Part shown: positions 1 through 64,000 of the stretch, piece after piece
Position numbering within the stretch: the stretch's first letter is position 1
Layout of the letters: the number at the start of each line of letters is the position of its first letter
Assembly: GCA_937981555.1 (NCBI GenBank)
Contig: CALJOK010000088.1
Span: 1 to 64,000 of the forward strand
DNA: 64,000 bases
Source of the DNA: an uncultured Saprospiraceae bacterium
Lineage (GTDB): Bacteria > Bacteroidota > Bacteroidia > Chitinophagales > Saprospiraceae
Direction: 5' to 3'
Translations under genes and position numbers: made by a program
Notes under the pieces: generated by a model
Databases searched by the model: none
The model's input: the letters and a program-made list of their open reading frames with translations, nothing else
Told to the model about the DNA's origin: nothing

Positions 1-1
1 C

Positions 2-112
2 TTGATGCAAAACGAAAAATCGTGGAAGCGAAAGGCGTTTAAATGGAAAGCCATTCAAGAAAATTTAGGTCTTATGTTTGGTGACCGTTTTCTTAAATGG
101 CTTGATAAATAA
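2..112 (+). CDS. C-terminal end of an unidentified protein, possibly a transposase (partial)
   Basis: An open frame enters from the left edge and stops at 110-112. The 36 visible residues are basic and aromatic (ending GDRFLKWLDK), with repeated Lys-Trp motifs such as SWKRKAFKWK. This resembles the tail of DDE transposases, but I cannot name an IS family and no catalytic residue lies in the window. Context gives weak support: the next gene has its signal peptide but no start codon, as expected if a mobile element landed at its 5' end. The upstream part and the left inverted repeat would settle this. Confidence applies to a real coding tail; the transposase label is a guess. Confidence 0.4.
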   Translation: MMQNEKSWKRKAFKWKAIQENLGLMFGDRFLKWLDK

Positions 113-450
113 TTTTTGACACACTTTATGGGCTAGTCCCAAACCTTATCCAAATTTTCTCTTTACAGCATTTCATAAACCTCTCTTCTAAGAATAATCT
201 TCCTCTAAAGTATTGTATTATTTTTTGTCTTTTTATTCCCTATATATCCTCTGCTCAACTATCAAAACAATGGGAACTCTATACTGAAAGTGGATATGTT
301 AATCCACCATCCTACAATGTTAATGACAATACTCATCTCAAAACAATTTCACTAAATGATGGCTCATTTGTAACACTTGCTAGTCGGAAGAAAGAAAATG
401 TAGGCTATGGAAGTCAAATTTTATTATTCAAATTTAATATAGAAGGAGAA
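113..450 (+). other. In-frame 5' extension of the beta-propeller gene without a start codon
   Basis: The frame of the following gene stays open leftward to about 109. It encodes a convincing signal peptide around 190-258 (KYCIIFCLFIPYISSAQ) followed by mature-looking sequence. No ATG, GTG or TTG lies in frame between 109 and 450. The only near-start is ATA at 175-177, which would give a good signal peptide (ATA-Asn-Leu-Ser-Ser-Lys-Asn-Asn). Either ATA is used, or the true start was removed when DNA to the left was inserted. An imperfect palindrome GGGCTAGTCCC at 130-140 may mark an element end. Confidence 0.5.
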
Positions 451-1812
451 ATGGAATGGGAATATATTTATGAAGATTCATTGAATTATGGAGAATACCC
501 ATATGACATTAGTATTGATTTCGACGGAAATATTCTGGTAGCAGGAATAGCTACTACCTTTTTTCAAGAAGGTTATGGGTTTCCTATAGAGTTTTCAAAT
601 TATTTATTATTCAAGATAACTCCAGATGCTGAACTTGTTTGGACAAGGGAAATTGAAGGAGCAGATTATTTTCGTAATTTTTGTAAATCTATAGCTACAG
701 ATTCTTTGGGTAACATATATACTATAGGAAAAGTAGATCAAAATAATGAGGGTTGGACAGTTGTCAATAAGCTTGACATTCAGGGAAACGAAATATGGGA
801 AAAAAAGATTAATCAATATAGACCAATTGATTTAGAAATCATTGGTAACGAGATTTATGTGATAACTTATCCTTTTAAGCTGCAAAGATTAAATTTTGAA
901 GGTGAATTGATTGATTCGTTTTCTGTTGACATTAATCATCGTAAAAGATATAAAATTGATCAAGAAGGGAATATATATCGCATGCCTGGTCATGAATTCA
1001 CACTTGAAAAATATAGCCCTACCGGTAGTTTGCTTTGGGCCTATCATAAAGAAACTAATCTTCCATCAAATGTAACGGCAGATGAAACAACCGACTGTTT
1101 TATTGATGACTTAGGAAACGTTTATGTAACAGGTAGGTATTATGGTGCTCACTATGGTAACCCTTTGTTGTATTCTAATTGTGATATTCTAACAACTAAG
1201 TTAGATGCTCAAGGAAACGTAATTTGGGAAAACATATATAGATACGATGATAAGAACTCCTGTCAAGTAGGAAAACGAATACACTATGACGGTGTTGGCA
1301 ATACATATGTACTTGGGTATCAAACCGTTGAAATTAATGGAAATGTCTTCGCATCTGATGATATGGTTGCCTTAATATATAATAATGAAGGAATAATAAC
1401 CGACAGTATTTACCATAATGGGATTGCCAATAAAGAAGATTTTGGAATTGACTTTTTTTTAGAAGACAATGACCTTTATGTTATGGGATACTCTCAAAAT
1501 GATGAAGAGTTAATAGACTTTAATGTGGTCAAATTCTCAACCACAACTTCAACTACTTCTATTGGGAGAAACCTAGATAAAGTTGTAATTTATCCTAATC
1601 CAACAAAAGGTATATTAAATTTAAAACATGATTTGAATTTTTCTAATATTAGAATATTTGATACTTATGGTCAAGTCGTGTATGAAAATGATGGTATTAT
1701 AAATAACAATATTGAAATTGATTTATCTGGTAGAGGTTCAGGAGTTTATTATTTAACTTATGTATTAAATAATGAAATGCATAGTGAAAAGATAATTGTT
1801 ATTGATAATTGA
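451..1812 (+). CDS. Secreted SBBP-type beta-propeller protein with T9SS type A sorting domain
   Basis: This is probably an exported protein built of repeated blades and attached through the type IX system. Blade repeats of the SBBP kind recur (DSLGNIYTIGK, DDLGNVYVTGR, DGVGNTYVLGY), each with a D-x-x-GN-x-Y-x-x-G core. The last 75 or so residues form a T9SS type A domain starting VVIYPNPTKG and ending SEKIIVIDN. The first usable start codon is ATG 451, but coding clearly continues upstream through a signal peptide without a start, so this form lacks its export signal. It may be a 5'-damaged gene. Ligand and function are unknown. Confidence 0.75.
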   Translation: MEWEYIYEDSLNYGEYPYDISIDFDGNILVAGIATTFFQEGYGFPIEFSNYLLFKITPDAELVWTREIEGADYFRNFCKSIATDSLGNIYTIGKVDQNNEGWTVVNKLDIQGNEIWEKKINQYRPIDLEIIGNEIYVITYPFKLQRLNFEGELIDSFSVDINHRKRYKIDQEGNIYRMPGHEFTLEKYSPTGSLLWAYHKETNLPSNVTADETTDCFIDDLGNVYVTGRYYGAHYGNPLLYSNCDILTTKLDAQGNVIWENIYRYDDKNSCQVGKRIHYDGVGNTYVLGYQTVEINGNVFASDDMVALIYNNEGIITDSIYHNGIANKEDFGIDFFLEDNDLYVMGYSQNDEELIDFNVVKFSTTTSTTSIGRNLDKVVIYPNPTKGILNLKHDLNFSNIRIFDTYGQVVYENDGIINNNIEIDLSGRGSGVYYLTYVLNNEMHSEKIIVIDN

Positions 1813-1899
1813 TTTGCTAGGAGAAGGAATAGCTGAAGTTATTTTAAAAATTATATTTGTATAACAATGTATTTACAAAGAAAAATATGATAGTGTTTT

Positions 1900-1996
1900 T
1901 TCTAGACGTTGACTTATTTGATTTTTTACGTTTATCCAATTTTAATTGTAATGATTGTTTGGAGGCAAAAAAACATAAAAAGTCAACGTCTAAAAA
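1900..1996. repeat. Inverted repeat with 12-bp perfect arms (MITE-like)
   Basis: AGACGTTGACTT at 1904-1915 is matched by AAGTCAACGTCT at 1980-1991, with a 64-nt loop. The match continues imperfectly into the loop (A/T-rich blocks either side of the arms), so the whole could fold as one long hairpin. It lies between the ends of two convergent genes and contains no credible gene. It could be a small non-autonomous element or a bidirectional terminator. Confidence 0.5.
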
Positions 1997-2016
1997 CTCT
2001 TTCGTATGTTTAATTA

Positions 2017-3207
2017 TTAAGATGATGGAAATTTATTAACCGTAATTTCTCTTTCAATATTATCTTGAAGAATCAATAATTTTATAGAATTTTGTTTTTT
2101 TATTTCTTCCCATTCTGTTTTCCAAAAATCACATAATTTAGTTTTTCCCAAATTGGAAACATCATGCGTATCGATTTTTAAAACTTTTGTTCCCAAAGGA
2201 ACATCTAGATGATTTTTACTTCCTTTTATTCTTCGTTGAATTTTAATTATCGCTTCTTCGTAATTAGGGGAAGGCATTATTTCAAAAAAACTTAATTCAT
2301 CGTCAATCAATGTCTTGATAGGATCCAAAATTAAAACATCATTTTTCCAATCAATCGTAAGGGTAAAATTACTCCAAAATTTATTTCCTATCAAAGAGGA
2401 AGCACCACTCTCAAAACTCACTCGTTGGTTTAGAAGAGGCATATCTTCAAGTTGAAAATTTTCAATAAGAGCATAACTTTCTTCTCCAGTTGTAATTCCC
2501 AAAGCATCAGCTCCTAATACTCCTTCCACCGTTTGGTGTTTAAGTTCCGCTAATAGTTCCATTTTACTTACTTGGAATTTACCAGTAAATCCAGTATCAA
2601 ATGTGGACTTTATATTCTCTCCAGCAATTTTTATATCGAAGTAAATGTTGCCCGATTTTCCAGCATTCATTTTTAAGCGATGCGCATCCTTTGAAGTTTT
2701 TAATTTGGAAAAATCATCTGTTACTCTAATGACTTGATTTTGATAATCAATTTGCCAATTGGATTTTCTGATCAAATTGTTTCCTAATACGCCATGAATA
2801 GGAAAACAGCCAAGTGCATTAATAAGCCCTGAGAGATCAAGGAAGACAGCTGCCGTATTATTAAATTCAATTCCATCAAGAGAAATTTTAGGAATCGATC
2901 CAATTTGTTGACCACGCTTTGAACTAGTAGTTGAATTTACCTTTACTTTTTTAATCGATTTAAAATTGATTTGCGAAGCAAGGCTATGATCCAAAAAATG
3001 TACTTCTGCTCCAGTATCAAAAATTAGATTATAATTTTTGGAATCAATTTCAACGGTTACAATGATTAGATTACTAACAAGCTGGAATGGAATTTCTTTG
3101 AAGAAATTTTGACTTTCTACTGTTCCTTGCATCTTGTATTTTGATGTGCTGCAACTAAACAATAAGATTACGGTCAAGGCGAATAAAGAGGTTTTTAGCT
3201 TTTTCAT
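2017..3207 (-). CDS. Lipoprotein with two retropepsin-like aspartic protease domains and a C-terminal PDZ-like region
   Basis: The N-terminus is an SpII signal (lipobox LFSC, Cys19), so the protein sits in the periplasm or outer membrane. Two Asp-Thr-Gly motifs are visible: FDTGAEVHFLD at residues 63-73 and FDTGFTGKF at 203-211. Each is followed by a hydrophobic-hydrophobic-Gly segment (GVLGNNLI about 139, GVLGADAL about 229). That is the arrangement of retropepsin-like proteases fused in tandem, so one chain could form a pseudo-dimer active site. The last 60 residues (PLGTKVLKIDTHDVSNL) resemble a PDZ domain. Substrate is unknown. It is transcribed alone and convergent with the beta-propeller gene. 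Confidence 0.75.
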   Translation of the reverse strand: MKKLKTSLFALTVILLFSCSTSKYKMQGTVESQNFFKEIPFQLVSNLIIVTVEIDSKNYNLIFDTGAEVHFLDHSLASQINFKSIKKVKVNSTTSSKRGQQIGSIPKISLDGIEFNNTAAVFLDLSGLINALGCFPIHGVLGNNLIRKSNWQIDYQNQVIRVTDDFSKLKTSKDAHRLKMNAGKSGNIYFDIKIAGENIKSTFDTGFTGKFQVSKMELLAELKHQTVEGVLGADALGITTGEESYALIENFQLEDMPLLNQRVSFESGASSLIGNKFWSNFTLTIDWKNDVLILDPIKTLIDDELSFFEIMPSPNYEEAIIKIQRRIKGSKNHLDVPLGTKVLKIDTHDVSNLGKTKLCDFWKTEWEEIKKQNSIKLLILQDNIEREITVNKFPSS

Positions 3208-3539
3208 TATTTTAATTTTTTTGAGTAGTTAGGTTTCTATTTGATTCGTTAAACGAGATACTTTTTATATTTAGTTGGGCAAGGAGTGGCTGATTACTTT
3301 GGTTTAACAACAAACTAACTTTTCATTTAAAGTTGTGTTAAGAGAAAATATTTTTTGTCCTAGTTTTCTACTTTGGAACAAAAAATAAAATTTACTTATG
3401 CAACTACTAAAAATAGCTATAGTCATTAAAAAAAGACAGTAGCAAAAAACTACAAACAGTAAAATAAAAGATAAAAAGAATGGTAAGGCATAGTTCAATA
3501 ATAAATTTATTATGCCTAAGACGAAAATAGAACTAAGCG
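3208..3539. other. Divergent intergenic region
   Basis: This 332-base AT-rich gap separates two divergently transcribed genes and must hold both promoters, but I see no clear TAnnTTTG element. A 64-codon minus-strand frame inside it is low-complexity and looks like chance. No RNA gene was recognised. Confidence 0.4.
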
Positions 3540-4160
3540 ATGAAAAATATAAAAGATAAAATCTGGCTCCAAATATTTATTATTTATACTCGATATCTTA
3601 TAGGTGGAGCATTTGTTTTTGCAAGCATTGTCAAAATCCAAGGAAAGAGATTTACAGGTGATTCAGGTGCAGAGAACCCAATTGATTCTTCCTGGCATTT
3701 TTTTGAAACCATGTATCAGTCAGGATTATATTGGCAGTTTATTGGAGTCGGACAACTAGTCGCAGGTGCGCTATTGATGACTCAGAGATATAGCAAATTA
3801 GGAGCGATTATATTTTGTCCAATCATTCTAAATATCTTCGTAATAACGCTTTCTTATTATTTCGCCTTTACTCCAGTAATTACAGGAGGGATGTTGTTGG
3901 CTAACTTAATATTAATTTTTTGGGATTGGAATGAGCTTAAAATATTAGTCAATCAAACGCCTATAATTGATGATAGAAAAAGATTGGAAAAAGATATTAC
4001 ATGGGAAGTAGTCGGGGTGATTTTATTTGTGTTTACAATTATATGCAGAACGATATTAGCGAAGTATGGTATTTTTGTTTGGATACTTGGTTGTTTTTTA
4101 ATTGGGACAATTGGATTGGTTGTCGGTATTCGTAAACGAAAAATTTATAATGAAGTGTAA
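3540..4160 (+). CDS. DoxX-like integral membrane protein
   Basis: 206 residues with about five hydrophobic segments. The N-terminal half has DoxX-family features: a first helix YLIGGAFVFASIVKIQGKRF, a loop with a Trp-rich stretch (SSWHFFETMYQSGLYWQFIG), then GQLVAGALLMTQRYSKLGA. DoxX-like proteins are small inner-membrane proteins, some linked to thiol or redox stress, but no reaction can be assigned here. The C-terminal third adds a further helix pair and a basic tail (RKRKIYN). It stands alone; the next gene starts 150 bases downstream. Confidence 0.7.
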   Translation: MKNIKDKIWLQIFIIYTRYLIGGAFVFASIVKIQGKRFTGDSGAENPIDSSWHFFETMYQSGLYWQFIGVGQLVAGALLMTQRYSKLGAIIFCPIILNIFVITLSYYFAFTPVITGGMLLANLILIFWDWNELKILVNQTPIIDDRKRLEKDITWEVVGVILFVFTIICRTILAKYGIFVWILGCFLIGTIGLVVGIRKRKIYNEV

Positions 4161-4180
4161 AATGAATTGGTTTATACTTT

Positions 4181-4201
4181 GTTCTTTGTTCTTTGTTCTT
4201 T
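4181..4201. repeat. Three tandem copies of a 7-bp unit (GTTCTTT)
   Basis: GTTCTTT is repeated three times exactly just after the DoxX-like gene, with partial units on both sides. It is non-coding and too far from a start to suggest phase variation with any confidence. Confidence 0.6.
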
Positions 4202-4311
4202 GTTGTGGTGCATCTTTTTTTTTATTGAAAAAAAATGAACACTCGTTAGGGATTTAAAATTTCAAGAATGCTTATGTAAGAAAAATCATATCTTGGTTTT
4301 AAAAAATAAAG

Positions 4312-4917
4312 ATGCCTAATCAAGTTCTCGATGCTCCTTTTGAAAATGAACTTCCTCTGTTTTTGGAAAAAGGCGAAACTATTCTTTGGAAAGGGCAATC
4401 ACAAAAGTCATATTTACCTTCAAAAAAAGATACTCCGTCTTCTAAAAATATTTCGATTGATGGAATACCTTTAGTCATCTTTTCATTTTGCATCTTGCTA
4501 GCTATAATTTGCTTTGGGTATATTGGATTAACTAATTTTTCTATAGTGTTGTCTATCCTTCTTATATGGATGAATCTTCCTTTTGTAATATATTTTTTCA
4601 CAAAAAAAAGGAGTGGGCAAATCGCATATTTAATTACTCAAAAAAGACTAATTATTTATCTTTTAAAAAATAAGAAAATTCCTATTCATATCATCGACTT
4701 AAACAGCATCTCCAATATATCTATTTCGAAGTCCGAGGAACTCGGAACGATTACTTTTCAAGTTCAAAATCAACCAACGACCGATGTTGTTTTTCGAAAG
4801 TTTACAAATGGGAAAAGTGAAACCTTTGCTAGTCTTGAAAATATCGAACAATCTGATGAGGTATCAAAACTACTTACTCTCGCTGCTCGTACAAATCCCT
4901 CTGACTTGCGGGGCTAA
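4312..4917 (+). CDS. Membrane protein with a bacterial PH-like domain
   Basis: 201 residues. The N-terminus has the pattern of bacterial PH-domain membrane proteins (LEKGETILWKGQ), then two transmembrane helices at about 51-73 and 76-96, then a cytosolic beta-rich domain (YLITQKRLIIYLL, IHIIDLNSISNISI, LGTITFQV). The order charged-Trp strand, two helices, Y-x-ITxxR-hhh strand is typical of the YdbS/YdbT-like bPH group. No enzyme motif is seen and its role is unknown. It converges with the EAD protein gene, with only 19 bases between the stops. Confidence 0.55.
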   Translation: MPNQVLDAPFENELPLFLEKGETILWKGQSQKSYLPSKKDTPSSKNISIDGIPLVIFSFCILLAIICFGYIGLTNFSIVLSILLIWMNLPFVIYFFTKKRSGQIAYLITQKRLIIYLLKNKKIPIHIIDLNSISNISISKSEELGTITFQVQNQPTTDVVFRKFTNGKSETFASLENIEQSDEVSKLLTLAARTNPSDLRG

Positions 4918-4936
4918 TTTCATAAATATCGAATAA

Positions 4937-5788
4937 TCAATCTAATCTTTCCAATAAGGTAACATCATTCTCATCTTTAAATTCCTGTTTCTTTATCCAT
5001 TTTTTAGCCAATGGAATATTACCTTCCCGTAATACAGTTAAAGCACAGAGTTTTAGCGCAGCGTCTGTTATTTTTTTTGACATTTGACCTTTTTGGATAG
5101 ACGATACATTTTTCAAGGTAGCATACTCACCCAGTTTTGTTGAGTCGGGATAATTTGAAAAATAGTAATTTAGAATTAGTTCGAGAGAATCACCTTGCTC
5201 GTAAGTCCCCCAAACGATAAGATCAACTTGGCAGCTTGTGGCAATTTTTGGAATTTCATCAATGGTAAGGTTTTTAATAGATGATCCGACTTTAGCATTA
5301 ATAAAAAGTTGTTTTTTATTTGCCAAATTATTGATCTCATTGCAAAGAAGTAATTGGGGATTCTTTTCTATTCCACCGAGATTAGAAAAAGGAATGACCA
5401 ATATTTTATTATTGATTTCATTGGCAAATGTTGGACAGTCTAAAGAAGAACTTTTAAAATTCCACCAAATCAAAGCTGGCAAAACTAAAAGCATAAAATA
5501 AAATAGTGGCTTCCAGATTTGTCGAGTAGAATTTTTTGTAGGAGTTGGAGAAATACCATCTTTCGCAAAAGCTAAAAGTTTATCATTGATTTGATTTTTT
5601 TTAATTTGAATCTGATGATGATCCAATGTACCTTTCAGTTCTGCATTTCTTACTTCATTATATTCTGATTCTAAAATGGTAAGTGATTCAGCTTTAGGAA
5701 AATGCTCTTTAAGAAATATAAAAACATCAGATGTTTTATTCTTAACTATTAAGGATTGAACCTTTTGATAAATATTTTCTTGAGTCAT
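4937..5788 (-). CDS. Membrane-anchored protein with N-terminal Effector-associated domain (EAD11-like)
   Basis: Residues 1-78 match what I know of Effector-associated domain 11: a helical start (QSLIVKNKTSDVFIFLKEHF), then ILESEYNEVRNAELKGTLDH and a final helix KNQINDKLLAFA, with the diagnostic YNE...G(T/I)(L/I) and N-x-IN-x-xLL positions. A single transmembrane helix at 93-111 (LFYFMLLVLPALIWWNF) follows. The 170-residue outer part (NKILVIPFSNLGG, DLIVWGTYEQGDSLELILNY) recalls FlgO/TolB-N-like folds. EADs are adaptor domains in bacterial conflict and signalling systems, where the partner carries the same EAD. No matching effector is visible nearby. Confidence 0.65.
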   Translation of the reverse strand: MTQENIYQKVQSLIVKNKTSDVFIFLKEHFPKAESLTILESEYNEVRNAELKGTLDHHQIQIKKNQINDKLLAFAKDGISPTPTKNSTRQIWKPLFYFMLLVLPALIWWNFKSSSLDCPTFANEINNKILVIPFSNLGGIEKNPQLLLCNEINNLANKKQLFINAKVGSSIKNLTIDEIPKIATSCQVDLIVWGTYEQGDSLELILNYYFSNYPDSTKLGEYATLKNVSSIQKGQMSKKITDAALKLCALTVLREGNIPLAKKWIKKQEFKDENDVTLLERLD

Positions 5789-5842
5789 AATTTTTTCTAA
5801 TTAGCTAACTGAAGTTATACAGTATTCTTTCAATTTTCCTAT

Positions 5843-7618
5843 CTAACAATTCCCCTTCATCCAAGCCTTCTCCTTCTTATTCAAAAACGGACTCAACTTC
5901 CCAAGCACCTCCCGATGATAATCCTCCAACCACTTCACCTCCCGCTTTGTCAACATCGGATAATCAATCAGATTTTTATCAATCGGAAATAACGTCACCG
6001 ATTCAAATTTTAAGAATTGACCATAGGCAGTTTTTTCCGCTTCCACGGCTAAGATTAAATTCTCAATTCGAATACCATACTCACCAGTTTTATAAAACCC
6101 AGGTTCATTCGAAGTCAACATTCCAGCTTCGAGCACCGTCGCAGCTTTTGCTGTAATTCCAGAACCAATCGACTGTGGACCTTCATGCACATTTAGAAAA
6201 AAACCAACACCATGACCTGTTCCATGACCATAATTCAAACCATCTTGCCACAAGTGTTGTCGCGCTAAAATTTCAACTTGATTTCCTCGAGTACCTTTTG
6301 GAAATTTCAACTCTGCCAAACCAATATGTCCTTTTAAAACAGAAGTGAAATTCCGTTTTTGTTCCTTAGTCGGTTTTCCCAAAGCAACTGTTCGAGTGAT
6401 GTCAGTCGTTCCATCTTCATATTGTCCACCAGAATCTAGCAATAGAATTCCTTCCTTTTTGATTGTTGCGCAACTTCCTTCCTCAGGGCGATAATGAACA
6501 ATTGCACCATTACCTTTATAGCCAACAATTGCATCAAAACTTTCGCCATGATATTCTCCTTGCTCCGCTCGAAAGCCACTTAGTTTTTTAGCGACCTCTA
6601 CTTCGGTAACTGTTCCTTTTTCCAACGACTTTTCCAACCACATAAATAAGCGAGTCAATGCAACACCATCCTTAATCATCGCATTTTTGATATGCTTGAC
6701 TTCTGTTTTATTTTTGAGTGCTTTAAAATGTGTAGAAATCGTCTTGCCATGAATAACTTGCTTCTTTGGAATGGCGTTGTACAATTTCATATTTGTAGTC
6801 GAAGGATCAACTAGAATATTTTTAGACTTGTTCAGTTTTTTTAAAAAATCAAAAATTGCCTCATAAGATTTTAAAATAATTCCATCTCGCTGAAATTGTT
6901 TTCGCAAGCCCATTGGCACTTTCTTTTTATCAATAAAAAGATAAGCGTTCCTTGAACCGATAACTGCGTAAGCAATACTCACCGGATTACATTCTACATC
7001 TGACGAACGAATATTAAAAATCCAAGCAACATCATCCAAAGTCGAAACGAAATGATAATCGGCCTCTTGAGATTTCATCTCAGCTCGAATCGTTTCGATT
7101 TTTTTTGCTCTGCTTTTGCCAGCGTATTTTACTTTATGTTCAAATATTTCATTGGTCGGAAGTGGCGGGCGATTTTCCCAAGCTTCTACCAATAAATCTT
7201 TGGAGTAGTCGAGTTTGATATTTTTCTCTTTAAATAATTTTTCCAATTGTTGGATTTGACCTACGGAAAAGAGCATTCCGTCGCAACCTACTTTGCCACC
7301 ACTTTTGACATTTTCCAAAATCCAAGCAATGTATTCAGAAGTGTGAGCGACTTTGAGTTTATGCAATTTCATTTTCGTTCCCTTCAATTCTTTTGCCGCC
7401 TGAATAAAATATCTTGAGTCAGTCCACAATCCTGCATGGTCATTTGTCACGACCACATTTCCAGCCGAACCAGTAAATCCAGAAATCCATTTTCGAGCTT
7501 TCCAATGATCGGCAGCGTACTCACTTTGATGAGGATCACTTCCTGGAATAATGTAAGCATCGAATTTATTTTTAGCCATTTGTTGGCGAAGGGCAGATAT
7601 ATTATTGTTTACAGACAT
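5843..7618 (-). CDS. pepP: Xaa-Pro aminopeptidase (aminopeptidase P, M24B)
   Basis: It removes the N-terminal residue before proline using a dinuclear metal centre. 591 residues is the length of the long, three-domain cytosolic APP1 type rather than the 440-residue E. coli form. The expected five metal ligands are all present: Asp395 (LLLDSGGQY), Asp406 (GTTDITRT), His469 (GHGTGHGVG), Glu505 (SNEPGFY) and Glu519 (GIRIENL). The N-terminus carries the creatinase-like fold (YIIPGSDPHQSEY, WTDSRYFIQA). Start ATG gives MSVNNNISALRQQM. It has no signal peptide, so it is probably cytoplasmic. It is divergent from rpoN and likely monocistronic. Confidence 0.93.
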   Translation of the reverse strand: MSVNNNISALRQQMAKNKFDAYIIPGSDPHQSEYAADHWKARKWISGFTGSAGNVVVTNDHAGLWTDSRYFIQAAKELKGTKMKLHKLKVAHTSEYIAWILENVKSGGKVGCDGMLFSVGQIQQLEKLFKEKNIKLDYSKDLLVEAWENRPPLPTNEIFEHKVKYAGKSRAKKIETIRAEMKSQEADYHFVSTLDDVAWIFNIRSSDVECNPVSIAYAVIGSRNAYLFIDKKKVPMGLRKQFQRDGIILKSYEAIFDFLKKLNKSKNILVDPSTTNMKLYNAIPKKQVIHGKTISTHFKALKNKTEVKHIKNAMIKDGVALTRLFMWLEKSLEKGTVTEVEVAKKLSGFRAEQGEYHGESFDAIVGYKGNGAIVHYRPEEGSCATIKKEGILLLDSGGQYEDGTTDITRTVALGKPTKEQKRNFTSVLKGHIGLAELKFPKGTRGNQVEILARQHLWQDGLNYGHGTGHGVGFFLNVHEGPQSIGSGITAKAATVLEAGMLTSNEPGFYKTGEYGIRIENLILAVEAEKTAYGQFLKFESVTLFPIDKNLIDYPMLTKREVKWLEDYHREVLGKLSPFLNKKEKAWMKGNC

Positions 7619-7633
7619 TTTTATTTTTTATAA

Positions 7634-8041
7634 TTTGAAAAAGGAATATTGTCACAGAATTTTAATTTGGATCCGTAGTTGATGCAAATTTGGCAAAACT
7701 ATTTGAAAAAACGGCAAAGAGGAATAGTGAAATAAATATTAGAAAACGTTGATTCTACGCTAACAAATATTATTTTTTATAATAAATTAAAAAATAATAT
7801 CAAATATTGGCAAGATTTTTGGTAAAAGTCGTGCCAAAACCAAACATATTAAATAGATTTCCGTTATATTTAATTCAAGTTCAGGTAATTACAAAAAAAT
7901 ACAGTTTCTTTCTCTGTCACTTTTGTAAACCGAAATTGCCTCAGCAAGAGAGAAGAAACCCCGTAATTAATATTTCAACCATTTAAATAACATATTTATT
8001 GAACACTATATTTACTCATTAGAGAAAACATTGTAATCCCT
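7634..8041. other. Divergent pepP-rpoN intergenic region with an AT-only hairpin
   Basis: This 408-base non-coding region holds a perfect 13-bp inverted repeat of A and T only, 7767-7779 with 7788-7800 and an 8-nt loop. Apart from the pepP -7 candidate, I see no recognisable promoter, riboswitch or RNA gene. Confidence 0.45.
7694..7701 (-). promoter_or_regulatory. Candidate -7 element for pepP
   Basis: On the minus strand this reads TAGTTTTG, fitting the Bacteroidota TAnnTTTG element, about 75 bases before the pepP start. No TTTG lies at the expected -33 distance, so support is partial. Confidence 0.35.
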
Positions 8042-9565
8042 ATGTTAAGACAAAATTTAAGTCAGCGTTTACTCCAAAAGCTATCTCCGCAACAAATTCA
8101 GTTAATGAAATTGTTGCAGATTCCGACGGCAACTTTGGAGCAAAGAATTAAAGAAGAGTTAGAAGCGAATCCAGTCCTTGAAGAAGGCGAGGACAGAGAT
8201 GAGCAATTAGAAATGGCCAAGAAGAATGAAGAAGATGAAAAGGATGTGAAAGAGGGCGATGAAGAAATTGAAAGAGATGACGAATTTGAGTTAGATGATT
8301 ATCTAACGGAATACTTTGAAGATGACCCTTCCAGTTACAAGTTGAAAGCAAATAATTTTTCTGCAGATGAAGAAGACAAAACTATTCCGATTCCTGTAGA
8401 AGATACTTTTCACGAATACTTAGAACAACAATTAGGAATGTTAGAGTGGAAAGATGATCGAGAGTTTTTAATCGCAAAACAAATTATTGGAAGTATTGAT
8501 GATGATGGATATTTACGAAGAGAGCCAGAAGCGATTATTGATGATTTAATTTTTTCTCAAAATATCAATACAAATGAGGAGGAGATCGTTTGTATTCTGA
8601 GAAAAATACAAAAATTTGATCCTCCAGGGATTGGATCAAGAGACTTGCAAGAATGTTTATTGTTGCAATTGCAACATAGAGAAAAAACAGAAACGAGCTT
8701 GACCCACGAGGAAAAAGCTCCTTTACGGTTAGCGACTCGGATCATAGAAGATTATTTCAACGAATTTTCGAAAAAGCATTATCAAAAACTACAAAGATTT
8801 TTGACGATTTCTGAAAAACAGTTGAAGTATGCGGTGGATGAAGTTTTGAGATTAAATCCAAAACCTGCTAGCGGATACCGAACAAATAGTTCAAGAGGGG
8901 TACATTATATAGTACCTGATTTTATTATTGTAAACCGAGAAGGAGAATTGGATTTGACATTGAATTCAAGAAATGCTCCTGATTTGCGAATCAATGAACA
9001 TTACAAGGATATGTTAGTTTCCTACAAAGATAACCGGGCTGGAAAAAAACGAGCTGACAAAAAACAGAAAGAGGCGGTGATGTTTATCAAGCAAAAAATT
9101 GATTCGGCAAAATGGTTTATTGATGCGATTCGTCAACGTCAACAAACAATGTATAAAACGATGTATTCGATCATGCAATATCAATATGATTTCTTTTTGA
9201 CAGGAGATCAAAAAAGATTGCGCCCTATGATTTTGAAGGATATTGCAGATATTACAGGTTTGGATATTTCGACAGTTTCGAGAGTTGCGAATAGTAAATT
9301 TGTGCAAACTGAATTTGGAACCAAACGATTGAAAGATTTCTTTTCGGAATCACTTCAAACGAGTAGCGGTGAAGAAGTTTCGACTTTGGAAGTTAAAAAG
9401 ATTTTGACTGACATTATCGAAGAAGAGCACAAGCGTAAACCTTATTCTGATGAGAAATTGAAAAATTTGCTTCAAGAAAAAGGATACAATATTGCTCGAA
9501 GAACGGTAGCAAAATATCGAGAGCAATTAAATATTCCAGTTGCACGTCTAAGAAAAGAACTATAA
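8042..9565 (+). CDS. rpoN: RNA polymerase sigma-54 factor
   Basis: RpoN directs RNA polymerase to -24/-12 promoters and needs AAA+ activators to open them. The N-terminal activator-interaction region is present (QRLLQKLSPQQIQLMKLLQI, then ELEANPVLEE). An acidic linker follows (about residues 50-90), then the core-binding domain, a helix-turn-helix (DIADITGLDISTVSRVANSKFV) and the C-terminal RpoN box (ARRTVAKYREQL, about 485-496) that reads the -24 element. At 507 residues it is full length. No activator gene is in the window. A clear hairpin terminator follows within 30 bases, so it is probably monocistronic. Confidence 0.97.
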   Translation: MLRQNLSQRLLQKLSPQQIQLMKLLQIPTATLEQRIKEELEANPVLEEGEDRDEQLEMAKKNEEDEKDVKEGDEEIERDDEFELDDYLTEYFEDDPSSYKLKANNFSADEEDKTIPIPVEDTFHEYLEQQLGMLEWKDDREFLIAKQIIGSIDDDGYLRREPEAIIDDLIFSQNINTNEEEIVCILRKIQKFDPPGIGSRDLQECLLLQLQHREKTETSLTHEEKAPLRLATRIIEDYFNEFSKKHYQKLQRFLTISEKQLKYAVDEVLRLNPKPASGYRTNSSRGVHYIVPDFIIVNREGELDLTLNSRNAPDLRINEHYKDMLVSYKDNRAGKKRADKKQKEAVMFIKQKIDSAKWFIDAIRQRQQTMYKTMYSIMQYQYDFFLTGDQKRLRPMILKDIADITGLDISTVSRVANSKFVQTEFGTKRLKDFFSESLQTSSGEEVSTLEVKKILTDIIEEEHKRKPYSDEKLKNLLQEKGYNIARRTVAKYREQLNIPVARLRKEL

Positions 9566-9587
9566 AAGTTTTTACTTTTTTAAAATA

Positions 9588-9627
9588 TAAAACGGGTAAT
9601 CTTTGAAAGAAGGTTGCCCGTTTTTCA
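9588..9627 (+). terminator. Rho-independent terminator of rpoN
   Basis: AACGGGTAA pairs with GGTTGCCCGTT (one G-T pair) around a short loop, followed by TTTTTC, starting about 25 bases after the rpoN stop. Confidence 0.7.
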
Positions 9628-9633
9628 TTAACC

Positions 9634-9731
9634 CGTGGTGGTCTGCTTTAGCTGACCTGAAAAAAAGAGCAAAGCAATTTTTTTTACATCAGGGAATAAT
9701 TTCTTTTGGTCAGCTAAAGCAGACCACCACG
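9634..9731. repeat. Perfect 24-bp inverted repeat (palindromic element, MITE-like)
   Basis: Arms 9634-9657 and 9708-9731 are exact reverse complements (24 of 24), core GGTCTGCTTTAGCTGACC, with a 50-nt A/T-rich loop. It follows the rpoN terminator, so it is not needed to end that transcript. It looks like a small mobile or REP-type element. Confidence 0.75.
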
Positions 9732-9746
9732 TATTTGTATGTTAGA

Positions 9747-9783
9747 AAATAAGTGTTTTCGCTCTTAGCGAAAACACTTATTT
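9747..9783. repeat. 17-bp perfect hairpin
   Basis: Arms 9747-9763 and 9767-9783 (core AAGTGTTTTCGCT) pair perfectly around the 3-nt loop CTT. It is part of the hairpin cluster between rpoN and the BlaI-type gene. Confidence 0.75.
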
Positions 9784-9807
9784 CTTTATGAGCAAATGTT
9801 AAAGTAT

Positions 9808-9890
9808 AATTTATCTACGATTTTTTTCGTAGATAAATTTGGTTTTACGAATAACTTCGTAGATATTTGTTTCTACGAAGTTATTCGTAA
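9808..9890. repeat. Two adjacent hairpins sharing the core CGTAGATA
   Basis: The first pairs 9808-9820 with 9827-9839 (13 bp, loop of 6). The second pairs 9845-9863 with 9872-9890 (19 bp, loop of 8, core ACGAATAACTTCGTAGA). Both are perfect, and both contain TTCGTAGATA, so they look related. Confidence 0.75.
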
Positions 9891-9910
9891 CTTTATTGAG
9901 CAAGTAAACG

Positions 9911-9977
9911 TGCGCTCTTGAGCAGGCGCATTTTTTACAATTGTCAGAGACACTTCCGAGGCGACGGCTTCGGAAGT
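9911..9977. repeat. Two further hairpins before the BlaI-type gene
   Basis: TGCGC at 9911-9915 pairs with GCGCA at 9926-9930, followed by six T residues, like a weak terminator. ACTTCCGA at 9952-9959 pairs with TCGGAAGT at 9970-9977 around a GC-rich loop. The second ends 41 bases before the blaI start and could act as an operator or leader structure. Confidence 0.55.
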
Positions 9978-10018
9978 CATTTGACCAAATACTCAAATAA
10001 TATTTTAAAAACATTTTT

Positions 10019-10417
10019 ATGTCAAAAATAAACATCAAACCTACTGAGGCGGAATTAGAAATTTTACAAATTCTCTGGGAGAAGGGCGAAGCAACTGTTC
10101 GTAATGTGAATGAGTCATTAAATGCAAAACGAGATTCTAAATTAAAGGAAATCGGCTACACCACGACTTTAAAATTAATGCAACTGATGCATGAGAAAGG
10201 TTTGGCTACCCGAAATGAAGAAAGTAGAACGCATATTTACTCTGCTAAAATAAAAGAAGGTGTTATGCAAAAAGCACTTTTAGAAAAATTTGTCGATAAA
10301 ACGTTTCGAGGTTCTGCAATGAAAATGGTGATGCAAGCTCTGGGAAATCACGAAACTTCAAAAGAAGAATTAGACGAAATCAAAGCGTTGATTTCTAAAA
10401 TAGAAAATAAAAAATAA
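10019..10417 (+). CDS. BlaI/MecI/CopY-family transcriptional repressor
   Basis: A 132-residue winged-helix repressor. The N-terminus follows the family closely (PTEAELEILQILWEKGEATVRNV), with the recognition helix in GYTTTLKLMQLMHEKGLATR and the wing ESRTHIYSA. The C-terminal half gives the dimerisation helices, ending SKEELDEIKALISKIENKK. In this family the repressor is inactivated by cleavage triggered by a BlaR1-type protease, and that gene follows 71 bases downstream, so the two should form a sensor-repressor pair. No beta-lactamase gene is adjacent, so the regulated targets are unknown. Confidence 0.92.
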   Translation: MSKINIKPTEAELEILQILWEKGEATVRNVNESLNAKRDSKLKEIGYTTTLKLMQLMHEKGLATRNEESRTHIYSAKIKEGVMQKALLEKFVDKTFRGSAMKMVMQALGNHETSKEELDEIKALISKIENKK

Positions 10418-10488
10418 GAGGGCTGAAAAAAAGAGGAAGCAGTTTTTCGATCTGACTCTTCGCCCTTAACTTCTAAAATAGAAATAAG

Positions 10489-12909
10489 ATGATACAAAAT
10501 ATTTTTTCCGAAGAATTAATTCAAGCAATAGGGTGGACGATGATTCACTCACTTTGGCAAGGATTTGCAGTTGCGATTTTGATGGGGATAGTGATGATAG
10601 GTTTGCAAAAAAAGTCATCAAAAGTGCGACATGAATTTGCATTCTTTTCTCTGTTTTTGATTTTTATTATATCGCTTTCTACGTTTATTTATTTGTTTGA
10701 TTCAGTAGCGGAAGGAGCAGCATTGGGAACTACGATTACAGTAATAACCGAAAGTGGATTTGTTTTGGAAAATGCGACCATTGTTCAATCTTTTTTCCAA
10801 AAGTCAATCGAATATTTTAATCAACACTTACCATTGATCGTAACGCTTTGGTTGATCGGGATGGTCTTCTTTTTATTGCGATTGCTAGGAGGTTTGGCTT
10901 TTATCCAAAAACTTAAAACCCAACAACAGCAAGCACTTCCTAATGAATGGCAAATTGTTTTTGAAAAAATACAGGCTAAATTTCCAATGAAAAAAACGGT
11001 TCGAATGGTCGAATCGGCTTTGGCCAAAACGCCAATGGTCGTTGGATATTTAAAACCAGTTATTCTTTTTCCACTAGGCGCGGTGAACCAATTGACGCAG
11101 CAAGAAGTCGAAGCAGTTTTGGCTCACGAACTCGCCCACATTTATCGAAATGATTATTTGCTCAACATAATACAATCATTTATTGAAATCATTTTTTACT
11201 ATCATCCTGCAGTTTGGTGGATCTCTGCTAACATCCGAACGGAACGTGAAAACTGTTGCGATGATATTGCCGTAAAAATTTGCGGTAGCTCAATTACTTA
11301 TGTCAAAGCTTTGGTAACACTCGAAGAAATTCAACCTGCTCCAAACTTGGCGATGTCCTTTTCCTCTGGCAGTAAAAATCAATTGCTCAATCGTGTTAAA
11401 CGTATTTTAAATCAACCACAAAACAAATTTAACATTATGGAGAAGTTCACAGCAACTTGTTTTTTATTGGTAGTACTTTTTTTATTTTCATTTAGTCCGA
11501 CTAAATCTGAAGATCATCAAGCAAACGAAAATTCAACAAATATTGAAGCTTCCTCACTTGATTTAGTAGGCGCATCTGAAACAGATACTGTTCCTGCGCC
11601 GCCACCGCCGCCACCGCCGCCACCTCATCATGACAAATATCGTAAAAAAGGAAATGGCAAATTTGTCTACCAAAAAGATGGAGAGTCTGTTGAGGTCAAG
11701 TACAAAAATGATCAGATAGACAAATTAAAAATCAATGGAGAAGAAATTGAAGAGGCAAATTTTTCTGATTATGAAGAATATATCGATGAATTAGTAGATG
11801 AGGTACCTCTTCCTCCTAGACCACCTCATACACCACATACTTCTTCCAGTAGAAGTACTACGACGATTAGTGGAGACGGTACACACATTGTAACCAAATC
11901 GGAAGATGAAGATGGGAACTCTGTTTATATCATTAAATCAGATGATGATGATGCACCTATGGTTATAAGAGGAGGAAGTGTAAAAGTGGACGGAAAAACT
12001 TTTAGTGTAGGATCAGTACCGGTAGTTATTCGCGATGGAAAAACGATTTCGATTAGTGATGGAGCTGTAGTTATTGACGGACGTGCAATGTCAATAAGTC
12101 CTGACGTTATTCATTATGATTTTAATGGAAATGATTTTGCATTTGCAGAATTTCCTGAAATACCTAAGATGCCTGATTTTCCAGAATTATCTGGTGTGGC
12201 AGAATTTCCTGATATGCCTGACCTACCCGAAATAGCATTTGGAGATTTTAATGATTTCCATTTTGATTTTGATACGATTCCTTCAGGTTCCATTTATATT
12301 GATGGAGAAAGAAAAGAATGGGATGAATTGTCAGAGGAAGAAAAGAAAGAATTCAAAGAAGAGATGGCAATCTTAAAAGCAGAAATGAAAGAACAACGAG
12401 AAGAAATGCATCAAGAAATGAAAGAAATGCAGGAATTCAGAAGAGGGGAGTATAAAGTGCAGATGGAAGAGGCTCGTGAAAGAATGGAAGAAGCAAGAGT
12501 CCAAATGAAGGAAGTTCAAAAAGAACAAAGAGAGAGAATGCGGGAAATGCAACTACAACAAAGAGAACTCCAAGAAAATATGCGAGAACAACAAAGAGAA
12601 TTAAGAGAACAACAAAGAGAATTACGTGGTGCAGTTTCAGCAGAACGATCAAAATGGATTAAGGCATTTGAAGCTCAATTACGAAATGATGGGCATATCA
12701 AAAGTGATGGGAGTTATAAATTTTCTATGAAAGAAAATCGATTGAAAATTAATGGAGACAAACAATCGCAAGCTGAGTTAGAAAAATATAAAACCCTTTA
12801 TGAAAGTGAAACTGGAAAGAATTTAGGAAACGATTTTAAAATCGAAATTTCTACTGATGGGAAGAATAATAAAAGAACTTCCGTTTCTATTTCAGATGAA
12901 TCTAATTAA
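10489..12909 (+). CDS. BlaR1-like M56 metalloprotease with a long acidic, coiled-coil C-terminal extension
   Basis: The first 340 residues are an M56 membrane protease: hydrophobic helices at about 21-40, 50-70 and 115-140, the zinc motif HELAH at 213-217 (VLAHELAHIYRND), the downstream ENCCDD at about 254-259, and a final helix TCFLLVVLFLFSFSP near 324-338. The remaining 465 residues are unusual for BlaR1. There is an eight-proline run, DDDD-rich and DGK/DGR segments (about 480-550), then a long Glu/Arg/Gln coiled coil (about 610-720, for example QQRELREQQRELRG). There is no penicillin-binding sensor domain, so the signal is probably not a beta-lactam. It pairs with the upstream repressor. 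Confidence 0.85.
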   Translation: MIQNIFSEELIQAIGWTMIHSLWQGFAVAILMGIVMIGLQKKSSKVRHEFAFFSLFLIFIISLSTFIYLFDSVAEGAALGTTITVITESGFVLENATIVQSFFQKSIEYFNQHLPLIVTLWLIGMVFFLLRLLGGLAFIQKLKTQQQQALPNEWQIVFEKIQAKFPMKKTVRMVESALAKTPMVVGYLKPVILFPLGAVNQLTQQEVEAVLAHELAHIYRNDYLLNIIQSFIEIIFYYHPAVWWISANIRTERENCCDDIAVKICGSSITYVKALVTLEEIQPAPNLAMSFSSGSKNQLLNRVKRILNQPQNKFNIMEKFTATCFLLVVLFLFSFSPTKSEDHQANENSTNIEASSLDLVGASETDTVPAPPPPPPPPPHHDKYRKKGNGKFVYQKDGESVEVKYKNDQIDKLKINGEEIEEANFSDYEEYIDELVDEVPLPPRPPHTPHTSSSRSTTTISGDGTHIVTKSEDEDGNSVYIIKSDDDDAPMVIRGGSVKVDGKTFSVGSVPVVIRDGKTISISDGAVVIDGRAMSISPDVIHYDFNGNDFAFAEFPEIPKMPDFPELSGVAEFPDMPDLPEIAFGDFNDFHFDFDTIPSGSIYIDGERKEWDELSEEEKKEFKEEMAILKAEMKEQREEMHQEMKEMQEFRRGEYKVQMEEARERMEEARVQMKEVQKEQRERMREMQLQQRELQENMREQQRELREQQRELRGAVSAERSKWIKAFEAQLRNDGHIKSDGSYKFSMKENRLKINGDKQSQAELEKYKTLYESETGKNLGNDFKIEISTDGKNNKRTSVSISDESN

Positions 12910-12977
12910 TCTGTAACAAATCCTTTTTTCAATTCGTCATCTCAAAAAGAACATATAAGAATCAATAAGTATAGAAA

Positions 12978-13024
12978 TTCAATGAATGCAAAATGCCATT
13001 TTTTAGCATTTTGTATTCATTGAA
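12978..13024 (+). terminator. Hairpin, probable terminator of the blaI-blaR1 unit
   Basis: A 19-bp stem (12978-12996 with 13006-13024, one G-T pair, core GAATGCAAAATGC) encloses a T-rich loop. There is no U-tract right after it, so termination is inferred from position, about 70 bases after the stop. Confidence 0.5.
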
Positions 13025-13210
13025 AACCTTCTTGAACTTTTCTTCGTATATTTTATATCATATCAAATAAAATGTGGCTTTTTTGTAACGCTACATTATT
13101 TCTGTAGTACCCTAAGTGAACTTCAAGTGTTAAAGTTGGTACTTCAAAACCGGAACAAGCAACAATTCATTTGTCAGTATGTCTTTTGTAAAAGATAAAA
13201 GATAAAAGTA

Positions 13211-13237
13211 TTGAATGTATTTCAATTGATACTTTTG
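13211..13237 (+). promoter_or_regulatory. Promoter candidate for the two-PDZ protein
   Basis: TTG at 13211-13213 and TACTTTTG (TAnnTTTG) at 13230-13237 with a 16-bp spacer. Transcription would start about 50 bases before the ATG. Confidence 0.45.
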
Positions 13238-13293
13238 TTTTCATACATGCTTAATGCTGACACCATTTTATCACATATTAAAATCACTAAATT

Positions 13294-14484
13294 ATGAAGA
13301 CATTTCAACGGTACATGTTATTATCACTCGCCTTGTTTTTATTTTTCGGAATTACTCTCAATGCTCAAACTGAAAATTCTAACAGCAACACATTTTTAAT
13401 TATTCAAAAAAATAATGGAGAAGAAAAAGTTGTCAAAAGTTTTGATGACCTCGACAACATCTTGATTGAATTTGATGTGCAGCATGATGATAAAGAAAAA
13501 ATTGAAGAATTTATGTATGCTCGAAAGAAGCATTCAAAACCATTCTTAGGAGTTTACTCAAGTGAAAATTCAAATGGGAATGGAATCGTTTTGGACGGAA
13601 CTGTTCAAAATAGTGCAGCGAAGAAAGCTGGTTTGCAAAGAGGTGATATCATCACTTCGGTCAATGGGAATGCAATTAATTCTGTTTCAGAATTACGAAT
13701 GGAATTAAAAAATCACCAGGTAGGTGATGCAATAAACATTGCTTATACTCGAAATGATTCTCCTGCTCAAATGGAAGTTGTTTTAGGTCGTAAGCAAAGA
13801 AATAATCACCACGTTTATTCATACAATACTCAGCAAGATAGAGTAGAGCGTGATCCTTGTAAAGTTTTTCTTGGAGTTTACAGCGGAACATCTTTTAGTT
13901 CAAAAGGAGTAAAGGTGACGGGTATTATTGATGAAACTCCAGCAAGTGAAACTAACATGGAGCGAGGAGATTATATTACCGCTTTGGATGGAATTGCAGT
14001 TCATTCGCACAAAGAATTATTGCAAGAACGAAATAAACATAATCCAGGTGATCGATTTTTAATTACTTATACTCGGAATGGACAAGAGTTTGATGAAGTA
14101 GCTTACTTCAAAGATTGTCCAAAACCAACGGTAAAGGAAACACTAATAGTAGAAGAAACTATTGAAGAAACTCCACCAGATGTGGAAGTGCCTCAAATCG
14201 CTCAACCATCGGATAATACTTTAAAAGTAGAAGGTATGAGCGCCTATCCAAATCCAACTTACGGAGATTTGAAATTGAATTTCCAAGCGGAAGCTTTACC
14301 TACGAATGTTAGAATTGTAGATATTCAAGGAAGAGTATTGTTCCAAGAAACATTAAACAATTTTGATGGAAATTATAATCGAGACTTGAATGTGGGTGAT
14401 GGAACGCCTGGAGTTTTAGCGATTACAATTACACAAGGAGGAAAAGTATTTACGAAAAATATTGTTCTTTTAGCGAGAGCTTAA
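13294..14484 (+). CDS. Secreted protein with two PDZ domains and a T9SS type A sorting domain
   Basis: A Sec signal peptide (LLSLALFLFFGITLNAQ, cut after about 25) leads into two PDZ domains. PDZ1 is near residues 88-165 (KPFLGVYSS, KKAGLQRGDIITSVNG) and PDZ2 near 190-270 (KVFLGVYSG, NMERGDYITALDG). A Pro/Glu-rich linker follows, then the T9SS domain from MSAYPNPTYGD to the end (KNIVLLARA). No protease domain is attached, so it is likely a cell-surface scaffold or peptide-binding protein. It has its own promoter and terminator, so it is probably monocistronic. Confidence 0.85.
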   Translation: MKTFQRYMLLSLALFLFFGITLNAQTENSNSNTFLIIQKNNGEEKVVKSFDDLDNILIEFDVQHDDKEKIEEFMYARKKHSKPFLGVYSSENSNGNGIVLDGTVQNSAAKKAGLQRGDIITSVNGNAINSVSELRMELKNHQVGDAINIAYTRNDSPAQMEVVLGRKQRNNHHVYSYNTQQDRVERDPCKVFLGVYSGTSFSSKGVKVTGIIDETPASETNMERGDYITALDGIAVHSHKELLQERNKHNPGDRFLITYTRNGQEFDEVAYFKDCPKPTVKETLIVEETIEETPPDVEVPQIAQPSDNTLKVEGMSAYPNPTYGDLKLNFQAEALPTNVRIVDIQGRVLFQETLNNFDGNYNRDLNVGDGTPGVLAITITQGGKVFTKNIVLLARA

Positions 14485-14505
14485 AATATTACGTTTATAA
14501 AAAGT

Positions 14506-14548
14506 ATCCGTGTCACGACTCAAAGTCGTGGCACGGATTTTTTTATTT
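14506..14548 (+). terminator. Terminator of the two-PDZ gene
   Basis: A 15-bp stem (14506-14520 with 14524-14538, one G-T pair) with loop CAA, followed by a T-rich run. Its core, CCGTGTCACGACT, is shared with the terminator at 15525-15556. Confidence 0.85.
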
Positions 14549-14593
14549 TACAAGTTTTACTTTTTCCAAAAATCTCGTTAGGAATATAAAAAC

Positions 14594-15511
14594 ATGAAAA
14601 TAAATCTCGTTTCAATAAAATGTATTTCTATTGTTATAATTTTACTAATACTCAGTTGTACTTCTGATTCAGTTTCGCAAAAAGAAAAACAAACTCCAAA
14701 TCAAGAAGCTATTTTTACCAAAGAAAAAATCAAAGAAATAGTTTATCCAAAAGACCGAACTGAAATTACCAAAAGATTAGAACAAAAAATAGCAGACAAA
14801 AACCCACTAGTCATTCATGCTTTCGTTCCACTTTGCGATAATGATAATCAAGGCATCGTTCCTGTCAGTAAATCCCTCGGCGATGGCTTAAATTTGCGAA
14901 CCAATTTATACTGGGGAGCGCTCTACGGAGTGAAGACTCATTTCAAAAAACAAAAAGATTGGACTTTACTTTATTCAAAAAAAGATTTGAATAAAAACAT
15001 TTTAGAGCGAGTAGTCTTTTTCAAAAAGTATAAAAATGGAGCGCAAGTATATTTCGTAGCAGATGCTTATCGAGGGGATCGAATGGCGGCATGTTTAACG
15101 GATTATTTTGCAGCCTTGTCAAATGAAAATCAGGGTGACTTTGATTTTTTGGATAAGAAAATAGGAATTGAAGGCAAGGCAGATTTGATAGTTTTTAATG
15201 GACATAACGGATTGATGGACTCAAGTATTGAATTTCCTAACAATACACACACGTCGGCCAAAGATGCGATTGCTATTGCTTGTGTTTCGTTTGATTATTT
15301 CAAAGAATACTATCAGCAAGTCAATGCTTATCCATTGTTGAATACTAAAAACCTGTTGGCACCTGAGGCTTATGTTTTGGAAAATGTCTTTGATGCATGG
15401 GCAATGTTAGAAGATGGCGAGGCTATTCATCATGCAGCAGGAAGTGCTTATAATCAATATCAAAAATGTGGAGTAAAAGGGGCGAAAAGATTATTTCAAT
15501 CTGGCTGGTAA
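14594..15511 (+). CDS. Lipoprotein of unknown function
   Basis: The N-terminus is a lipoprotein signal (LLILSC, Cys22). The 280-residue mature part is not from a family I can name. Notable segments are HAFVPLCDNDNQGIVPV near residues 74-90, LRTNLYWGALYGVKTHF, a hydrophobic strand ending in Gly-His (DLIVFNGHNGLMD, about 199-211), and a second strand ending in Ala-Cys (AIAIACVSFDYF). The His/Cys pair after two hydrophobic strands loosely recalls clan CD cysteine proteases, but the His-Gly motif is interrupted by Asn, so I do not call it an enzyme. It lies between two related hairpin terminators and is likely transcribed alone. Confidence 0.7.
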   Translation: MKINLVSIKCISIVIILLILSCTSDSVSQKEKQTPNQEAIFTKEKIKEIVYPKDRTEITKRLEQKIADKNPLVIHAFVPLCDNDNQGIVPVSKSLGDGLNLRTNLYWGALYGVKTHFKKQKDWTLLYSKKDLNKNILERVVFFKKYKNGAQVYFVADAYRGDRMAACLTDYFAALSNENQGDFDFLDKKIGIEGKADLIVFNGHNGLMDSSIEFPNNTHTSAKDAIAIACVSFDYFKEYYQQVNAYPLLNTKNLLAPEAYVLENVFDAWAMLEDGEAIHHAAGSAYNQYQKCGVKGAKRLFQSGW

Positions 15512-15524
15512 AATAAAAAAAAAT

Positions 15525-15556
15525 ACCCGTGACACGACTTTAACTGTGGCACGGGT
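15525..15556. terminator. Bidirectional terminator between convergent genes
   Basis: ACCCGTGACAC pairs with GTGGCACGGGT (one mismatch), with A-tracts on the left and T residues on the right. It serves both the lipoprotein gene and the VWA gene that converge here. Confidence 0.65.
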
Positions 15557-15571
15557 TTCTAATTCACACGA

Positions 15572-16759
15572 TCAATTCTTTACCTTATATCCTTTTTTCT
15601 TCGCTTGCTTTTCCACAGAGTTTTCAATTGATTTTTTCAAATTACTACCTTCTGCACTTTCCTTCGAATTATTTTCAATGTGAATCAATCGCTGAGAATT
15701 CAAGGATTGAATTTTATTTTGAATACTCGCTCGGTTTCCACGAATTAATTTAATTTTCACTTCCAATTCTTCCACAGATAAAGTTTGTAAAGAATCACTC
15801 AAAGTTTCAACTTGTATATTTTTAATTACCTCTTTATCTTTTTCATAAGCATCAACTAAATCCCAACTCTCTGCTTTATATTTTTTAGAACTTTTAAAAT
15901 ACGCTCGCTCGGCAGCATTCGCTGAACTATAGCCAAAAGCATTTGAATCTTGTTTTGTTTGATTCTCTTTTTTCATTTTTCCAGTATTACCGTAAGGAAT
16001 ATAAGTCTCATTTAATTTTTGATTTAACTCATTAATTTTTTTGTCGTAAGGCGTCTCGATATAAACGGTCGTTTGATTGTGATCGATATTCATGTATTCA
16101 CCGTCAGTCAATTGCGCACCTTGTTTCCACATCGTTTGCACGCCTTCTTGGTAAGTTCCACAAAAAATAGTGTTGACGGTGATGTCTTGTTTCTTCGCTA
16201 ATTGACATGCTTGAGCATAGTTGATCGGGCCTTGTGTGAATGGCTCATTCCCTGCGATGTAAATCATTTTAAAATTACTATCATCTTTTCCCCATTCTAA
16301 TTCGCTGATAGAAGTCGTAATCACCTCTCCACAATATTCTTCTCCTCCAGCAGTTCCTAACGCAAATAATTTTTTTGAAATTAAATCCATATCAGTTGTG
16401 AATCCACTTAACTGTTTAATTTGTCTTGCTCGTTTACCATAAGTTGGACTGCCATATTGATAAAGCGCAATTTCTAATTTTGTTTCTTCATTTTCTTTTT
16501 CCGTATTTGCTAGCGTGTTTAAAATTTGCCAAAGTTGAGATTTTGCTTGCTCAATCAAACCACTCATCGATCCACTCGTATCTAAAAGTAAGGCAACTTG
16601 AATCGTGTTTTTCTTGATCATTGGTTTTGCCGAAGCTGAAAAATAAGTGGAATTCATAAAAGCAGAAACCCGTGGTTGCCATTTTTCATTTATTAAATAA
16701 CTAAAACTAAGTGCTAATAATGCTGCCGTAAAAAAGGCGTAGTTGTTTCGATTTTTCAT
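15572..16759 (-). CDS. Von Willebrand factor A (VWA) domain protein
   Basis: A membrane-anchored or exported VWA protein. An N-terminal hydrophobic stretch (FFTAALLALSFSYLI) is followed by a VWA domain beginning at about residue 53 (QVALLLDTSGSMSG). The MIDAS metal-binding motif DTSGS is at 60-64, and the supporting Thr/Asp positions lie in GFTTDMD and IYIAGNEPF. The domain contains TAGGEEYCGEVI, seen in many Bacteroidota VWA proteins. The C-terminal third is Lys/Glu-rich and helical (LSVEELEVKIKLIRGNRASIQ). There are no AAA+ or MoxR partners next to it, and its ligand is unknown. It is divergent from the sensor kinase gene, 191 bases apart. Confidence 0.85.
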   Translation of the reverse strand: MKNRNNYAFFTAALLALSFSYLINEKWQPRVSAFMNSTYFSASAKPMIKKNTIQVALLLDTSGSMSGLIEQAKSQLWQILNTLANTEKENEETKLEIALYQYGSPTYGKRARQIKQLSGFTTDMDLISKKLFALGTAGGEEYCGEVITTSISELEWGKDDSNFKMIYIAGNEPFTQGPINYAQACQLAKKQDITVNTIFCGTYQEGVQTMWKQGAQLTDGEYMNIDHNQTTVYIETPYDKKINELNQKLNETYIPYGNTGKMKKENQTKQDSNAFGYSSANAAERAYFKSSKKYKAESWDLVDAYEKDKEVIKNIQVETLSDSLQTLSVEELEVKIKLIRGNRASIQNKIQSLNSQRLIHIENNSKESAEGSNLKKSIENSVEKQAKKKGYKVKN

Positions 16760-16950
16760 ATTTTTTTTATTTGTAGATTATTAAATCATTTTACAATAGT
16801 CCAAATCTCCATCAAAAAAACAGTAAATAAAATCTACAATTGGTAGGTCAAACACTTCACTTGGCGAGTAAGTCGTTTGACTTGGTAAACGAGGTGTTTT
16901 TGCGTTTTTTCTAAAAAATCATAAAAAAAAAGAATTGTATATTTAGGCAT

Positions 16951-18939
16951 ATGAAATTAAGGATTCACATTTTATTGGTGGTTTTGATTGCGTTTTCAGC
17001 GAGTGTTTTTGGGCAAAAGGAAAAATACTCTCGGTCAAAACGTGCACAATCTGACACAGAACTTTTGGAAGAGGCGAGAGCTATTCAAAAAGAAAAACCT
17101 GCGGAAGCAATTGATTTGGTCGAGCAGGTATTAAAGAACTTTAATAAAAAGAAAAAGAAAAGAAGGCGCGCTGAATTTCCAACCGAAGCTAAAGCCTACA
17201 CTTTATTAGGTGAGATTTATGCAAATATTAATCAAAATAAATTAGCATTAGAAAGGTATGAACAAGCAGTTGTGATTTGGAAAAAATCAAAAGGGAACGA
17301 TAAACCTGAAAGCGAATTATATTATCGAATGGGGCAATTGTATTTGAAAGAAAAAGATCCTCAAAATGCAGAAGATAATTTTTTACGCTGCGCAAAAATG
17401 ACTGATGCTCAATCGCTTAAACAACTCTGTGAAGAGGGACTTGCGGATGTAGAATTACTGCGAGGAAATGTGGCGCAAAGTTTTAAGAAACTTGATTCCA
17501 TTGAATCCAAATATGAGTTAGATAGTTTGTCTCAATCTCGAGTTTTAGCAAAACGTTCACAAGGCTATGCTCAAAATAATGACTATTCCAATGCCTATGA
17601 TAATTTGGAACAGTCAGTTAATTCACTACCTAAAAACCAAAAATTAGAAAATAAAGATATTGAATCAGTTCAAATGGCAAAGGATGAGATTCAAGGAAAT
17701 ACAAATATAAGTAACCAACAAAAAATTGAAGCATCGTCGAATTTGAATTATAACTATTCGGCTATAAAAGAAAAAAAAGAAGCATCCGGTAAGTCAAAAG
17801 AATATCTAAAAGAAGAGGAATCCAAAGAAAAAATTTCAGTCCCTAGCGATTTACAGATTCGGGAAAATCTTCAACTTGCTTCCCTTTATGAAGGAGAAAA
17901 AAATCTAATTGAGGCTGAAAAATTTATCAAAATTTCCAAAGATGTAATTGATGAAAATACCGCCGCCGCTTCCGTCGCAGATGTCTATAAAAAATCAGCG
18001 GAATTAAATCGTAAAAATGGAAAGTTAGATGAAGCATTTTTGGATTTAGAAAAATATACAACGGCAAAAGAAGAGGCTATTACAGATTTAGAAAATGAAT
18101 TAAAAACACAAATTGATGTCGTCAAAGGTCAGCAACAAATTGATTTAGTGCGAAAGGATTTTGACATCGAGGAAAAAGAAAGTGAATTATTAGGCTCACA
18201 GTTAAGGACACAAAAAGTCATTTCTGGATTTCTTGGATTGTTGCTTTTAGCTTCTTTGGTCTTCTTTTATTTTTTAAATAAAAGCGTAAAAGAAAAACGA
18301 AAAGCAAATCAAATGCTCCTCGTCAAATCTTTACGAACGCAAATGAATCCACATTTTATTTTTAATGCACTTAATTCCGTCAATAATTTTATTGCCAAAA
18401 ATGATGAGAAAGCGGCGAACAAATTCCTTTCTGAATTTTCTCGGTTGATGCGAAAAGTGTTGGATTATTCGCAGCGAGATTTTATTTCATTCGAAGAAGA
18501 AATAGAGTTAAATGAATTGTATTTAAAATTAGAGCATTTCCGTTTTCGAGATAAATTTGAATATACTTTTGAAAAAAATACGGAGGTGAACACTTACGAT
18601 TTGGAAGTACCACCGATGTTGATTCAGCCATTTATCGAAAATGCCGTGTGGCATGGCTTACGCTACAAAGAGGGTAGAGGGAAATTAAAAGTTTCGATTA
18701 GTGATCTTGGAAATGTATTGTTAGTGAAAATTCAAGACGACGGAATCGGAAGAAAAAAATCAGCAGAACTCAAGACTACCAATCAGAAAAAATATAAAAG
18801 TACGGGACTTCAAAATGTGTCAAAACGTATCGCTTTGATTAATGAAATTTATGGGAAAAATTATGAAATTGAAGTGAGTGATTTTGATGAGACAAAAGAA
18901 GATGCAGGAACATTGGTTCAAATAAAAATTCCGAAATAA
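16951..18939 (+). CDS. LytS/YehU-type sensor histidine kinase with periplasmic TPR repeats
   Basis: A Sec-type N-terminus (LLVVLIAFSASVFGQ) is followed by a 400-residue TPR-like sensor region (AYTLLGEIYANINQNKLALERYEQAV near 82-107; ELYYRMGQLYLKEKDPQNAEDNF). One transmembrane helix follows at about 423-442, then the His_kinase domain with the phosphoacceptor His468 in TQMNPHFIFNALNSVNNF. The ATPase part has the N box IQPFIENAVWHGLRY and the G box VKIQDDGIGRKK. It should phosphorylate the LytTR regulator encoded 31 bases downstream. The signal sensed is unknown; TPRs suggest a protein or peptide partner. Confidence 0.92.
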   Translation: MKLRIHILLVVLIAFSASVFGQKEKYSRSKRAQSDTELLEEARAIQKEKPAEAIDLVEQVLKNFNKKKKKRRRAEFPTEAKAYTLLGEIYANINQNKLALERYEQAVVIWKKSKGNDKPESELYYRMGQLYLKEKDPQNAEDNFLRCAKMTDAQSLKQLCEEGLADVELLRGNVAQSFKKLDSIESKYELDSLSQSRVLAKRSQGYAQNNDYSNAYDNLEQSVNSLPKNQKLENKDIESVQMAKDEIQGNTNISNQQKIEASSNLNYNYSAIKEKKEASGKSKEYLKEEESKEKISVPSDLQIRENLQLASLYEGEKNLIEAEKFIKISKDVIDENTAAASVADVYKKSAELNRKNGKLDEAFLDLEKYTTAKEEAITDLENELKTQIDVVKGQQQIDLVRKDFDIEEKESELLGSQLRTQKVISGFLGLLLLASLVFFYFLNKSVKEKRKANQMLLVKSLRTQMNPHFIFNALNSVNNFIAKNDEKAANKFLSEFSRLMRKVLDYSQRDFISFEEEIELNELYLKLEHFRFRDKFEYTFEKNTEVNTYDLEVPPMLIQPFIENAVWHGLRYKEGRGKLKVSISDLGNVLLVKIQDDGIGRKKSAELKTTNQKKYKSTGLQNVSKRIALINEIYGKNYEIEVSDFDETKEDAGTLVQIKIPK

Positions 18940-18970
18940 AACGAAAACCTTTTGTGGTTTAAAATAAACT

Positions 18971-19726
18971 ATGGAAAAAATAACATCAATCATTGTCGAC
19001 GACGAGCAAGACAGCCGAGAAACTTTGCTCAATTATTTAGGAAAATACTGCCCGCAAGTTTCCTCTCTTGCCGAGTGCGCCAATATCCAAGAAGCAAAAG
19101 CTGCGATCTTAAAACATCAACCTCAACTCGTTTTTCTCGACATTGAAATGCCTCGTGGTAATGCATTTGATTTGCTCGAACAATTCGGCGAAGTAGATTT
19201 TGAAATAATCTTCATCACCGCTTTCAGTCAATATGCCGTGCAAGCATTTAATCTTAGTGCAGCACATTATTTACTAAAACCTGTGGACATCGAAGAACTC
19301 GAAAAAGCAGTTGAAAGTGTCGCAGAACGTCTCGCCCAAAAAGATCAACTGAGTCACGCAAAAATTTTATTAGAAAACATGGCAGCACTCAATGCGCAAA
19401 ATCGAAAATTGGTTTTGCCCTTGATGGAAGGATTTGAAGTAGTTCGAATGTCCGATGTTTTATTTTGCGAAGCGCAAGATAATTTCACTTGCTTTTATTT
19501 TACCAATGGGAAAAAAGCATTGATTTGTAGAAATTTAAAGTTTTATGAAAAGGCTTTGAATAACTTTGGTTTCTGTCGAGTACATCGTTCGCACATCATT
19601 AATTTGGAATATGTGAAACGATATGTCAAAGGGAAAGGAGGAACCGTCGTTTTGGAAAATGGGAAAGAGATTATGGTTTCTAATAATAAAAAAGTGGAAT
19701 TGGTGAGGAGGATCAAGGAAGGTTAA
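18971..19726 (+). CDS. LytTR-family response regulator
   Basis: A receiver domain (acidic pocket DDE at residues 10-12, phosphorylated Asp57 in LVFLDIEMP, then ITAFSQYAVQAF and Lys in YLLKPVD) is joined to a LytTR DNA-binding domain (about 145-250; VLFCEAQDNFTCFYF, CRVHRSHIINLEYVKRY). LytTR proteins bind pairs of direct repeats near promoters. It lies 31 bases after the cognate sensor kinase and is almost certainly in the same transcript. Targets cannot be told from the sequence. Confidence 0.95.
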   Translation: MEKITSIIVDDEQDSRETLLNYLGKYCPQVSSLAECANIQEAKAAILKHQPQLVFLDIEMPRGNAFDLLEQFGEVDFEIIFITAFSQYAVQAFNLSAAHYLLKPVDIEELEKAVESVAERLAQKDQLSHAKILLENMAALNAQNRKLVLPLMEGFEVVRMSDVLFCEAQDNFTCFYFTNGKKALICRNLKFYEKALNNFGFCRVHRSHIINLEYVKRYVKGKGGTVVLENGKEIMVSNNKKVELVRRIKEG

Positions 19727-19741
19727 ATAAAAAAGCTAGCT

Positions 19742-19984
19742 ATGATAATTTTTGAATTTATTGTGGAATTGTTTGTTCAAATAATCTTAGAAGGAATTAT
19801 TGGAAATTTCTTTAAAGTCTTTTTTAACCTCTTTCGAAAAATTGGAGTTTTTATATTGAAATTAATTACGCTGAATAGAATGTCTTTTGAAGAATTAGAT
19901 AAAGAGTATTATAAGGATTCCGTCATGCCATATTTAACAACATTTTTTATAATTCTTGGAATTGTATATTTAACTCAACTATGA
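19742..19984 (+). CDS. Small membrane protein of unknown function
   Basis: 80 residues, mostly hydrophobic. There is an N-terminal amphipathic or membrane stretch (FIVELFVQIILEGIIGNFFKVFFNLF), a short charged loop (EELDKEYYKDS) and a second helix (YLTTFFIILGIVYL). I recognise no family. It begins 15 bases after the response regulator stop, so it is probably co-transcribed with the two-component system and could be an accessory or target. Its codon use resembles its neighbours and the short spacing argues for a real gene. Confidence 0.6.
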   Translation: MIIFEFIVELFVQIILEGIIGNFFKVFFNLFRKIGVFILKLITLNRMSFEELDKEYYKDSVMPYLTTFFIILGIVYLTQL

Positions 19985-20021
19985 AAATAGCATCAATAGA
20001 TTAAAATTTCTCAAAAAAAGC

Positions 20022-21302
20022 ATGAAAAAACTATTTATACTTTTCTCAATTCTTTTCTTTTTATTCGGTTGTGAAGATATTCCCGAAAAAACTTTGATGG
20101 AACAAATCGGAAAAAGTGAAGAGTCCTTTTTCATTGACAGCAATCAAGATACCATCCTTGAAGGAAAAGAAGGCACTCTAATTTATTTAGAAAAAGGATC
20201 ATTTTTAGATTCAGATTTCAACCTTGTAACTGATAGCATTCAAATAAGTTTGGTCGAATTATACGAAACGAAAGATATACTCTCGAATAGTATTTCGATG
20301 CTTGCAGGTGGAAAAATACTTGAAACGGGAGGAATGATAAATCTCGAAGCGAAGTCCAATGGGAAGGATTTATTTCTGACAAAAGATATGGTCGTTCATT
20401 TTCCAAAAAATAAAAATAAAGCAGATGACATGAATTTGTTTTATGGAAAAAAAGATTCGACTGGAGTTACAGAATGGGAAATTGAGGAAGAGAGTACTTA
20501 TCGACTTCGGAATCATATTGAACCGTGGTATACAAAATACGAGGGCATTGATCATGGAATGATGAATCTGTGGAATGGAGGATATTATTATGATACAACT
20601 CATCAACATTTTAATTTTTCAGAAAAAGAAATCGAAGAATTATTAAATAAAACTGTTGATGCAAAATATATTCTTTTTGCAGATAGTGAAATGTATTTCA
20701 CGAAAATAGAAGGAAGTAGAATTAGTCGGAAACTCAGGAGCAAAATCACAAAACGAGTAAAAGATTTTCCCAAATGTAAACCCTATACAATAAAAGGGGA
20801 ACCAATTGATATGGAAGGCTTTTTTAAAATATATACAACAGTCATCCCTCCAAAATATCAATCAAAAGAAAATTATTTAAAATCAATTGAACAAAAATTA
20901 AACAACTCCAATGGGAAAAAGGAAACGTTAGAGTTGGCAGAACTACAATATTATATTTTTGATTCTCGAAATTTAGGATGGATGAATTGTGATAGATTTA
21001 TAAATTCCAATACTGAAAAAACAGATTTAATTGTTCAAGTTCCGAAGTCAAAAAATGTTTTTGTAAAAATTATCTTTCGAAATTATAAAACAGTAATGAC
21101 TGGAGTCGAAAAAAGAAAACGATTTATTTTTAAAGATTTACCAATAGGAGAGCCGATTAAGATAGTGGTACTAGATGAGAAGAAAGGCAAACCACAACTT
21201 AAAATTGTAGATTCAATAGTTAGCAAGGAGCCAATCAATGTGGATAATTTAAAAGAATACTCCTTGGAAGAATTGCAAGCAAAATTGAAGGAACTCAACT
21301 AA
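20022..21302 (+). CDS. Lipoprotein of unknown function
   Basis: An SpII signal (FFLFGC, Cys17) starts a 426-residue protein. The N-terminal half has the beta-rich pattern FFIDSNQDTILEGKEGTLIYL, IQISLVELYETKDIL, GKILETGGMINLEAKSNGKD, which I have seen in many Bacteroidota hypothetical lipoproteins and which resembles a ZU5-like fold. The C-terminal part (FVKIIFRNYKTVMTGVEKRKRFIFKDLPIGEPIKIVVLD) looks like a carboxypeptidase-regulatory-like or Ig-like beta domain. No catalytic motif is seen. It follows the small membrane protein by 37 bases and may end that operon. Confidence 0.75.
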   Translation: MKKLFILFSILFFLFGCEDIPEKTLMEQIGKSEESFFIDSNQDTILEGKEGTLIYLEKGSFLDSDFNLVTDSIQISLVELYETKDILSNSISMLAGGKILETGGMINLEAKSNGKDLFLTKDMVVHFPKNKNKADDMNLFYGKKDSTGVTEWEIEEESTYRLRNHIEPWYTKYEGIDHGMMNLWNGGYYYDTTHQHFNFSEKEIEELLNKTVDAKYILFADSEMYFTKIEGSRISRKLRSKITKRVKDFPKCKPYTIKGEPIDMEGFFKIYTTVIPPKYQSKENYLKSIEQKLNNSNGKKETLELAELQYYIFDSRNLGWMNCDRFINSNTEKTDLIVQVPKSKNVFVKIIFRNYKTVMTGVEKRKRFIFKDLPIGEPIKIVVLDEKKGKPQLKIVDSIVSKEPINVDNLKEYSLEELQAKLKELN

Positions 21303-21308
21303 AAGAAG

Positions 21309-21340
21309 AAAAGGGATAAGCATTGCTGCCCATCCCTTTT
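21309..21340. terminator. Bidirectional terminator between the lipoprotein gene and atpC
   Basis: AAAAGGGAT at 21309-21317 pairs with ATCCCTTTT at 21332-21340, between two convergent genes. Confidence 0.65.
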
Positions 21341-21362
21341 ACTTACAAGATGACTTAAAATT

Positions 21363-21611
21363 TTATTCAGCCACCCCTGTTACTAACAATGAAATTTCAT
21401 TTCTCAACACTTCCACAAATCCTTGATTGATTCCGAAAGTCACTTTTTGACCATCGGCTTTTTCAATACTCACTTCTCCTTCTCCAAGTGCTGAAACGAG
21501 GGGGGCGTGACCTCGAAGTATTTGAAATTGACCACCAACACCTGGAACTTTCACAGATTTGATTTCGCCGTTAAATACTTCTTTATCTGGTGTAAGAACT
21601 ACAATATTCAT
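21363..21611 (-). CDS. atpC: F1 ATP synthase epsilon subunit, short form
   Basis: Epsilon couples rotation of the central stalk to F1. The protein aligns with the N-terminal beta-sandwich domain (VVLTPDKEVFNGEIKSVKVPG, GQFQILRGHAPLVSALGEG). I chose the ATG giving MNIVVLTPD; an upstream in-frame ATG at 21653 would add 14 unlikely residues overlapping the spacer. At 82 residues it lacks the C-terminal two-helix domain that inhibits ATP hydrolysis in E. coli, as is usual in Bacteroidota. It follows atpD by about 65 bases in one unit. The other ATP synthase genes are not in the window. Confidence 0.93.
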   Translation of the reverse strand: MNIVVLTPDKEVFNGEIKSVKVPGVGGQFQILRGHAPLVSALGEGEVSIEKADGQKVTFGINQGFVEVLRNEISLLVTGVAE

Positions 21612-21675
21612 TCTTAATATTTTTAGAAATGAAGAGCCAATCATTTGATTCACTCTTCATTATTAATTTTTCTAA

Positions 21676-23229
<1,554 letters not shown>

Positions 23230-23241
23230 TCAAAATCGGTG

Positions 23242-23272
23242 CAAAGATACTTTTTTTGTCATTTAAACCAAA
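23242..23272 (-). promoter_or_regulatory. Promoter of atpDC (TTTG-N19-TATCTTTG)
   Basis: On the minus strand, TTTG (23269-23272) and TATCTTTG (23242-23249) are separated by exactly 19 bases. This is a full match to the Bacteroidota housekeeping promoter, about 50 bases upstream of the atpD ATG. Confidence 0.8.
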
Positions 23273-23395
23273 GAAAATTTGGTGTTGAAAACTTCTTTTT
23301 TGAAATAAAATTTACTCTTAAAAAGATTTTAGAATCAGACTTATATTTGGATTTTTTCAATAAAATTAAATTTTTATTTTTTAAAACACTTTTTC

Positions 23396-24406
23396 GTGAA
23401 AAGTAAATTAACTTCTATCCTTTTGCCCGTCCGAAATGCTGATTTTTTTTTATCAGCCTGCCTCGAAAGTATCCAAAATCAAACTGAAACTGATTGGGAA
23501 TTGATCGCAATTGATGATCACTCAACCGATAGTAGTTTTGAAATTCTAACTTCTTTTGCGAAAAAAATGCCCGAGCAAATTCATGTTTTTAAAAATGAAG
23601 GAAAAGGAATTATCCCTGCTCTAAAATTCGCCTACTCCAAATCCCAAGGTGAATTTATCACTCGAATGGACGCTGATGATTTGATGGAAAAGAATAAACT
23701 CGCTTCGCTAAAATCTCTTTTAGAAAAAAATGGACGTGGTCATGTCGCAACAGGTTTGGTAAAATATTTTTCAGAAACTCAACTCGGCGATGGCTACAAA
23801 AAATACGAAGAATGGCTGAACTCACTTTCTTTGGAAAATAAAAACTACGAAGACATTTATAAAGAATGTGTTATTCCATCTCCCGCTTGGATGTGTCATC
23901 GAGATGATTTGGAAAAATGTGGCGCCTTCGAAATTCAACAATATCCTGAAGATTACGATCTGTGTTTTCGTTTTTATAAAAATAAATTAAAAGTAGTCGC
24001 TGCGCAAAATGTCATTCATCATTGGCGAGACTATTCCAATCGAACTTCTCGCACCGACCCAAATTATGCGAATCAACATTACTTCGACTTAAAACTCCCC
24101 TATTTTTTAGAATTGGATTTTGACAAAAATCGTCCACTTGTGATTTGGGGTGCAGGCAAAAAAGGAAAACATCTCACTAAAAAATTAGTCGAACAAAAAA
24201 TCGATTTTCATTGGGTCTCCAACAACGAAAAGAAAAATGGAAAAATGATTTATGATAAATTAGTCGAGCATTTCTCAAAAATAAATGAATTAGAAAATCC
24301 ACAAGTAATTGTCTCCGTCGCATCTCCCGAAGGACAAGTTGAGATTCTAAGTTTTTTCCAAAAAAAGGAAATGAAAAAAAGCAAGGACTACTTTTTCTTC
24401 ACGTAA
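23396..24406 (+). CDS. Family 2 glycosyltransferase fused to a C-terminal Rossmann-like domain
   Basis: Residues 1-220 are a GT2 (GT-A fold) domain: SILLPVRNADFFLSACLESI, the nucleotide-binding IAIDDHSTDSS, and the DxD-type RMDADDLM near residue 98. PAWMCHRDDL and QYPEDYDLCFR follow; the acidic E-D in the latter is the likely base. Residues about 245-336 are a separate domain starting LVIWGAGKKGKHLTKKL, a GxGxxG nucleotide-binding loop, and ending PQVIVSVASPEGQVEIL. The start is GTG at 23396; no ATG lies in frame nearby. The acceptor is unknown (polysaccharide or glycan). It stands alone and is followed by paired palindromes. Confidence 0.85.
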   Translation: MKSKLTSILLPVRNADFFLSACLESIQNQTETDWELIAIDDHSTDSSFEILTSFAKKMPEQIHVFKNEGKGIIPALKFAYSKSQGEFITRMDADDLMEKNKLASLKSLLEKNGRGHVATGLVKYFSETQLGDGYKKYEEWLNSLSLENKNYEDIYKECVIPSPAWMCHRDDLEKCGAFEIQQYPEDYDLCFRFYKNKLKVVAAQNVIHHWRDYSNRTSRTDPNYANQHYFDLKLPYFLELDFDKNRPLVIWGAGKKGKHLTKKLVEQKIDFHWVSNNEKKNGKMIYDKLVEHFSKINELENPQVIVSVASPEGQVEILSFFQKKEMKKSKDYFFFT

Positions 24407-24471
24407 AACGACTTTCCAAGTCGTTCCCACAAACAGAACAAAAACACAAATAAACGATTTGGAAAATCGTT
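24407..24471. repeat. Pair of inverted REP-like hairpins
   Basis: Hairpin one is AACGACTT-TCC-AAGTCGTT at 24407-24425. Hairpin two is AACGATTT-GGA-AAATCGTT at 24453-24471. The second is close to the reverse complement of the first (two differences in the stem core), so the two can also pair as one larger hairpin. A third copy is at 38469-38485. Confidence 0.75.
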
Positions 24472-24522
24472 CTACGCAAGTTTCTCAAAAAAACATCATC
24501 CAAAGAGTATATAAAAAATAAC

Positions 24523-25101
24523 TTGGAAGAAACTCAAATCATAACGAAACTAAAAGAAGGGAATGAAATGGCCTTCAAAAACTTGGTCGATACTTTTCAA
24601 GAAAAAGTATTGAACACTTGTTTAGGTTTTGTGCCCAATCGGCATGATGCGGAGGATATTGTACAGGAGGTATTCATGGAAGTTTTTCGAAGTATTAATA
24701 AATTCCGAGGCGACTCCAAATTGTCAACTTGGATTTATCGAATTACTACCACCAAATGCCTAGAACATATTCGTGCAAAAAAACGAGAGAAGCGAAAATC
24801 ATTTTTTCAATCACTCATTGGAATGCATGAAAATGCAGATCGAATTAAAGCATTCGACTTTAATCATCCAGGAATTTTATTGGAAAATAAAGAACGCTCA
24901 AAAACACTTTTTGCAGCTATCGAAAAATTACCAGAAAACCAAAGAGTTGCATTTACGTTGCATAAAATAGAAGGCCTGAGTTATCAAGAAATCACCGCAA
25001 TTATGGAAACGAGTTTGTCCTCGGTAGAATCATTAATGTTTCGAGCAAAAAAGAATTTGCAAAAAACACTCGGAGGTTTTTATAAAAAAAACAAAGGATA
25101 A
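24523..25101 (+). CDS. ECF-type RNA polymerase sigma factor
   Basis: 192 residues with the ECF layout. Region 2 is at residues about 10-80 (MAFKNLVDTFQEKVLNTCLGFVPNRHDAEDIVQEVFMEVFRSI, key DAEDIVQEVF; FRGDSKLSTWIYRITTTKCLEHIR). Region 4 is about 125-180 (IEKLPENQRVAFTLHKIEGLSYQEITAIMETSLSSVESLMFRAKK). The start is TTG at 24523; the next ATG would remove the beginning of region 2. It heads a four-gene unit with a small membrane protein, a CnrX/Spy-like protein and a secreted T9SS protein, so it is probably controlled by its membrane neighbour. Confidence 0.93.
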   Translation: MEETQIITKLKEGNEMAFKNLVDTFQEKVLNTCLGFVPNRHDAEDIVQEVFMEVFRSINKFRGDSKLSTWIYRITTTKCLEHIRAKKREKRKSFFQSLIGMHENADRIKAFDFNHPGILLENKERSKTLFAAIEKLPENQRVAFTLHKIEGLSYQEITAIMETSLSSVESLMFRAKKNLQKTLGGFYKKNKG

Positions 25102-25159
25102 AAAAATCTTATTCCGCAAGTTTTTCCAAACAAAGACATCTAAAAGAAGAATCGTAAAA

Positions 25160-25504
25160 ATGAAAAATAGAAAAATAAATATCGACCTAGAAGTCCAAAA
25201 GACAATGGAAAGTATCGACCAAATCCAACGAGTCGAAGGCAATCCATTTCTTTATACACGACTCCAAGAGAAACTTCGTCAAGAGGCAGAAGGTGATGTT
25301 GTAACAATACACACACGTTTTCCAGTTTTGCAAGTGGCGATGGTAGTAATTCTTCTTTTTGTCAATGGATTTGCCTTGATGGAGTCAGGTTATTTTGATG
25401 AATCTACTGAGACTGCTACGGCTAATATTGATCAATTCGCAGATGAATATGCATTGATAGCTAGCGAAGAGGAGGACTTAGAATATTTAAGTTTGAACGA
25501 TTAA
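25160..25504 (+). CDS. Small single-pass membrane protein, candidate anti-sigma factor
   Basis: 114 residues. A cytosolic N-terminus of about 55 residues (LEVQKTMESIDQIQRVEGNP, YTRLQEKLRQEAE) is followed by one transmembrane helix (LQVAMVVILLFVNGFALM, about 57-74) and an acidic outer tail. The inside-helix-outside layout, small size and position directly after an ECF gene fit an anti-sigma factor, but there is no ZAS zinc motif or other signature. The role is therefore inferred from context. It lies 58 bases after the sigma gene and 12 bases before the CnrX-like gene. Confidence 0.75.
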   Translation: MKNRKINIDLEVQKTMESIDQIQRVEGNPFLYTRLQEKLRQEAEGDVVTIHTRFPVLQVAMVVILLFVNGFALMESGYFDESTETATANIDQFADEYALIASEEEDLEYLSLND

Positions 25505-25516
25505 AATATAATTCTT

Positions 25517-26005
25517 ATGAGTATTACAAATAATAAATATACTAAATGGATTATCGGAGCACTTGTCTTGCTAAACTTGATTTTACTATCTGTTTTATTT
25601 TTTTTAAAACCTCGACATGGAGGAGGTGATAGACCAAATCCTAATGATTTTTTAAAAAAGGAATTAAACCTTTCGGATGATCAAATAGTCAAATTCAAGG
25701 AACTTCGAAAAGCTCATTTTAAAAAATCAAAAGAAGAGTTAAAAGCGATTCGGACTTTGAAAAATGAAATGTTAGATGCGGTTTCTGCAGAATCGCCTGA
25801 CACTATAATGGCTAATGTGATTGCTGATCAAATTGGAATCAAAGAAGCGAATAGAGAAAAATTATTAGTTCAACATTATTTGAAATTACAAGCGGAGTGT
25901 ACTCCTGAACAACGTCAAAAGCTCGAGCGCGTTTTTAAGAAGGCTATGTCGCGAAATAAATTTCGAAAAGGGAGAAGAGGTAAAAAGAAAAAAGAAGCAG
26001 AATGA
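25517..26005 (+). CDS. Spy/CpxP/CnrX-like periplasmic sensor protein
   Basis: 162 residues: an N-terminal membrane anchor (WIIGALVLLNLILLSVLFFL) and a helical periplasmic domain. The domain has the family pattern LKKELNLSDDQIVKFKELRKAHF, a central hairpin (LKNEMLDAVSAESPD, IADQIGIKEANREKL) and QHYLKLQAECTPEQRQKLERVF near the end, matching the LTxxQ repeats of Spy/CpxP. Such proteins sense metals (CnrX) or misfolded protein (Spy/CpxP). With an ECF factor and a candidate anti-sigma upstream, it may be the sensor of this system. The C-terminus is very basic (RKGRRGKKKKE). Confidence 0.85.
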   Translation: MSITNNKYTKWIIGALVLLNLILLSVLFFLKPRHGGGDRPNPNDFLKKELNLSDDQIVKFKELRKAHFKKSKEELKAIRTLKNEMLDAVSAESPDTIMANVIADQIGIKEANREKLLVQHYLKLQAECTPEQRQKLERVFKKAMSRNKFRKGRRGKKKKEAE

Positions 26006-26086
26006 TTTCTCCTAAATCTATTTTTTTTAAAAATTAAAAACCGTTCTTAAAACACATTGTGATTAAGAACTCAAAAATGTAAAAAG

Positions 26087-27157
26087 ATGAAAAAGAATAT
26101 TGTAGTATTAATTTTAGGTTTGATGATTACAAGCTTGGCGTTTAGTCAACGTGGAAAAAAGAAACATCACCAACCAAATCCTGAACTCAAAAAGGAAATG
26201 CAAAGCTATGTTGAAAAAAATGTAGTACCAGTGTTACAAACAGCTCAAGATAAATTTGATGCAGAATTAAGCGCTGATGATTTAGCATTTGTTCAAGCGA
26301 AACGAGCAGAAGTTGCTAAAAAAAGAGCAGAGAAAAAAGCGAATCACGAAGCTCATCGAGCAGAAAGAAAAGCGATGAAAGAAAAAGTCAAAAATATGAC
26401 TGACGAAGAACGGGAAGCTTTTCGAAAAGAAAAAAAGGAAGAACGAAAAGCAAAAAAAGGTGGAGATCACAGAGCAGAACACAAAGCGATGAAAGCAGAA
26501 ATGAAAGAATTCATGGAGCGAAACAAGGCTTTGATTGAAAGTACGATGACGTCGCTAAAACCAAATTATGAGACATGGACGAGTGAGCAAAAAGCAATTT
26601 TTGAAAAACACAGACCAGCTGATGCACCTAAAATGAAAGAAGGAAAACGCAAAGGTAGAGTTGGTTTGTTTGGATTAGAAATGCGTGGAGGTAAGCATCA
26701 TAAAAAAGGTAGACATGGAAAACAACGAGGTGATAAAATGAAAGGACAGAAGGGCGAAAAAGCAGCGAAACATAAAGGTAAAAAAGGTGGAAGATTAGCT
26801 GCCCAATTTATTTTATGGGATGGAACTGCTCCGACACCTCCTGCAGAAAGAAGAGAAGACGTTGGTCAAAAACAAATGGCAACGCCAGATGTGAAAATTA
26901 CATTAGGGCAAAATTATCCAAATCCTGCAACTGGAATTACTCGTATCGAAGTGGAAATTCCAGCGGGTGTAAATCAGTTAAATTTGACCGTTACAGATAT
27001 GAATGGGAAAGTGGTGAAACGATTGAATTTGACTAATTTGAATTCAGCTAAAGAGTCCATTGAACTTGATGTGAATGACTTGCCGAATGGACAATATTTT
27101 TATACTGTCGAAGCAGATGGATTTAAGTCGAGTAAGAAAATGACGGTGAATCATTAA
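26087..27157 (+). CDS. Lys/His-rich secreted protein with T9SS type A sorting domain
   Basis: The signal peptide LILGLMITSLAFSQ is followed by a helical, extremely Lys/Glu/Ala/His-rich region (residues about 30-240). That region includes a Spy-like pattern (VLQTAQDKFDAELSADDLAFV) and clusters such as GGKHHKKGRHGKQRGDKMKG. The T9SS domain starts at about residue 275 (KITLGQNYPNPATG) and ends FKSSKKMTVNH. The His clusters could bind metal. With the ECF/CnrX-like genes it closes a likely stress-response operon, as its surface-exposed product. A strong terminator follows. Confidence 0.8.
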   Translation: MKKNIVVLILGLMITSLAFSQRGKKKHHQPNPELKKEMQSYVEKNVVPVLQTAQDKFDAELSADDLAFVQAKRAEVAKKRAEKKANHEAHRAERKAMKEKVKNMTDEEREAFRKEKKEERKAKKGGDHRAEHKAMKAEMKEFMERNKALIESTMTSLKPNYETWTSEQKAIFEKHRPADAPKMKEGKRKGRVGLFGLEMRGGKHHKKGRHGKQRGDKMKGQKGEKAAKHKGKKGGRLAAQFILWDGTAPTPPAERREDVGQKQMATPDVKITLGQNYPNPATGITRIEVEIPAGVNQLNLTVTDMNGKVVKRLNLTNLNSAKESIELDVNDLPNGQYFYTVEADGFKSSKKMTVNH

Positions 27158-27195
27158 TTTGAGAAAAATATTTTTGATCGAGTTTTAAATAAAAA

Positions 27196-27232
27196 AGTGA
27201 ATAAGGATTTATCTCCTTATTCACTTTCTTTT
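27196..27232. terminator. Bidirectional terminator
   Basis: AGTGAATAAGGA (27196-27207) pairs perfectly with TCCTTATTCACT (27214-27225), with a T-rich tail to the right and A-rich DNA to the left. It separates two convergent units. Confidence 0.85.
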
Positions 27233-27242
27233 TCTAAAATAA

Positions 27243-30200
27243 CTATCCATTTATTTGTGCAATAATCGTAGGATCTTGAATTTTAAAATCCTCTGCCAGT
27301 AATTTCATTTTAGAAATGATCTCCGCAGACTTCGGATCATCATCAATAAATGGTAAAAACATTCGTCCTCGATGTTGACTATGAACTGGAATGATGGATA
27401 ATTGAAGTCCACCTTTTTTGACAATCCCACTTCCTAAATGAATACTATAATCCGCCAATTTTCCTTTGACAATAATATGTCGTTCTTTAACTTTTACATT
27501 TTCCAACTTAAATAATCTCGCAGATTCTTTTGCTAAGACCGCTCGCATTTCCATGGTAGAATGACTTGCCTCTGGATCCACGCCACCTACATGCGCAACG
27601 CTCACGACCAAGTCCACATCTCTCATTACTTCGCTAAAAACGATAGGGTCTATGTCGGCGAGGTAAATTGGTTTGTTTTCTTTTCGATCATAAAATTGCA
27701 CTTGTTCCAAAGTTGGTGCTTCCACATCAGCTGGCGAAAACCAATCTGCCATAGCGTACATCGTAGCGATAATATTTTTTTTATGATGCACTTTTTGAAG
27801 GCCTTCTTCATATTGAACTGTCCACCCTCTGGTGCGTAATAAAGCAGCAGCTTTCATTGGTTGAATTTGATGGCCAGCATATCGATTGGACTCGGTGCCT
27901 TTCTCTTTTTCATTTTTGGTCACTAAATATAACTCTCTAAAAATCTGTTTAAATGGTTGAACGATCTTATTTTCGAAAGCATATTTTTGGCAAATATCCC
28001 AAGTCGTACTTTGATATAAATGCGAAGGATGCGCAATCACGAATCGGTCAGTTGAAGTGGATTTTTTGGTTTTTCCATCCAAGTGTATGAGTTGATTTTC
28101 TTTCCAAAAGCCAACGGTGTTTTTTGTTTTATTAAATAAAACTAATTTGGAAAGCATTGCTTTGACCACAGGATGTTCCATGATATTATTTATCTCATCA
28201 GCTGTAAATTCATCTTCTCGCAACATGGCATTTTCAAGAGAAACTCTAGTCCTTTTATATTGAGAACGGAGATAAGTTTTACTTTTTTGTAAATCTAAAA
28301 CGGCTTTATTCTTTTTAAATTTAGTAGGAATTGACTTTTGATATTTGCCATCTTTTTCGATAGTGATGTGCGCGCTTCCTTGGTCGTCCACAATTAATTG
28401 TAACACTAAATTATCAATTTCGACTCTTGATTTTTCCATGACTTTTTGAGTCGCTTTTCCTTCCATCACCCAATTAAATCGAATGCTGTCATCGTAACCC
28501 GCATTCCTAGCAAGGTTATCCATTCCAATTTTAACTGCACCTTTTTCGCTTTGTTGCCGCTGTGCACCAAACTGTTTACTTTCTTTTAAAAATGCTTGTA
28601 GCAAATTATATCGACTCAAAAGATCTTTTGCAGGATTCGTTTTACTCAAAGGAATGAGTCCTAGTCCACGCACATAATCTTTATCTCTTTTGTCTTTTAT
28701 TTTGACGAGTGTTTCTCGTATTTTAATTTCTCCAAGCATGATGCTAGAGTAGAGTTTAACTAGTCGATGACCGTTGGCATAAGAAATATATTTGGCAGCA
28801 TCGTGCAATAATTTCCAATTCTGTTTGCCTGTACTTTGATACACGTCATTGAACCATTCTATGTCAATTGCACCATCTTGAAATTCCATTTTTTCGATGT
28901 TGGAATATCGTGAAATAAAAGTTTCTTTTTCGGCAGTCATATAATCTGAACCATGTGCATGAAACCACCAAACTGCATCTTCTAATTTTTTTACTTTGAT
29001 AAAATCTCCAATCCAACTCGCCCATTGAGGCGCATAAAGTGCAACCTCAATCCATCTCTTTTTTGTGATTTTTGTGCCTTTGGCCTGTGCTGAAAAATCG
29101 GAATAAGTTTCCTCTTCCAACGGAAAACATTTTTTTATCAAACTACTAAAACTCATTCTCTTAGATTCATTGACTGACCAATAATATCCACGAGTCAAAT
29201 TTTCCTTGCCCAACCTTTCTAATAAATTAACCAAATAATGAATGCCTTTGATGGATTTTAAATTACCCAAATATTTACTTGCATCGGTAGGGATATCCCC
29301 TCTTTCCATTTCGAGAGAAAGTAAGTTTGTTTTGAGCAGTTGAAATAATTTGGGGAGCTCAGGAGCAATTTTAACTTTTTTAGTATGAAAAGTATACACG
29401 CCCTCAATCGTTTGCATGATGTGAGGATTTAATAAATATTGATATTGCAAATCATTTTTAGAAAGGACTTTTTCCTCAAATAAATTTAAAGTCCAAGAAG
29501 CATCTGGTGCATAGGCACTTGGTGCTTTTAGATTTTTTATAGCGACTTCTTCCAAACTAACTTGAGCAGGTAAGATAGGATGTAAAGTTCGACATGTGAA
29601 TAAATACATTTTAATATCCCAATGTCTCAAGAGTAAATTCGTGTCGAGGTCTTGGCGGTTGTTCATGTTGCTCAAGACACTCGAATGAAGTGCCATATTT
29701 TCAATCAGGTTAAACCAGAGGATGGGTTGATTATCCCAAGTCTCCCTCTTTTCGTTAGGTATGATTTCTTTAGGGATTTTCACTATCATATCTTCCATCA
29801 CGTCCAATCGGAATTTCAATATTTGCTCGTAATCGGCATAAGCATTGAAAAAGAAATTTAGAATAGTTTCTACTTTGCTGTTAATAGAATTCCATCCTCC
29901 CCAATCGTCCAATTTAAGATTGTTTAAAACAGGAACATATTGTTCATGAAAACTTCTAATTGACTTGGTGTTCGTGATGACTCGTGAATAGTTATTGCTA
30001 TTATGAATAGCCGCCAACATTTCATAGTCATTCAATTTGGCGGATTGATACCAATCTTTCCAAAGCTTTGCCAATGGTAAAAACTCCAATTGTTCCAAAG
30101 GTGTTTTTTGATGAGCCTCATAATGAGTAAGGTTAATTGCATTGCCAAGTAAGATTGAATTTTTACTGTCATTATGTCCTAAAACCTCATATTCAAAATC

Positions 30201-32276
30201 TTTATTTTCCTGAATCAAATCAATTAATTGATTGACCGTTTTTGTTATTTTTTTTAAGTTAAAAAGTTTTGGAAATAAAAAATTGCTCGGCAGTTCATCA
30301 GTTGATTTACCTTTGACTAATGTTTTAATTTTAGCTGCGATTGATTTTTTAGATTTGAATTTTTCAGTAGGGATCATCAATGGCCTGAGTTCTTGATAAT
30401 TGATAATTCCAAATCCATTTTCAAAAGAAAACTTCGTACTTCCTATTTCAAATTTTTCGAGAAAAATATTTTCATTTTTAGAAAATTTCTTTCGCTCTTT
30501 GTAAGTCACTACCTCGCTATCTACGAAAGAAGCTAAACGATTTTCATCTTTTAGAATAGTCAAGATTTCTAATCCAGCCAATCGTTGATCGACCTTTTTT
30601 GAAACCAATAAACTAGCAACCGTAGCGGAGATATTTTTATCTTCTTGTTTTAAAATTAGTTTGATTAAACTTTCTCGAAGGTCTTTATTTTTTCGAGCCA
30701 ACATAGTTTCAATAAATTCAAAATCCTCCTTTATCAAATCCACATACTCCAATAAAATCAAACCATTTTGGACAATCCCAATACTTCGATCTTGAATGAC
30801 CAGATAAAGTGTTGGCCTTTTCCACGGCTCTTTTTTAAAATCAATATTAGGTAAATTAGGTTTAGTTTGTCGAGAATATTGATGTTGAAAATAATTGGGG
30901 AAAATTTTGTTGATTAAATTCCAACGTTGGTCAGCAGGCACATCGCTGAGTTTTTCTGCCAAGGTTTCGATTTGTTTTCTATCAGCATGATCGATCATGA
31001 TTTGATAGAAAAAATCAGGTTGGATGTGGTACGATGTCCACGCAAATATTTTTCCTCCAAATCGTTTTCCATCTCTAGGAAGAGAGTCGCCATATCTTTT
31101 TAAACCATCAAAAATGAACTCGTTGATTTTCATGTTTTTGGGTCTAACTTGAAGTGCCCAAAAATCACATTCAATGTCTTTTCCTAATCCTGATTCCAAC
31201 CATTTGGTTATTCGATTATTGCTCCGTTCCGTTTGCCCCATAAACATCAAGGCAAGAATTTTCTTTTCCTTTACGCCAGTTTCAACAATTGAAGTTGCAT
31301 GAGCATTTGCATCATCTACATCCTTTAATCCCAAAAACCAAAGCGCAACATACACTTCGAGATTGTCTTTACTTTTTAGCGCATTATCGATCAATGATTC
31401 ATTTTCAAAAAAGGAAATCACAAAGTTTAAAACACGTTTGAGCGTACTCGTTTTTGGAGCATCCCAACCAAATCCAAACCATGTATCAATTGCTCTAACG
31501 ACGCTACTAAATCGAATTAAATTTTCACGAAGAATTACTTTGATAAAATGTTCAATTGCTCCAACCGAAGTTTCATCTAGTGCTTCCAGAATCGTTTGTC
31601 GAAGTCCTTCTTGTCGTTGTGCAGCAAGCAATAATTTTTCTACTATTGCCCAATTTTTAGGATCCTCGGAGATGAGTAAACCTTTGATTAAATTTCTAGT
31701 GACACCACCTATCTCATCTTCGCCGTAGAGGATATCTTTTATTTTTTCATGGATGACATTACCTGTTTTTTTGTCAGTAAGTGCCGCTGCAAATAAATAA
31801 CCATTCCCTTGCGAATAATTATAAACGTCATATTCCGCTAATTCTAACATCGTCAAACCTGACCGTCCTTCTTTGTAAATTAATTGTAAGTAGTGAATTT
31901 TATTTTCAATATAAGTATCATTTGGTTTTGCTCGAAATGATCTTCGAACCCAATTCTTTTGATAAGGTAATCGGTTTAGAATTTCCCAAACTGCACTAAT
32001 GAATGCGCTTTGATATTTTCCAAAAAGTAAAACACTTAATTTTTTTCCTTCGGTGGTTGTCCAAGGATTAAATAAAGGATCTTCGCCAAATTGTTTTTTA
32101 AAATCAGGAACAACTTCGGCTGTAGTATAATAATTAGTTATATATTTTTTGTCTAGAGCGGCAATCATTAGTCCTAGCATTGCATACTTTTCACTAAACT
32201 TAGCTAATTGTTTTTTTGTGATTAACGGCGTTTTTTTACTGGCCAAAAAATTCTTGGCTTGTTCTGATGGAATCAT
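27243..32276 (-). CDS. Giant DUF4132/DUF5724-type protein (MolR/YehI-related)
   Basis: 1677 residues with no signal peptide or membrane helix, so cytosolic. The N-terminal 1200 residues look like helical (HEAT-like) repeats. From about 1330 the sequence matches what I know of DUF4132 (FVIAHPSHLYQSTTWDICQ, GHQIQPMKAAALLRTRGWTV, MYAMADWFSPADVEAPTLEQV). The last 137 residues form a well-conserved block (DVDLVVSVAHVGGVDPEASH, SIIPVHSQHRGRMFLPFIDD). Relatives include E. coli YehI/MolR, whose biochemical role is unknown; I see no NTPase or nuclease motif. The small gene 18 bases upstream is transcribed first in the same unit. It is the largest gene in the window. Confidence 0.85.
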   Translation of the reverse strand: MIPSEQAKNFLASKKTPLITKKQLAKFSEKYAMLGLMIAALDKKYITNYYTTAEVVPDFKKQFGEDPLFNPWTTTEGKKLSVLLFGKYQSAFISAVWEILNRLPYQKNWVRRSFRAKPNDTYIENKIHYLQLIYKEGRSGLTMLELAEYDVYNYSQGNGYLFAAALTDKKTGNVIHEKIKDILYGEDEIGGVTRNLIKGLLISEDPKNWAIVEKLLLAAQRQEGLRQTILEALDETSVGAIEHFIKVILRENLIRFSSVVRAIDTWFGFGWDAPKTSTLKRVLNFVISFFENESLIDNALKSKDNLEVYVALWFLGLKDVDDANAHATSIVETGVKEKKILALMFMGQTERSNNRITKWLESGLGKDIECDFWALQVRPKNMKINEFIFDGLKRYGDSLPRDGKRFGGKIFAWTSYHIQPDFFYQIMIDHADRKQIETLAEKLSDVPADQRWNLINKIFPNYFQHQYSRQTKPNLPNIDFKKEPWKRPTLYLVIQDRSIGIVQNGLILLEYVDLIKEDFEFIETMLARKNKDLRESLIKLILKQEDKNISATVASLLVSKKVDQRLAGLEILTILKDENRLASFVDSEVVTYKERKKFSKNENIFLEKFEIGSTKFSFENGFGIINYQELRPLMIPTEKFKSKKSIAAKIKTLVKGKSTDELPSNFLFPKLFNLKKITKTVNQLIDLIQENKDFEYEVLGHNDSKNSILLGNAINLTHYEAHQKTPLEQLEFLPLAKLWKDWYQSAKLNDYEMLAAIHNSNNYSRVITNTKSIRSFHEQYVPVLNNLKLDDWGGWNSINSKVETILNFFFNAYADYEQILKFRLDVMEDMIVKIPKEIIPNEKRETWDNQPILWFNLIENMALHSSVLSNMNNRQDLDTNLLLRHWDIKMYLFTCRTLHPILPAQVSLEEVAIKNLKAPSAYAPDASWTLNLFEEKVLSKNDLQYQYLLNPHIMQTIEGVYTFHTKKVKIAPELPKLFQLLKTNLLSLEMERGDIPTDASKYLGNLKSIKGIHYLVNLLERLGKENLTRGYYWSVNESKRMSFSSLIKKCFPLEEETYSDFSAQAKGTKITKKRWIEVALYAPQWASWIGDFIKVKKLEDAVWWFHAHGSDYMTAEKETFISRYSNIEKMEFQDGAIDIEWFNDVYQSTGKQNWKLLHDAAKYISYANGHRLVKLYSSIMLGEIKIRETLVKIKDKRDKDYVRGLGLIPLSKTNPAKDLLSRYNLLQAFLKESKQFGAQRQQSEKGAVKIGMDNLARNAGYDDSIRFNWVMEGKATQKVMEKSRVEIDNLVLQLIVDDQGSAHITIEKDGKYQKSIPTKFKKNKAVLDLQKSKTYLRSQYKRTRVSLENAMLREDEFTADEINNIMEHPVVKAMLSKLVLFNKTKNTVGFWKENQLIHLDGKTKKSTSTDRFVIAHPSHLYQSTTWDICQKYAFENKIVQPFKQIFRELYLVTKNEKEKGTESNRYAGHQIQPMKAAALLRTRGWTVQYEEGLQKVHHKKNIIATMYAMADWFSPADVEAPTLEQVQFYDRKENKPIYLADIDPIVFSEVMRDVDLVVSVAHVGGVDPEASHSTMEMRAVLAKESARLFKLENVKVKERHIIVKGKLADYSIHLGSGIVKKGGLQLSIIPVHSQHRGRMFLPFIDDDPKSAEIISKMKLLAEDFKIQDPTIIAQING

Positions 32277-32294
32277 ATTTTTTGTTTATTTTTT

Positions 32295-32711
32295 TTACCA
32301 AAAAGTCCCTGTTAGAAAACTTAATCTGAGAAAAGTAATTGGAGCTGCTGCGGATAAATTAATTTTTTGGTCTAAGTTTTTAATTTCCTCGTCCTCTATA
32401 AATACCACAAATAAACCATCTGCAAAACCTTGCAGAACAGTTTCTATGCTTTTTTCTAAATCTGCTTTGTTAGTGTTCTCCGAATCGCCAAAACCTATTT
32501 TTCCAGTTTCGGATTGGTCTTGCATCATAGCAGGAGTGAGGAAAGAAATTAAATTTAGAGTAGTTTTTTGTTTGTTATATTTTTTGACTTCACTTGTTAC
32601 GCAAGCTTGCAGTAAATCTCGTAGTGTGTCAATCTGGTTGGTAACTTCAATCTCGATAATATTGATTTTTCGCTTGCCGAGTTTTTGAAGTTTTAAAGAA
32701 ATGGTTCCCAT
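32295..32711 (-). CDS. Small protein paired with the DUF4132 giant
   Basis: 138 residues without export signals. The N-terminus is beta-strand-like (ISLKLQKLGKRKINIIEIEV), then a helix (IDTLRDLLQACVTSEVKKYNKQ), an acidic middle with many Asn/Asp/Lys, then LQGFADGLFVVFIEDEEIKNLD, and a conserved-looking end ITFLRLSFLTGTFW. I know of no named family. Its stop is 18 bases before the start of the DUF4132 gene, so the two are almost certainly co-transcribed and probably act together. An adaptor or modulator role is only an inference. Confidence 0.75.
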   Translation of the reverse strand: MGTISLKLQKLGKRKINIIEIEVTNQIDTLRDLLQACVTSEVKKYNKQKTTLNLISFLTPAMMQDQSETGKIGFGDSENTNKADLEKSIETVLQGFADGLFVVFIEDEEIKNLDQKINLSAAAPITFLRLSFLTGTFW

Positions 32712-32785
32712 CTTTTTTGGCTTTAAAATTTTAAGGCTCTAAGTTAGGGAAAAAAAATAATGGATTATTAATTTTTAGAATGATT

Positions 32786-32820
32786 TATTCACAAGGTGAC
32801 TCGAAGCCACCTTGTGAATA
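32786..32820. terminator. Hairpin downstream of the DUF4197 gene
   Basis: TATTCACAAGGTG (32786-32798) pairs perfectly with CACCTTGTGAATA (32808-32820), 15 bases after the end of the minus-strand DUF4197 gene. The plus side has a T6 run, but the minus side lacks a strong U-tract. It may act as a terminator or mRNA-stabilising hairpin. Confidence 0.55.
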
Positions 32821-32834
32821 TTTTTTAGTAAAAC

Positions 32835-33527
32835 CTATCCCTTCTTTTTTTTATTTTGGTAATAATCAAAGACTTTTGTCACCACCGCTTTTCCTAATTT
32901 TTTTGGATCTTTTCGGATTTTAGATTCTTCTTTTCCCATCCCTAAAAACAATGCATCAACTGCTCGCTCTGCCATAAAATCAGAAAGTGAACCATCCACT
33001 TTTTTCTTAGCAAAAAGATTATATGCATTTGCTGCCAAAGGCCAAAATTGAGTCACCTCCGTTTTCCCTAATTCAGTTTCGAGTCTTGTACTATATCGTT
33101 TTTTGACGGAGCCATACATTGCTTGGCGAAGTGATTCAGTTGCCGCATTTTCTCCACCGACGACAATTTTTACCGCATCTTTGAATTTTAATTCTTTTAC
33201 GGCATCTTCGATTATTCCTGCACTTTCGTCTGCCATGATTTTAGAAACGATCCCAATTTTTCTATTGGCTTTGTCCATTTCTTTTTCTAATCCTAAAGTT
33301 TTTAAAGTGGCTAGGACAGGTTTTAATTCAGGAGGAACAAATCCATCAACGCCATTTTTATTTAATTTTCGAAGAGTATTAATGGCTCGAAATGCGCTGC
33401 TGTTTAAAACTTCTTTGACTGCAGAAATAGTTTCGAGACTCGTAGGTTCGGTAATGATTTTTTGCAATGAGCTACAGGATGATAAAATTATAGCCAGCGT
33501 AAGAATTGACAGTTGAATTTTTTTCAT
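32835..33527 (-). CDS. DUF4197 lipoprotein (paralog 1)
   Basis: 230 residues with a lipobox (ILSSC, Cys18). The mature sequence has the DUF4197 features: repeated LxxLGLEKEMDKANRKIG and FKDAVKIVVGGENAATESLRQAMYGSVKKRYSTRLE, then VTQFWPLAANAYN and DFMAERAVDALFLGMGKEESKIRKDPKKLG. The family is periplasmic and its function is unknown. A second paralog is at 54580-55284. The FKDAVKIVxG...A(T)xxLR signature is shared by both (FQDAMGILKGDKKAATDYL in the other). The gene lies downstream of the MurG-like glycosyltransferase on the same strand, 62 bases away. Confidence 0.9.
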   Translation of the reverse strand: MKKIQLSILTLAIILSSCSSLQKIITEPTSLETISAVKEVLNSSAFRAINTLRKLNKNGVDGFVPPELKPVLATLKTLGLEKEMDKANRKIGIVSKIMADESAGIIEDAVKELKFKDAVKIVVGGENAATESLRQAMYGSVKKRYSTRLETELGKTEVTQFWPLAANAYNLFAKKKVDGSLSDFMAERAVDALFLGMGKEESKIRKDPKKLGKAVVTKVFDYYQNKKKKG

Positions 33528-33589
33528 GATTAGAATTTAGATTAGAGAATGATTTATAGGTAAGACGTGAGTTCTGAAAAGTGGGTACG

Positions 33590-34678
33590 TTATTTTTTTT
33601 CTAACAATTCAATTACATTTTTTTCGAAAGTGTGTTTTTTGAAGAATGATTTTTCAAAACCAGAGAATGATTCTACTTTTTCCAAAGCATTTTTTAAATC
33701 AAAATCCTTTTGCGTGGCGGTGAAAAATATTTTTTGTTCAAAGAAATGACGAGCTAAGTATTCTTGTTCCGTTTGTCCAGGCGTAGGAATTAGGATCGCT
33801 TTTTTCTCTAAAGAAACTAAATCCATCAAAGTAGTATAGCCTGATCGACTGATCACAATTTCACTTTCTGCAATAGCTTGATTTAATTTTTGGGAAGTTA
33901 AAAAAGAAATGACTTCAATGTTTTTGCTAAAATGAAGATGCTCTACTTTTTCTGTTTGACCTTTGACTACAAGAAATTGAAAAGATAATTCTAAAGCTTG
34001 TTCTAATATTTTTTTTTCTAAAAAAGTACGTTGCGGTTCAGGTCCTGAAAGGATGATAATTGCTTTTCGTTTGATATCACTTTCTATTTTTTCTATTCGA
34101 GAAAGGGAGCCGATATATTTTGTAAGTGTATTAGCGGTAGCGTTATTTAATTTAAATTTTCCATGAGAAAGGTTGCCAGACAAATTTGGTTTTTCCTCAA
34201 AGTCAGGAATCCAACATTCATCAAATCGTTGAATCATTTTTCGATTTAACCAATTTCCGATTTGCCGAAACAATGGAATAGGAATAGGTAAATTGATTTG
34301 ATGGGTCATAAAAACATTATAAGTTTTTTGAGAAAAAACGCCGAATCGATTGTCGGAAATGATAATGTCGATATTTTCTTTTTCTACAATTTTCGATATT
34401 TCTTTTTTCTCATTGGTAATCGCTCGCATCATTTTAGGAAATTGCCAAGCCATGTTCCACATCATATTGGAAGTGCGATAAGTGATGTCGTAGGCAGGAA
34501 GTTGAAAGATGGGAAGTTCTGGAAATTCTTTTTCCAATAAATGAAAAGCACGACCATCCGAAGCCAGAAAAACGGACGCATTTTGTTTTTGCAAAAATCG
34601 AATAATTGGAATACATCGAGTCGCATGACCTAATCCCCAATTTAGAGGAGCAACTAAAACCTTTTTTGGTTCGTTCAA
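33590..34678 (-). CDS. MurG-like glycosyltransferase (GT-B fold)
   Basis: 362 residues with a GT-B layout. The N-terminal Rossmann domain opens KVLVAPLNWGLGHATRCIPII, where GLGHATR is the Gly-rich acceptor loop as in MurG and other GT28-like enzymes. The C-terminal nucleotide-binding half has AIIILSGPEPQRTFLEKK, IEVISFLTSQKLNQAI and the donor-binding SEIVISRSGYTTLMDLVSLEKKAILIPTPGQTEQEYLA (SGYTTLMD resembles the MurG GGxxT/xxE site). It has no membrane segment. Probable role: transfer of a sugar to a lipid or polysaccharide; it is not MurG itself, which lies in the dcw cluster. Its 5' end overlaps the region holding the promoter of the tiny lipoprotein on the other strand. Confidence 0.82.
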   Translation of the reverse strand: MNEPKKVLVAPLNWGLGHATRCIPIIRFLQKQNASVFLASDGRAFHLLEKEFPELPIFQLPAYDITYRTSNMMWNMAWQFPKMMRAITNEKKEISKIVEKENIDIIISDNRFGVFSQKTYNVFMTHQINLPIPIPLFRQIGNWLNRKMIQRFDECWIPDFEEKPNLSGNLSHGKFKLNNATANTLTKYIGSLSRIEKIESDIKRKAIIILSGPEPQRTFLEKKILEQALELSFQFLVVKGQTEKVEHLHFSKNIEVISFLTSQKLNQAIAESEIVISRSGYTTLMDLVSLEKKAILIPTPGQTEQEYLARHFFEQKIFFTATQKDFDLKNALEKVESFSGFEKSFFKKHTFEKNVIELLEKK

Positions 34679-34695
34679 ATTTTAAACTAAATTTG
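34665..34695 (+). promoter_or_regulatory. Promoter of the small lipoprotein (TTTG-N19-TAAATTTG)
   Basis: TTTG at 34665-34668 and TAAATTTG at 34688-34695 have exactly the 19-base spacing of the atpDC promoter. The start of transcription would fall near 34702, about 22 bases before the ATG at 34724. It overlaps the 5' end of the opposite glycosyltransferase gene. Confidence 0.7.
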
Positions 34696-34723
34696 TTTTG
34701 AAAAAATCTTCAAAATTAGAAAT

Positions 34724-34825
34724 ATGAAAAATCGAAAAAATTTAATCTTGTTGTGTTTTTTAGCAATTACTATTTTGACTATTGCTAGTTGCAAAGCAGG
34801 AGATTGTAATTGTCCACAACTTTAA
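34724..34825 (+). CDS. Very small lipoprotein precursor, 33 residues
   Basis: ATG 34724 opens a 33-codon frame with a complete lipoprotein signal: basic start MKNRKN, hydrophobic core LILLCFLAITILTI and lipobox ASC with Cys23. The mature product is only CKAGDCNCPQL, 11 residues with three cysteines. The stop (34823-34825) abuts the end of the convergent DksA/TraR gene without overlap. A full promoter lies just upstream, which strongly supports real expression. Function is unknown; a short Cys-rich lipopeptide of this kind might bind metal or pair with a larger envelope protein. Confidence 0.7.
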   Translation: MKNRKNLILLCFLAITILTIASCKAGDCNCPQL

Positions 34826-35164
34826 TTATCTACGATCTGCACATCTAACACATTTCGTGCTTTCAGGCATGTACATCAAACGAGCAGGTCGTATCGGGTT
34901 TTTGCACATCGAACAAAATCCAAAATTTGCATCGTCTACTTTGGTCAAAGCGAGTTGTAATTTCGATAATTTTGCTTTGGCAGATCGGAGAGCAGCTTCC
35001 GCTACACCTTTATTATTAATAGCATCCATTCGACTTACTCGTCCGAGTGAATTTTCAGGACTGATTGGTTTGGTCGAATCAAGTAAAGGAACAATCGCCG
35101 CTTCGATTTTTACAATCTCTTCATTTATCTTTTTCCTTAAGGCTTTTCTGTCTTCGATTGTCAT
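34826..35164 (-). CDS. DksA/TraR-family zinc-finger protein
   Basis: 112 residues. An N-terminal coiled-coil pair (IEDRKALRKKINEEIVKIEAA, AALRSAKAKLSKLQLALTKVD) is followed by a C4 zinc finger: FCSMCKNPI and KCVRCADRR with the spacing of the DksA/TraR family, and YMPES between them. Such proteins enter the RNA polymerase secondary channel and tune transcription with ppGpp, but the acidic tip DxxDxA of true DksA is not clear here, so the exact activity is unsure. It is transcribed alone; a 477-base gap lies upstream. Confidence 0.9.
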   Translation of the reverse strand: MTIEDRKALRKKINEEIVKIEAAIVPLLDSTKPISPENSLGRVSRMDAINNKGVAEAALRSAKAKLSKLQLALTKVDDANFGFCSMCKNPIRPARLMYMPESTKCVRCADRR

Positions 35165-35641
35165 TTGTTAATTTTTAATTTCTTCAAGGTTAGCTAAAAC
35201 AGTCCACTACATAGTAAGATGATTTTGATAAAAATAAGTCATTATAACTGTAATTCTTATTTTTTCTCAGAAAAAGTAATCCTGTAGAATGTTACTTTTA
35301 TCAATATTACCATTTAGATTATATGTTAAAGTTTGGTTAGGAAATAACTATTGATAATCAAACGTGATATTTTTAAAAATGATCTTGTTGGATTGATTAT
35401 CAATGTTTTAAATATTTATTTAGAAATTATGTCAAAATAGAAGAATTACAAAATGCTATTTTTTGACAAGTGAATGACTGATCTAAACTATCATTTTTAA
35501 GCGAAAAGACTTAACTTATAACTAGAACAAAAATTAAACATTCACTAAAAGACATTTTAAAACATTATTCTTTGAAAATAAACTTTACATTTTTACTCCT
35601 TTAAAGATAACATTTTAAGATGTCCACAAACACCACTAACC
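35165..35641. other. Long intergenic region with an 11-bp inverted repeat
   Basis: 477 AT-rich bases between divergent genes. ATTGATAATCA at 35350-35360 is mirrored by TGATTATCAAT at 35394-35404 around an inner TTTTTAAAAA palindrome, which could be an operator or small RNA fold. No TAnnTTTG element, tRNA or known RNA was recognised. Confidence 0.45.
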
Positions 35642-36526
35642 GTGAGTCAATTCAATTGGACATATCTTGCACCCTCCGGCAAAAAGCACCATGTAGGCCT
35701 TTTTCATGGAGACAGTACAGGCCATGTTATGATTTATTGTAACTCCAAAGTCGTTCTCGTCGACTTCAAGGTACGTGAGACAAAATCCTACTCCATTTTT
35801 ATCGAAGAAGAACTTTGCGAAATCGGAATCGAACGACAAAAGGATCGTTTCGTTTATGGTTTTGATATTAATAAAGAGGTCGATACGCCACTTAATCGAG
35901 TTCGAAAAGCTACTGACAAAAAGCACTTAAAACAAGGTATTGGGTTTTTAGCAGTTTTGGGAGCACTCGTTTTTATTGCAGTTATGGTTTTAGGAAGATT
36001 TGGCAACGATTCGGGTAAACCTAATCTTGCTGCACTTTTGGCAGCAAGTGGAAAGGAAACGAATGCTAAAGTTTTTCTTTCTGACCCAGATAAAGCAACG
36101 TATAATTTTGTGGCTAATGGAAAAGTTTATTCGAAGAAAACTGCTTACGAATTAGGCATTGATATTATTTTGGAAAATGGAATGCCACTCGAAGATGGAG
36201 ATGAATTTTTGGTGAAATACTCGATGCAAAAACCAGAGTATCATAAAATTCAATTCAATCGACCAACTGTCAATCAAATCGAAATTTACAAAAATAGAGC
36301 TACCGAAAAGTATCAAGAGTTACATCCAAATGAAAGCATAGAATATTGTAATTGCTTAACGGATGTTGCTTATGAGTTGGATGGAATTAATGGTTATGCA
36401 AAGTTTTATTTACAAGCTAAGAGTTATGCTGAAAATCGGCGATATAATGAAAATAGTTTCCATCGTTTAGTTCGAAGTGTCCCTTTTCAAAAGGAGGTAG
36501 AAGAAAGATGTTGGGAAATGAAATAG
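35642..36526 (+). CDS. Single-pass membrane protein of unknown function
   Basis: 294 residues. A cytosolic beta-rich N-terminus (MSQFNWTYLAPSGKKHHVGLFHG, HVMIYCNSKVVLVDFKV, YSIFIEEELCEIGIE) precedes one transmembrane helix (GIGFLAVLGALVFIAVMVL, about 99-117). A C-terminal part follows (NAKVFLSDPDKATYNFVANGKVYSKK, IEYCNCLTDVAYELDG). The middle resembles DUF3592-like domains, but I do not assign it. The start is GTG at 35642. An ATG at 35620 is in a different frame that stops early, so I prefer GTG. A strong terminator follows. Confidence 0.75.
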   Translation: MSQFNWTYLAPSGKKHHVGLFHGDSTGHVMIYCNSKVVLVDFKVRETKSYSIFIEEELCEIGIERQKDRFVYGFDINKEVDTPLNRVRKATDKKHLKQGIGFLAVLGALVFIAVMVLGRFGNDSGKPNLAALLAASGKETNAKVFLSDPDKATYNFVANGKVYSKKTAYELGIDIILENGMPLEDGDEFLVKYSMQKPEYHKIQFNRPTVNQIEIYKNRATEKYQELHPNESIEYCNCLTDVAYELDGINGYAKFYLQAKSYAENRRYNENSFHRLVRSVPFQKEVEERCWEMK

Positions 36527-36566
36527 CGAATTAGATCATCAGGTTATCAATGATTATTTTTTTAGG

Positions 36567-36606
36567 AAAAAGCCCACAATCTTTTAATTGGATTGTGGGC
36601 TTTTTA
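36567..36606 (+). terminator. Strong rho-independent terminator
   Basis: A perfect 15-bp stem (36567-36581 with 36591-36605, core AGCCCACAATC) ends in T5, about 40 bases after the preceding stop. Confidence 0.92.
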
Positions 36607-36616
36607 CATTTGAAAA

Positions 36617-36650
36617 TTGGACATCCTCTTAGTTTTTTTCGCTAATTTTG
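36617..36650 (+). promoter_or_regulatory. Promoter candidate for scpB
   Basis: TTG at 36617-36619 and TAATTTTG (TAnnTTTG) at 36643-36650 with a 23-base spacer, about 78 bases before the scpB start and after the preceding terminator. Confidence 0.45.
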
Positions 36651-36727
36651 CTGAAATTAAACGTTCTTAGTCAAATGCGATAGTCCATCTAAAATCTGAC
36701 TAAGAGCCAAATTAAAAAAGAGAAATA

Positions 36728-37447
36728 GTGGAGTTTTTAAATCAACACATCGAAAGTTTAATCTTTACCGCCAAGCAACCAATTACTATTGCAGAAATAG
36801 GAGATGCTTTGGAACATACTTTTGAAATGCAATTTCGAAAAGTAGAAATTAGTGAGGCGATTGGTGAAATCGAAAAAAAATATCGAGACGAGCAGTTTCC
36901 ATTTGAAGTAGTAGGCATTGCAAATGGTTATCAGTTTTTGACGAAAGGAGCTTATTTCAATACAGTAGCAATGTACTTGAAGCAGACGACGAAAAAGAAA
37001 TTATCTCGTGCTGCCTTGGAAACACTTTCTATCATTGCTTACAAGCAACCGGTGTCAAGACCTGAGATGGAAAAAATCCGTGGAGTGAGTTGTGATTATG
37101 CTTTGCAAAAACTTTTAGAGAAAGATTTGGTTACTATAGTAGGGCGCTCGGAATCAGTTGGGAAACCATTGCTTTATGGTACGAGTACAAAATTTATGGA
37201 TTATTTTGGCTTGAAGAGTTTGGAGGATTTACCTAAACCAAAAGACTTCAGAATGCCAGATACAAGTATCGGAGAAGCTGCCCCAATTGAAGAAGAAGTT
37301 TCTGTCTTTGGACAAAGTCATGCTGTTCCTGCACATCCAAGTGGTATTACAAGTGTAGTTACTGATGTGATGAGTGCGGTTCTATCATTAGATGTTGGAG
37401 CACCTGCACTTAATATTTCGGCTCTTGCAAAAGAGGAAGAAGAATAA
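36728..37447 (+). CDS. scpB: Segregation and condensation protein B
   Basis: ScpB binds the ScpA kleisin of the SMC complex that condenses and segregates chromosomes. Two winged-helix domains are visible: LNQHIESLIFTAKQPITIAEIGDAL at the N-terminus, then YQFLTKGAYFNTV, and the highly conserved LSRAALETLSIIAYKQPVSRPEMEKIRGVSCDYALQKLLEKDLV (about 97-140). The C-terminal 60 residues are a low-complexity tail typical of Bacteroidota ScpB. The start is GTG at 36728. It lies 8 bases before the DUF2480 gene; scpA is not in the window. Confidence 0.95.
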   Translation: MEFLNQHIESLIFTAKQPITIAEIGDALEHTFEMQFRKVEISEAIGEIEKKYRDEQFPFEVVGIANGYQFLTKGAYFNTVAMYLKQTTKKKLSRAALETLSIIAYKQPVSRPEMEKIRGVSCDYALQKLLEKDLVTIVGRSESVGKPLLYGTSTKFMDYFGLKSLEDLPKPKDFRMPDTSIGEAAPIEEEVSVFGQSHAVPAHPSGITSVVTDVMSAVLSLDVGAPALNISALAKEEEE

Positions 37448-37455
37448 AAAAAATT

Positions 37456-37983
37456 ATGGAAGATAAACCATTAGTAAATAGAGTTGCGAATAGTGGATTG
37501 ATTACAATCAATTTGGAAGATTTTTTCCCAAAAGAAAAAGTGGTGATCTTTGATTTGAAGGATTACCTCTACATGGAATTAATTCTGAAGGAAAAGGATT
37601 TTCGAGCTGCACTAAAAGAACATGATTGGACTCAATATGAAGGAGTCAATTTGCTAGTGATTTGTTCAACGGATGCGATTATTCCAGTTTGGGCATACAT
37701 GTTGGTAGCGAGTTATGCAGAGCCATTTGCGCATGAGATTTTCCAAGGTGATGAGGAGACTTTTTATAAAGTGGCTTTCGAAAAAGCTTTGATGAATTTC
37801 GATGGAGCACAACATGAAGGTGGTAGAGTAATTATCAAAGGTTGTAGCAATAAACCTGTTCCGCCAGCAGCTTATGTGATGTTGACTAAAAAATTACGAC
37901 CATTTGCACAAGCGATTATGTACGGCGAACCATGTTCAACAGTTCCTATTTTCAAAAGACCTAGAGTCTTGAAAAAGAAATAA
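37456..37983 (+). CDS. DUF2480 family protein
   Basis: 175 residues, cytosolic. The sequence follows the Bacteroidota DUF2480 family throughout: PLVNRVANSGLITINLEDFFPKEKVVIFDLKDYL, IILKEKDFRAALKEHDW, LLVICSTDAIIPVWAYMLVAS and GRVIIKGCSNKPVPPAAYVMLTKKLRPFAQAIMYGEPCSTVPIFKR. Function is unknown. The GEPCSTVPIFKR end with a conserved Cys suggests metal or cofactor binding, but that is only a guess. It lies 8 bases after scpB and is likely co-transcribed. Confidence 0.92.
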   Translation: MEDKPLVNRVANSGLITINLEDFFPKEKVVIFDLKDYLYMELILKEKDFRAALKEHDWTQYEGVNLLVICSTDAIIPVWAYMLVASYAEPFAHEIFQGDEETFYKVAFEKALMNFDGAQHEGGRVIIKGCSNKPVPPAAYVMLTKKLRPFAQAIMYGEPCSTVPIFKRPRVLKKK

Positions 37984-38020
37984 AATTCTTACCATTCGCA
38001 CGTTTCTAAAAAATCAAATT

Positions 38021-38467
38021 ATGACTTTATCAGAAACGAATCACTCTTTTAATTTTTGGGTAAAATATCTAAAACTTATCAGCCTCTTCTTTGCTGCATT
38101 AGGAGTGATGTGGGCAGTGATTGGTTCGTTCGATCCATTTGGAATTTATGATTATTATCTTGCTCAATGTCTTTTTGATTTAAATGAATTACCTGCTGAT
38201 GTGCAAAAATCAACGTCATTTATTTTAGGGCCATTAGGTGCGACGAATACTGCATATTTTATTTTACAATATTTTATTGCTAAAAATGCTTTTGCGAAAA
38301 GAGAACTTTGGGCGTATCATGCCATCGTTTTTGGATTTTCGTTTTGGTTTATTTTAGATACGGTGATGTGTATTTATCATCAAGCTTATTTCAATGTTTT
38401 GATGGCAAATATCCCTTGTTTGATTGCGATGCTACCTATTTTTTTTACAAAAAAATATTTTCCGTAA
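38021..38467 (+). CDS. Four-helix membrane protein of unknown function
   Basis: 148 residues with four hydrophobic helices (LISLFFAALGVMWAVIGSF; FILGPLGATNTAYFILQYF; YHAIVFGFSFWFILDTVM; VLMANIPCLIAMLPIFF). No family was recognised. It lies 37 bases after the DUF2480 gene and probably belongs to the scpB unit. Its last codons and stop are part of the left arm of the palindrome at 38454-38522, which suggests that the palindrome acts as its terminator or was inserted at its end. Confidence 0.7.
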   Translation: MTLSETNHSFNFWVKYLKLISLFFAALGVMWAVIGSFDPFGIYDYYLAQCLFDLNELPADVQKSTSFILGPLGATNTAYFILQYFIAKNAFAKRELWAYHAIVFGFSFWFILDTVMCIYHQAYFNVLMANIPCLIAMLPIFFTKKYFP

Positions 38468-38522
38468 TACGACTCTCCGAGTTGTTAATACGATATGGTT
38501 AACTCCTATTACGGAAAATATT
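38454..38522. repeat. Nested palindrome overlapping a stop codon, REP-like core
   Basis: A perfect 16-bp inverted repeat (38454-38469 with 38507-38522, AATATTTTCCGTAATA) encloses a hairpin ACGACTC-TCC-GAGTTGT (38469-38485) of the same family as the pair at 24407-24471, with the same TCC loop. The left arm includes the stop codon of the membrane protein gene. Confidence 0.75.
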
Positions 38523-38755
38523 CAAAAAAAAATATTCGACTTTTTCCAAATCAGCTGCAACATTAGTATATTGAGTTTACGTTTTAAAGAGTAGAATAAA
38601 CATACACTCAACCAATTCAAGCTAATCTTTTCAAAACCTACATTTTTTAATTCGAAAACCATCTTGTGTTAGCGCTGATTTTTTTGAAAAATCAAAGCTG
38701 ATTCAACATGTTTTGCAAACCCCTTATTCACTAATTTTTATAAATCTGATACTCA

Positions 38756-39700
38756 ATGCAAAAGTCATTAGCTACCTACACTTTAATCCTAGCAGCATTT
38801 TTAACTGTCGCAATTTTTGCTTCGTCCACTTACAAAGATGATACTTCTTCGTCTGCTCAAAAAGTGAGTGAAAATAATTCAGAGGTATCTCATCATGATC
38901 TTCCACAGGTGATTAAGTCAGTTAATTTAAATAAAGATTTTTCCTTCGCAGGAGAGTCATTTCCAATGGATAATTTTGATGTAAGAGAAAGATTAGATCG
39001 AGAACTTTCAAGAAATACTTACTGGCATTCGAATACACTTTTGAATATCAAAAAAGGAAATAAGTATTTTCCGATGATGAAAAGAATATTGAAAGAGCAT
39101 GATGTACCAGAAGATTTTATTTATTTATCTGTGGCAGAAAGTGATTTGAGTAATGCTGTTTCACCTGCTGGAGCAAAAGGGTTTTGGCAATTTATGAAGC
39201 CAACTGGAAAACAATATGGTTTAGAAATTGGAAGTGAAGTGGATGAACGATATCATTTGGAGAAAGCGACAGTTGCTTTTTGTAAATATATCAAAGGAAA
39301 TAAAAAGCGTTTTGGAAATTGGTTGTTGGCTGCAGCTGCTTACAATATGGGAGGCACTCGATTGTCAAAAGAAATTAAAGCGCAAAAAGGGGAGAGTTAT
39401 TTCGATTTGAATTTGAATCAAGAAACTTCTCGTTATGTTTTTCGATTGGTGGCGTTGAAAGAAATTATGACTAATCCTCAAGACTTTGGTTTTTATATTG
39501 AAGAAGCAGATTTGTATCAACCGATTGATAATTTTTATGAAGTGGAAGTAAAAGAACCCGTTTCGAATTGGGGAACTTTTGCACAAAAATATAATATCAG
39601 TTACCGAATGTTGAAAGTGTATAATCCGTGGTTAGTTAAGACAAGTTTGACGAATAAAAATCGGAAGAGTTATATTGTGAAAATTCCAAAAAAGGATTAA
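38756..39700 (+). CDS. Lytic murein transglycosylase, MltD-like
   Basis: It cleaves peptidoglycan between MurNAc and GlcNAc. After an N-terminal hydrophobic signal (YTLILAAFLTVAIFASS), the SLT domain spans about 105-230 with catalytic Glu128 in LSVAESDLSN, followed by SPAGAKGFWQFMKPTGKQYGL, AFCKYIKG and WLLAAAAYNMGG. These are the family's four blocks. The C-terminal 60 residues (NWGTFAQKYNISYRMLKVYNPWL, YIVKIPKKD) resemble a degenerate LysM. It acts in the periplasm. It is a single gene, with a strong terminator following. Confidence 0.92.
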   Translation: MQKSLATYTLILAAFLTVAIFASSTYKDDTSSSAQKVSENNSEVSHHDLPQVIKSVNLNKDFSFAGESFPMDNFDVRERLDRELSRNTYWHSNTLLNIKKGNKYFPMMKRILKEHDVPEDFIYLSVAESDLSNAVSPAGAKGFWQFMKPTGKQYGLEIGSEVDERYHLEKATVAFCKYIKGNKKRFGNWLLAAAAYNMGGTRLSKEIKAQKGESYFDLNLNQETSRYVFRLVALKEIMTNPQDFGFYIEEADLYQPIDNFYEVEVKEPVSNWGTFAQKYNISYRMLKVYNPWLVKTSLTNKNRKSYIVKIPKKD

Positions 39701-39724
39701 TCATTTGACGTTTTGGTTTTTGCA

Positions 39725-39775
39725 AAAAAAAAATAGCGCATCAGAGTTCAATCTCCGATGCGCTATTTTTTTTTA
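39725..39775. terminator. Bidirectional terminator between mltD-like and dsbD genes
   Basis: The stem AAATAGCGCATC/GATGCGCTATTT (39731-39742 with 39757-39768), flanked by A-tract and T-tract, sits between convergent genes. Confidence 0.9.
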
Positions 39776-39793
39776 GAAAAGATGAAAAACGAA

Positions 39794-42547
39794 TTATTTT
39801 GATTTCATTCCGAGTGTTCCATTTTTTACTCCATCGTACGTCGTTAAACCACAATTCAAATAGTCATTGTATTGTTCCCAATCACTCCATCCATCCATAT
39901 ATCCAACTGGTCGAGCCAATATTTCTTCTTCAGGAGTCATCAATACATAAAGTGGTTGAGCATTATTTCTAAAGTTAGCAATTTGAAAATCAGCCCATTT
40001 GTTTCCAACGTTTCGTAATTTTTTATCTTGGGCTTTAGAGTGTAATGTTTTTTCTAGCTTATCTGGAGAATCGACATAAAGAGAAACCAAGACAAAATTT
40101 TTCTCAATATTATTTCGAACAGCATCTTGGACCCAAACATTATCTTCTGTTTTTCGACAATTCACACATCCATAACCGGTGAAATCAACTAACAATGGTT
40201 GATTGGTTTCTTGAGCATAAGCCAAACCTTCGTAGTAATCCTTGAAACAATCTAAGTTGTTCGCACACTTTGTAAATGAAGGAAATCTTTTCTTCATTGC
40301 AGGGTCAACCTCAGGTGTTGGCAAAAAGAAATTGTAAATAGAAGGAGGTGCCAAACCACTCAAAATACTTGGAGAATTGTAAGACTTAGTTACATCGTTA
40401 TATTGAAATCCCATTGCTAAGAAAATCGAAATTCCTAAAAATACTGCGGCAAGTGTACCTCGAAGCGGTGTTACTTTTTTCAATGGAGCATCATGAGGGA
40501 ACATGATATATCCCAACATATAAAGCGCCATACATATTCCGATGATTACCCAGATCGCTAAGAATAATTCATATTTTAAAATTCCCCAATGGAAAGTATA
40601 ATCTGCTACCGAAAGGAATTTGAAAGCTAAAGCAACTTCCAAGAATCCTAAAATTACTTTTACGTTAGTCATCCATCCTCCTGACTGTGGCAAAGAATTT
40701 AACCAAGCAGGGAATGCTGCAAATAAACCAAATGGCAATGCCAAAGCAGTTGAGAATCCAAGCATAACCGTAAATGGCCCGATGGGATCAGAAGCAGATT
40801 CCACGAGTGCAGAACCGATGATTGGTCCAGTACAGCTAAATGAAACTAATGATAAAGTTGCTGCCATAAAAAATGTTCCTAACAAACCTCCTTGGTCTGC
40901 CATCGAATCTGTTTTTGTGGTCCATGAACTTGGCAAGGTAATTTCGAAATATCCAAAAAATGAAATGGCAAAGATGATAAAGATGATAAAGAAAAGTAAA
41001 TTGGGCAGCCAATGTGTTGAAAGCCGATTCAATGCCTCTGGGCCAAATGCAAAAGTGATTAACAATCCTAGCGCAACATAAATTACAATTATCGAAGCAC
41101 CATATATTAATCCATTTTTAATTCCTTCTGCACGAGTCTTACTTCCTTTGGTAAAAAAACTAACAGTCAATGGAATCATTGGAAATACACAAGGTGTCAA
41201 CAATGCGATTAGTCCACCACCAAATCCTAAAATAAAAGTCCAAAACCATCCACTTCCTGATTCAGTTTCTCCTCCACAATCTCCAGCAGGGTTTTCAAAA
41301 GTAGAAATAATACTTGCTCTTGATTGGTCGATTGTATCGCCTGACATGTGAGATTGACCACCATTACCTGAAGTTTCAGATGCACTAAAAGCACTCATCA
41401 TTTTAGTTGCTTCAGCTCCGACATAAGCTTTTCCATTTTTTACATCTATAAAAATATCATCAGTATTCATGATGCATTGTTTGTCATCACAAGTTTGATA
41501 TTCGAAGTAGGCGGTAACTGGTTTGGAAGGATCAGTAATTTTTATTTTTTGCGTAAATGTAGCTTCATCCGAAAATTTATTAACATCCATTTCAAAGACT
41601 GCATCACGAACTCTTTTCATATTATCAGACTCAGTAGTCTTTCCAACCAACTCATAATTATCACTTGGGTCATAACTAAAGGCTGTTGGATATGGTCCAT
41701 CATAATCATCTGAATCTTGGTTGTCTTGAATTTGAGAATACAAATACCAATGATCTTGAATTTTTGCTTTTAGAATTAAATGATATTCTGAATCATTTAT
41801 TTTTTCTAAACTTGCTACCCAAGTAGTTGTTTTTTTTAAACCATTATCAGCCTGAGCATCATCAATCGGGGCAATCTCAATTGTTTCATTTTGAGCAATT
41901 GGTTCTGAAATCGTAGCAGGAATTTTAGCTTCAACTTTTTGATCTTGATTATTTCCACCAGCACCATCATTTGAGCCAGATGAAAAAGACAAATCACTTT
42001 TCCCTTGCGGTGTTTTTTCAGGAGCAGGTTCTTCTTTTTTAGGTTCAGGAGTTTCTTCTTTCTCCTCCTCTTCACCGCCTGAAGACTTCATGGTGTTTTT
42101 CAATGCAAAATCGAAATCAATGTCTGTAGGAGGGAGACATTTTGTAGCATCACAAGTCATAAAAGTAAAATAGCCTGTAATTGGTTTTGAAAAGTCATTG
42201 ATTTTAACTCGTTGTGTAAGTACAGCAGAGTTAAAAAATTTGACTAAATCCATTTCAAAAACCTTATCATATTTTTTTACTCGATTGTCGGATTCCTTAT
42301 TCTTACCAACTAACTCAAAGTGTGCTCCTTCGTCATAAGTAAAAGAAGTCGCCACCGGTCCATCATCGCTTTCCAAGTATTGTGAGTAAACCGTCCAACC
42401 CTCATCAATAGTTGCCTTAAATATTAAGTCAAATTCATTGGCACTCACTTGCTTCGATTCCATTTTCCATTTTACAGGGTTATGGATTTGAGCGAACGAA
42501 GCAGTCATAAAACTGAGGCTAAAAAGTAGTGCTAACAGTAATCGCAT
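39794..42547 (-). CDS. dsbD: DsbD-type thiol:disulfide transporter with two N-terminal alpha domains
   Basis: It carries reducing power across the inner membrane to the periplasm. Order: signal peptide (LLFSLSFMTASFAQ); DsbD-alpha domain 1 (PVKWKMESKQVSANEFDLIF, with Cys pair in MTCDATKCLPP); a Pro/Glu/Ser linker; alpha domain 2 (KTTTWVASLEKINDSEYHLIL, QTCDDKQCIMN); an eight-helix core (GGGLIALLTPCVFPMIPLTV and SFSCTGPIIGSALV carry the transport cysteines); and a thioredoxin-like C-terminal domain with Cys794-Val-Asn-Cys797 (FTGYGCVNCRKTE). All redox sites are intact. At 917 residues it is longer than E. coli DsbD because of the second alpha domain. A third copy follows upstream on the same strand. 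Confidence 0.93.
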   Translation of the reverse strand: MRLLLALLFSLSFMTASFAQIHNPVKWKMESKQVSANEFDLIFKATIDEGWTVYSQYLESDDGPVATSFTYDEGAHFELVGKNKESDNRVKKYDKVFEMDLVKFFNSAVLTQRVKINDFSKPITGYFTFMTCDATKCLPPTDIDFDFALKNTMKSSGGEEEEKEETPEPKKEEPAPEKTPQGKSDLSFSSGSNDGAGGNNQDQKVEAKIPATISEPIAQNETIEIAPIDDAQADNGLKKTTTWVASLEKINDSEYHLILKAKIQDHWYLYSQIQDNQDSDDYDGPYPTAFSYDPSDNYELVGKTTESDNMKRVRDAVFEMDVNKFSDEATFTQKIKITDPSKPVTAYFEYQTCDDKQCIMNTDDIFIDVKNGKAYVGAEATKMMSAFSASETSGNGGQSHMSGDTIDQSRASIISTFENPAGDCGGETESGSGWFWTFILGFGGGLIALLTPCVFPMIPLTVSFFTKGSKTRAEGIKNGLIYGASIIVIYVALGLLITFAFGPEALNRLSTHWLPNLLFFIIFIIFAISFFGYFEITLPSSWTTKTDSMADQGGLLGTFFMAATLSLVSFSCTGPIIGSALVESASDPIGPFTVMLGFSTALALPFGLFAAFPAWLNSLPQSGGWMTNVKVILGFLEVALAFKFLSVADYTFHWGILKYELFLAIWVIIGICMALYMLGYIMFPHDAPLKKVTPLRGTLAAVFLGISIFLAMGFQYNDVTKSYNSPSILSGLAPPSIYNFFLPTPEVDPAMKKRFPSFTKCANNLDCFKDYYEGLAYAQETNQPLLVDFTGYGCVNCRKTEDNVWVQDAVRNNIEKNFVLVSLYVDSPDKLEKTLHSKAQDKKLRNVGNKWADFQIANFRNNAQPLYVLMTPEEEILARPVGYMDGWSDWEQYNDYLNCGLTTYDGVKNGTLGMKSK

Positions 42548-42645
42548 ATCTAAAAATTTAATTGATTTTGAAGTAGTTCTATTTTTTTATCAAAATTGAT
42601 TTTTGCATATTCTACAAAAATACAAATCATTACATTACATATTTG

Positions 42646-42653
42646 CAAATATA
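42646..42653 (-). promoter_or_regulatory. Candidate -7 element for dsbD
   Basis: TATATTTG on the minus strand matches TAnnTTTG, about 100 bases before the dsbD start. No TTTG is at the -33 distance. Confidence 0.35.
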
Positions 42654-42696
42654 CCTTTCTAAAATGTCTTTTACCGACTGTATATGTACAAAAAAA

Positions 42697-42735
42697 AGTG
42701 ATTGGCAGCAAGCCCGAAGCTTACTGCCAATCACT
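42697..42735 (-). terminator. Terminator of the free DsbD-alpha gene
   Basis: The stem 42720-42735 with 42697-42712 (core AGTGATTGGCAG) is followed on the minus strand by T7. It lies about 160 bases after the stop of the DsbD-alpha gene and ahead of dsbD. Confidence 0.8.
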
Positions 42736-42895
42736 AACAATGGTTTTTCAAAAGTGTATTTTGAATTCATTTCTTAAAATTCAAGATACTGGACCATTTT
42801 TTTCTAACAATGTTTTATCTAATGTTTGTTTAAACGGGAAAAAATGTTTTTCGTTTTGCTTAGATTAAATTTTAACATATTTGGAAATATGTTAT

Positions 42896-43336
42896 TTACC
42901 TGAGTGCAATTTCAAAATTTACATCCTCAGGAGGAAGACAACTTTCATCATCACAAGTCATGTAAGTCAAATGACCAGAGACCGTATTGGAGTCATCAAC
43001 TTTTACTCGTTGCGTAAATCGCGCTTTTCTACTAAATTTGATCAAGTTCATTCCAAATAATTCATCGAAAACTTCTTTTCTATTTCCTTCCTCGCGTGCT
43101 TTACCTACGGCTTGAAGGTCATTATTATAAAACTCAAATGTCGTAGGAACTGGTCCTTCGTCCGATTCAAGATAAGGAGAATATACCGACCAACCTTTAT
43201 CAATATTTGCAGTAAAGATAATATCGTATTCGGTATCGCTTACCTTTTCAACATCGAAAGACCATTTGACTGGCTCCAATTGAGCGGAAGCGGAGAAGAA
43301 AGAAAACAAGCAAATTAATAGTAAAGCAATTCTCAT
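42896..43336 (-). CDS. Free-standing DsbD N-terminal (alpha) domain protein
   Basis: 146 residues: signal peptide (LLICLFSFFSASAQ) plus one DsbD-alpha domain (PVKWSFDVEKVSDTEYDIIF, GWSVYSPYLESDEGPVPTTFEF, RFTQRVKVDD, LTYMTCDDESCLPPEDVNFEIAL). It keeps the redox Cys pair (MTCDDESC) and closely resembles alpha domain 1 of the adjacent dsbD gene. It has no transmembrane core or thioredoxin domain. It is a likely partial duplicate that could shuttle electrons from the full transporter to periplasmic partners. It has its own terminator, so it is a separate transcription unit. Confidence 0.9.
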   Translation of the reverse strand: MRIALLLICLFSFFSASAQLEPVKWSFDVEKVSDTEYDIIFTANIDKGWSVYSPYLESDEGPVPTTFEFYNNDLQAVGKAREEGNRKEVFDELFGMNLIKFSRKARFTQRVKVDDSNTVSGHLTYMTCDDESCLPPEDVNFEIALR

Positions 43337-43754
43337 GTCTAGTAAATAAATTTAGGATTCGAAACAGTTTAATTATTCTATAATTTAGTCAGTCAAAAAA
43401 AATGGTAACTATTATAAATAGTAGTTGATTTTCGTTTTGTTTTGACGCGTCTAAAGGCGCAAAATAGATACCAAGTTTAATTAACTGACTGCTCTTAAGT
43501 CAATTGATATGATAGGGTAAAGTTTTAAAACTGAAGGTCAATGGGAAATACTAGATATGTTAAATATGAGATATGGGAAGGGTATGTTTGTTGTCTGTTT
43601 TATATGTTTCTATAACATATGTTCTTATGATGATGCTAAATTATAAAATTAAATTTATTTGTCGCTATATTTTTCGAAATAAAAAAAATAAAAAATGGGA
43701 TAAAATCAACTAACTGATTTTATCCCATTTTTTTATGCTATTTCTAACGCTGTT
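43337..43754. other. Intergenic region between purQ and the DsbD-alpha gene
   Basis: 418 AT-rich bases holding the purQ terminator (43690-43734) and, by position, the promoter of the DsbD-alpha gene, which I could not identify. Short inverted repeats (AGTCAGT/ACTGACT near 43386 and 43484) are within chance. Confidence 0.45.
43690..43734 (-). terminator. Terminator of purQ
   Basis: A long A/T-rich stem with core TGGGATAAAATCA (43695-43708) paired to TGATTTTATCCCA (43715-43727), flanked by A and T tracts. It works in either direction. Confidence 0.85.
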
Positions 43755-44459
43755 TTAAGCATCAACCATCAAGCCGATCAATGACTCAAACATAATTCGT
43801 CCGTCGTCATTTCCTAACACTTTTTCGGAAGCTCGCTCAGGGTGAGGCATCATTCCAAATACATTTCTATTGGCATTGCAAATACCTGCGATATTATTAG
43901 TCGAACCATTTGGATTAGCTTCGTCAGTTACATTTCCATTTTCGTCGCAATACTTAAAAAGGATTTGGTCATTCTCTTCCAATGATTTTAGCGTAGCTTC
44001 ATCAGCTAAGTATCGACCTTCTGCATGTGCTATTGGAATCGAAAGTGGGTTGTTCAAATCAATATTTGAAGTAATCGCAGATTTATTGGTCAATGTTTTC
44101 AAATGAACATTTTTACAAATAAATTTTTGATTACTATTTCTCAATAAAACTCCTGGCAATAATCCTGCTTCGCATGCCACTTGGAACCCATTGCAAATTC
44201 CCAAAATGTAGCCACCATTATTAGCAAACTCAATGACTGATTTCATAATTGGAGAAAATCGAGCAATTGCTCCTGCTCGTAAATAATCACCATAAGAAAA
44301 TCCTCCTGGCAAAACGATGCAATCACCTTTTTCGAAACCTTTAAGTTCGGTGTCTTTGTGCCACAATTTTACAACTTCTTGTTGCATAACTGTGCCGAGC
44401 ACGTGAATCATGTCATCATCACAATTAGATCCTGGAAAAACAACTACTCCAAATTTCAT
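43755..44459 (-). CDS. purQ: Phosphoribosylformylglycinamidine synthase subunit I (glutaminase)
   Basis: PurQ is the class I glutamine amidotransferase that feeds ammonia to PurL in purine synthesis. The triad is present: nucleophile Cys89 in LGICNGFQV, and His206 and Glu208 in MMPHPERAS. Family blocks [10 protein letters not shown] and [17 protein letters not shown] are clear. At 234 residues it matches the small separate PurQ of the PurSQL type; purS and purL are not in the window. A long imperfect palindrome occupies its leader (44472-44537). Confidence 0.96.
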
Positions 44460-44471
44460 ATTAAAACCCCC

Positions 44472-44537
44472 GACGCCTAAAGGAGAGTTTACAATCTGCT
44501 TCTATTTGGTACAGGTTGTAAATTCCGCTTTGGTGTT
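44472..44537 (-). repeat. Imperfect 26-bp palindrome in the purQ leader
   Basis: 44472-44498 and 44512-44537 are imperfect reverse complements with a 13-nt loop, for example TTTACAATCTG against CAGGTTGTAAA; G-U pairs would stabilise an RNA stem. It sits 13 bases before the purQ ATG on the minus strand. It could regulate purQ or be a dispersed repeat. Confidence 0.55.
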
Positions 44538-44672
44538 TCTGTAGGGAAATTTTTTAGGTTAAAAAATAAAATGCAAAGGTATTGAATAATTAAGAATTGA
44601 CCATTATAAAAAATCAAAATTTCAATTTAGAAAAATTATCATTTTTTCGTTCCCCAATAGGAGGGAGGAGTT

Positions 44673-45656
44673 TTACATAAACAGCAATCGATATTGCAAA
44701 AACAAAATTCCAATCAACCATGTCAAATGAATTCCGCTTCCTATTTCTCTTTTCCTAAATTCTAAAAAATTTAACGGCAACATTAATGACAATGGAATGG
44801 CCAATAACAAAAATTGCTCTACCCGAATTCCTTTTTGAATAAAAGCCGTCAAAAGAGAAATGAAGATGAAGTAATATAAAATTTGAATATTCTTTTGAGA
44901 ACGAATACTTTGTTTTTGGAAATAAATATTCGCGCTACCTAAGACCGTTAAAATCAAAATTCCGAATAGCACTACTGGCACATAATTGCTCCAATGTTCC
45001 ACCCAGTCGAAATTCCAAAAACCGAATTCAGTTAGGAAAGTAGTTTGGTAAAAGTTACTCCAATCATCTGATAAATAAAAAATGGATCCAGCCAAGAATA
45101 AGGGAACGATCATACCAATGATAACCATGAATATTTCACTTATTCGAATATTTCGTAATGCTGCCAATCCTAAAATCGCCAACAATAAAAATATAAAATT
45201 GGAAAAATAAAAGAGGCTCGCCATGCTAATCCAAAAACCTACATTAAAGATAGAATCAGCGACCGACGATTTTTTATAAGAATTAAACAAGCTCGACACC
45301 GCTAAAATTAAAAATGTATTGCCCATTACCACCGGAGACAAATGCAAAAAACTAGGTAACGTACTCATCAGTAAAATGTAAAACAAACCTGGAAACATCG
45401 TCACCTCCCTCGACACCCTAAAGCGTGCCGACAAGACATTCAATAATAATGCTTGCAATAAAACTAAAATAAGAGAGACCAAATCAGGCAACCACCCGTG
45501 AGTTCCTACGTAACTATATACGGCGTGACTGAGTACACCAGCAGAGCTAGGTTCCCAAACTTCAGTTGCGAAAAGACCTGAAGCACGTAATACCAATACA
45601 TATATTATTAAAAATAAATTGGCAGCTAATTGATTGGTTCTAAAAAATCCGAGCAC
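44673..45656 (-). CDS. DUF6427 family polytopic membrane protein
   Basis: 327 residues with about ten hydrophobic helices. The sequence follows the Bacteroidota DUF6427 family: LGFFRTNQLAANLFLIIYVL at the start, FPGLFYILLMSTLPSFLHLS, NTFLILAVSSLFNSYKK, SIFNVGFWISMASLFYFSNFIFLLLAILGL and FLTEFGFWNF. Function is unknown. It is transcribed in the same direction as purQ, 213 bases upstream, with the palindrome between them. Confidence 0.85.
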   Translation of the reverse strand: MLGFFRTNQLAANLFLIIYVLVLRASGLFATEVWEPSSAGVLSHAVYSYVGTHGWLPDLVSLILVLLQALLLNVLSARFRVSREVTMFPGLFYILLMSTLPSFLHLSPVVMGNTFLILAVSSLFNSYKKSSVADSIFNVGFWISMASLFYFSNFIFLLLAILGLAALRNIRISEIFMVIIGMIVPLFLAGSIFYLSDDWSNFYQTTFLTEFGFWNFDWVEHWSNYVPVVLFGILILTVLGSANIYFQKQSIRSQKNIQILYYFIFISLLTAFIQKGIRVEQFLLLAIPLSLMLPLNFLEFRKREIGSGIHLTWLIGILFLQYRLLFM

Positions 45657-45933
45657 GTTTTTATTTTAGAAGTTAAGTGGAAACATAAAACCCCAAAATT
45701 AAAGATAAAAATTAGGATAGCTAATTTTTTTGGAAAAAACAATTTGAAAAAATCTATAGTGGAAATTAGATAAATATTATACGTAAGTATTTGATTATCA
45801 ATAAAATAAACTAGAATATTAATATTGAAAATTAGAATTGCTTGCTTTTTTTGATTTGAAAGAATCCCAAGGAAGCATCAATTTAAACATAATTTTAAAA
45901 CCAGATTATTTAACAAAACACATGTAATTAAAA

Positions 45934-46305
45934 ATGGCAAATTCAATTTCCTTATCTACCGACATGACGAAACTCTATCTATTATTTCCTGATAGTGTAA
46001 TCGCTCAAGAATTTTCTTTAATTGGTAATGGTGTCTATATCACTTCGATTTTAGGTGATGTTCACGTTGTTGCTGCTCCTAGTCCTTTGAATGCAGGAAC
46101 TGATGAGTTTTCTACTGCTGCGGTTGCGCAATGGGAAGCGGTATTTCATGAGAATACTAATCAACTTATGATGATTGGTAATGATGATATTGAAACAGAA
46201 ATCAATGGTAATCTTAATAAATACCCTCTTGCTGGAGGAGGTACATACAATCTGAGATTGAATTCAGCAGGAACGAAATTGCTGATTAGAATACCAAGTA
46301 AATAA
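45934..46305 (+). CDS. Small soluble protein of unknown function
   Basis: 123 residues, no signal peptide or membrane helix. Predicted all-beta character: SISLSTDMTKLYLLFPDSV, YITSILGDVHVVAAPSP, WEAVFHENTNQLMMIGND and NLRLNSAGTKLLIRIPSK. I recognise no family. It is acidic to neutral, Gly/Asn-rich at the end (PLAGGGTYNLRL), and stands alone between divergent or convergent neighbours. Base composition is slightly more GC-rich in the coding part than in the gaps, which supports a real gene. Possibly a lineage-specific protein. Confidence 0.6.
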   Translation: MANSISLSTDMTKLYLLFPDSVIAQEFSLIGNGVYITSILGDVHVVAAPSPLNAGTDEFSTAAVAQWEAVFHENTNQLMMIGNDDIETEINGNLNKYPLAGGGTYNLRLNSAGTKLLIRIPSK

Positions 46306-46320
46306 TTTAATATAGATGAG

Positions 46321-46352
46321 GAAAAGCCTTGAAATTATTTTTAGGGTTTTTC
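46321..46352. terminator. Hairpin between convergent genes
   Basis: GAAAAGCCT pairs with AGGGTTTTTC across a T-rich loop and reaches into the end of the minus-strand gene. Likely a shared terminator. Confidence 0.5.
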
Positions 46353-47912
46353 TTTCATTTTATTTCTCTCTTGCAAAAGTTGAATAATTGTTGTTCTTCT
46401 TATTTTACTATTTACCCACAAATCAATTTCATCAAAACCGAATCTTCGTTTCGTCTTTAAAGGAAGTGCATCTAATGTCACTCGTAATTCTGTAATGATT
46501 TTAGTTTGTTCTTTTGGAGTTATTTTTCCCATCCTCTTAATAGTTCGTAATATTATATTATCTAAAGCATGTCGAGATAACCCTACTTGATGATCAAAAT
46601 ATCTTTCAGTCAATTTAATATGTTTTTCCAATTCATCTAAATCTTCTAATTCATAGAATGCAATTAGTTTTAATATTTGAGCAAACTGAATTTGAATTTT
46701 TGCTATTTCCATCTTTTTAAAAGGATCATATAATTTGACCCATTTGATACATTCTTTATATTTTTTACTAACAAAAAAAGCTACGATTACATTAAATATT
46801 AAAACGATCTGAACCCCTTCATTTAATTTATGATTTTTTATTCCTTTTTCAATGGCATAGGATAAATTACACACTTCATCAATTAATCCTTTATTTAGGA
46901 AATAAACTTGTCGGTTAATCATCAGACGATGGAATCTCATGGCTTCTTCATATTGATTATTGGGTTTAATTTTTTCTATTTTTTTTAAAATATATAAATA
47001 CTCATCGTACAAATTTAAACGACCATAACCAGTTAAAAGATTTGAAAGTGCAACGATATAAAAGTGAGGGGATTGGTTTCTCCATATTTCATTGTCTTCC
47101 CACCAATCTAAGATGGCTAATCGTTTTTGAAGATAAGATTCATTTTCACCCAGTAAATAATGGTATTCAGAAAGGGCATTGTCTAAATATCTTTTTGAAA
47201 GATTTGATAAAGGTTGAATTTTTTCTAGTTTAGTTAAATGAGAAAAATTAAGTCTAAATTCTTTTATCTCTTTTTCATTTGTTAACCTGTTAATTTTCAA
47301 TCTTTTAGAAACTATAAGTTCATAGTCTTTTCTAATTTCATCTTCTTCTTTTAAGTTTTTAAACAAGAATATGCTTTCTTCATGGATAGCCGACAATTTT
47401 TTTTCCATATTTTTTGATCGAGTAGTCAAAATATACTTCCTCTCAAATCGATTAATTTCAATCAAGCTCAAAGTGTCCCCACATTTCTCCGCTAACTTTC
47501 TTGCTTCTTTTAAATGTCTCTCGGTATCCTTAAAGAGTCCCCGCTTAAATAAAAAATTAGCATCTCGAATTAATACCTTAATATAATCCGCAGACTTTTT
47601 CGTTTGCTTAAAAGTATAATTCCTTAACGACTTCATCAATACATCATACAACTCAACCTTCTTAACCGTAAAATTTGAAAACCCTTCTTTCCCCAGTTTT
47701 TGCAAAAGCTTTTGTTCTGCTTTAACCTTATCATATATTTTCATCTTATCTAAAATCTCAAATAAGATATAGTAATCTGGAGTTTTCCCTCTATTGTTTT
47801 TAATGGATTGGGTATTGATATTGAAGTATCTTTTCTCCATACGAGACATACTATGAACTAGATCGTAGACAGGGTCTGAAGTCTTTGTAGGAATTGATTG
47901 TTTGGAAGCCAT
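46341..47912 (-). CDS. Helical-repeat protein of unknown function (paralog A)
   Basis: About 523 residues from the start MASKQSIPTK (47912); an earlier in-frame ATG (47939) would add nine hydrophobic residues. The N-terminus carries the signature DLVHSMSRMEKRYFNINT, then repeated helical pairs resembling TPR or SEL1 units (FKDTERHLKEARKLAEKCGDTLSLIEINRFERKYI; IAFYELEDLDELEKHIKLTERYF). No catalytic motif was seen. It pairs with a divergent homolog at 48318. The shared S-(M/L)-S-x-x-EKR-x-F motif suggests a family with a conserved N-terminal peptide, perhaps for protein interaction. It is probably cytosolic. Confidence 0.75.
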   Translation of the reverse strand: MASKQSIPTKTSDPVYDLVHSMSRMEKRYFNINTQSIKNNRGKTPDYYILFEILDKMKIYDKVKAEQKLLQKLGKEGFSNFTVKKVELYDVLMKSLRNYTFKQTKKSADYIKVLIRDANFLFKRGLFKDTERHLKEARKLAEKCGDTLSLIEINRFERKYILTTRSKNMEKKLSAIHEESIFLFKNLKEEDEIRKDYELIVSKRLKINRLTNEKEIKEFRLNFSHLTKLEKIQPLSNLSKRYLDNALSEYHYLLGENESYLQKRLAILDWWEDNEIWRNQSPHFYIVALSNLLTGYGRLNLYDEYLYILKKIEKIKPNNQYEEAMRFHRLMINRQVYFLNKGLIDEVCNLSYAIEKGIKNHKLNEGVQIVLIFNVIVAFFVSKKYKECIKWVKLYDPFKKMEIAKIQIQFAQILKLIAFYELEDLDELEKHIKLTERYFDHQVGLSRHALDNIILRTIKRMGKITPKEQTKIITELRVTLDALPLKTKRRFGFDEIDLWVNSKIRRTTIIQLLQERNKMKEKP

Positions 47913-47939
47913 TAAAAAGCGTATTAGTCTAGTTATCAA

Positions 47940-48317
47940 AAATCGAACAATATTACGATTAAATTTTTAGACTTTAGAGACCATATTTTAGGTTTTTAGA
48001 ATGGCTAAAATTAACGTTGGAAATTAGAGGTTTTTAAAATGTTTAATTTGTCCTAATAATCTGATTATTAGTATTTTATGTATTATATTTTGTTTAGTAG
48101 TGATAAATAAGAGTTTTTGGAAAATTAATTTAAATGAAGTTTTTTAGGACGCTTGAAGACATAATATTTTGCTGGAATACGAGTAATGTAAGTAAATAAA
48201 CTATTTACTTTGGGTATCATTATATAAAACAACACTAGAAAGAATAAACAACACCCTTAATTTTATTTATTCCAAAAAGAATGAATACCTCATGACCCTT
48301 AGATAGATAAAAACCAA
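47940..48317. other. Regulatory gap between divergent helical-repeat paralogs
   Basis: 378 AT-rich bases between two divergent related genes. It should hold both promoters; no clear TAnnTTTG element or palindrome was found. Confidence 0.4.
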
Positions 48318-49817
48318 ATGAAAGATCCCAAAGATTTGCATAGGATTATTAAGAGTCTTTCCAAAGCAGAGAAAAGGCATTTTAAAATGTGTGTCAATAG
48401 TGTTCATAAAAATGAAAATAATTACACTATTCTTTTCGACGCGATTGATGCACAAGAAGAATACAACGAAAATAAGTTATTACGAAAACTAAAAAAACAC
48501 CCTTTCTCCAAGCAGATCTCAAGAACCAAATATTTGCTTTATGAGCAAATATTAAAAGTACTTCGGCAATTGTATAGCTCTCGCTCCGAGCATGCCAAAC
48601 TTGGTGCATTGCTGAATTCAGCTGAAGTACTTTTTTGTAAAACGTTTTATCAACAATCGTTGGAAGTTTTAAAGCGAGCAAAAAAAATTGCAATAGCTAA
48701 TGAATTATACGGCTTGCAACAAGAAATAATGGAAAGGGAAAAGCTACTCTTTCCGTATCTTGAAAATCACAAAACTATTAGACCAGCTATAAGCAAATTT
48801 TTAAATTCCTATGAACGAATTGCTCAGTTATTAAAAACAGAAAACGAATACAAAGCACTTCATACCAAAGTGCGTTTGTACTACGACACCCTTTTGAATT
48901 TTTATGAAACCTCACAGGTGGATGCCGTTTTTAGTGAAGTGATGCAGCATCGATTGATGTTGGAGAAGTCAAATGCAACTACCTTTTTATCTCAAGTGTT
49001 GTTTCATGAAATTCATTATTTGAATGCCAATGCGCGTTCAAATTTTGATCAAGCGAATTATAATGGCGACGAGATGTTTTCCTTGTGGGAAGAAAAACCT
49101 GTCATGAAAAATGTTTTTCGAGATACATTTATTCGACAGCTAAGAGACTATACTTTTTGTAAAATATCATCCGATTATTCTCAAAAAAATATTCCTCAAA
49201 TATTAAATGAGTGGAAATTAATCAAATCTTTTTCAAAAGAGGAAGAGAGTATTTTGGCATTGGAAATTGATACGATTCATTTTTTGCTTCAGTTGGTGAA
49301 TCGAAATTATTATGGAATTGAAGACATTTGTTATTTGATCAAAGAGCATCATTTGGTTAGTCTTAAAAAATTACCTGCTTCTCAGCAAGTAGTTATTTTT
49401 TATCACATTGCAGTATATCATTTTATGAAAAAAGATTACGGCAAAGTGATTCGGCAAATCAAGCAAATTGAAGAAATTGCAGGAGGTAAATTGCGCCCAC
49501 ATATTTTGAAATATGTAAAGTTGATGGAATTAATTGTTCGCTACGAATTGGAGGATGAAGAAATAGATGACAAAGATATTTTACGAATTACTCGACACTT
49601 GAAATCATTTGGTAAGATGGGGCGGATAGAAGAAATGTTACTTTCCTCCATCAAAAAGTTAATCAATTTGCCTTCATTCGATGAACCACCAATGATATTG
49701 AGAGAGTTAAAAGAATTGTTAGAAACCAAAAATCAAAGAATTAATTATAATCTAGAAACTATCAATAATCAAATCATCAATGTATGGGTTAAAGAGAAAC
49801 TCTCGAAAGAGTATTAG
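48318..49817 (+). CDS. Helical-repeat protein of unknown function (paralog B)
   Basis: 499 residues. The N-terminus LHRIIKSLSKAEKRHFKMCV matches the opening of paralog A in position and pattern, followed by ENNYTILFDAID, LLRKLKKHPF (A: LLQKLGKEGF) and LLYEQILKVLRQLYS. Repeating helices continue (YQQSLEVLKRAKKIAIANELYGLQQEIME) to a C-terminal region with LETINNQIINVWVKEKL, close to the RxxTIIQLL tail of A. The divergence of the pair indicates an old duplication. No enzyme motif was seen; it is probably a cytosolic scaffold. A terminator lies 80 bases downstream. Confidence 0.75.
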   Translation: MKDPKDLHRIIKSLSKAEKRHFKMCVNSVHKNENNYTILFDAIDAQEEYNENKLLRKLKKHPFSKQISRTKYLLYEQILKVLRQLYSSRSEHAKLGALLNSAEVLFCKTFYQQSLEVLKRAKKIAIANELYGLQQEIMEREKLLFPYLENHKTIRPAISKFLNSYERIAQLLKTENEYKALHTKVRLYYDTLLNFYETSQVDAVFSEVMQHRLMLEKSNATTFLSQVLFHEIHYLNANARSNFDQANYNGDEMFSLWEEKPVMKNVFRDTFIRQLRDYTFCKISSDYSQKNIPQILNEWKLIKSFSKEEESILALEIDTIHFLLQLVNRNYYGIEDICYLIKEHHLVSLKKLPASQQVVIFYHIAVYHFMKKDYGKVIRQIKQIEEIAGGKLRPHILKYVKLMELIVRYELEDEEIDDKDILRITRHLKSFGKMGRIEEMLLSSIKKLINLPSFDEPPMILRELKELLETKNQRINYNLETINNQIINVWVKEKLSKEY

Positions 49818-49896
49818 TATCAATAACCTTTATTTTATAAGTTCTATCTAATTTTTTTTAAACTTATAACCCCTTATTAAATACTCTCTCTTCATT

Positions 49897-49934
49897 TCCA
49901 ACACTTTTATTAAAGGGTGTTGGATTTTTTTTTT
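49897..49934 (+). terminator. Terminator after helical-repeat paralog B
   Basis: TCCAACAC (49897-49904) pairs with GTGTTGGA (49917-49924) and is followed by a run of ten T residues. Confidence 0.85.
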
Positions 49935-50103
49935 GTCAAAATCACTTCATTGAAAATAACGCTATTTTTACGCAACTAATCTTTTTTTACGATGTTTTAC
50001 AAAAACAAGGAATAGCTTGTATCTTGCAGGCTTAATAGATCTGTCGCTCTGACAGCGAAACGATCTAAGAAAAATAACTTTCAAAAAAAAATCTACTAAA
50101 CTC

Positions 50104-51084
50104 ATGGTCCAACCCAGCCGTCAGGCTCGATCAATCAAAACGATCAAGCGACCGATTGAAAAAGAGTTAAAAATTTTCGAGCAACGGTTTCGAGAAGATA
50201 TGAAAAGTCATGTTCCGTTGTTGGACAAAATCACTTATTATATTGTTCAAAGAAAAGGCAAACAGGTGCGACCAATGTTTGTTTTTTTGTGTGCCAAAAT
50301 CTGTGGCGAAATTGATGCTGCATCTTATCATGCAGCTTCGCTCGTGGAACTTTTGCACACCGCAACATTGGTACATGATGATGTCGTGGATGATTCTAAT
50401 GAGAGTCAAGGATTCTTTTCGTTGAATGCGATTTGGAAAAATAAAATAGCAGTTTTGGTCGGGGACTATTTATTGCAAAAAGGATTTTTAATTGCGTTGA
50501 AGAATAAGCGATTTGAATTATTAGAAATCGTTGCAGAAGCGGTCAAGGAAATGAGTGAAGGAGAATTGCTCGCCATTTCCAAAGCTCGAAAATTTGATTT
50601 TGATGAAAAAAGTTATTTCGAAATCGTTCGTAAAAAAACCGCGTCATTAATTTCAGCAGCCTGTTCGGCAGGTGCAACTTCTACTACCGAAGATGAAGAA
50701 GTGATTCAGAAGATGAAATTATTTGGAGAAAAAATTGGCATCGCATTTCAATTGCGAGATGAGTTATTTGACTTCGGAAGTAATGGAACAAGCAAGCCAC
50801 TTGGAATAGATTTAAAAGAAAAAGGAATTAGTCTTCCATTAGTTTATGCACTTAATAATGCTTCCGATTCAGAGCAAAGAAAGATAATTAATTACATCAA
50901 CAATGATGAAAAAATAAAAGAAGTCATTGCCTTTGTCAAAGCAAGTGGAGGAATAGAATATGCGCAAAAAACGATGCAAAAATATCGAGAAGAAGCAACT
51001 GGAATCTTACAATCACTTCCAGCATCAGAAGCAAGAACATCTTTGGAGGATTTAGTGGATTATGTAATTGAACGTAAAAGATAA
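50104..51084 (+). CDS. Polyprenyl synthetase family protein, diverged copy
   Basis: Trans-isoprenyl diphosphate synthases add isopentenyl units to an allylic diphosphate at two Asp-rich motifs. In this 326-residue copy the first motif is kept (HDDVVDD, Asp92/93/96), but the Arg pair that normally follows is lost: NESQGFFS instead of NERRGSAS (residues 99-106). The second motif is RDELFD (218-223) where the neighbour has KDDLFD, so its second Asp is Glu. The fold-defining parts remain (KGKQVRPMFVFL, GEKIGIAFQ, LPLVYALN). It may be a weak enzyme or a non-catalytic partner of the next gene. It starts with ATG; a hairpin lies in its leader. Confidence 0.85.
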   Translation: MVQPSRQARSIKTIKRPIEKELKIFEQRFREDMKSHVPLLDKITYYIVQRKGKQVRPMFVFLCAKICGEIDAASYHAASLVELLHTATLVHDDVVDDSNESQGFFSLNAIWKNKIAVLVGDYLLQKGFLIALKNKRFELLEIVAEAVKEMSEGELLAISKARKFDFDEKSYFEIVRKKTASLISAACSAGATSTTEDEEVIQKMKLFGEKIGIAFQLRDELFDFGSNGTSKPLGIDLKEKGISLPLVYALNNASDSEQRKIINYINNDEKIKEVIAFVKASGGIEYAQKTMQKYREEATGILQSLPASEARTSLEDLVDYVIERKR

Positions 51085-51264
51085 GTAGTCTTGGATCGCA
51101 ATAGGACTAATGTTACGCGTCATCATTAATTCATATTAAAGTATTGTTTAAAAACAAAGCTCAATTCATCCACTTACTTCAACATGTAAAACAAAACTAA
51201 AAAGTAAAATAAAGATTGTTCAATTCTTTGTGCGTAAGTATGACTACTTAATTCAAAATTGATT

Positions 51265-52239
51265 ATGATAAAATCGTTAGAAACGATCAAGCAACCAATA
51301 GAAGAAGAGTTAAAGATTTTTGAAAAAATGTTTCAGGAAGCTATGCAAAGCCCTGTTCCACTTTTGGAAAAAATCAATAACTATATTTTCGAACGCAAAG
51401 GAAAACAGATGCGTCCGATGTTTATTTTGTTGTGTGCACAGCTATGCGGGAAAATCAATAATGGTACCTATCACGCTGCTACTTTTGTCGAGTTGTTGCA
51501 CACGGCAACATTGATCCATGATGATGTGGTGGACGATGCTAACGAGCGTCGAGGTTCCGCTTCGGTGAATGCACTTTGGAAAAATAAAGTAGCGGTGACA
51601 GTAGGTGATTATTGGTTTACACAAGCGTTGATCATTTCTCTAAAACACAAACAATATCGATTGTTGGAAATAGTTTCGCATGCAGTCAAAGCATTAATTG
51701 AAGGAGAATTATTGCAAAGTGAAAAAGCTCGGAAGTTGGATATCGAAGAAGATATTTATTTTGAAATCATTAGGCAAAAAACGGCATCGCTTATTGCGGC
51801 AGGTTGTGCCGCAGGTGCAGCTTCGGCTACAGAAGATACTGAGTTGATTGAAAAAATAAGATTGTTTGGAGAAAAAATTGGTATTGCTTTTCAAATCAAA
51901 GATGACCTTTTTGACTATGGAACGGATGATGTTGGAAAACCTTTGGGTATCGACATTAAAGAAAAAAAAATGACCCTCCCTCTTATTTATGCACTTAACA
52001 ATGCTACTCGCTCCGACAAAAAACGCATCATTAATATTGTCAAAAAGCATAATGAAAATCCTGAAAAAGTAAATGAGGTGATTGAGTTTGTTCGAGGAAG
52101 TGGAGGATTAGAATATGCTGAAAAAGCGATGTTGAAATATCGAGCAGATGCCTTCGAAATTTTACATTCTTTTTCTACTTCTGCAGCCCGCGAATCTTTG
52201 GAAGATCTAGTTAACTTTTCTACGGATCGAAAAAAATAA
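51265..52239 (+). CDS. Trans-isoprenyl (polyprenyl) diphosphate synthase
   Basis: A canonical enzyme of the family, probably making long-chain polyprenyl diphosphate (for quinones) or geranylgeranyl/farnesyl diphosphate. The first Asp-rich motif and Arg pair are complete (HDDVVDDANERRG, Asp86/87/90 and Arg95-Arg96 counted from ATG 51265), and the second is QIKDDLFDYG. IPP-binding KGKQMRPMF is present. An upstream TTG (51259) would add only two residues, so I use the ATG. It is a tandem paralog of the preceding gene, 180 bases apart, with clear similarity along the whole length. Chain length cannot be judged by eye. Confidence 0.92.
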   Translation: MIKSLETIKQPIEEELKIFEKMFQEAMQSPVPLLEKINNYIFERKGKQMRPMFILLCAQLCGKINNGTYHAATFVELLHTATLIHDDVVDDANERRGSASVNALWKNKVAVTVGDYWFTQALIISLKHKQYRLLEIVSHAVKALIEGELLQSEKARKLDIEEDIYFEIIRQKTASLIAAGCAAGAASATEDTELIEKIRLFGEKIGIAFQIKDDLFDYGTDDVGKPLGIDIKEKKMTLPLIYALNNATRSDKKRIINIVKKHNENPEKVNEVIEFVRGSGGLEYAEKAMLKYRADAFEILHSFSTSAARESLEDLVNFSTDRKK

Positions 52240-52249
52240 ATTTTAGAGT

Positions 52250-52313
52250 TGATGAACTATAAGTGAAGAGTCTCGTTCGTCAAAATTAATCACTTATCAT
52301 TTATAGTTCATCA
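52250..52313. terminator. Hairpin after the polyprenyl synthase genes
   Basis: TGATGAACTATAA (52250-52262) and TTATAGTTCATCA (52301-52313) pair perfectly, with further partial pairing inside the loop. It could terminate transcription or be a degenerate palindrome like those at 54496 and 57484. Confidence 0.5.
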
Positions 52314-52341
52314 CTAATTTAAACCATTCCGTAGAAATGCA

Positions 52342-52372
52342 TTTCAATTAGAAAATGAGAATGGTATATTTG
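52342..52372 (+). promoter_or_regulatory. Promoter candidate for the SGNH lipoprotein
   Basis: TATATTTG (TAnnTTTG) at 52365-52372 with TTTC, one base from TTTG, exactly 19 bases upstream (52342-52345). The ATG is 26 bases downstream. Confidence 0.5.
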
Positions 52373-52397
52373 TCAACAATAAATAAAGAAATTAAAA

Positions 52398-53105
52398 ATG
52401 AGATTTTTCTATAAAAATTTAATAGTTGTTTTTTTGAGTTTAGGTATGGTAGGATGTGGAGAAACAACTACTTCTGATGCAGGAAAAAATGCAAAAGCAG
52501 CAACGGAAAAAATGACTAACACTAATACTCCTACAAAAAAAGAAAAGAAGAAAAAACAAATTCTATTTTTTGGCGATAGCTTGACAGCAGGATATGGATT
52601 GGATGATCCTTCGGAAAGTTATGTAGGAGTGATTCAAGAAAGAATTGATTCATTGGGATTAGATTATCAAACTGTCAACGCAGGTGTAAGTGGTGAAACT
52701 TCTTCAGGTGGAAATGATCGGATTGATTGGATTTTGGAACAAAATAAAATAGATGTTTTTATTTTGGAACTTGGCGCGAATGATGGATTGCGAGGAATCA
52801 AAACGGAAGAGACCTCTAAAAATTTACAATCTATTTTTGATAAGGTAAAAGCAAAATTCCCAGAAGCGAAATTAGTGGTAGCAGGAATGTTAGCTCCACC
52901 AAATATGGGAAATGATTTTACACAAAAGTTTGCAGGTATTTTTTCCAATTTATCAAAAAATAATAATGCTGGATTTGTTCCTTTTTTATTGGATGGAGTA
53001 GGAGGGATCCCGGAATTAAATCAGCGAGATGGAATTCATCCGACGACTAAAGGACATAAGATTTTAGCAGACAATGTATGGAAGGAACTAAAAGGAATTT
53101 TATAA
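52398..53105 (+). CDS. SGNH/GDSL-family esterase lipoprotein (TesA/arylesterase-like)
   Basis: A lipoprotein (GMVGC, Cys20) with an SGNH hydrolase domain. Block I is ILFFGDSLTAGYGL (Ser61), block II NAGVSGETSSGGNDR (Gly), block III LELGANDGLRG (Asn) and block V DGIHPTTKG (Asp211, His214). This is the TesA/thioesterase I-type arylesterase group, which hydrolyses short esters or thioesters in the envelope. Between signal and domain is a Thr/Lys-rich linker. It has its own promoter and is followed closely (29 bases) by the PerM-like gene, so the two may be co-transcribed. Confidence 0.92.
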   Translation: MRFFYKNLIVVFLSLGMVGCGETTTSDAGKNAKAATEKMTNTNTPTKKEKKKKQILFFGDSLTAGYGLDDPSESYVGVIQERIDSLGLDYQTVNAGVSGETSSGGNDRIDWILEQNKIDVFILELGANDGLRGIKTEETSKNLQSIFDKVKAKFPEAKLVVAGMLAPPNMGNDFTQKFAGIFSNLSKNNNAGFVPFLLDGVGGIPELNQRDGIHPTTKGHKILADNVWKELKGIL

Positions 53106-53134
53106 AAAAAAATTGTTAACTACTAATTAGACGT

Positions 53135-54493
53135 ATGAATAATTGGAGTCGCTACTTAGCTATTGCCATTTCATTGTTTTTAATTGGAGCTGTATTTTAT
53201 TATTTCAGCGACATCGTTGCCTATGTTTTAATCGCATGGGTTTTGTCGATGGTAGGTCAACCAATTAATGAGTTTTATAAAAAATATTTAAAATTAGGAA
53301 GTGGTGGAAGTGCGGGATTAACTTTAGTAACATTCATATTTTTAATGACAGGATTGGCTTGGGTTTTCGTTCCACCAATGATTAAGCAAGCTCAGAATTT
53401 AGCTGGAATTGATTACGAAAGTTTGGTGGAATCGCTGGAAGAACCGATTAATAGTTTGAATAATATTTTGGTGGAGAAGGGATTGATGGAAGGAGAAATA
53501 ATTCTACCAGATGATGAAGTCACAAATGATACAACTTCTAATGTCATCGAACCGATAACCAAAAGTATTGAAAAGGATACTGTTCAAATAGGTGCTGTTG
53601 AAGAAAAAAATAATGAAGTAACTAGTACTTTTGTTTCGATTGATTCCATTCTTTTAGAAAATGGAGATACTGTTACCAAAACAAATATCACCCTTCAAGT
53701 TAACATCAACGATCCAACTGTCGAAGCAAAAACGCCAACGGTAATTGACCCAACCGCAGAAATAAAACATACAGATACACCTATCGAAAAAATTCAAAAA
53801 AGAATATTTACCGCTTTTAATCCAGGTCAAATTCCTCAGCTGTTTAGCACGCTAATTGGCTTCATGGGAAACCTTTTGATTGCAATTATGTCCATCTTCT
53901 TTATTGCGTTTTTCTTTTTGAAAGAGCAAGGATTATTTTTAAATGCCTTACAAGCAATCGTCCCAAGTAAATATGAAAAAGAAGTTATTCATGCGCTCGA
54001 TGATTCGAGTAGATTACTGCGGAGATATTTTGTTGGAGTTTCAATTCAAGTAACGACAATTACTGTTTTTGTCTCAATTGTGTTAACTGTTTTTGGAGTA
54101 AAAAATGCTTTGCTAATTGCCTTCTTTGCAGCATTGATTAATGTCATTCCATATCTTGGTCCAGTAATCGGAGCTACGTTTGGAGTGCTTATTACGACTT
54201 CTTCCAATCTGGATTTACCATTTTATGAAGAGATGTTACCGTTAGTTTTTATTGTTATCGGAACTTTTGCCGCGATGCAATTTCTAGATAATTTTATACT
54301 TCAACCATTTATTTTTTCAAATAGTGTTTCAGCACATCCGTTGGAAATTTTTATAGTAATATTGGTAGGAGCGAAACTGAGTGGGATAGTAGGGATGGTG
54401 TTGGCGATTCCAGTTTACACCGTCATCCGAGTAATAGCAAAATCATTTCTTAGCGAATTTAGGCTAGTCCAAAAACTAACCAAGAAACTTTAA
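53135..54493 (+). CDS. PerM/AI-2E transporter family membrane protein
   Basis: 452 residues with a start YLAIAISLFLIGAVFYYFSDIVAYVLIAWVLSMVG and a conserved C-terminal half: LIGFMGNLLIAIMSIFFIAFFFLKE, SRLLRRYFVGVSIQVTTITVFVSIVL, FFAALINVIPYLGPVIGATFG and AHPLEIFIVILVGAKLSGIVGMVLAIPVYTVIRV. These match the AI-2E/PerM family (E. coli YdgG/TqsA). The loop after the third helix is an unusually long Thr/Asn/Glu-rich stretch (about residues 90-225). The cargo is not predictable; the family includes permeases and Na/H antiporters. It ends in a 31-nt-arm palindrome. Confidence 0.88.
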   Translation: MNNWSRYLAIAISLFLIGAVFYYFSDIVAYVLIAWVLSMVGQPINEFYKKYLKLGSGGSAGLTLVTFIFLMTGLAWVFVPPMIKQAQNLAGIDYESLVESLEEPINSLNNILVEKGLMEGEIILPDDEVTNDTTSNVIEPITKSIEKDTVQIGAVEEKNNEVTSTFVSIDSILLENGDTVTKTNITLQVNINDPTVEAKTPTVIDPTAEIKHTDTPIEKIQKRIFTAFNPGQIPQLFSTLIGFMGNLLIAIMSIFFIAFFFLKEQGLFLNALQAIVPSKYEKEVIHALDDSSRLLRRYFVGVSIQVTTITVFVSIVLTVFGVKNALLIAFFAALINVIPYLGPVIGATFGVLITTSSNLDLPFYEEMLPLVFIVIGTFAAMQFLDNFILQPFIFSNSVSAHPLEIFIVILVGAKLSGIVGMVLAIPVYTVIRVIAKSFLSEFRLVQKLTKKL

Positions 54494-54495
54494 AT

Positions 54496-54575
54496 AATGG
54501 TTAACTGTTAATGAAGAATGGTTAACCTTCCACATCTTGGGAAGATTAACCATTCTCCATTAACAATTAATCGTT
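54496..54575. repeat. Imperfect palindrome with 31-nt arms, copy 1
   Basis: 54496-54526 is an imperfect reverse complement of 54545-54575 (core TAATGAAGAATGGTTAAC), with an 18-nt loop. It lies between convergent genes and is related to the copy at 57484-57571 in arm length and sequence. Confidence 0.7.
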
Positions 54576-54579
54576 AAAT

Positions 54580-55284
54580 TTAGTCTTGCTGCGCAAAAAC
54601 TTTTTTCAATAAATCAGAACTTCTCGCAGACACATTATTTCGAATATTCAATTCCTCTTTTGCCACCATCGCAAATAATCCGTCTAATGCTTTATTAGCG
54701 ATGTAGTCATCTAACTTTGGATTTTGTTTTTCAACAAAAGGAATTTTATTGTACTTAGAAACTACTTTCGTCCATTGATCCAACGCTTTCTTTTTATTCA
54801 AAGAATTTTTAATCACAGGTTGAAATTTACTATACAGTTGATTGTAAGTAGTACGATTCAAATAATCAGTAGCTGCTTTTTTGTCACCTTTCAAAATTCC
54901 CATGGCATCTTGAAAAGACATTTGTCTAATCGCAGCAACGAAAATAGGTTTTGCTCCTTTAGCGGCATCTTCCGCAGCTCGATTAATTTTTTCAATAGCA
55001 TTGTCTACTAAACTTCCTGCTCCAATATCTCGAAGCGTTTTTTCAACTTTTTGAGCTTCTGCTGGTAATAAAATTTTGTATGGAGATTTGTAATATCCAT
55101 CAAGAGCAGACAATCGATCAGAACCTTTTCCAATTCCAATTTGGAGTGCTTCTTTTAGTCCATTTCCAATTTGCTCAGAAGTCAAACCTGTAGCAGCCGT
55201 GGCTGTATTTAAAACTTGTTGCAATTCAGTACAAGCTACGAATTGAAAACAAATGAGTAAGAGTGCAAATTTTTTATACATCAT
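54580..55284 (-). CDS. DUF4197 lipoprotein (paralog 2)
   Basis: 234 residues with lipobox (FVAC, Cys18). It has the DUF4197 pattern: GLTSEQIGNGLKEALQIGIGKGSDRLSALDGYYKSPYKILLP, LRDIGAGSLVDNAIEKINRAAEDAA, MSFQDAMGILKGDKKAATDYLNRTTYNQL and DYIANKALDGLFAMVAKEELNIRNN. The LDGYY and KALDGLF blocks are the best-conserved parts of the family. This copy keeps the N-terminal part (GIGKGSDRLS...GYY) more fully than the paralog at 32835. Periplasmic, function unknown, transcribed alone. Confidence 0.93.
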   Translation of the reverse strand: MMYKKFALLLICFQFVACTELQQVLNTATAATGLTSEQIGNGLKEALQIGIGKGSDRLSALDGYYKSPYKILLPAEAQKVEKTLRDIGAGSLVDNAIEKINRAAEDAAKGAKPIFVAAIRQMSFQDAMGILKGDKKAATDYLNRTTYNQLYSKFQPVIKNSLNKKKALDQWTKVVSKYNKIPFVEKQNPKLDDYIANKALDGLFAMVAKEELNIRNNVSARSSDLLKKVFAQQD

Positions 55285-55444
55285 ATTATTTTTTTGTGAA
55301 AAAATGCTTTGTTGATTTTAATCAAATCAACATCGGTTTATAGTTATTTAAACGAATGACTTTTTGATAAGGGTGTTATAGAAAAATTAAAATTTTCCGG
55401 AGAAAATAATGAAATGCTGCGTCTTTCTATTTCCCCGTTCAACC

Positions 55445-55957
55445 TCAACCTGCGTAATATCTAGTACAACTTTTACAAAGACAACCAGGATATTTCTGAT
55501 CCAACATGGCTTGAGTTTGAGGATGAATTTTTGCTTTTTGACACCAACAAGTTTCATCTTTATAGCAAATTAAAGGATTACCACACCTAGGGCATTGACT
55601 AATGAATTTCTGATTAAGTTGCACCGAGGAGCTATCTAATTTTACTCCAGGCATTGGATTCTCCTTTGTTATTTTAATCGTTACTTCGTGGATATTGTCA
55701 AATTGAAATTTCAAGGCATAAACTATCCGAGCACCAATTGTCTCGATTAATTTAGTTTTGATTTTCATTTCTTTTTGACAAATCAAGTAGACAGTTTCGT
55801 AATTAATTGTTTTATATAAGTCATCTGTTTCAGCAGCTTCGCTAAAGTTTGTTTTTATAAAAACGTCAATGACATAATTATTTCCAATAATCTGCTCCTC
55901 TTCATAAAATCCGTGATATGCATAAAAACGCATACCTTCCAATGCTATTTGACTCAT
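55445..55957 (-). CDS. folB: Dihydroneopterin aldolase fused to a cysteine-rich CWC domain
   Basis: Residues 1-115 are FolB, which converts dihydroneopterin to 6-hydroxymethyl-dihydropterin in folate synthesis: IALEGMRFYAYHGFYEEEQIIGNNYVIDVFI, then INYETVYLICQKEM, KLIETIGARIVYAL and VTIKITKENPMPGVKLDSS. Tyr in AYHGFYEEE and the Lys in KENPMPG are the usual active-site residues. Residues about 120-170 form a second domain with eight Cys in a short span (CPRCGNPLICYKDETCWC, GCLCKSCTRYYAG), which matches the Cysteine_rich_CWC motif and should bind zinc. It is 55 residues longer than E. coli FolB. The two are in one frame with no stop. Confidence 0.9.
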   Translation of the reverse strand: MSQIALEGMRFYAYHGFYEEEQIIGNNYVIDVFIKTNFSEAAETDDLYKTINYETVYLICQKEMKIKTKLIETIGARIVYALKFQFDNIHEVTIKITKENPMPGVKLDSSSVQLNQKFISQCPRCGNPLICYKDETCWCQKAKIHPQTQAMLDQKYPGCLCKSCTRYYAG

Positions 55958-56265
55958 TTTTTCATTTTTTTCGTTCTTAGATAAATCTTGTTGTCAAGTT
56001 TTAAGTTGGAATCAAAACCAATCAATGGAAGTAATTGTTTCAATTTTAACTTAACCTAAAGATTATCATTTGACTAAGAATCATTTTTTATACCCAATTT
56101 TCAAACACATCAAATGTAGAATTTTTTTTTCCATAAAAAAACATCAAAACTAGAGATTCTACGTACAAAAAATGATTCTTAATTATGACAAGAATGTGAA
56201 TCATACTTTCTATAAGAATATGTATTTTTGCAAAAATAAATTATAACCAATAAAACTTTAAGAAT
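55958..56265. other. Intergenic region with a nested inverted repeat and a promoter candidate
   Basis: 308 bases. 56075-56093 (TAAGAATCATTTTTTATAC) is mirrored by 56163-56181 with one mismatch and a 69-nt loop. Inside lies a second pair, GTAGAAT/ATTCTAC. TATTTTTG at 56223-56230 fits the Bacteroidota -7 element for the acyl-CoA dehydrogenase gene, but no -33 is clear. No RNA gene is seen. Confidence 0.55.
56223..56230 (+). promoter_or_regulatory. Candidate -7 element for gcdH
   Basis: TATTTTTG matches TAnnTTTG 35 bases upstream of the ATG. The -33 position lacks TTTG. Confidence 0.4.
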
Positions 56266-57486
56266 ATGTCGAATGCAAATGGCAAAGCAACTCATCCAAC
56301 AACATCATCTAAAACTGATCGATTTCAGGGACATGATTATTATAATATAGATGAGTTATTAAATGAAGATCATCTGCTCGCTAGGGATGCAGTTCGTGAG
56401 TGGGTAAAACAAGAAGTAAGCCCAATTATTGAAGGCTATTCAGATCGAGCAGAATGTCCACAACATTTGTTCAAAGGATTAGCAGAAATCGGTGCTTTTG
56501 GGCCAAGTCTTCCTGCTAAATATGGTTGTGGAGGAATGGATGAAATTGCCTACGGAATCATCATGCAAGAATTAGAAAGAGGTGATTCAGGTATTCGTTC
56601 GATGGCTTCTGTGCAAGGATCATTGGTAATGTATCCAATTTACCGATTTGGTTCTGAGGAGCAAAAAATGAAATATTTACCAAAATTAGCTAGTGGAGAA
56701 ATGATTGGATGTTTTGGTTTGACTGAACCAGATCATGGATCGAATCCAAGTGGCATGATTACTAACATTAGAGATGATGGAGATCATGTAATTTTGAATG
56801 GAGCAAAAATGTGGATTACCAATTCACCAGTTGCAGATATTGCCGTTGTTTGGGCAAAAAATGAAGCAGGTCGAATCAAAGGAATCATCGTAGAAAAAGG
56901 AATGAAAGGATTTTCTGCACCTGAAATTCATGGAAAATTAAGTCTACGTGCATCCATTACAGGAGAACTTGTCTTTGAAGATGTACGAGTGCCAAAATCA
57001 AATATTTTACCTGAGGTAGAAGGATTGAAAGGCCCGTTGAGTTGTTTGTCAAAAGCTAGATATGGAATTGCTTGGGGAGCGATTGGAGCAGCAATGGATT
57101 GTTACGATTCAGCGTTGAGATACTCACAGGAGCGAATTCAATTTGGAAAACCAATCGGTCAATTCCAATTGACTCAAAAGAAATTAGCGGAAATGATTAC
57201 CGAAATTACTAAAGCTCAATTATTAGCTTGGAGACTCGGAACATTGGCTAATGTAGGTAAAGCAACCTCTGCTCAAATTTCTATGGCTAAAAGAAATAAC
57301 GTTCACATGGCGTTAGAAATCGCAAGAGAAGCTCGACAAATTCATGGCGGAATGGGGATTACTAATGAGTATCCAATCATGCGACATATGATGAATTTGG
57401 AAACAGTTCTAACTTACGAAGGTACGCATGACATTCACTTGTTAATTACAGGAATGGACGTGACGGGATTCAACGCATTTAAATAA
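56266..57486 (+). CDS. gcdH: Glutaryl-CoA dehydrogenase
   Basis: It oxidises and decarboxylates glutaryl-CoA to crotonyl-CoA, using FAD, in lysine, tryptophan and some aromatic degradation routes. It resembles mitochondrial GCDH closely: GIRSMASVQGSLVMYPIYRFGSEEQKMKYLPKL (Arg of the IRS motif is the GCDH-type substrate residue), FGLTEPDHGSNPSGM, WITNSPVADIAVVWAK, KARYGIAWGAIGAAMDCY, RDMLGG-like ARQIHGGMGI, and the catalytic Glu385 in TYEGTHDIH. At 406 residues it matches the mature family length. No signal peptide. A related palindrome follows the stop. Confidence 0.93.
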   Translation: MSNANGKATHPTTSSKTDRFQGHDYYNIDELLNEDHLLARDAVREWVKQEVSPIIEGYSDRAECPQHLFKGLAEIGAFGPSLPAKYGCGGMDEIAYGIIMQELERGDSGIRSMASVQGSLVMYPIYRFGSEEQKMKYLPKLASGEMIGCFGLTEPDHGSNPSGMITNIRDDGDHVILNGAKMWITNSPVADIAVVWAKNEAGRIKGIIVEKGMKGFSAPEIHGKLSLRASITGELVFEDVRVPKSNILPEVEGLKGPLSCLSKARYGIAWGAIGAAMDCYDSALRYSQERIQFGKPIGQFQLTQKKLAEMITEITKAQLLAWRLGTLANVGKATSAQISMAKRNNVHMALEIAREARQIHGGMGITNEYPIMRHMMNLETVLTYEGTHDIHLLITGMDVTGFNAFK

Positions 57487-57571
57487 TGGATAACTGTTAT
57501 TGGTGAATGGTTAATACTACTCTGTGTCAAAAAAGTGGTTTTAACCGTTCACCATTAACCATTCACCATTA
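57484..57571. repeat. Imperfect palindrome with 31-nt arms, copy 2
   Basis: 57484-57514 and 57541-57571 are imperfect reverse complements (core TTGGTGAATGGTTAA against TTAACCGTTCACCATTAA) around a 26-nt loop. They share arm length and GAATGGTTAA core with copy 1 (54496). The left arm starts at the gcdH stop codon. Confidence 0.7.
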
Positions 57572-57760
57572 GCTTTTTCTGTTAATAAAAACTTAAACTT
57601 CCTAGAACTAAGGAATTTTATGTATTTTTCTACCTCTTTTATCCAACAAAACCAGGCAATCTATACGTTTAAATTAAAGAGTATTTTTAAACTTTCCCAA
57701 TTGAGTGAGAGTTTTAGATCTTTCATTTCTAGACAAATAATAAGAATTGAAAAATACTCC

Positions 57761-59152
57761 ATGAAAAAACTTAAAGAAAAAAATATGTCTAAACGATTTC
57801 TTATTGCTTGCCTTTCAATCTTGCTTTTTTCCTTTGGAGAAACTTCCGCTCAAGGAGATCAACCCATCGAGTTAAGTAATCCTTCTTTTGAAGATTTTGC
57901 CCGACCAAGTAATACACCCAGAGGATGGTATGATTGCGGTGATATTAATTATCCATTAGAAACGGCTCCCGATGTTCATCCTTCTGGTGGGGTAGAACCA
58001 TCTTTTGGAGTAACTTCAAAAGCTCACGATGGAGATACTTATTTAGGAATGGTGGTGCGTTCAAATGATTCACATGAGTCAGTTTCACAAAGATTAAAAA
58101 AGCCCTTGATGCCAGGGAAGTGTTATTCTTTTAGCATTTACGTTGCTACGTCAAAAGTATATAAAAGTCAAATTCGGGGATCGAAAGAATTCGTCGACTT
58201 TGTAACACCAATCAAATTAAGTATAAAAGGAGGAGCTGGGTTTTGTGATCCAGCAGTAACGTTGGCTGAAACAAAATTGATCGATCATGCTGAGTGGAAA
58301 GAATATACTTTCAAATTTGAACCTAAAAGAAAGATTTCTTACATCGTTTTAGAAGCGAGATATCAGACGCCAACTTTTAATCCTCCTAATGGAAATATTT
58401 TATTGGACAACGCTTCTGCGATCCAGCCAATTCCATGTGATGAAAGTTTAGTGCAAAAACCAATCGTAAAAATTACGACTCCATCTGCTTCATCAAAAGA
58501 TGTGAAGACTAAAAATTATAAATTAATTGCGAATGTGAAGAATGTAAAAGAAAAGCGAAAAATTTTATTGAAAGTAAATGGTAAGAATAGTCGCTCTTTT
58601 ACCTACAATTCTGCCACGGGTAAATTAACATCTAATTTGAGGCTGAAGGAAGGTATTAATAAAATTGTTGTGAAAGCGGCGAATACAGGTGGAAATGCTT
58701 CTGATGAAACAACTATTAATTATGAAATTCCTGTAGTAGAACCTGTTGCGGTTGTAGAACCTAAGTCCGAAATTGAAGAAGGATTAGGTGATCTAAAAAA
58801 AGGGGAAACCATTTCAGTAGATCAACTTAATTTTGAAATAAATTCATTTAAAATTACAAATGATTCAAGACCAGCTCTAAATGATATTTTTAAATTTTTA
58901 AATGAAAATGCAAATGTATCTGTCGAAATTGGAGGACATACTAATCGGTTTTGCGATACTGATTATTGCCAAACTTTGTCCACTAATCGAGCAAAAGCAG
59001 TCGTTGATTTCTTAGTTCAAAAAGGAATCCCTTCTAATCGATTGACTTACCGAGGTTATGGAAAAACGCAACAAATTACTTTTTCTAAAAATGCTGAAAT
59101 GCAAAAGCAAAATCAAAGAGTAGAAATTAAAATATTAAGCCTCGGAAGTTAA
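57761..59152 (+). CDS. Secreted protein with a C-terminal OmpA peptidoglycan-binding domain
   Basis: Signal peptide FLIACLSILLFSFGETSAQ. I use the ATG at 57761 (MKKLKEKN); the MSKRF start at 57785 is equally possible, and the frame opens further at 57620 without a good signal. The mature part begins with a carbohydrate-binding-like beta domain (IELSNPSFEDFARPSNTPRGWYDCG ... HESVSQRLKKPLMPGKCYSFSIY). An Ig-like stretch (IVKITTPSASSKDVKTKNYKLIANVKNV) follows, then an OmpA domain (VDQLNFEINSFKI, VEIGGHTNRFCDTDYCQTLSTNRAKAVVDFLV, LTYRGYGKTQ, QNQRVEIKIL). It likely links the outer envelope to peptidoglycan. Confidence 0.88.
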   Translation: MKKLKEKNMSKRFLIACLSILLFSFGETSAQGDQPIELSNPSFEDFARPSNTPRGWYDCGDINYPLETAPDVHPSGGVEPSFGVTSKAHDGDTYLGMVVRSNDSHESVSQRLKKPLMPGKCYSFSIYVATSKVYKSQIRGSKEFVDFVTPIKLSIKGGAGFCDPAVTLAETKLIDHAEWKEYTFKFEPKRKISYIVLEARYQTPTFNPPNGNILLDNASAIQPIPCDESLVQKPIVKITTPSASSKDVKTKNYKLIANVKNVKEKRKILLKVNGKNSRSFTYNSATGKLTSNLRLKEGINKIVVKAANTGGNASDETTINYEIPVVEPVAVVEPKSEIEEGLGDLKKGETISVDQLNFEINSFKITNDSRPALNDIFKFLNENANVSVEIGGHTNRFCDTDYCQTLSTNRAKAVVDFLVQKGIPSNRLTYRGYGKTQQITFSKNAEMQKQNQRVEIKILSLGS

Positions 59153-59185
59153 GAAGTCCGATGTGTTAAATAAATATAAAAAAAC

Positions 59186-59226
59186 AAAAAAGCGCTGTTG
59201 GAAAAGTATCCTTCAGCGCTTTTTTC
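59186..59226 (+). terminator. Terminator after the OmpA-domain gene
   Basis: A perfect 12-bp stem AAAAAAGCGCTG/CAGCGCTTTTTT (59186-59197 with 59214-59225) ends in T residues. Confidence 0.9.
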
Positions 59227-59243
59227 GTCTCAACTATTGAACG

Positions 59244-59251
59244 TACTTTTG
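59244..59251 (+). promoter_or_regulatory. Candidate -7 element for pabB
   Basis: TACTTTTG matches TAnnTTTG 36 bases upstream of the pabB ATG. No -33 TTTG at proper spacing was found. Confidence 0.4.
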
Positions 59252-59287
59252 TGTTCATGTTTTAAATAAAATCCGTTTTACCTTTTT

Positions 59288-60646
59288 ATGATAGAAATTA
59301 TCTTCGATAAAAATACAGCTACATTCACCGTTGATGATATGCTTCTTTTTAAGAAAAAAGCATTCGCATGGGCAACACACTTTGAGGTAGTGAGTTATCT
59401 CGATAGCAATCAACATGCTTCGAAATATTCCAAATACGAAGCACTTCTTGCTGTTGGGGCCGAAGATGAAATCTTTCCGAACGAGAAGGAACAATCAAGT
59501 TTTGAAACATTAAAATCTTTTTATAAAACAAAAAAAGACTGGCTCTTCGGCTTCCTCACCTACGATCTAAAAAACGAAATCGAAGATCTACATTCCAATA
59601 ATATCGATAATATTGAACTTCCTAATCTTCATTTTTTTCAACCAAAAATAGTTATTGAATTTTCGGAAAAAGAAATTCGAATTCATTCAAAATATGAAAA
59701 AGCCATTTCGGTTTTTGAAAAAATAAATCAAACTTCCTCTCTCGATCAAACTACTTTTTCTAATAAAAAAATAGAAAGAAAGGATATCCAACAACGGATT
59801 TCAAAAGAAGAATATTTAGAAACTATAGGTCAAATAAAATCTCACATTGGCAAAGGAAATATTTATGAAATGAATTTCTGCCAAGAGTTTTTTGTTGAAG
59901 AGGCAGAAGTGAATCCATATGTTTTATTTGAACAATTTAATGAGATAGGGAAAGCACCCTTTGCTGCTTTTTACAAATTCAAAAATAAATATTTGCTTTG
60001 CGAAAGTCCCGAAAGATTTGTGACGAAGCAAGACCAAAAGATAATTTCCCAACCAATCAAAGGAACGATCAAGAGAGGAGCAACTGTCGAAGAAGATGAG
60101 CAACTCAAAAAGCAATTGTACCATTCGCCAAAAGATCGATCTGAAAATGTGATGATTGTAGATTTGGTTCGAAATGATTTTGGGAAAAGTTGCAAAGCAG
60201 GTTCTGTTGAAGTGGAAGAGTTATTCGGAATTTATTCCTTTGAGCAAGTGCATCAAATGATTTCCACCATCGTTGGTGAATTGGAAGAAGAGATCCATTT
60301 TGTAGATGCTATCAAAAATGCTTACCCAATGGGATCAATGACAGGTGCACCCAAAATTCGAGCGATGGAACTTATCGAACAATTTGAAAAAACGAAAAGA
60401 GGATTATATTCAGGAGCAGTTGGGTACATTACACCTGCTGGAGATTTTGATTTTAATGTTGTGATTCGTAGCATGATTTACAATTCGGATAAGAAATATT
60501 TGTCATACCAAACAGGTGGAGCTATTGTTTTTGATTCAAGTCCTGAAGGAGAATATGAAGAATGTTTACTCAAAGCCAAAGGGTTTTACGAAGTGATAGA
60601 AAATAGTATTGATCGAAAAGACCAAGGGAAAACTGATCACTCATAA
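59288..60646 (+). CDS. pabB: Aminodeoxychorismate synthase component I
   Basis: PabB makes 4-amino-4-deoxychorismate for folate, with PabA (not seen here). The C-terminal chorismate-binding domain (about 160-445) has the PabB-type PIKGT motif (SQPIKGTIKRGATVEED) rather than the PIAGT of TrpE. It also has NVMIVDLVRNDFGK, YSFEQVHQMISTIVGEL, AIKNAYPMGSMTGAPKIRAMELIE, RGLYSGAVGYI and SYQTGGAIVFDS. The 150-residue N-terminus is the usual poorly conserved domain. Together with folB 4 kb away it indicates folate synthesis. The stop is 30 bases before the TetR gene. Confidence 0.93.
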   Translation: MIEIIFDKNTATFTVDDMLLFKKKAFAWATHFEVVSYLDSNQHASKYSKYEALLAVGAEDEIFPNEKEQSSFETLKSFYKTKKDWLFGFLTYDLKNEIEDLHSNNIDNIELPNLHFFQPKIVIEFSEKEIRIHSKYEKAISVFEKINQTSSLDQTTFSNKKIERKDIQQRISKEEYLETIGQIKSHIGKGNIYEMNFCQEFFVEEAEVNPYVLFEQFNEIGKAPFAAFYKFKNKYLLCESPERFVTKQDQKIISQPIKGTIKRGATVEEDEQLKKQLYHSPKDRSENVMIVDLVRNDFGKSCKAGSVEVEELFGIYSFEQVHQMISTIVGELEEEIHFVDAIKNAYPMGSMTGAPKIRAMELIEQFEKTKRGLYSGAVGYITPAGDFDFNVVIRSMIYNSDKKYLSYQTGGAIVFDSSPEGEYEECLLKAKGFYEVIENSIDRKDQGKTDHS

Positions 60647-60678
60647 TTCATCATTAAATTTTTTCCTAAATTTGTGTC

Positions 60679-61272
60679 ATGGTAAAAAAAGATAAATCGA
60701 GACGAACTGAAATTTTGGAAAAAGCAGCAATCCTTTTTCACAAGAAAGGTTACTCTGCAACTTCTGTTCGAAATATCGCACAGGAAATGAAAATGGAATC
60801 TGCCAGTTTGTACAACCATATTAAATCGAAACAAGAAATCCTCCAAGCCATTTTACTTCCTCTAGCGCATCGTTACACAAAAGGTATTCAAGAGATTTCA
60901 AACTCGCCACTCACTTCCATCCAACAACTCGAACGCATCATTGCTGACCAAATTAGGATCACTATAGAAGATACAGATGGCGTTTCGTTGATTCCAAACG
61001 AGTGGGTTCATTTGGAAAAAACGAAAGAACGCGATGCGCTAAAAGAATTTTTAGATCTAAGAAATCTTTATGAAAAGGAGTTTAAAAAAGTATTTAAGAA
61101 TTGTATCAAAGATGGCTATTTGAGAAAAGTAAATGTTGACATTGCAGTTTTTTCCATTTTATCGACTTTGCGTTGGTTATATTCATGGTATTCAAAAAAT
61201 CAAAATATCAATCCGTTAGTTTTAGAAACGGAACTACTTAATAATTTAATCGGAGGGCTAAAAAAGACGTGA
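60679..61272 (+). CDS. TetR/AcrR-family transcriptional regulator
   Basis: 197 residues. The N-terminal TetR DNA-binding domain is clear (RRTEILEKAAILFHKKGYSATSVRNIAQEMKMESASLYNHIKSKQEIL, with a helix-turn-helix at about 28-47). The C-terminal ligand/dimer domain is divergent (DTDGVSLIPNEWVHLEKTKERDALKEFLDLR, IAVFSILSTLRWLYSWYS), typical of TetR regulators of fatty-acyl or phenylacetyl-CoA catabolism genes. TAAATTTG lies right before the ATG, which might give a near-leaderless start, but no -33 accompanies it. It may control the PaaE-like gene at the right edge, but a repeat-protein gene lies between. Confidence 0.9.
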   Translation: MVKKDKSRRTEILEKAAILFHKKGYSATSVRNIAQEMKMESASLYNHIKSKQEILQAILLPLAHRYTKGIQEISNSPLTSIQQLERIIADQIRITIEDTDGVSLIPNEWVHLEKTKERDALKEFLDLRNLYEKEFKKVFKNCIKDGYLRKVNVDIAVFSILSTLRWLYSWYSKNQNINPLVLETELLNNLIGGLKKT

Positions 61273-61451
61273 ATTTTACCTTTTACTAAAAGCATTTCCG
61301 AGATTTTAATTAAAAAATCACTTATCTTACACACTTTAAGAGAAACAATTTAAAACCTTTAAAATTTCTTTCCTCCAAAAAACTACTAAGACCCTCCTTC
61401 CAATCCGATATTTTTAAACATACTTTTTAGCAAACATTCACATTCACTAAC

Positions 61452-63332
61452 ATGAGAAACATCTTTTATGGCATCCTTGCTGTAGGTTTATTGTTATTTT
61501 CATCATATAACATTTACGCCAACACTACAACTGATTGCAAACCTTTCGTTCATATTCAACCTGTCAAAGGAAATTACATTCCTCTACTCAATGGCGATAT
61601 CGAAAACCTCGAAAAGTTTCTGCTCGAACTAGCAGAACAGAATACTAATTATTGCAAAGCTTCTTTAAGAATTGATTTTAAGAAAGGACTTGAAACCAAG
61701 CAAACGATCACACGTGGCGAATCAAGATATAATGAAAAACTATTCTTGGAGGTTCAATATTTTTCACCGTCATACGAAGCAGTCATTGAAAATGAAAAAG
61801 GTGATATTTTGCATAAAATAGAATTAGGAAAAGAATTAAAATATATTGAATATTCTAATGATAAGTTGAATAATCATGAAGCACTTTATTCGGAATGGAG
61901 ACTTGTTAGTAAAGGTAATTTGTCAAAAGTAGAAACGGATGCGAATAATTTTCAAGCTTTGATTGATTTCTTGAAAATAGAAAACGGGATTAGTGTTCCT
62001 GTAAGAAAATCATTGATTGTAAGTGAAAAGAAGGACGTTCTAACATCCAAGGGGGAGATTGCAAAAGTGGAAAAGAAAGAAAAATCAACGCGAAAAAGTA
62101 GAAGACAAGCAAAGAAAAAATCTAAATCAAAAGATGAAAAATCAAAAGCAGAGTCATCGACAAAAGTAGTACGGGAAGAATCAAAGGAAGAGGCAAAAGG
62201 TAAAGCTCAATCTGCCAAAAAAGAGAGCACCTTAAAAGTAGAGAGATCGAAGTCATCGACAAAAGTAGCTCAGGAAGAATCGAAGGAAGAGGCAAAAGAT
62301 AAAGTTCAATCTGCCAAAAAAGAGAGCATCTCAAAAGTAGAGAAAGCAAAGTCATCAACAAAAATAGCTCAGAAAGAAACAAAGGAAGAGGCAAAAGATA
62401 AGGTTCAATCTGCCAAAAAAGAAAGCATCTCAAAAGTAGAGAAAGCGAAGTCATCAACAAAAGTAGTTCAGGAAGAATCGAAGGAAGAGATAAAAGGTAA
62501 AGTTCAATCTGCCAAAAAAGAGAGCACTTCAAAAGTAGAGAAAGCAAAGTCATCGACAAAAGTAGCTCAGAAAGAATCGAAAGAAAAGGTAGCACCTAAA
62601 AAAGAATCATCTTCTGAAATGGATAAGTATTCACCACCAACGACTTCAACAGAAGTTGCAGAAGTAAATAAAAATCAACCTCAAGAATCAACTGAGCCAA
62701 GAGAAGTTATTTCTGACGATGAAATGTTTGCAAGTGTTGGAGTGGAAGAGCCTTTGGCAGAAATGGTTAGATTCCAGTTTCCTTATGGAAAAAATTATAC
62801 GATAATTAACGAAAGTGATTTTTCCATAAAAATAAATACGGGGAGAGAAAGTGGGAAAGTTTTTGCAGATAATTCGATCAAGCCCAAAGAAGAAAAGAAT
62901 GTGAAAAATAAATTTAAAAACGGAGATTGGTATTCGATAGTTTATCCCGAAAAATTGCAGAAGAAAGATGTAGAAAATTATAAAAAATCTATTGAATCTA
63001 TTTTATCTGATTTGGATCTTTCAGATCATGAGGAGGATTTTTTCAAAATGTCAGAACAATTAATTCCTAACCTTGATATTATTTCGAGTGAAAATCCATT
63101 GGCAGATACTTCACAAGAAGGAAAAGTGGAAGTTAGGTTTCAAAAATTTATGGATGAGAAAGGCATTGAAATTTCTGCAGGAAATAAACAGAAGGGAGGA
63201 GCAACTGAACTCAAAAAATTACTCACGTTAATAGTGCAATCACATCGGTTACATCATTATTATAAATATACAGTTGGTGCCTCAGCGGCAAAACGACCTG
63301 TAAATAAATTACCAAGATTTCGGAAGAACTAA
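61452..63332 (+). CDS. Exported protein with 33-residue Lys/Glu/Ser repeats
   Basis: 626 residues. A signal peptide (YGILAVGLLLFSSYNIYA) is followed by a Cys-containing domain (about 30-190; GNYIPLLNGDIENLEKFLLELAEQNTNYC), a basic low-complexity linker, the repeat array (residues 235 to about 380) and a C-terminal domain of 230 residues (IINESDFSIKINTG, FKNGDWYSIVYPEKLQKKD, LKKLLTLIVQSHRLHHYYKYT). The C-terminal part is likely folded and conserved. The repeats resemble LEA-like 11-mer helices in threes. No function is known; there is no T9SS tail. Confidence 0.7.
   Translation: MRNIFYGILAVGLLLFSSYNIYANTTTDCKPFVHIQPVKGNYIPLLNGDIENLEKFLLELAEQNTNYCKASLRIDFKKGLETKQTITRGESRYNEKLFLEVQYFSPSYEAVIENEKGDILHKIELGKELKYIEYSNDKLNNHEALYSEWRLVSKGNLSKVETDANNFQALIDFLKIENGISVPVRKSLIVSEKKDVLTSKGEIAKVEKKEKSTRKSRRQAKKKSKSKDEKSKAESSTKVVREESKEEAKGKAQSAKKESTLKVERSKSSTKVAQEESKEEAKDKVQSAKKESISKVEKAKSSTKIAQKETKEEAKDKVQSAKKESISKVEKAKSSTKVVQEESKEEIKGKVQSAKKESTSKVEKAKSSTKVAQKESKEKVAPKKESSSEMDKYSPPTTSTEVAEVNKNQPQESTEPREVISDDEMFASVGVEEPLAEMVRFQFPYGKNYTIINESDFSIKINTGRESGKVFADNSIKPKEEKNVKNKFKNGDWYSIVYPEKLQKKDVENYKKSIESILSDLDLSDHEEDFFKMSEQLIPNLDIISSENPLADTSQEGKVEVRFQKFMDEKGIEISAGNKQKGGATELKKLLTLIVQSHRLHHYYKYTVGASAAKRPVNKLPRFRKN
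62154..62590 (+). repeat. Tandem repeat, four 99-bp units plus a partial fifth
   Basis: Units of 99 bases encode 33 residues of the type SSTKVAQEESKEEAKDKVQSAKKESxSKVEKAK, starting at 62154, 62253, 62352 and 62451, with a truncated fifth at 62550. Units two to four are most alike at DNA level, which implies recent duplication. The repeat opens a long meaningless frame on the minus strand (62122-62595). Confidence 0.9.
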
Positions 63333-63350
63333 ATTGTAAAAGATTTAGAA

Positions 63351-63388
63351 AAAAATGACACCTCAAAAAAGGTGTCATTTTTTTTGCA
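63351..63388 (+). terminator. Terminator after the repeat protein
   Basis: AAAAATGACACCT (63351-63363) pairs perfectly with AGGTGTCATTTTT (63370-63382), followed by T residues. Confidence 0.9.
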
Positions 63389-63409
63389 TATTAAACTATC
63401 AATCGTTAG

Positions 63410-63437
63410 TTTTATACAACATTTTGGTCGTATAAAA
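63410..63437. promoter_or_regulatory. Inverted repeat upstream of the PaaE-like gene
   Basis: TTTTATAC (63410-63417) and GTATAAAA (63430-63437) form an 8-bp inverted repeat with a 12-base spacer, 13 bases before the ATG. It is the right size and position for a regulator site, but AT-rich repeats of this length can occur by chance. Confidence 0.3.
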
Positions 63438-63449
63438 GTTATAACAATA

Positions 63450-64000
63450 ATGAGCGATAAATTTCACAAAATAAAAGTATCCGCAATTGAAAAGTCTACT
63501 CCAGATTGTTCAATCATTTCCTTCGATATTCCCCATGAATTACGAGAGCAATTTGCCTTTAAGCAAGGACAATATTTGACCTTGCAAACGGAAATTGATG
63601 GAGAGGAAGTTCGTCGATCTTATTCTCTATGTTCAAGTCCATTGGATGAAGAATGGAAAGTTGGGATCAAACAAATTGAAGAAGGAAAATTTTCAACTTT
63701 CGCGAATGAGGGTTTAAAAGTAGGCGACGAACTAGAAGTGATGCCACCCAACGGAAAATTCTACGTAGAAGTTGATAAGACCAAACAAAAAAATTATGTA
63801 GCCTTCGCCGCAGGAAGTGGAATCACGCCAATTTTTTCCATAATCAAAACTCATCTGCTGGCAGAACCAAAAGCAACTTTTAAATTATTCTACATCAATC
63901 CAAGAGTGGTGTCTATTATTTTAAAAGAAGAATTGGAAGCATTGAAAAACCAATTCATGAGCCGCCTCGAAATCTTTTACTTTTTAACCAAAGAACACCG
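63450..64000 (+). CDS. PaaE-like ferredoxin-NADP reductase family oxidoreductase (3' end outside window)
   Basis: The frame opens at ATG 63450 and runs off the edge after 183 codons with no stop. Motifs are those of FAD/NAD(P)H reductases of the phenylacetyl-CoA epoxidase PaaE type: FKQGQYLTLQTEIDGEEVRRSYSLCSSP (RSYS binds FAD), VGDELEVMPPNGKFYV and FAAGSGITPIFSII (GSGITP binds NAD(P)H). LFYINPRVVSIILKEELEALKNQF follows, where PaaE proteins have YGNR. The 2Fe-2S domain expected at the C-terminus lies beyond the window. It is possibly the first gene of a phenylacetate operon. Confidence is lower for PaaE itself than for the family. Confidence 0.85.
   Translation, partial: MSDKFHKIKVSAIEKSTPDCSIISFDIPHELREQFAFKQGQYLTLQTEIDGEEVRRSYSLCSSPLDEEWKVGIKQIEEGKFSTFANEGLKVGDELEVMPPNGKFYVEVDKTKQKNYVAFAAGSGITPIFSIIKTHLLAEPKATFKLFYINPRVVSIILKEELEALKNQFMSRLEIFYFLTKEH

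Follow-up and report, generated by a model that had tools for sequence, protein, structure and literature searches.

A predicted ubiquitin-like protein encoded beside DUF4132-DUF7737 proteins in bacterial genomes

In the window analysed here (64,000 nucleotides from an uncultured Saprospiraceae bacterium, contig CALJOK010000088.1 of assembly GCA_937981555.1), a very large DUF4132 gene is preceded by a small one, which raises the question of whether the two belong together and what the small protein might do for its partner. The initial annotation read them as a dedicated two-gene system of cytosolic proteins. Both open reading frames proved real: in the ORF list the small partner (S) lies upstream of the giant (D), both on the minus strand, with a gap of 18 nt. 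The features of the locus are as follows.

32295..32711, minus strand: small partner S (P0002, 138 aa), with a predicted beta-grasp fold of the ubiquitin-like type (ORF, relatives' alignment, AF2 model, Foldseek)
27243..32276, minus strand: giant D (P0001, 1677 aa), DUF5724-DUF4132-DUF7737 (ORF, Pfam, giants' clade in the tree)
28464..32141, minus strand: DUF5724 region of D, residues 46-1271 (Pfam E 9.7e-289)
27822..28349, minus strand: DUF4132 core of D, residues 1310-1485, with HP, QP.KQ, RE..Y..T..E and S.R conserved (Pfam E 1.1e-45, conservation)
27252..27554, minus strand: DUF7737 C-terminal domain of D, residues 1575-1675, the architecture that tracks with S (Pfam E 4.7e-32)
32298..32312, minus strand: C-terminal tail TGTFW of S, residues 134-138, where most relatives have GG (ORF, alignment)
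32787..32819, no strand assigned: inverted repeat with perfect 12-bp arms, situated between S and the DUF4197 gene, a probable transcription boundary
27194..27227, no strand assigned (listed on the + strand): terminator-like hairpin between D and the convergent gene

The arms of the inverted repeat (32787-32798 and 32808-32819) separate S from its upstream neighbour, the DUF4197 gene. Because this repeat stands upstream of S and the hairpin beyond D, S and D probably form a transcription unit of their own and are probably co-transcribed; the stretch that was scanned holds 7 terminator-like hairpins, where shuffled sequence led us to expect 4.5. A cytosolic location is plausible for both proteins (best 19-residue hydropathy 1.28 and 1.23). 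The family assignment of D was confirmed by Pfam (DUF4132, PF13569, 156 bits against a cut-off of 27), but DUF5724 and DUF7737, likewise far above their cut-offs, had been missed, and the architecture is DUF4132-DUF7737 and not that of MolR/YehI. Neither WGR nor MoaE domains gave a Pfam match in the window giant. Its earlier description as HEAT-like found no backing in Pfam; one PADLOC HEAT-ARM model reached E 0.011, and helical repeats appeared only in the model of a shorter relative.

We then computed the co-occurrence and adjacency of the two families. Among 199 same-family genomes, relatives of P0002 were found in 28 and DUF4132 in 40, with all 28 lying within the 40 (hypergeometric 5e-25, shared ancestry ignored). 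Fetching the surroundings of the small genes gave 32 loci, 26 of which have a DUF4132 ORF, as the window does. Four of the remaining six are lone S genes in two syntenic pairs (L048/L057 and L049/L050), from genomes that each hold an S-less D gene elsewhere (G003, G099, G115 and G191); the other two, L037 and L064, are contig pieces of genome G122, in which the S gene is split over contig ends and the giant sits on L063. A second set comprised 80 named loci, the best of 202 confirmed by a GG-type alignment query, a choice that favours members ending in di-glycine (GG); some of these repeat loci of the first set. In 71 of these best 80 of 202, a same-strand DUF4132 ORF lies directly downstream of S, with a gap of at most 60 nt in 66 of the 71 (median 8 nt). 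D pieces in L109 and L153 were caught only by clustering, and in seven loci among the 80 (L098, L122, L124, L126, L140, L167 and L170) S is accompanied by no D fragment. Apart from one Verrucomicrobiota genome (L163) and the cyanobacteria-named bins L123 and L135, the hosts are Bacteroidota. Of 296 genomes covered by a phylum-wide profile search, 8 proved to have S, one of them being that of the window; the seven others supplied eight loci (L210-L217), every one with a D, which in L212 lies at a distance of about 1.2 kb. The initial annotation had staked its dedicated system on the small gene recurring beside DUF4132 elsewhere, and it does recur there, far beyond chance.

Plasmid records also contained S-D pairs: in four Deinococcus replicons, in Bacteroides finegoldii and in Novosphingobium, where the two genes share 4 nt and the S tail reads LTPLKGG. 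D stood alone in L202, S was not found by the Nonomuraea D, and no S was detected near the Acetobacter D, which has DUF7737. The window's own genome holds a second pair on another contig, consisting of a 1187-aa DUF4132-DUF7737 D and, 15 nt before it, a 160-aa S ORF that ends LVGG; its two D proteins align significantly only over giant residues 1282-1676, at 29% identity. Across pairs, S and D distances are correlated (r 0.87, with a maximum of 0.21 in 1000 permutations; r 0.77 for GG pairs only), as expected for genes inherited together and partly through shared ancestry. The idea that S and D are chance neighbours with no joint function is contradicted by co-occurrence, by adjacency, by this correlation and by the DUF7737 survey below; nothing was found in its favour, and we give it practically no weight.

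S follows the DUF4132-DUF7737 architecture. DUF7737 was found in 34 of the 199 genomes, 27 of which are among the 28 S genomes, while four more yielded S with a wider profile, strongly in G014 and weakly in G055, G186 and G198 (E 2e-3 to 8e-6), though 1 nt before D. No S was found in G007 or G046, where D is a fragment in both, and G059 has S with no DUF7737 call. The D of another DUF7737 genome, G151, is also a fragment, and its locus lay outside the fetched set. The tested MolR/YehI-type proteins without a DUF7737 match, five from the same family and E. coli YehI, have no S nearby. In a quick maximum-likelihood tree of the D core (115 rows, several long branches), the DUF7737 proteins fall into a single group with 106 members (SH-aLRT 96), and the giants, 14 in number with three from Deinococcus and 11 from Bacteroidota, into a single clade (SH-aLRT 100).

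What kind of protein, then, is S? It had been called a member of no known family, and P0002 indeed gave nothing above cut-off in Pfam, NCBIfam or PADLOC; what had been missed is its predicted ubiquitin-like nature. In the alignment, the C-terminal consensus of most S relatives reads ...FVLVDD.Q.E.L...I....T.VSFVKLTPLVGG, and the candidate reading of S as an orphan small protein was ruled out when that alignment revealed the LTPLVGG end. An exact C-terminal GG was found in 78 of the 80 named S (best of 202), 62 of them ending exactly LTPLVGG; the two exceptions, L133 and L156, are interrupted genes. The window S ends GTFW, without the C-terminal di-glycine, and a scan of the contigs of named genomes with P0002 alone returned no confirmed relative because P0002 is a divergent, GG-less member of the family. 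An AF2 model of P0002 built with 66 relatives (pLDDT 76.6, pTM 0.70) shows its elements in the order of a beta-grasp fold, with the tail placed at low confidence. Its top Foldseek match was human MOCS2A/MoaD (5mpo), at a best E of 0.067 with none at or below 0.001, and the 50 matches listed were mostly ubiquitin-fold proteins (SUMO, ubiquitin, NEDD8, MoaD, Urm1), along with PI3K and DIX-domain entries. The same MoaD entry recurred, at E 0.38, for a fused model of the L152 pair. PDB sequence profiles gave no ubiquitin-like relative for S, and known ubiquitin-like families lay beyond the reach of its own profiles, with Urm1 models only at E 0.02-0.06. Taken together, the model, the di-glycine end and the E1 context described below predict a beta-grasp (MoaD/Urm1/ubiquitin-like) fold for S. 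As a separate observation, 16 of 67 S proteins weakly matched the NCBIfam putative metalloprotease WD_0702 (best 1.4e-5, below the family cut-off).

The tail of S varies with the kind of D. Among 98 S-D rows (one duplicate pair), 82 S proteins end in GG, 10 in W and one in GGYF, three have other ends and two are broken. All W-ended S are partners of Bacteroidota giants, namely the window's and those of nine of the ten others, with GG replaced by G-x-x-W; the GGYF end belongs to the S of the L063 giant, and the three other ends go with a D type of 1205-1209 aa. The S of the three Deinococcus giants in the tree keeps GG. The simplest reading is that GG is ancestral, was extended and then lost in Bacteroidota giants, and was lost separately in the 1205-aa D type. 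Tails of the kinds GG, GGYF and G(S/T/A/R)xW hint at a route from carrier or modifier to fixed subunit. Since GG is lost in the window and in most Bacteroidota giants, S there is most likely a permanent non-covalent subunit.

Beyond the two genes, a third sometimes completes the operon, which the two-gene description, correct for the S-D pair, had overlooked. In 20 of the 80 named loci (best of 202; 19 loci plus L139), the start of a gene for a ThiF-like protein of 194-248 aa lies at most 5 nt from the D stop, giving the order Ubl - DUF4132 - E1. All four of these E1s tested by Pfam were ThiF, and the best relatives of the one searched against PDB were Uba4, ThiF and MoeB. Residues for ATP binding and of catalytic type, namely GxGGLG, D57, N65, R68, Q69, K81, D122 and C183, are kept in 19 of 19 aligned sequences, and we take Cys183 to be the equivalent of ThiF Cys184. 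No E1 was found beside a W-ended or other non-GG-ended S, although the difference is not significant (Fisher 0.065), an E1 being adjacent in 19 of the 82 rows with intact GG and in 0 of the 14 remaining ones; in L133 the E1 adjoins an interrupted S. The window S has no adjacent E1, and the single ThiF found in its genome is rhodanese-fused and on another contig. No adjacent E1 was seen in 60 of the 80 named loci (best of 202), a point that suits a purely structural role in which S would be a non-covalent subunit or chaperone of D, with GG kept for folding or docking. Where S is GG-less, in giants and in the 1205-aa D type, it stays next to D, which fits as well, but such a role leaves unexplained both the exact C-terminal GG of 78 of 80 S proteins and the adjacent E1 of 20 of 80 (best of 202), and we consider it unlikely.

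We also searched the surroundings for further components of a ubiquitin-type cascade. No E2-like or JAB family was matched in Pfam by at least two of the 61 nearest same-strand neighbours of S, D or E1, and none was recognised by eye among clusters present in at least three of the 80 loci. These results bear on protein conjugation, in which S would be attached through GG to target proteins and D would act as a new E2-independent Ubl ligase, an acceptor or a recognition platform. The GG directly before the stop and an operon E1 whose cysteine is conserved in 19 of 19 are as this would have it, and so are the large size of D, its predicted helical repeats, a core without PDB match and stress induction in Deinococcus; the lack of a recurrent E2-like or JAB family and the retention of D by most Bacteroidota giants despite GG loss are not, and conjugation seems to us rather unlikely, if worth keeping in view. 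Since no E2-like or JAB gene recurs beside S-D, a sulfur-carrier (thiocarboxylate) role is likelier than a full ubiquitin-type cascade. The MoaD-like tail, the Uba4/ThiF-like E1 and the YeeE/YedE and thioredoxin genes upstream of S in Deinococcus radiodurans lean the same way, though they are suggestive only.

WYL-domain regulators lie just upstream in four loci, and regulators of this type also serve defence operons. PADLOC E1-E2 models match the operon E1; the S and D proteins that were tested had no PADLOC match below E 0.01. An anti-phage defence system would agree with the regulators and with the use of Ubl/E1 conjugation in bacterial defence described in PMC10097602, but the lack of S and D matches, together with a published Deinococcus regulation by DNA damage and peroxide, makes it a very improbable account. 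A mobile or phage origin was rejected: the D core matched none of 50,697 phage records, and S had no confirmed relative in viral contigs.

Invariant or nearly invariant positions in the aligned D cores (HP, R, E, S and D) suggest a putative active site. The D-core profile had zero matches against PDB sequences at E 10, with no PARP chain. An ART/PARP-like reading of D, considered on account of its WHP motif, is not put forward here. A fused read-through model of L152, joining S to a 647-aa D (65 rows, 11 paired; pLDDT 84.7, pTM 0.66, with inter-domain error not reported and thus saying nothing firm on docking), placed an N-terminal helical part before a C-terminal core. Foldseek gave this model no PDB match at E 0.001. 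The matches it did return were weak and included many helical repeats, for which reason we place D in no enzyme class.

On this evidence we incline, by somewhat more than an even chance, to the view that S is a carrier- or modifier-type ubiquitin-like protein serving the DUF4132-DUF7737 core of D, and in the window a fixed non-covalent subunit. From the computed genes, fold, tails and E1 motifs we infer the following sequence of events. GG-type S would be adenylated at its free di-glycine by a ThiF-type E1, encoded after D or elsewhere in the genome; activated S would serve D as a carrier in a physical complex, its tail entering a conserved pocket of D, much as the tail of MoaD enters a pocket of MoaE. 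In the window and most other Bacteroidota giants, S would remain bound to D as a permanent non-covalent subunit with a structural or regulatory role. A bolder proposal, which we hold to be doubtful but not far-fetched, is that DUF4132-DUF7737 is a new enzyme class that accepts an E1-activated Ubl directly, without E2, and that modifies proteins or RNA of the cell when DNA is damaged or oxidative stress sets in; the window would then represent a derived form whose modifier was captured as a permanent subunit after di-glycine loss.

A likely physiological setting for the pair is suggested by Deinococcus radiodurans. Its record contains trxC, an S gene of 134 aa whose product scores 1.4e-20 against the family profile and has the end LTALAGG, and a DUF4132 gene of 1626 aa; trxC-S-DUF4132 corresponds to DR_A0164-0166. 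According to PMC8533742, drA0165-drA0166 belong to the DdrO/IrrE DNA-damage regulon, and an operator is listed there for drA0165 at -83; the level of DRA0166-V5 is reported to increase with mitomycin C, and to do so through IrrE. We found the exact 20-base operator 82 bases upstream of S, in agreement with that listing; PMC9650054 states that DR_A0165 is without the operator. There DR_A0165 appears as SEP068184, raised by gamma rays and peroxide, predicted to be similar to MoaD, SAMP1 and others and reported only in Deinococcus, and its deletion led to higher peroxide survival (PMC9650054). Its C-terminally tagged form, with GG blocked, and its N-tagged form had 157 common interactors, which do not argue for conjugation because the blocked form pulled down the shared proteins; in the sections covered DR_A0166 is not named among the interactors and no link to DUF4132 is made (PMC9650054). 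These published expression and phenotype data on the D. radiodurans orthologues had been missed in the initial annotation. Because the Deinococcus version is DNA-damage-induced, a stress response is the likely setting of the S-D pathway. Among the Deinococcus proteins, Pfam confirmation of DUF5724 is limited to the Deinococcus sp. D7000 relative. In the open-access literature searched, DUF4132 came up in three papers and DUF5724 in none, and no paper among the matches listed joined Ubl, E1 and DUF4132.

S and D provide a concrete functional handle on DUF4132, DUF5724 and DUF7737. They also connect a little-noticed bacterial ubiquitin-like family with an E1 and with a giant protein that stress induces in one well-studied species. 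With the pair already reported as induced in D. radiodurans, a tractable host, the question is directly testable.

Ubl proteins and ThiF E1s are known kinds, and it is their combination with DUF4132-DUF7737 that appears undescribed in the literature searched. CBASS Cap2 and bacterial Ubl systems of the E1-E2 type have the ThiF-type E1 in common with the E1-bearing loci, but unlike Cap2 and E1-E2-JAB operons, S-D loci show no recurrent E2 or JAB gene. MolR/YehI of E. coli (yehF, yehH-yehQ cluster) shares the DUF4132 core; YehI, however, has DUF4132 only, with no DUF7737 match, and what lies near it is not S but a MoxR ATPase, a VWA protein and a SWIM protein. A WGR association of MolR/YehI-type DUF4132 is described in PMC8533742. 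The DR_A0165-DR_A0166 pair has the same gene order as the window pair, but DR_A0165 keeps GG (LTALAGG) whereas the window S does not. In MoaD-MoeB-MoaE and ThiS-ThiF-ThiG, a small beta-grasp protein ending in GG is likewise combined with a ThiF-type E1 and one acceptor partner. S differs from MoaD and ThiS in its length of about 130 aa, its extra helices and, in the window, its GG-less tail, and the partner here is a DUF4132-DUF7737 protein in place of MoaE or ThiG.

The upstream region of DR_A0165, which belongs to the Deinococcus radiodurans pair of S (the small predicted ubiquitin-like protein) and D (its DUF4132 partner), is said in PMC9650054 to be without a radiation/desiccation operator. 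We found such an operator at this locus, identical to that listed in PMC8533742:

L226:6341-6360, radiation/desiccation operator upstream of DR_A0165, Deinococcus radiodurans

Among the 61 same-strand proteins nearest S, D or E1, 4 match WYL/WCX-domain transcription regulators.

L103, L125, L146 and L156, WYL/WCX regulator gene directly upstream of S

Because these four loci have neighbour cluster c9 in common, our results suggest that in some flavobacteria the regulator is part of the S-D operon's control. Upstream of the pair in the window lie two other genes:

33590-34678, glycosyltransferase
34826-35164, DksA/TraR-type zinc finger protein

In two flavobacterial genomes S is broken and the D reading frame is still open; in three other loci S is strongly diverged, lacks GG (ending in IKFKSI in two of the three) and stands beside DUF4132 genes of 1205-1209 aa.

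L156:6995-7348 and L133:6336-6548, interrupted S
L193:3090-3539, L200:1720-2154 and L201:2426-2860, diverged S, 1 nt before D

Two loci that belong to one clade each have a reverse transcriptase gene convergent to a DUF4132 gene of ~1185 aa, and in one of them (L045) the reverse transcriptase gene separates D from S:

L033:2953-3744 (contig C29 of the window's own genome), RVT_1, convergent to D, E 7e-17
L045:5475-6275, RVT_1, convergent to D, between D and S, E 7e-14

S-D pairs from two bins named as cyanobacteria (L123, L135) grouped with Bacteroidota in the tree, and these contigs are possibly misbinned.

Finally, 16 of the 67 S members in alignment A3 showed a weak, sub-threshold resemblance to the NCBIfam WD_0702 putative metalloproteases, in the C-terminal part of the latter.
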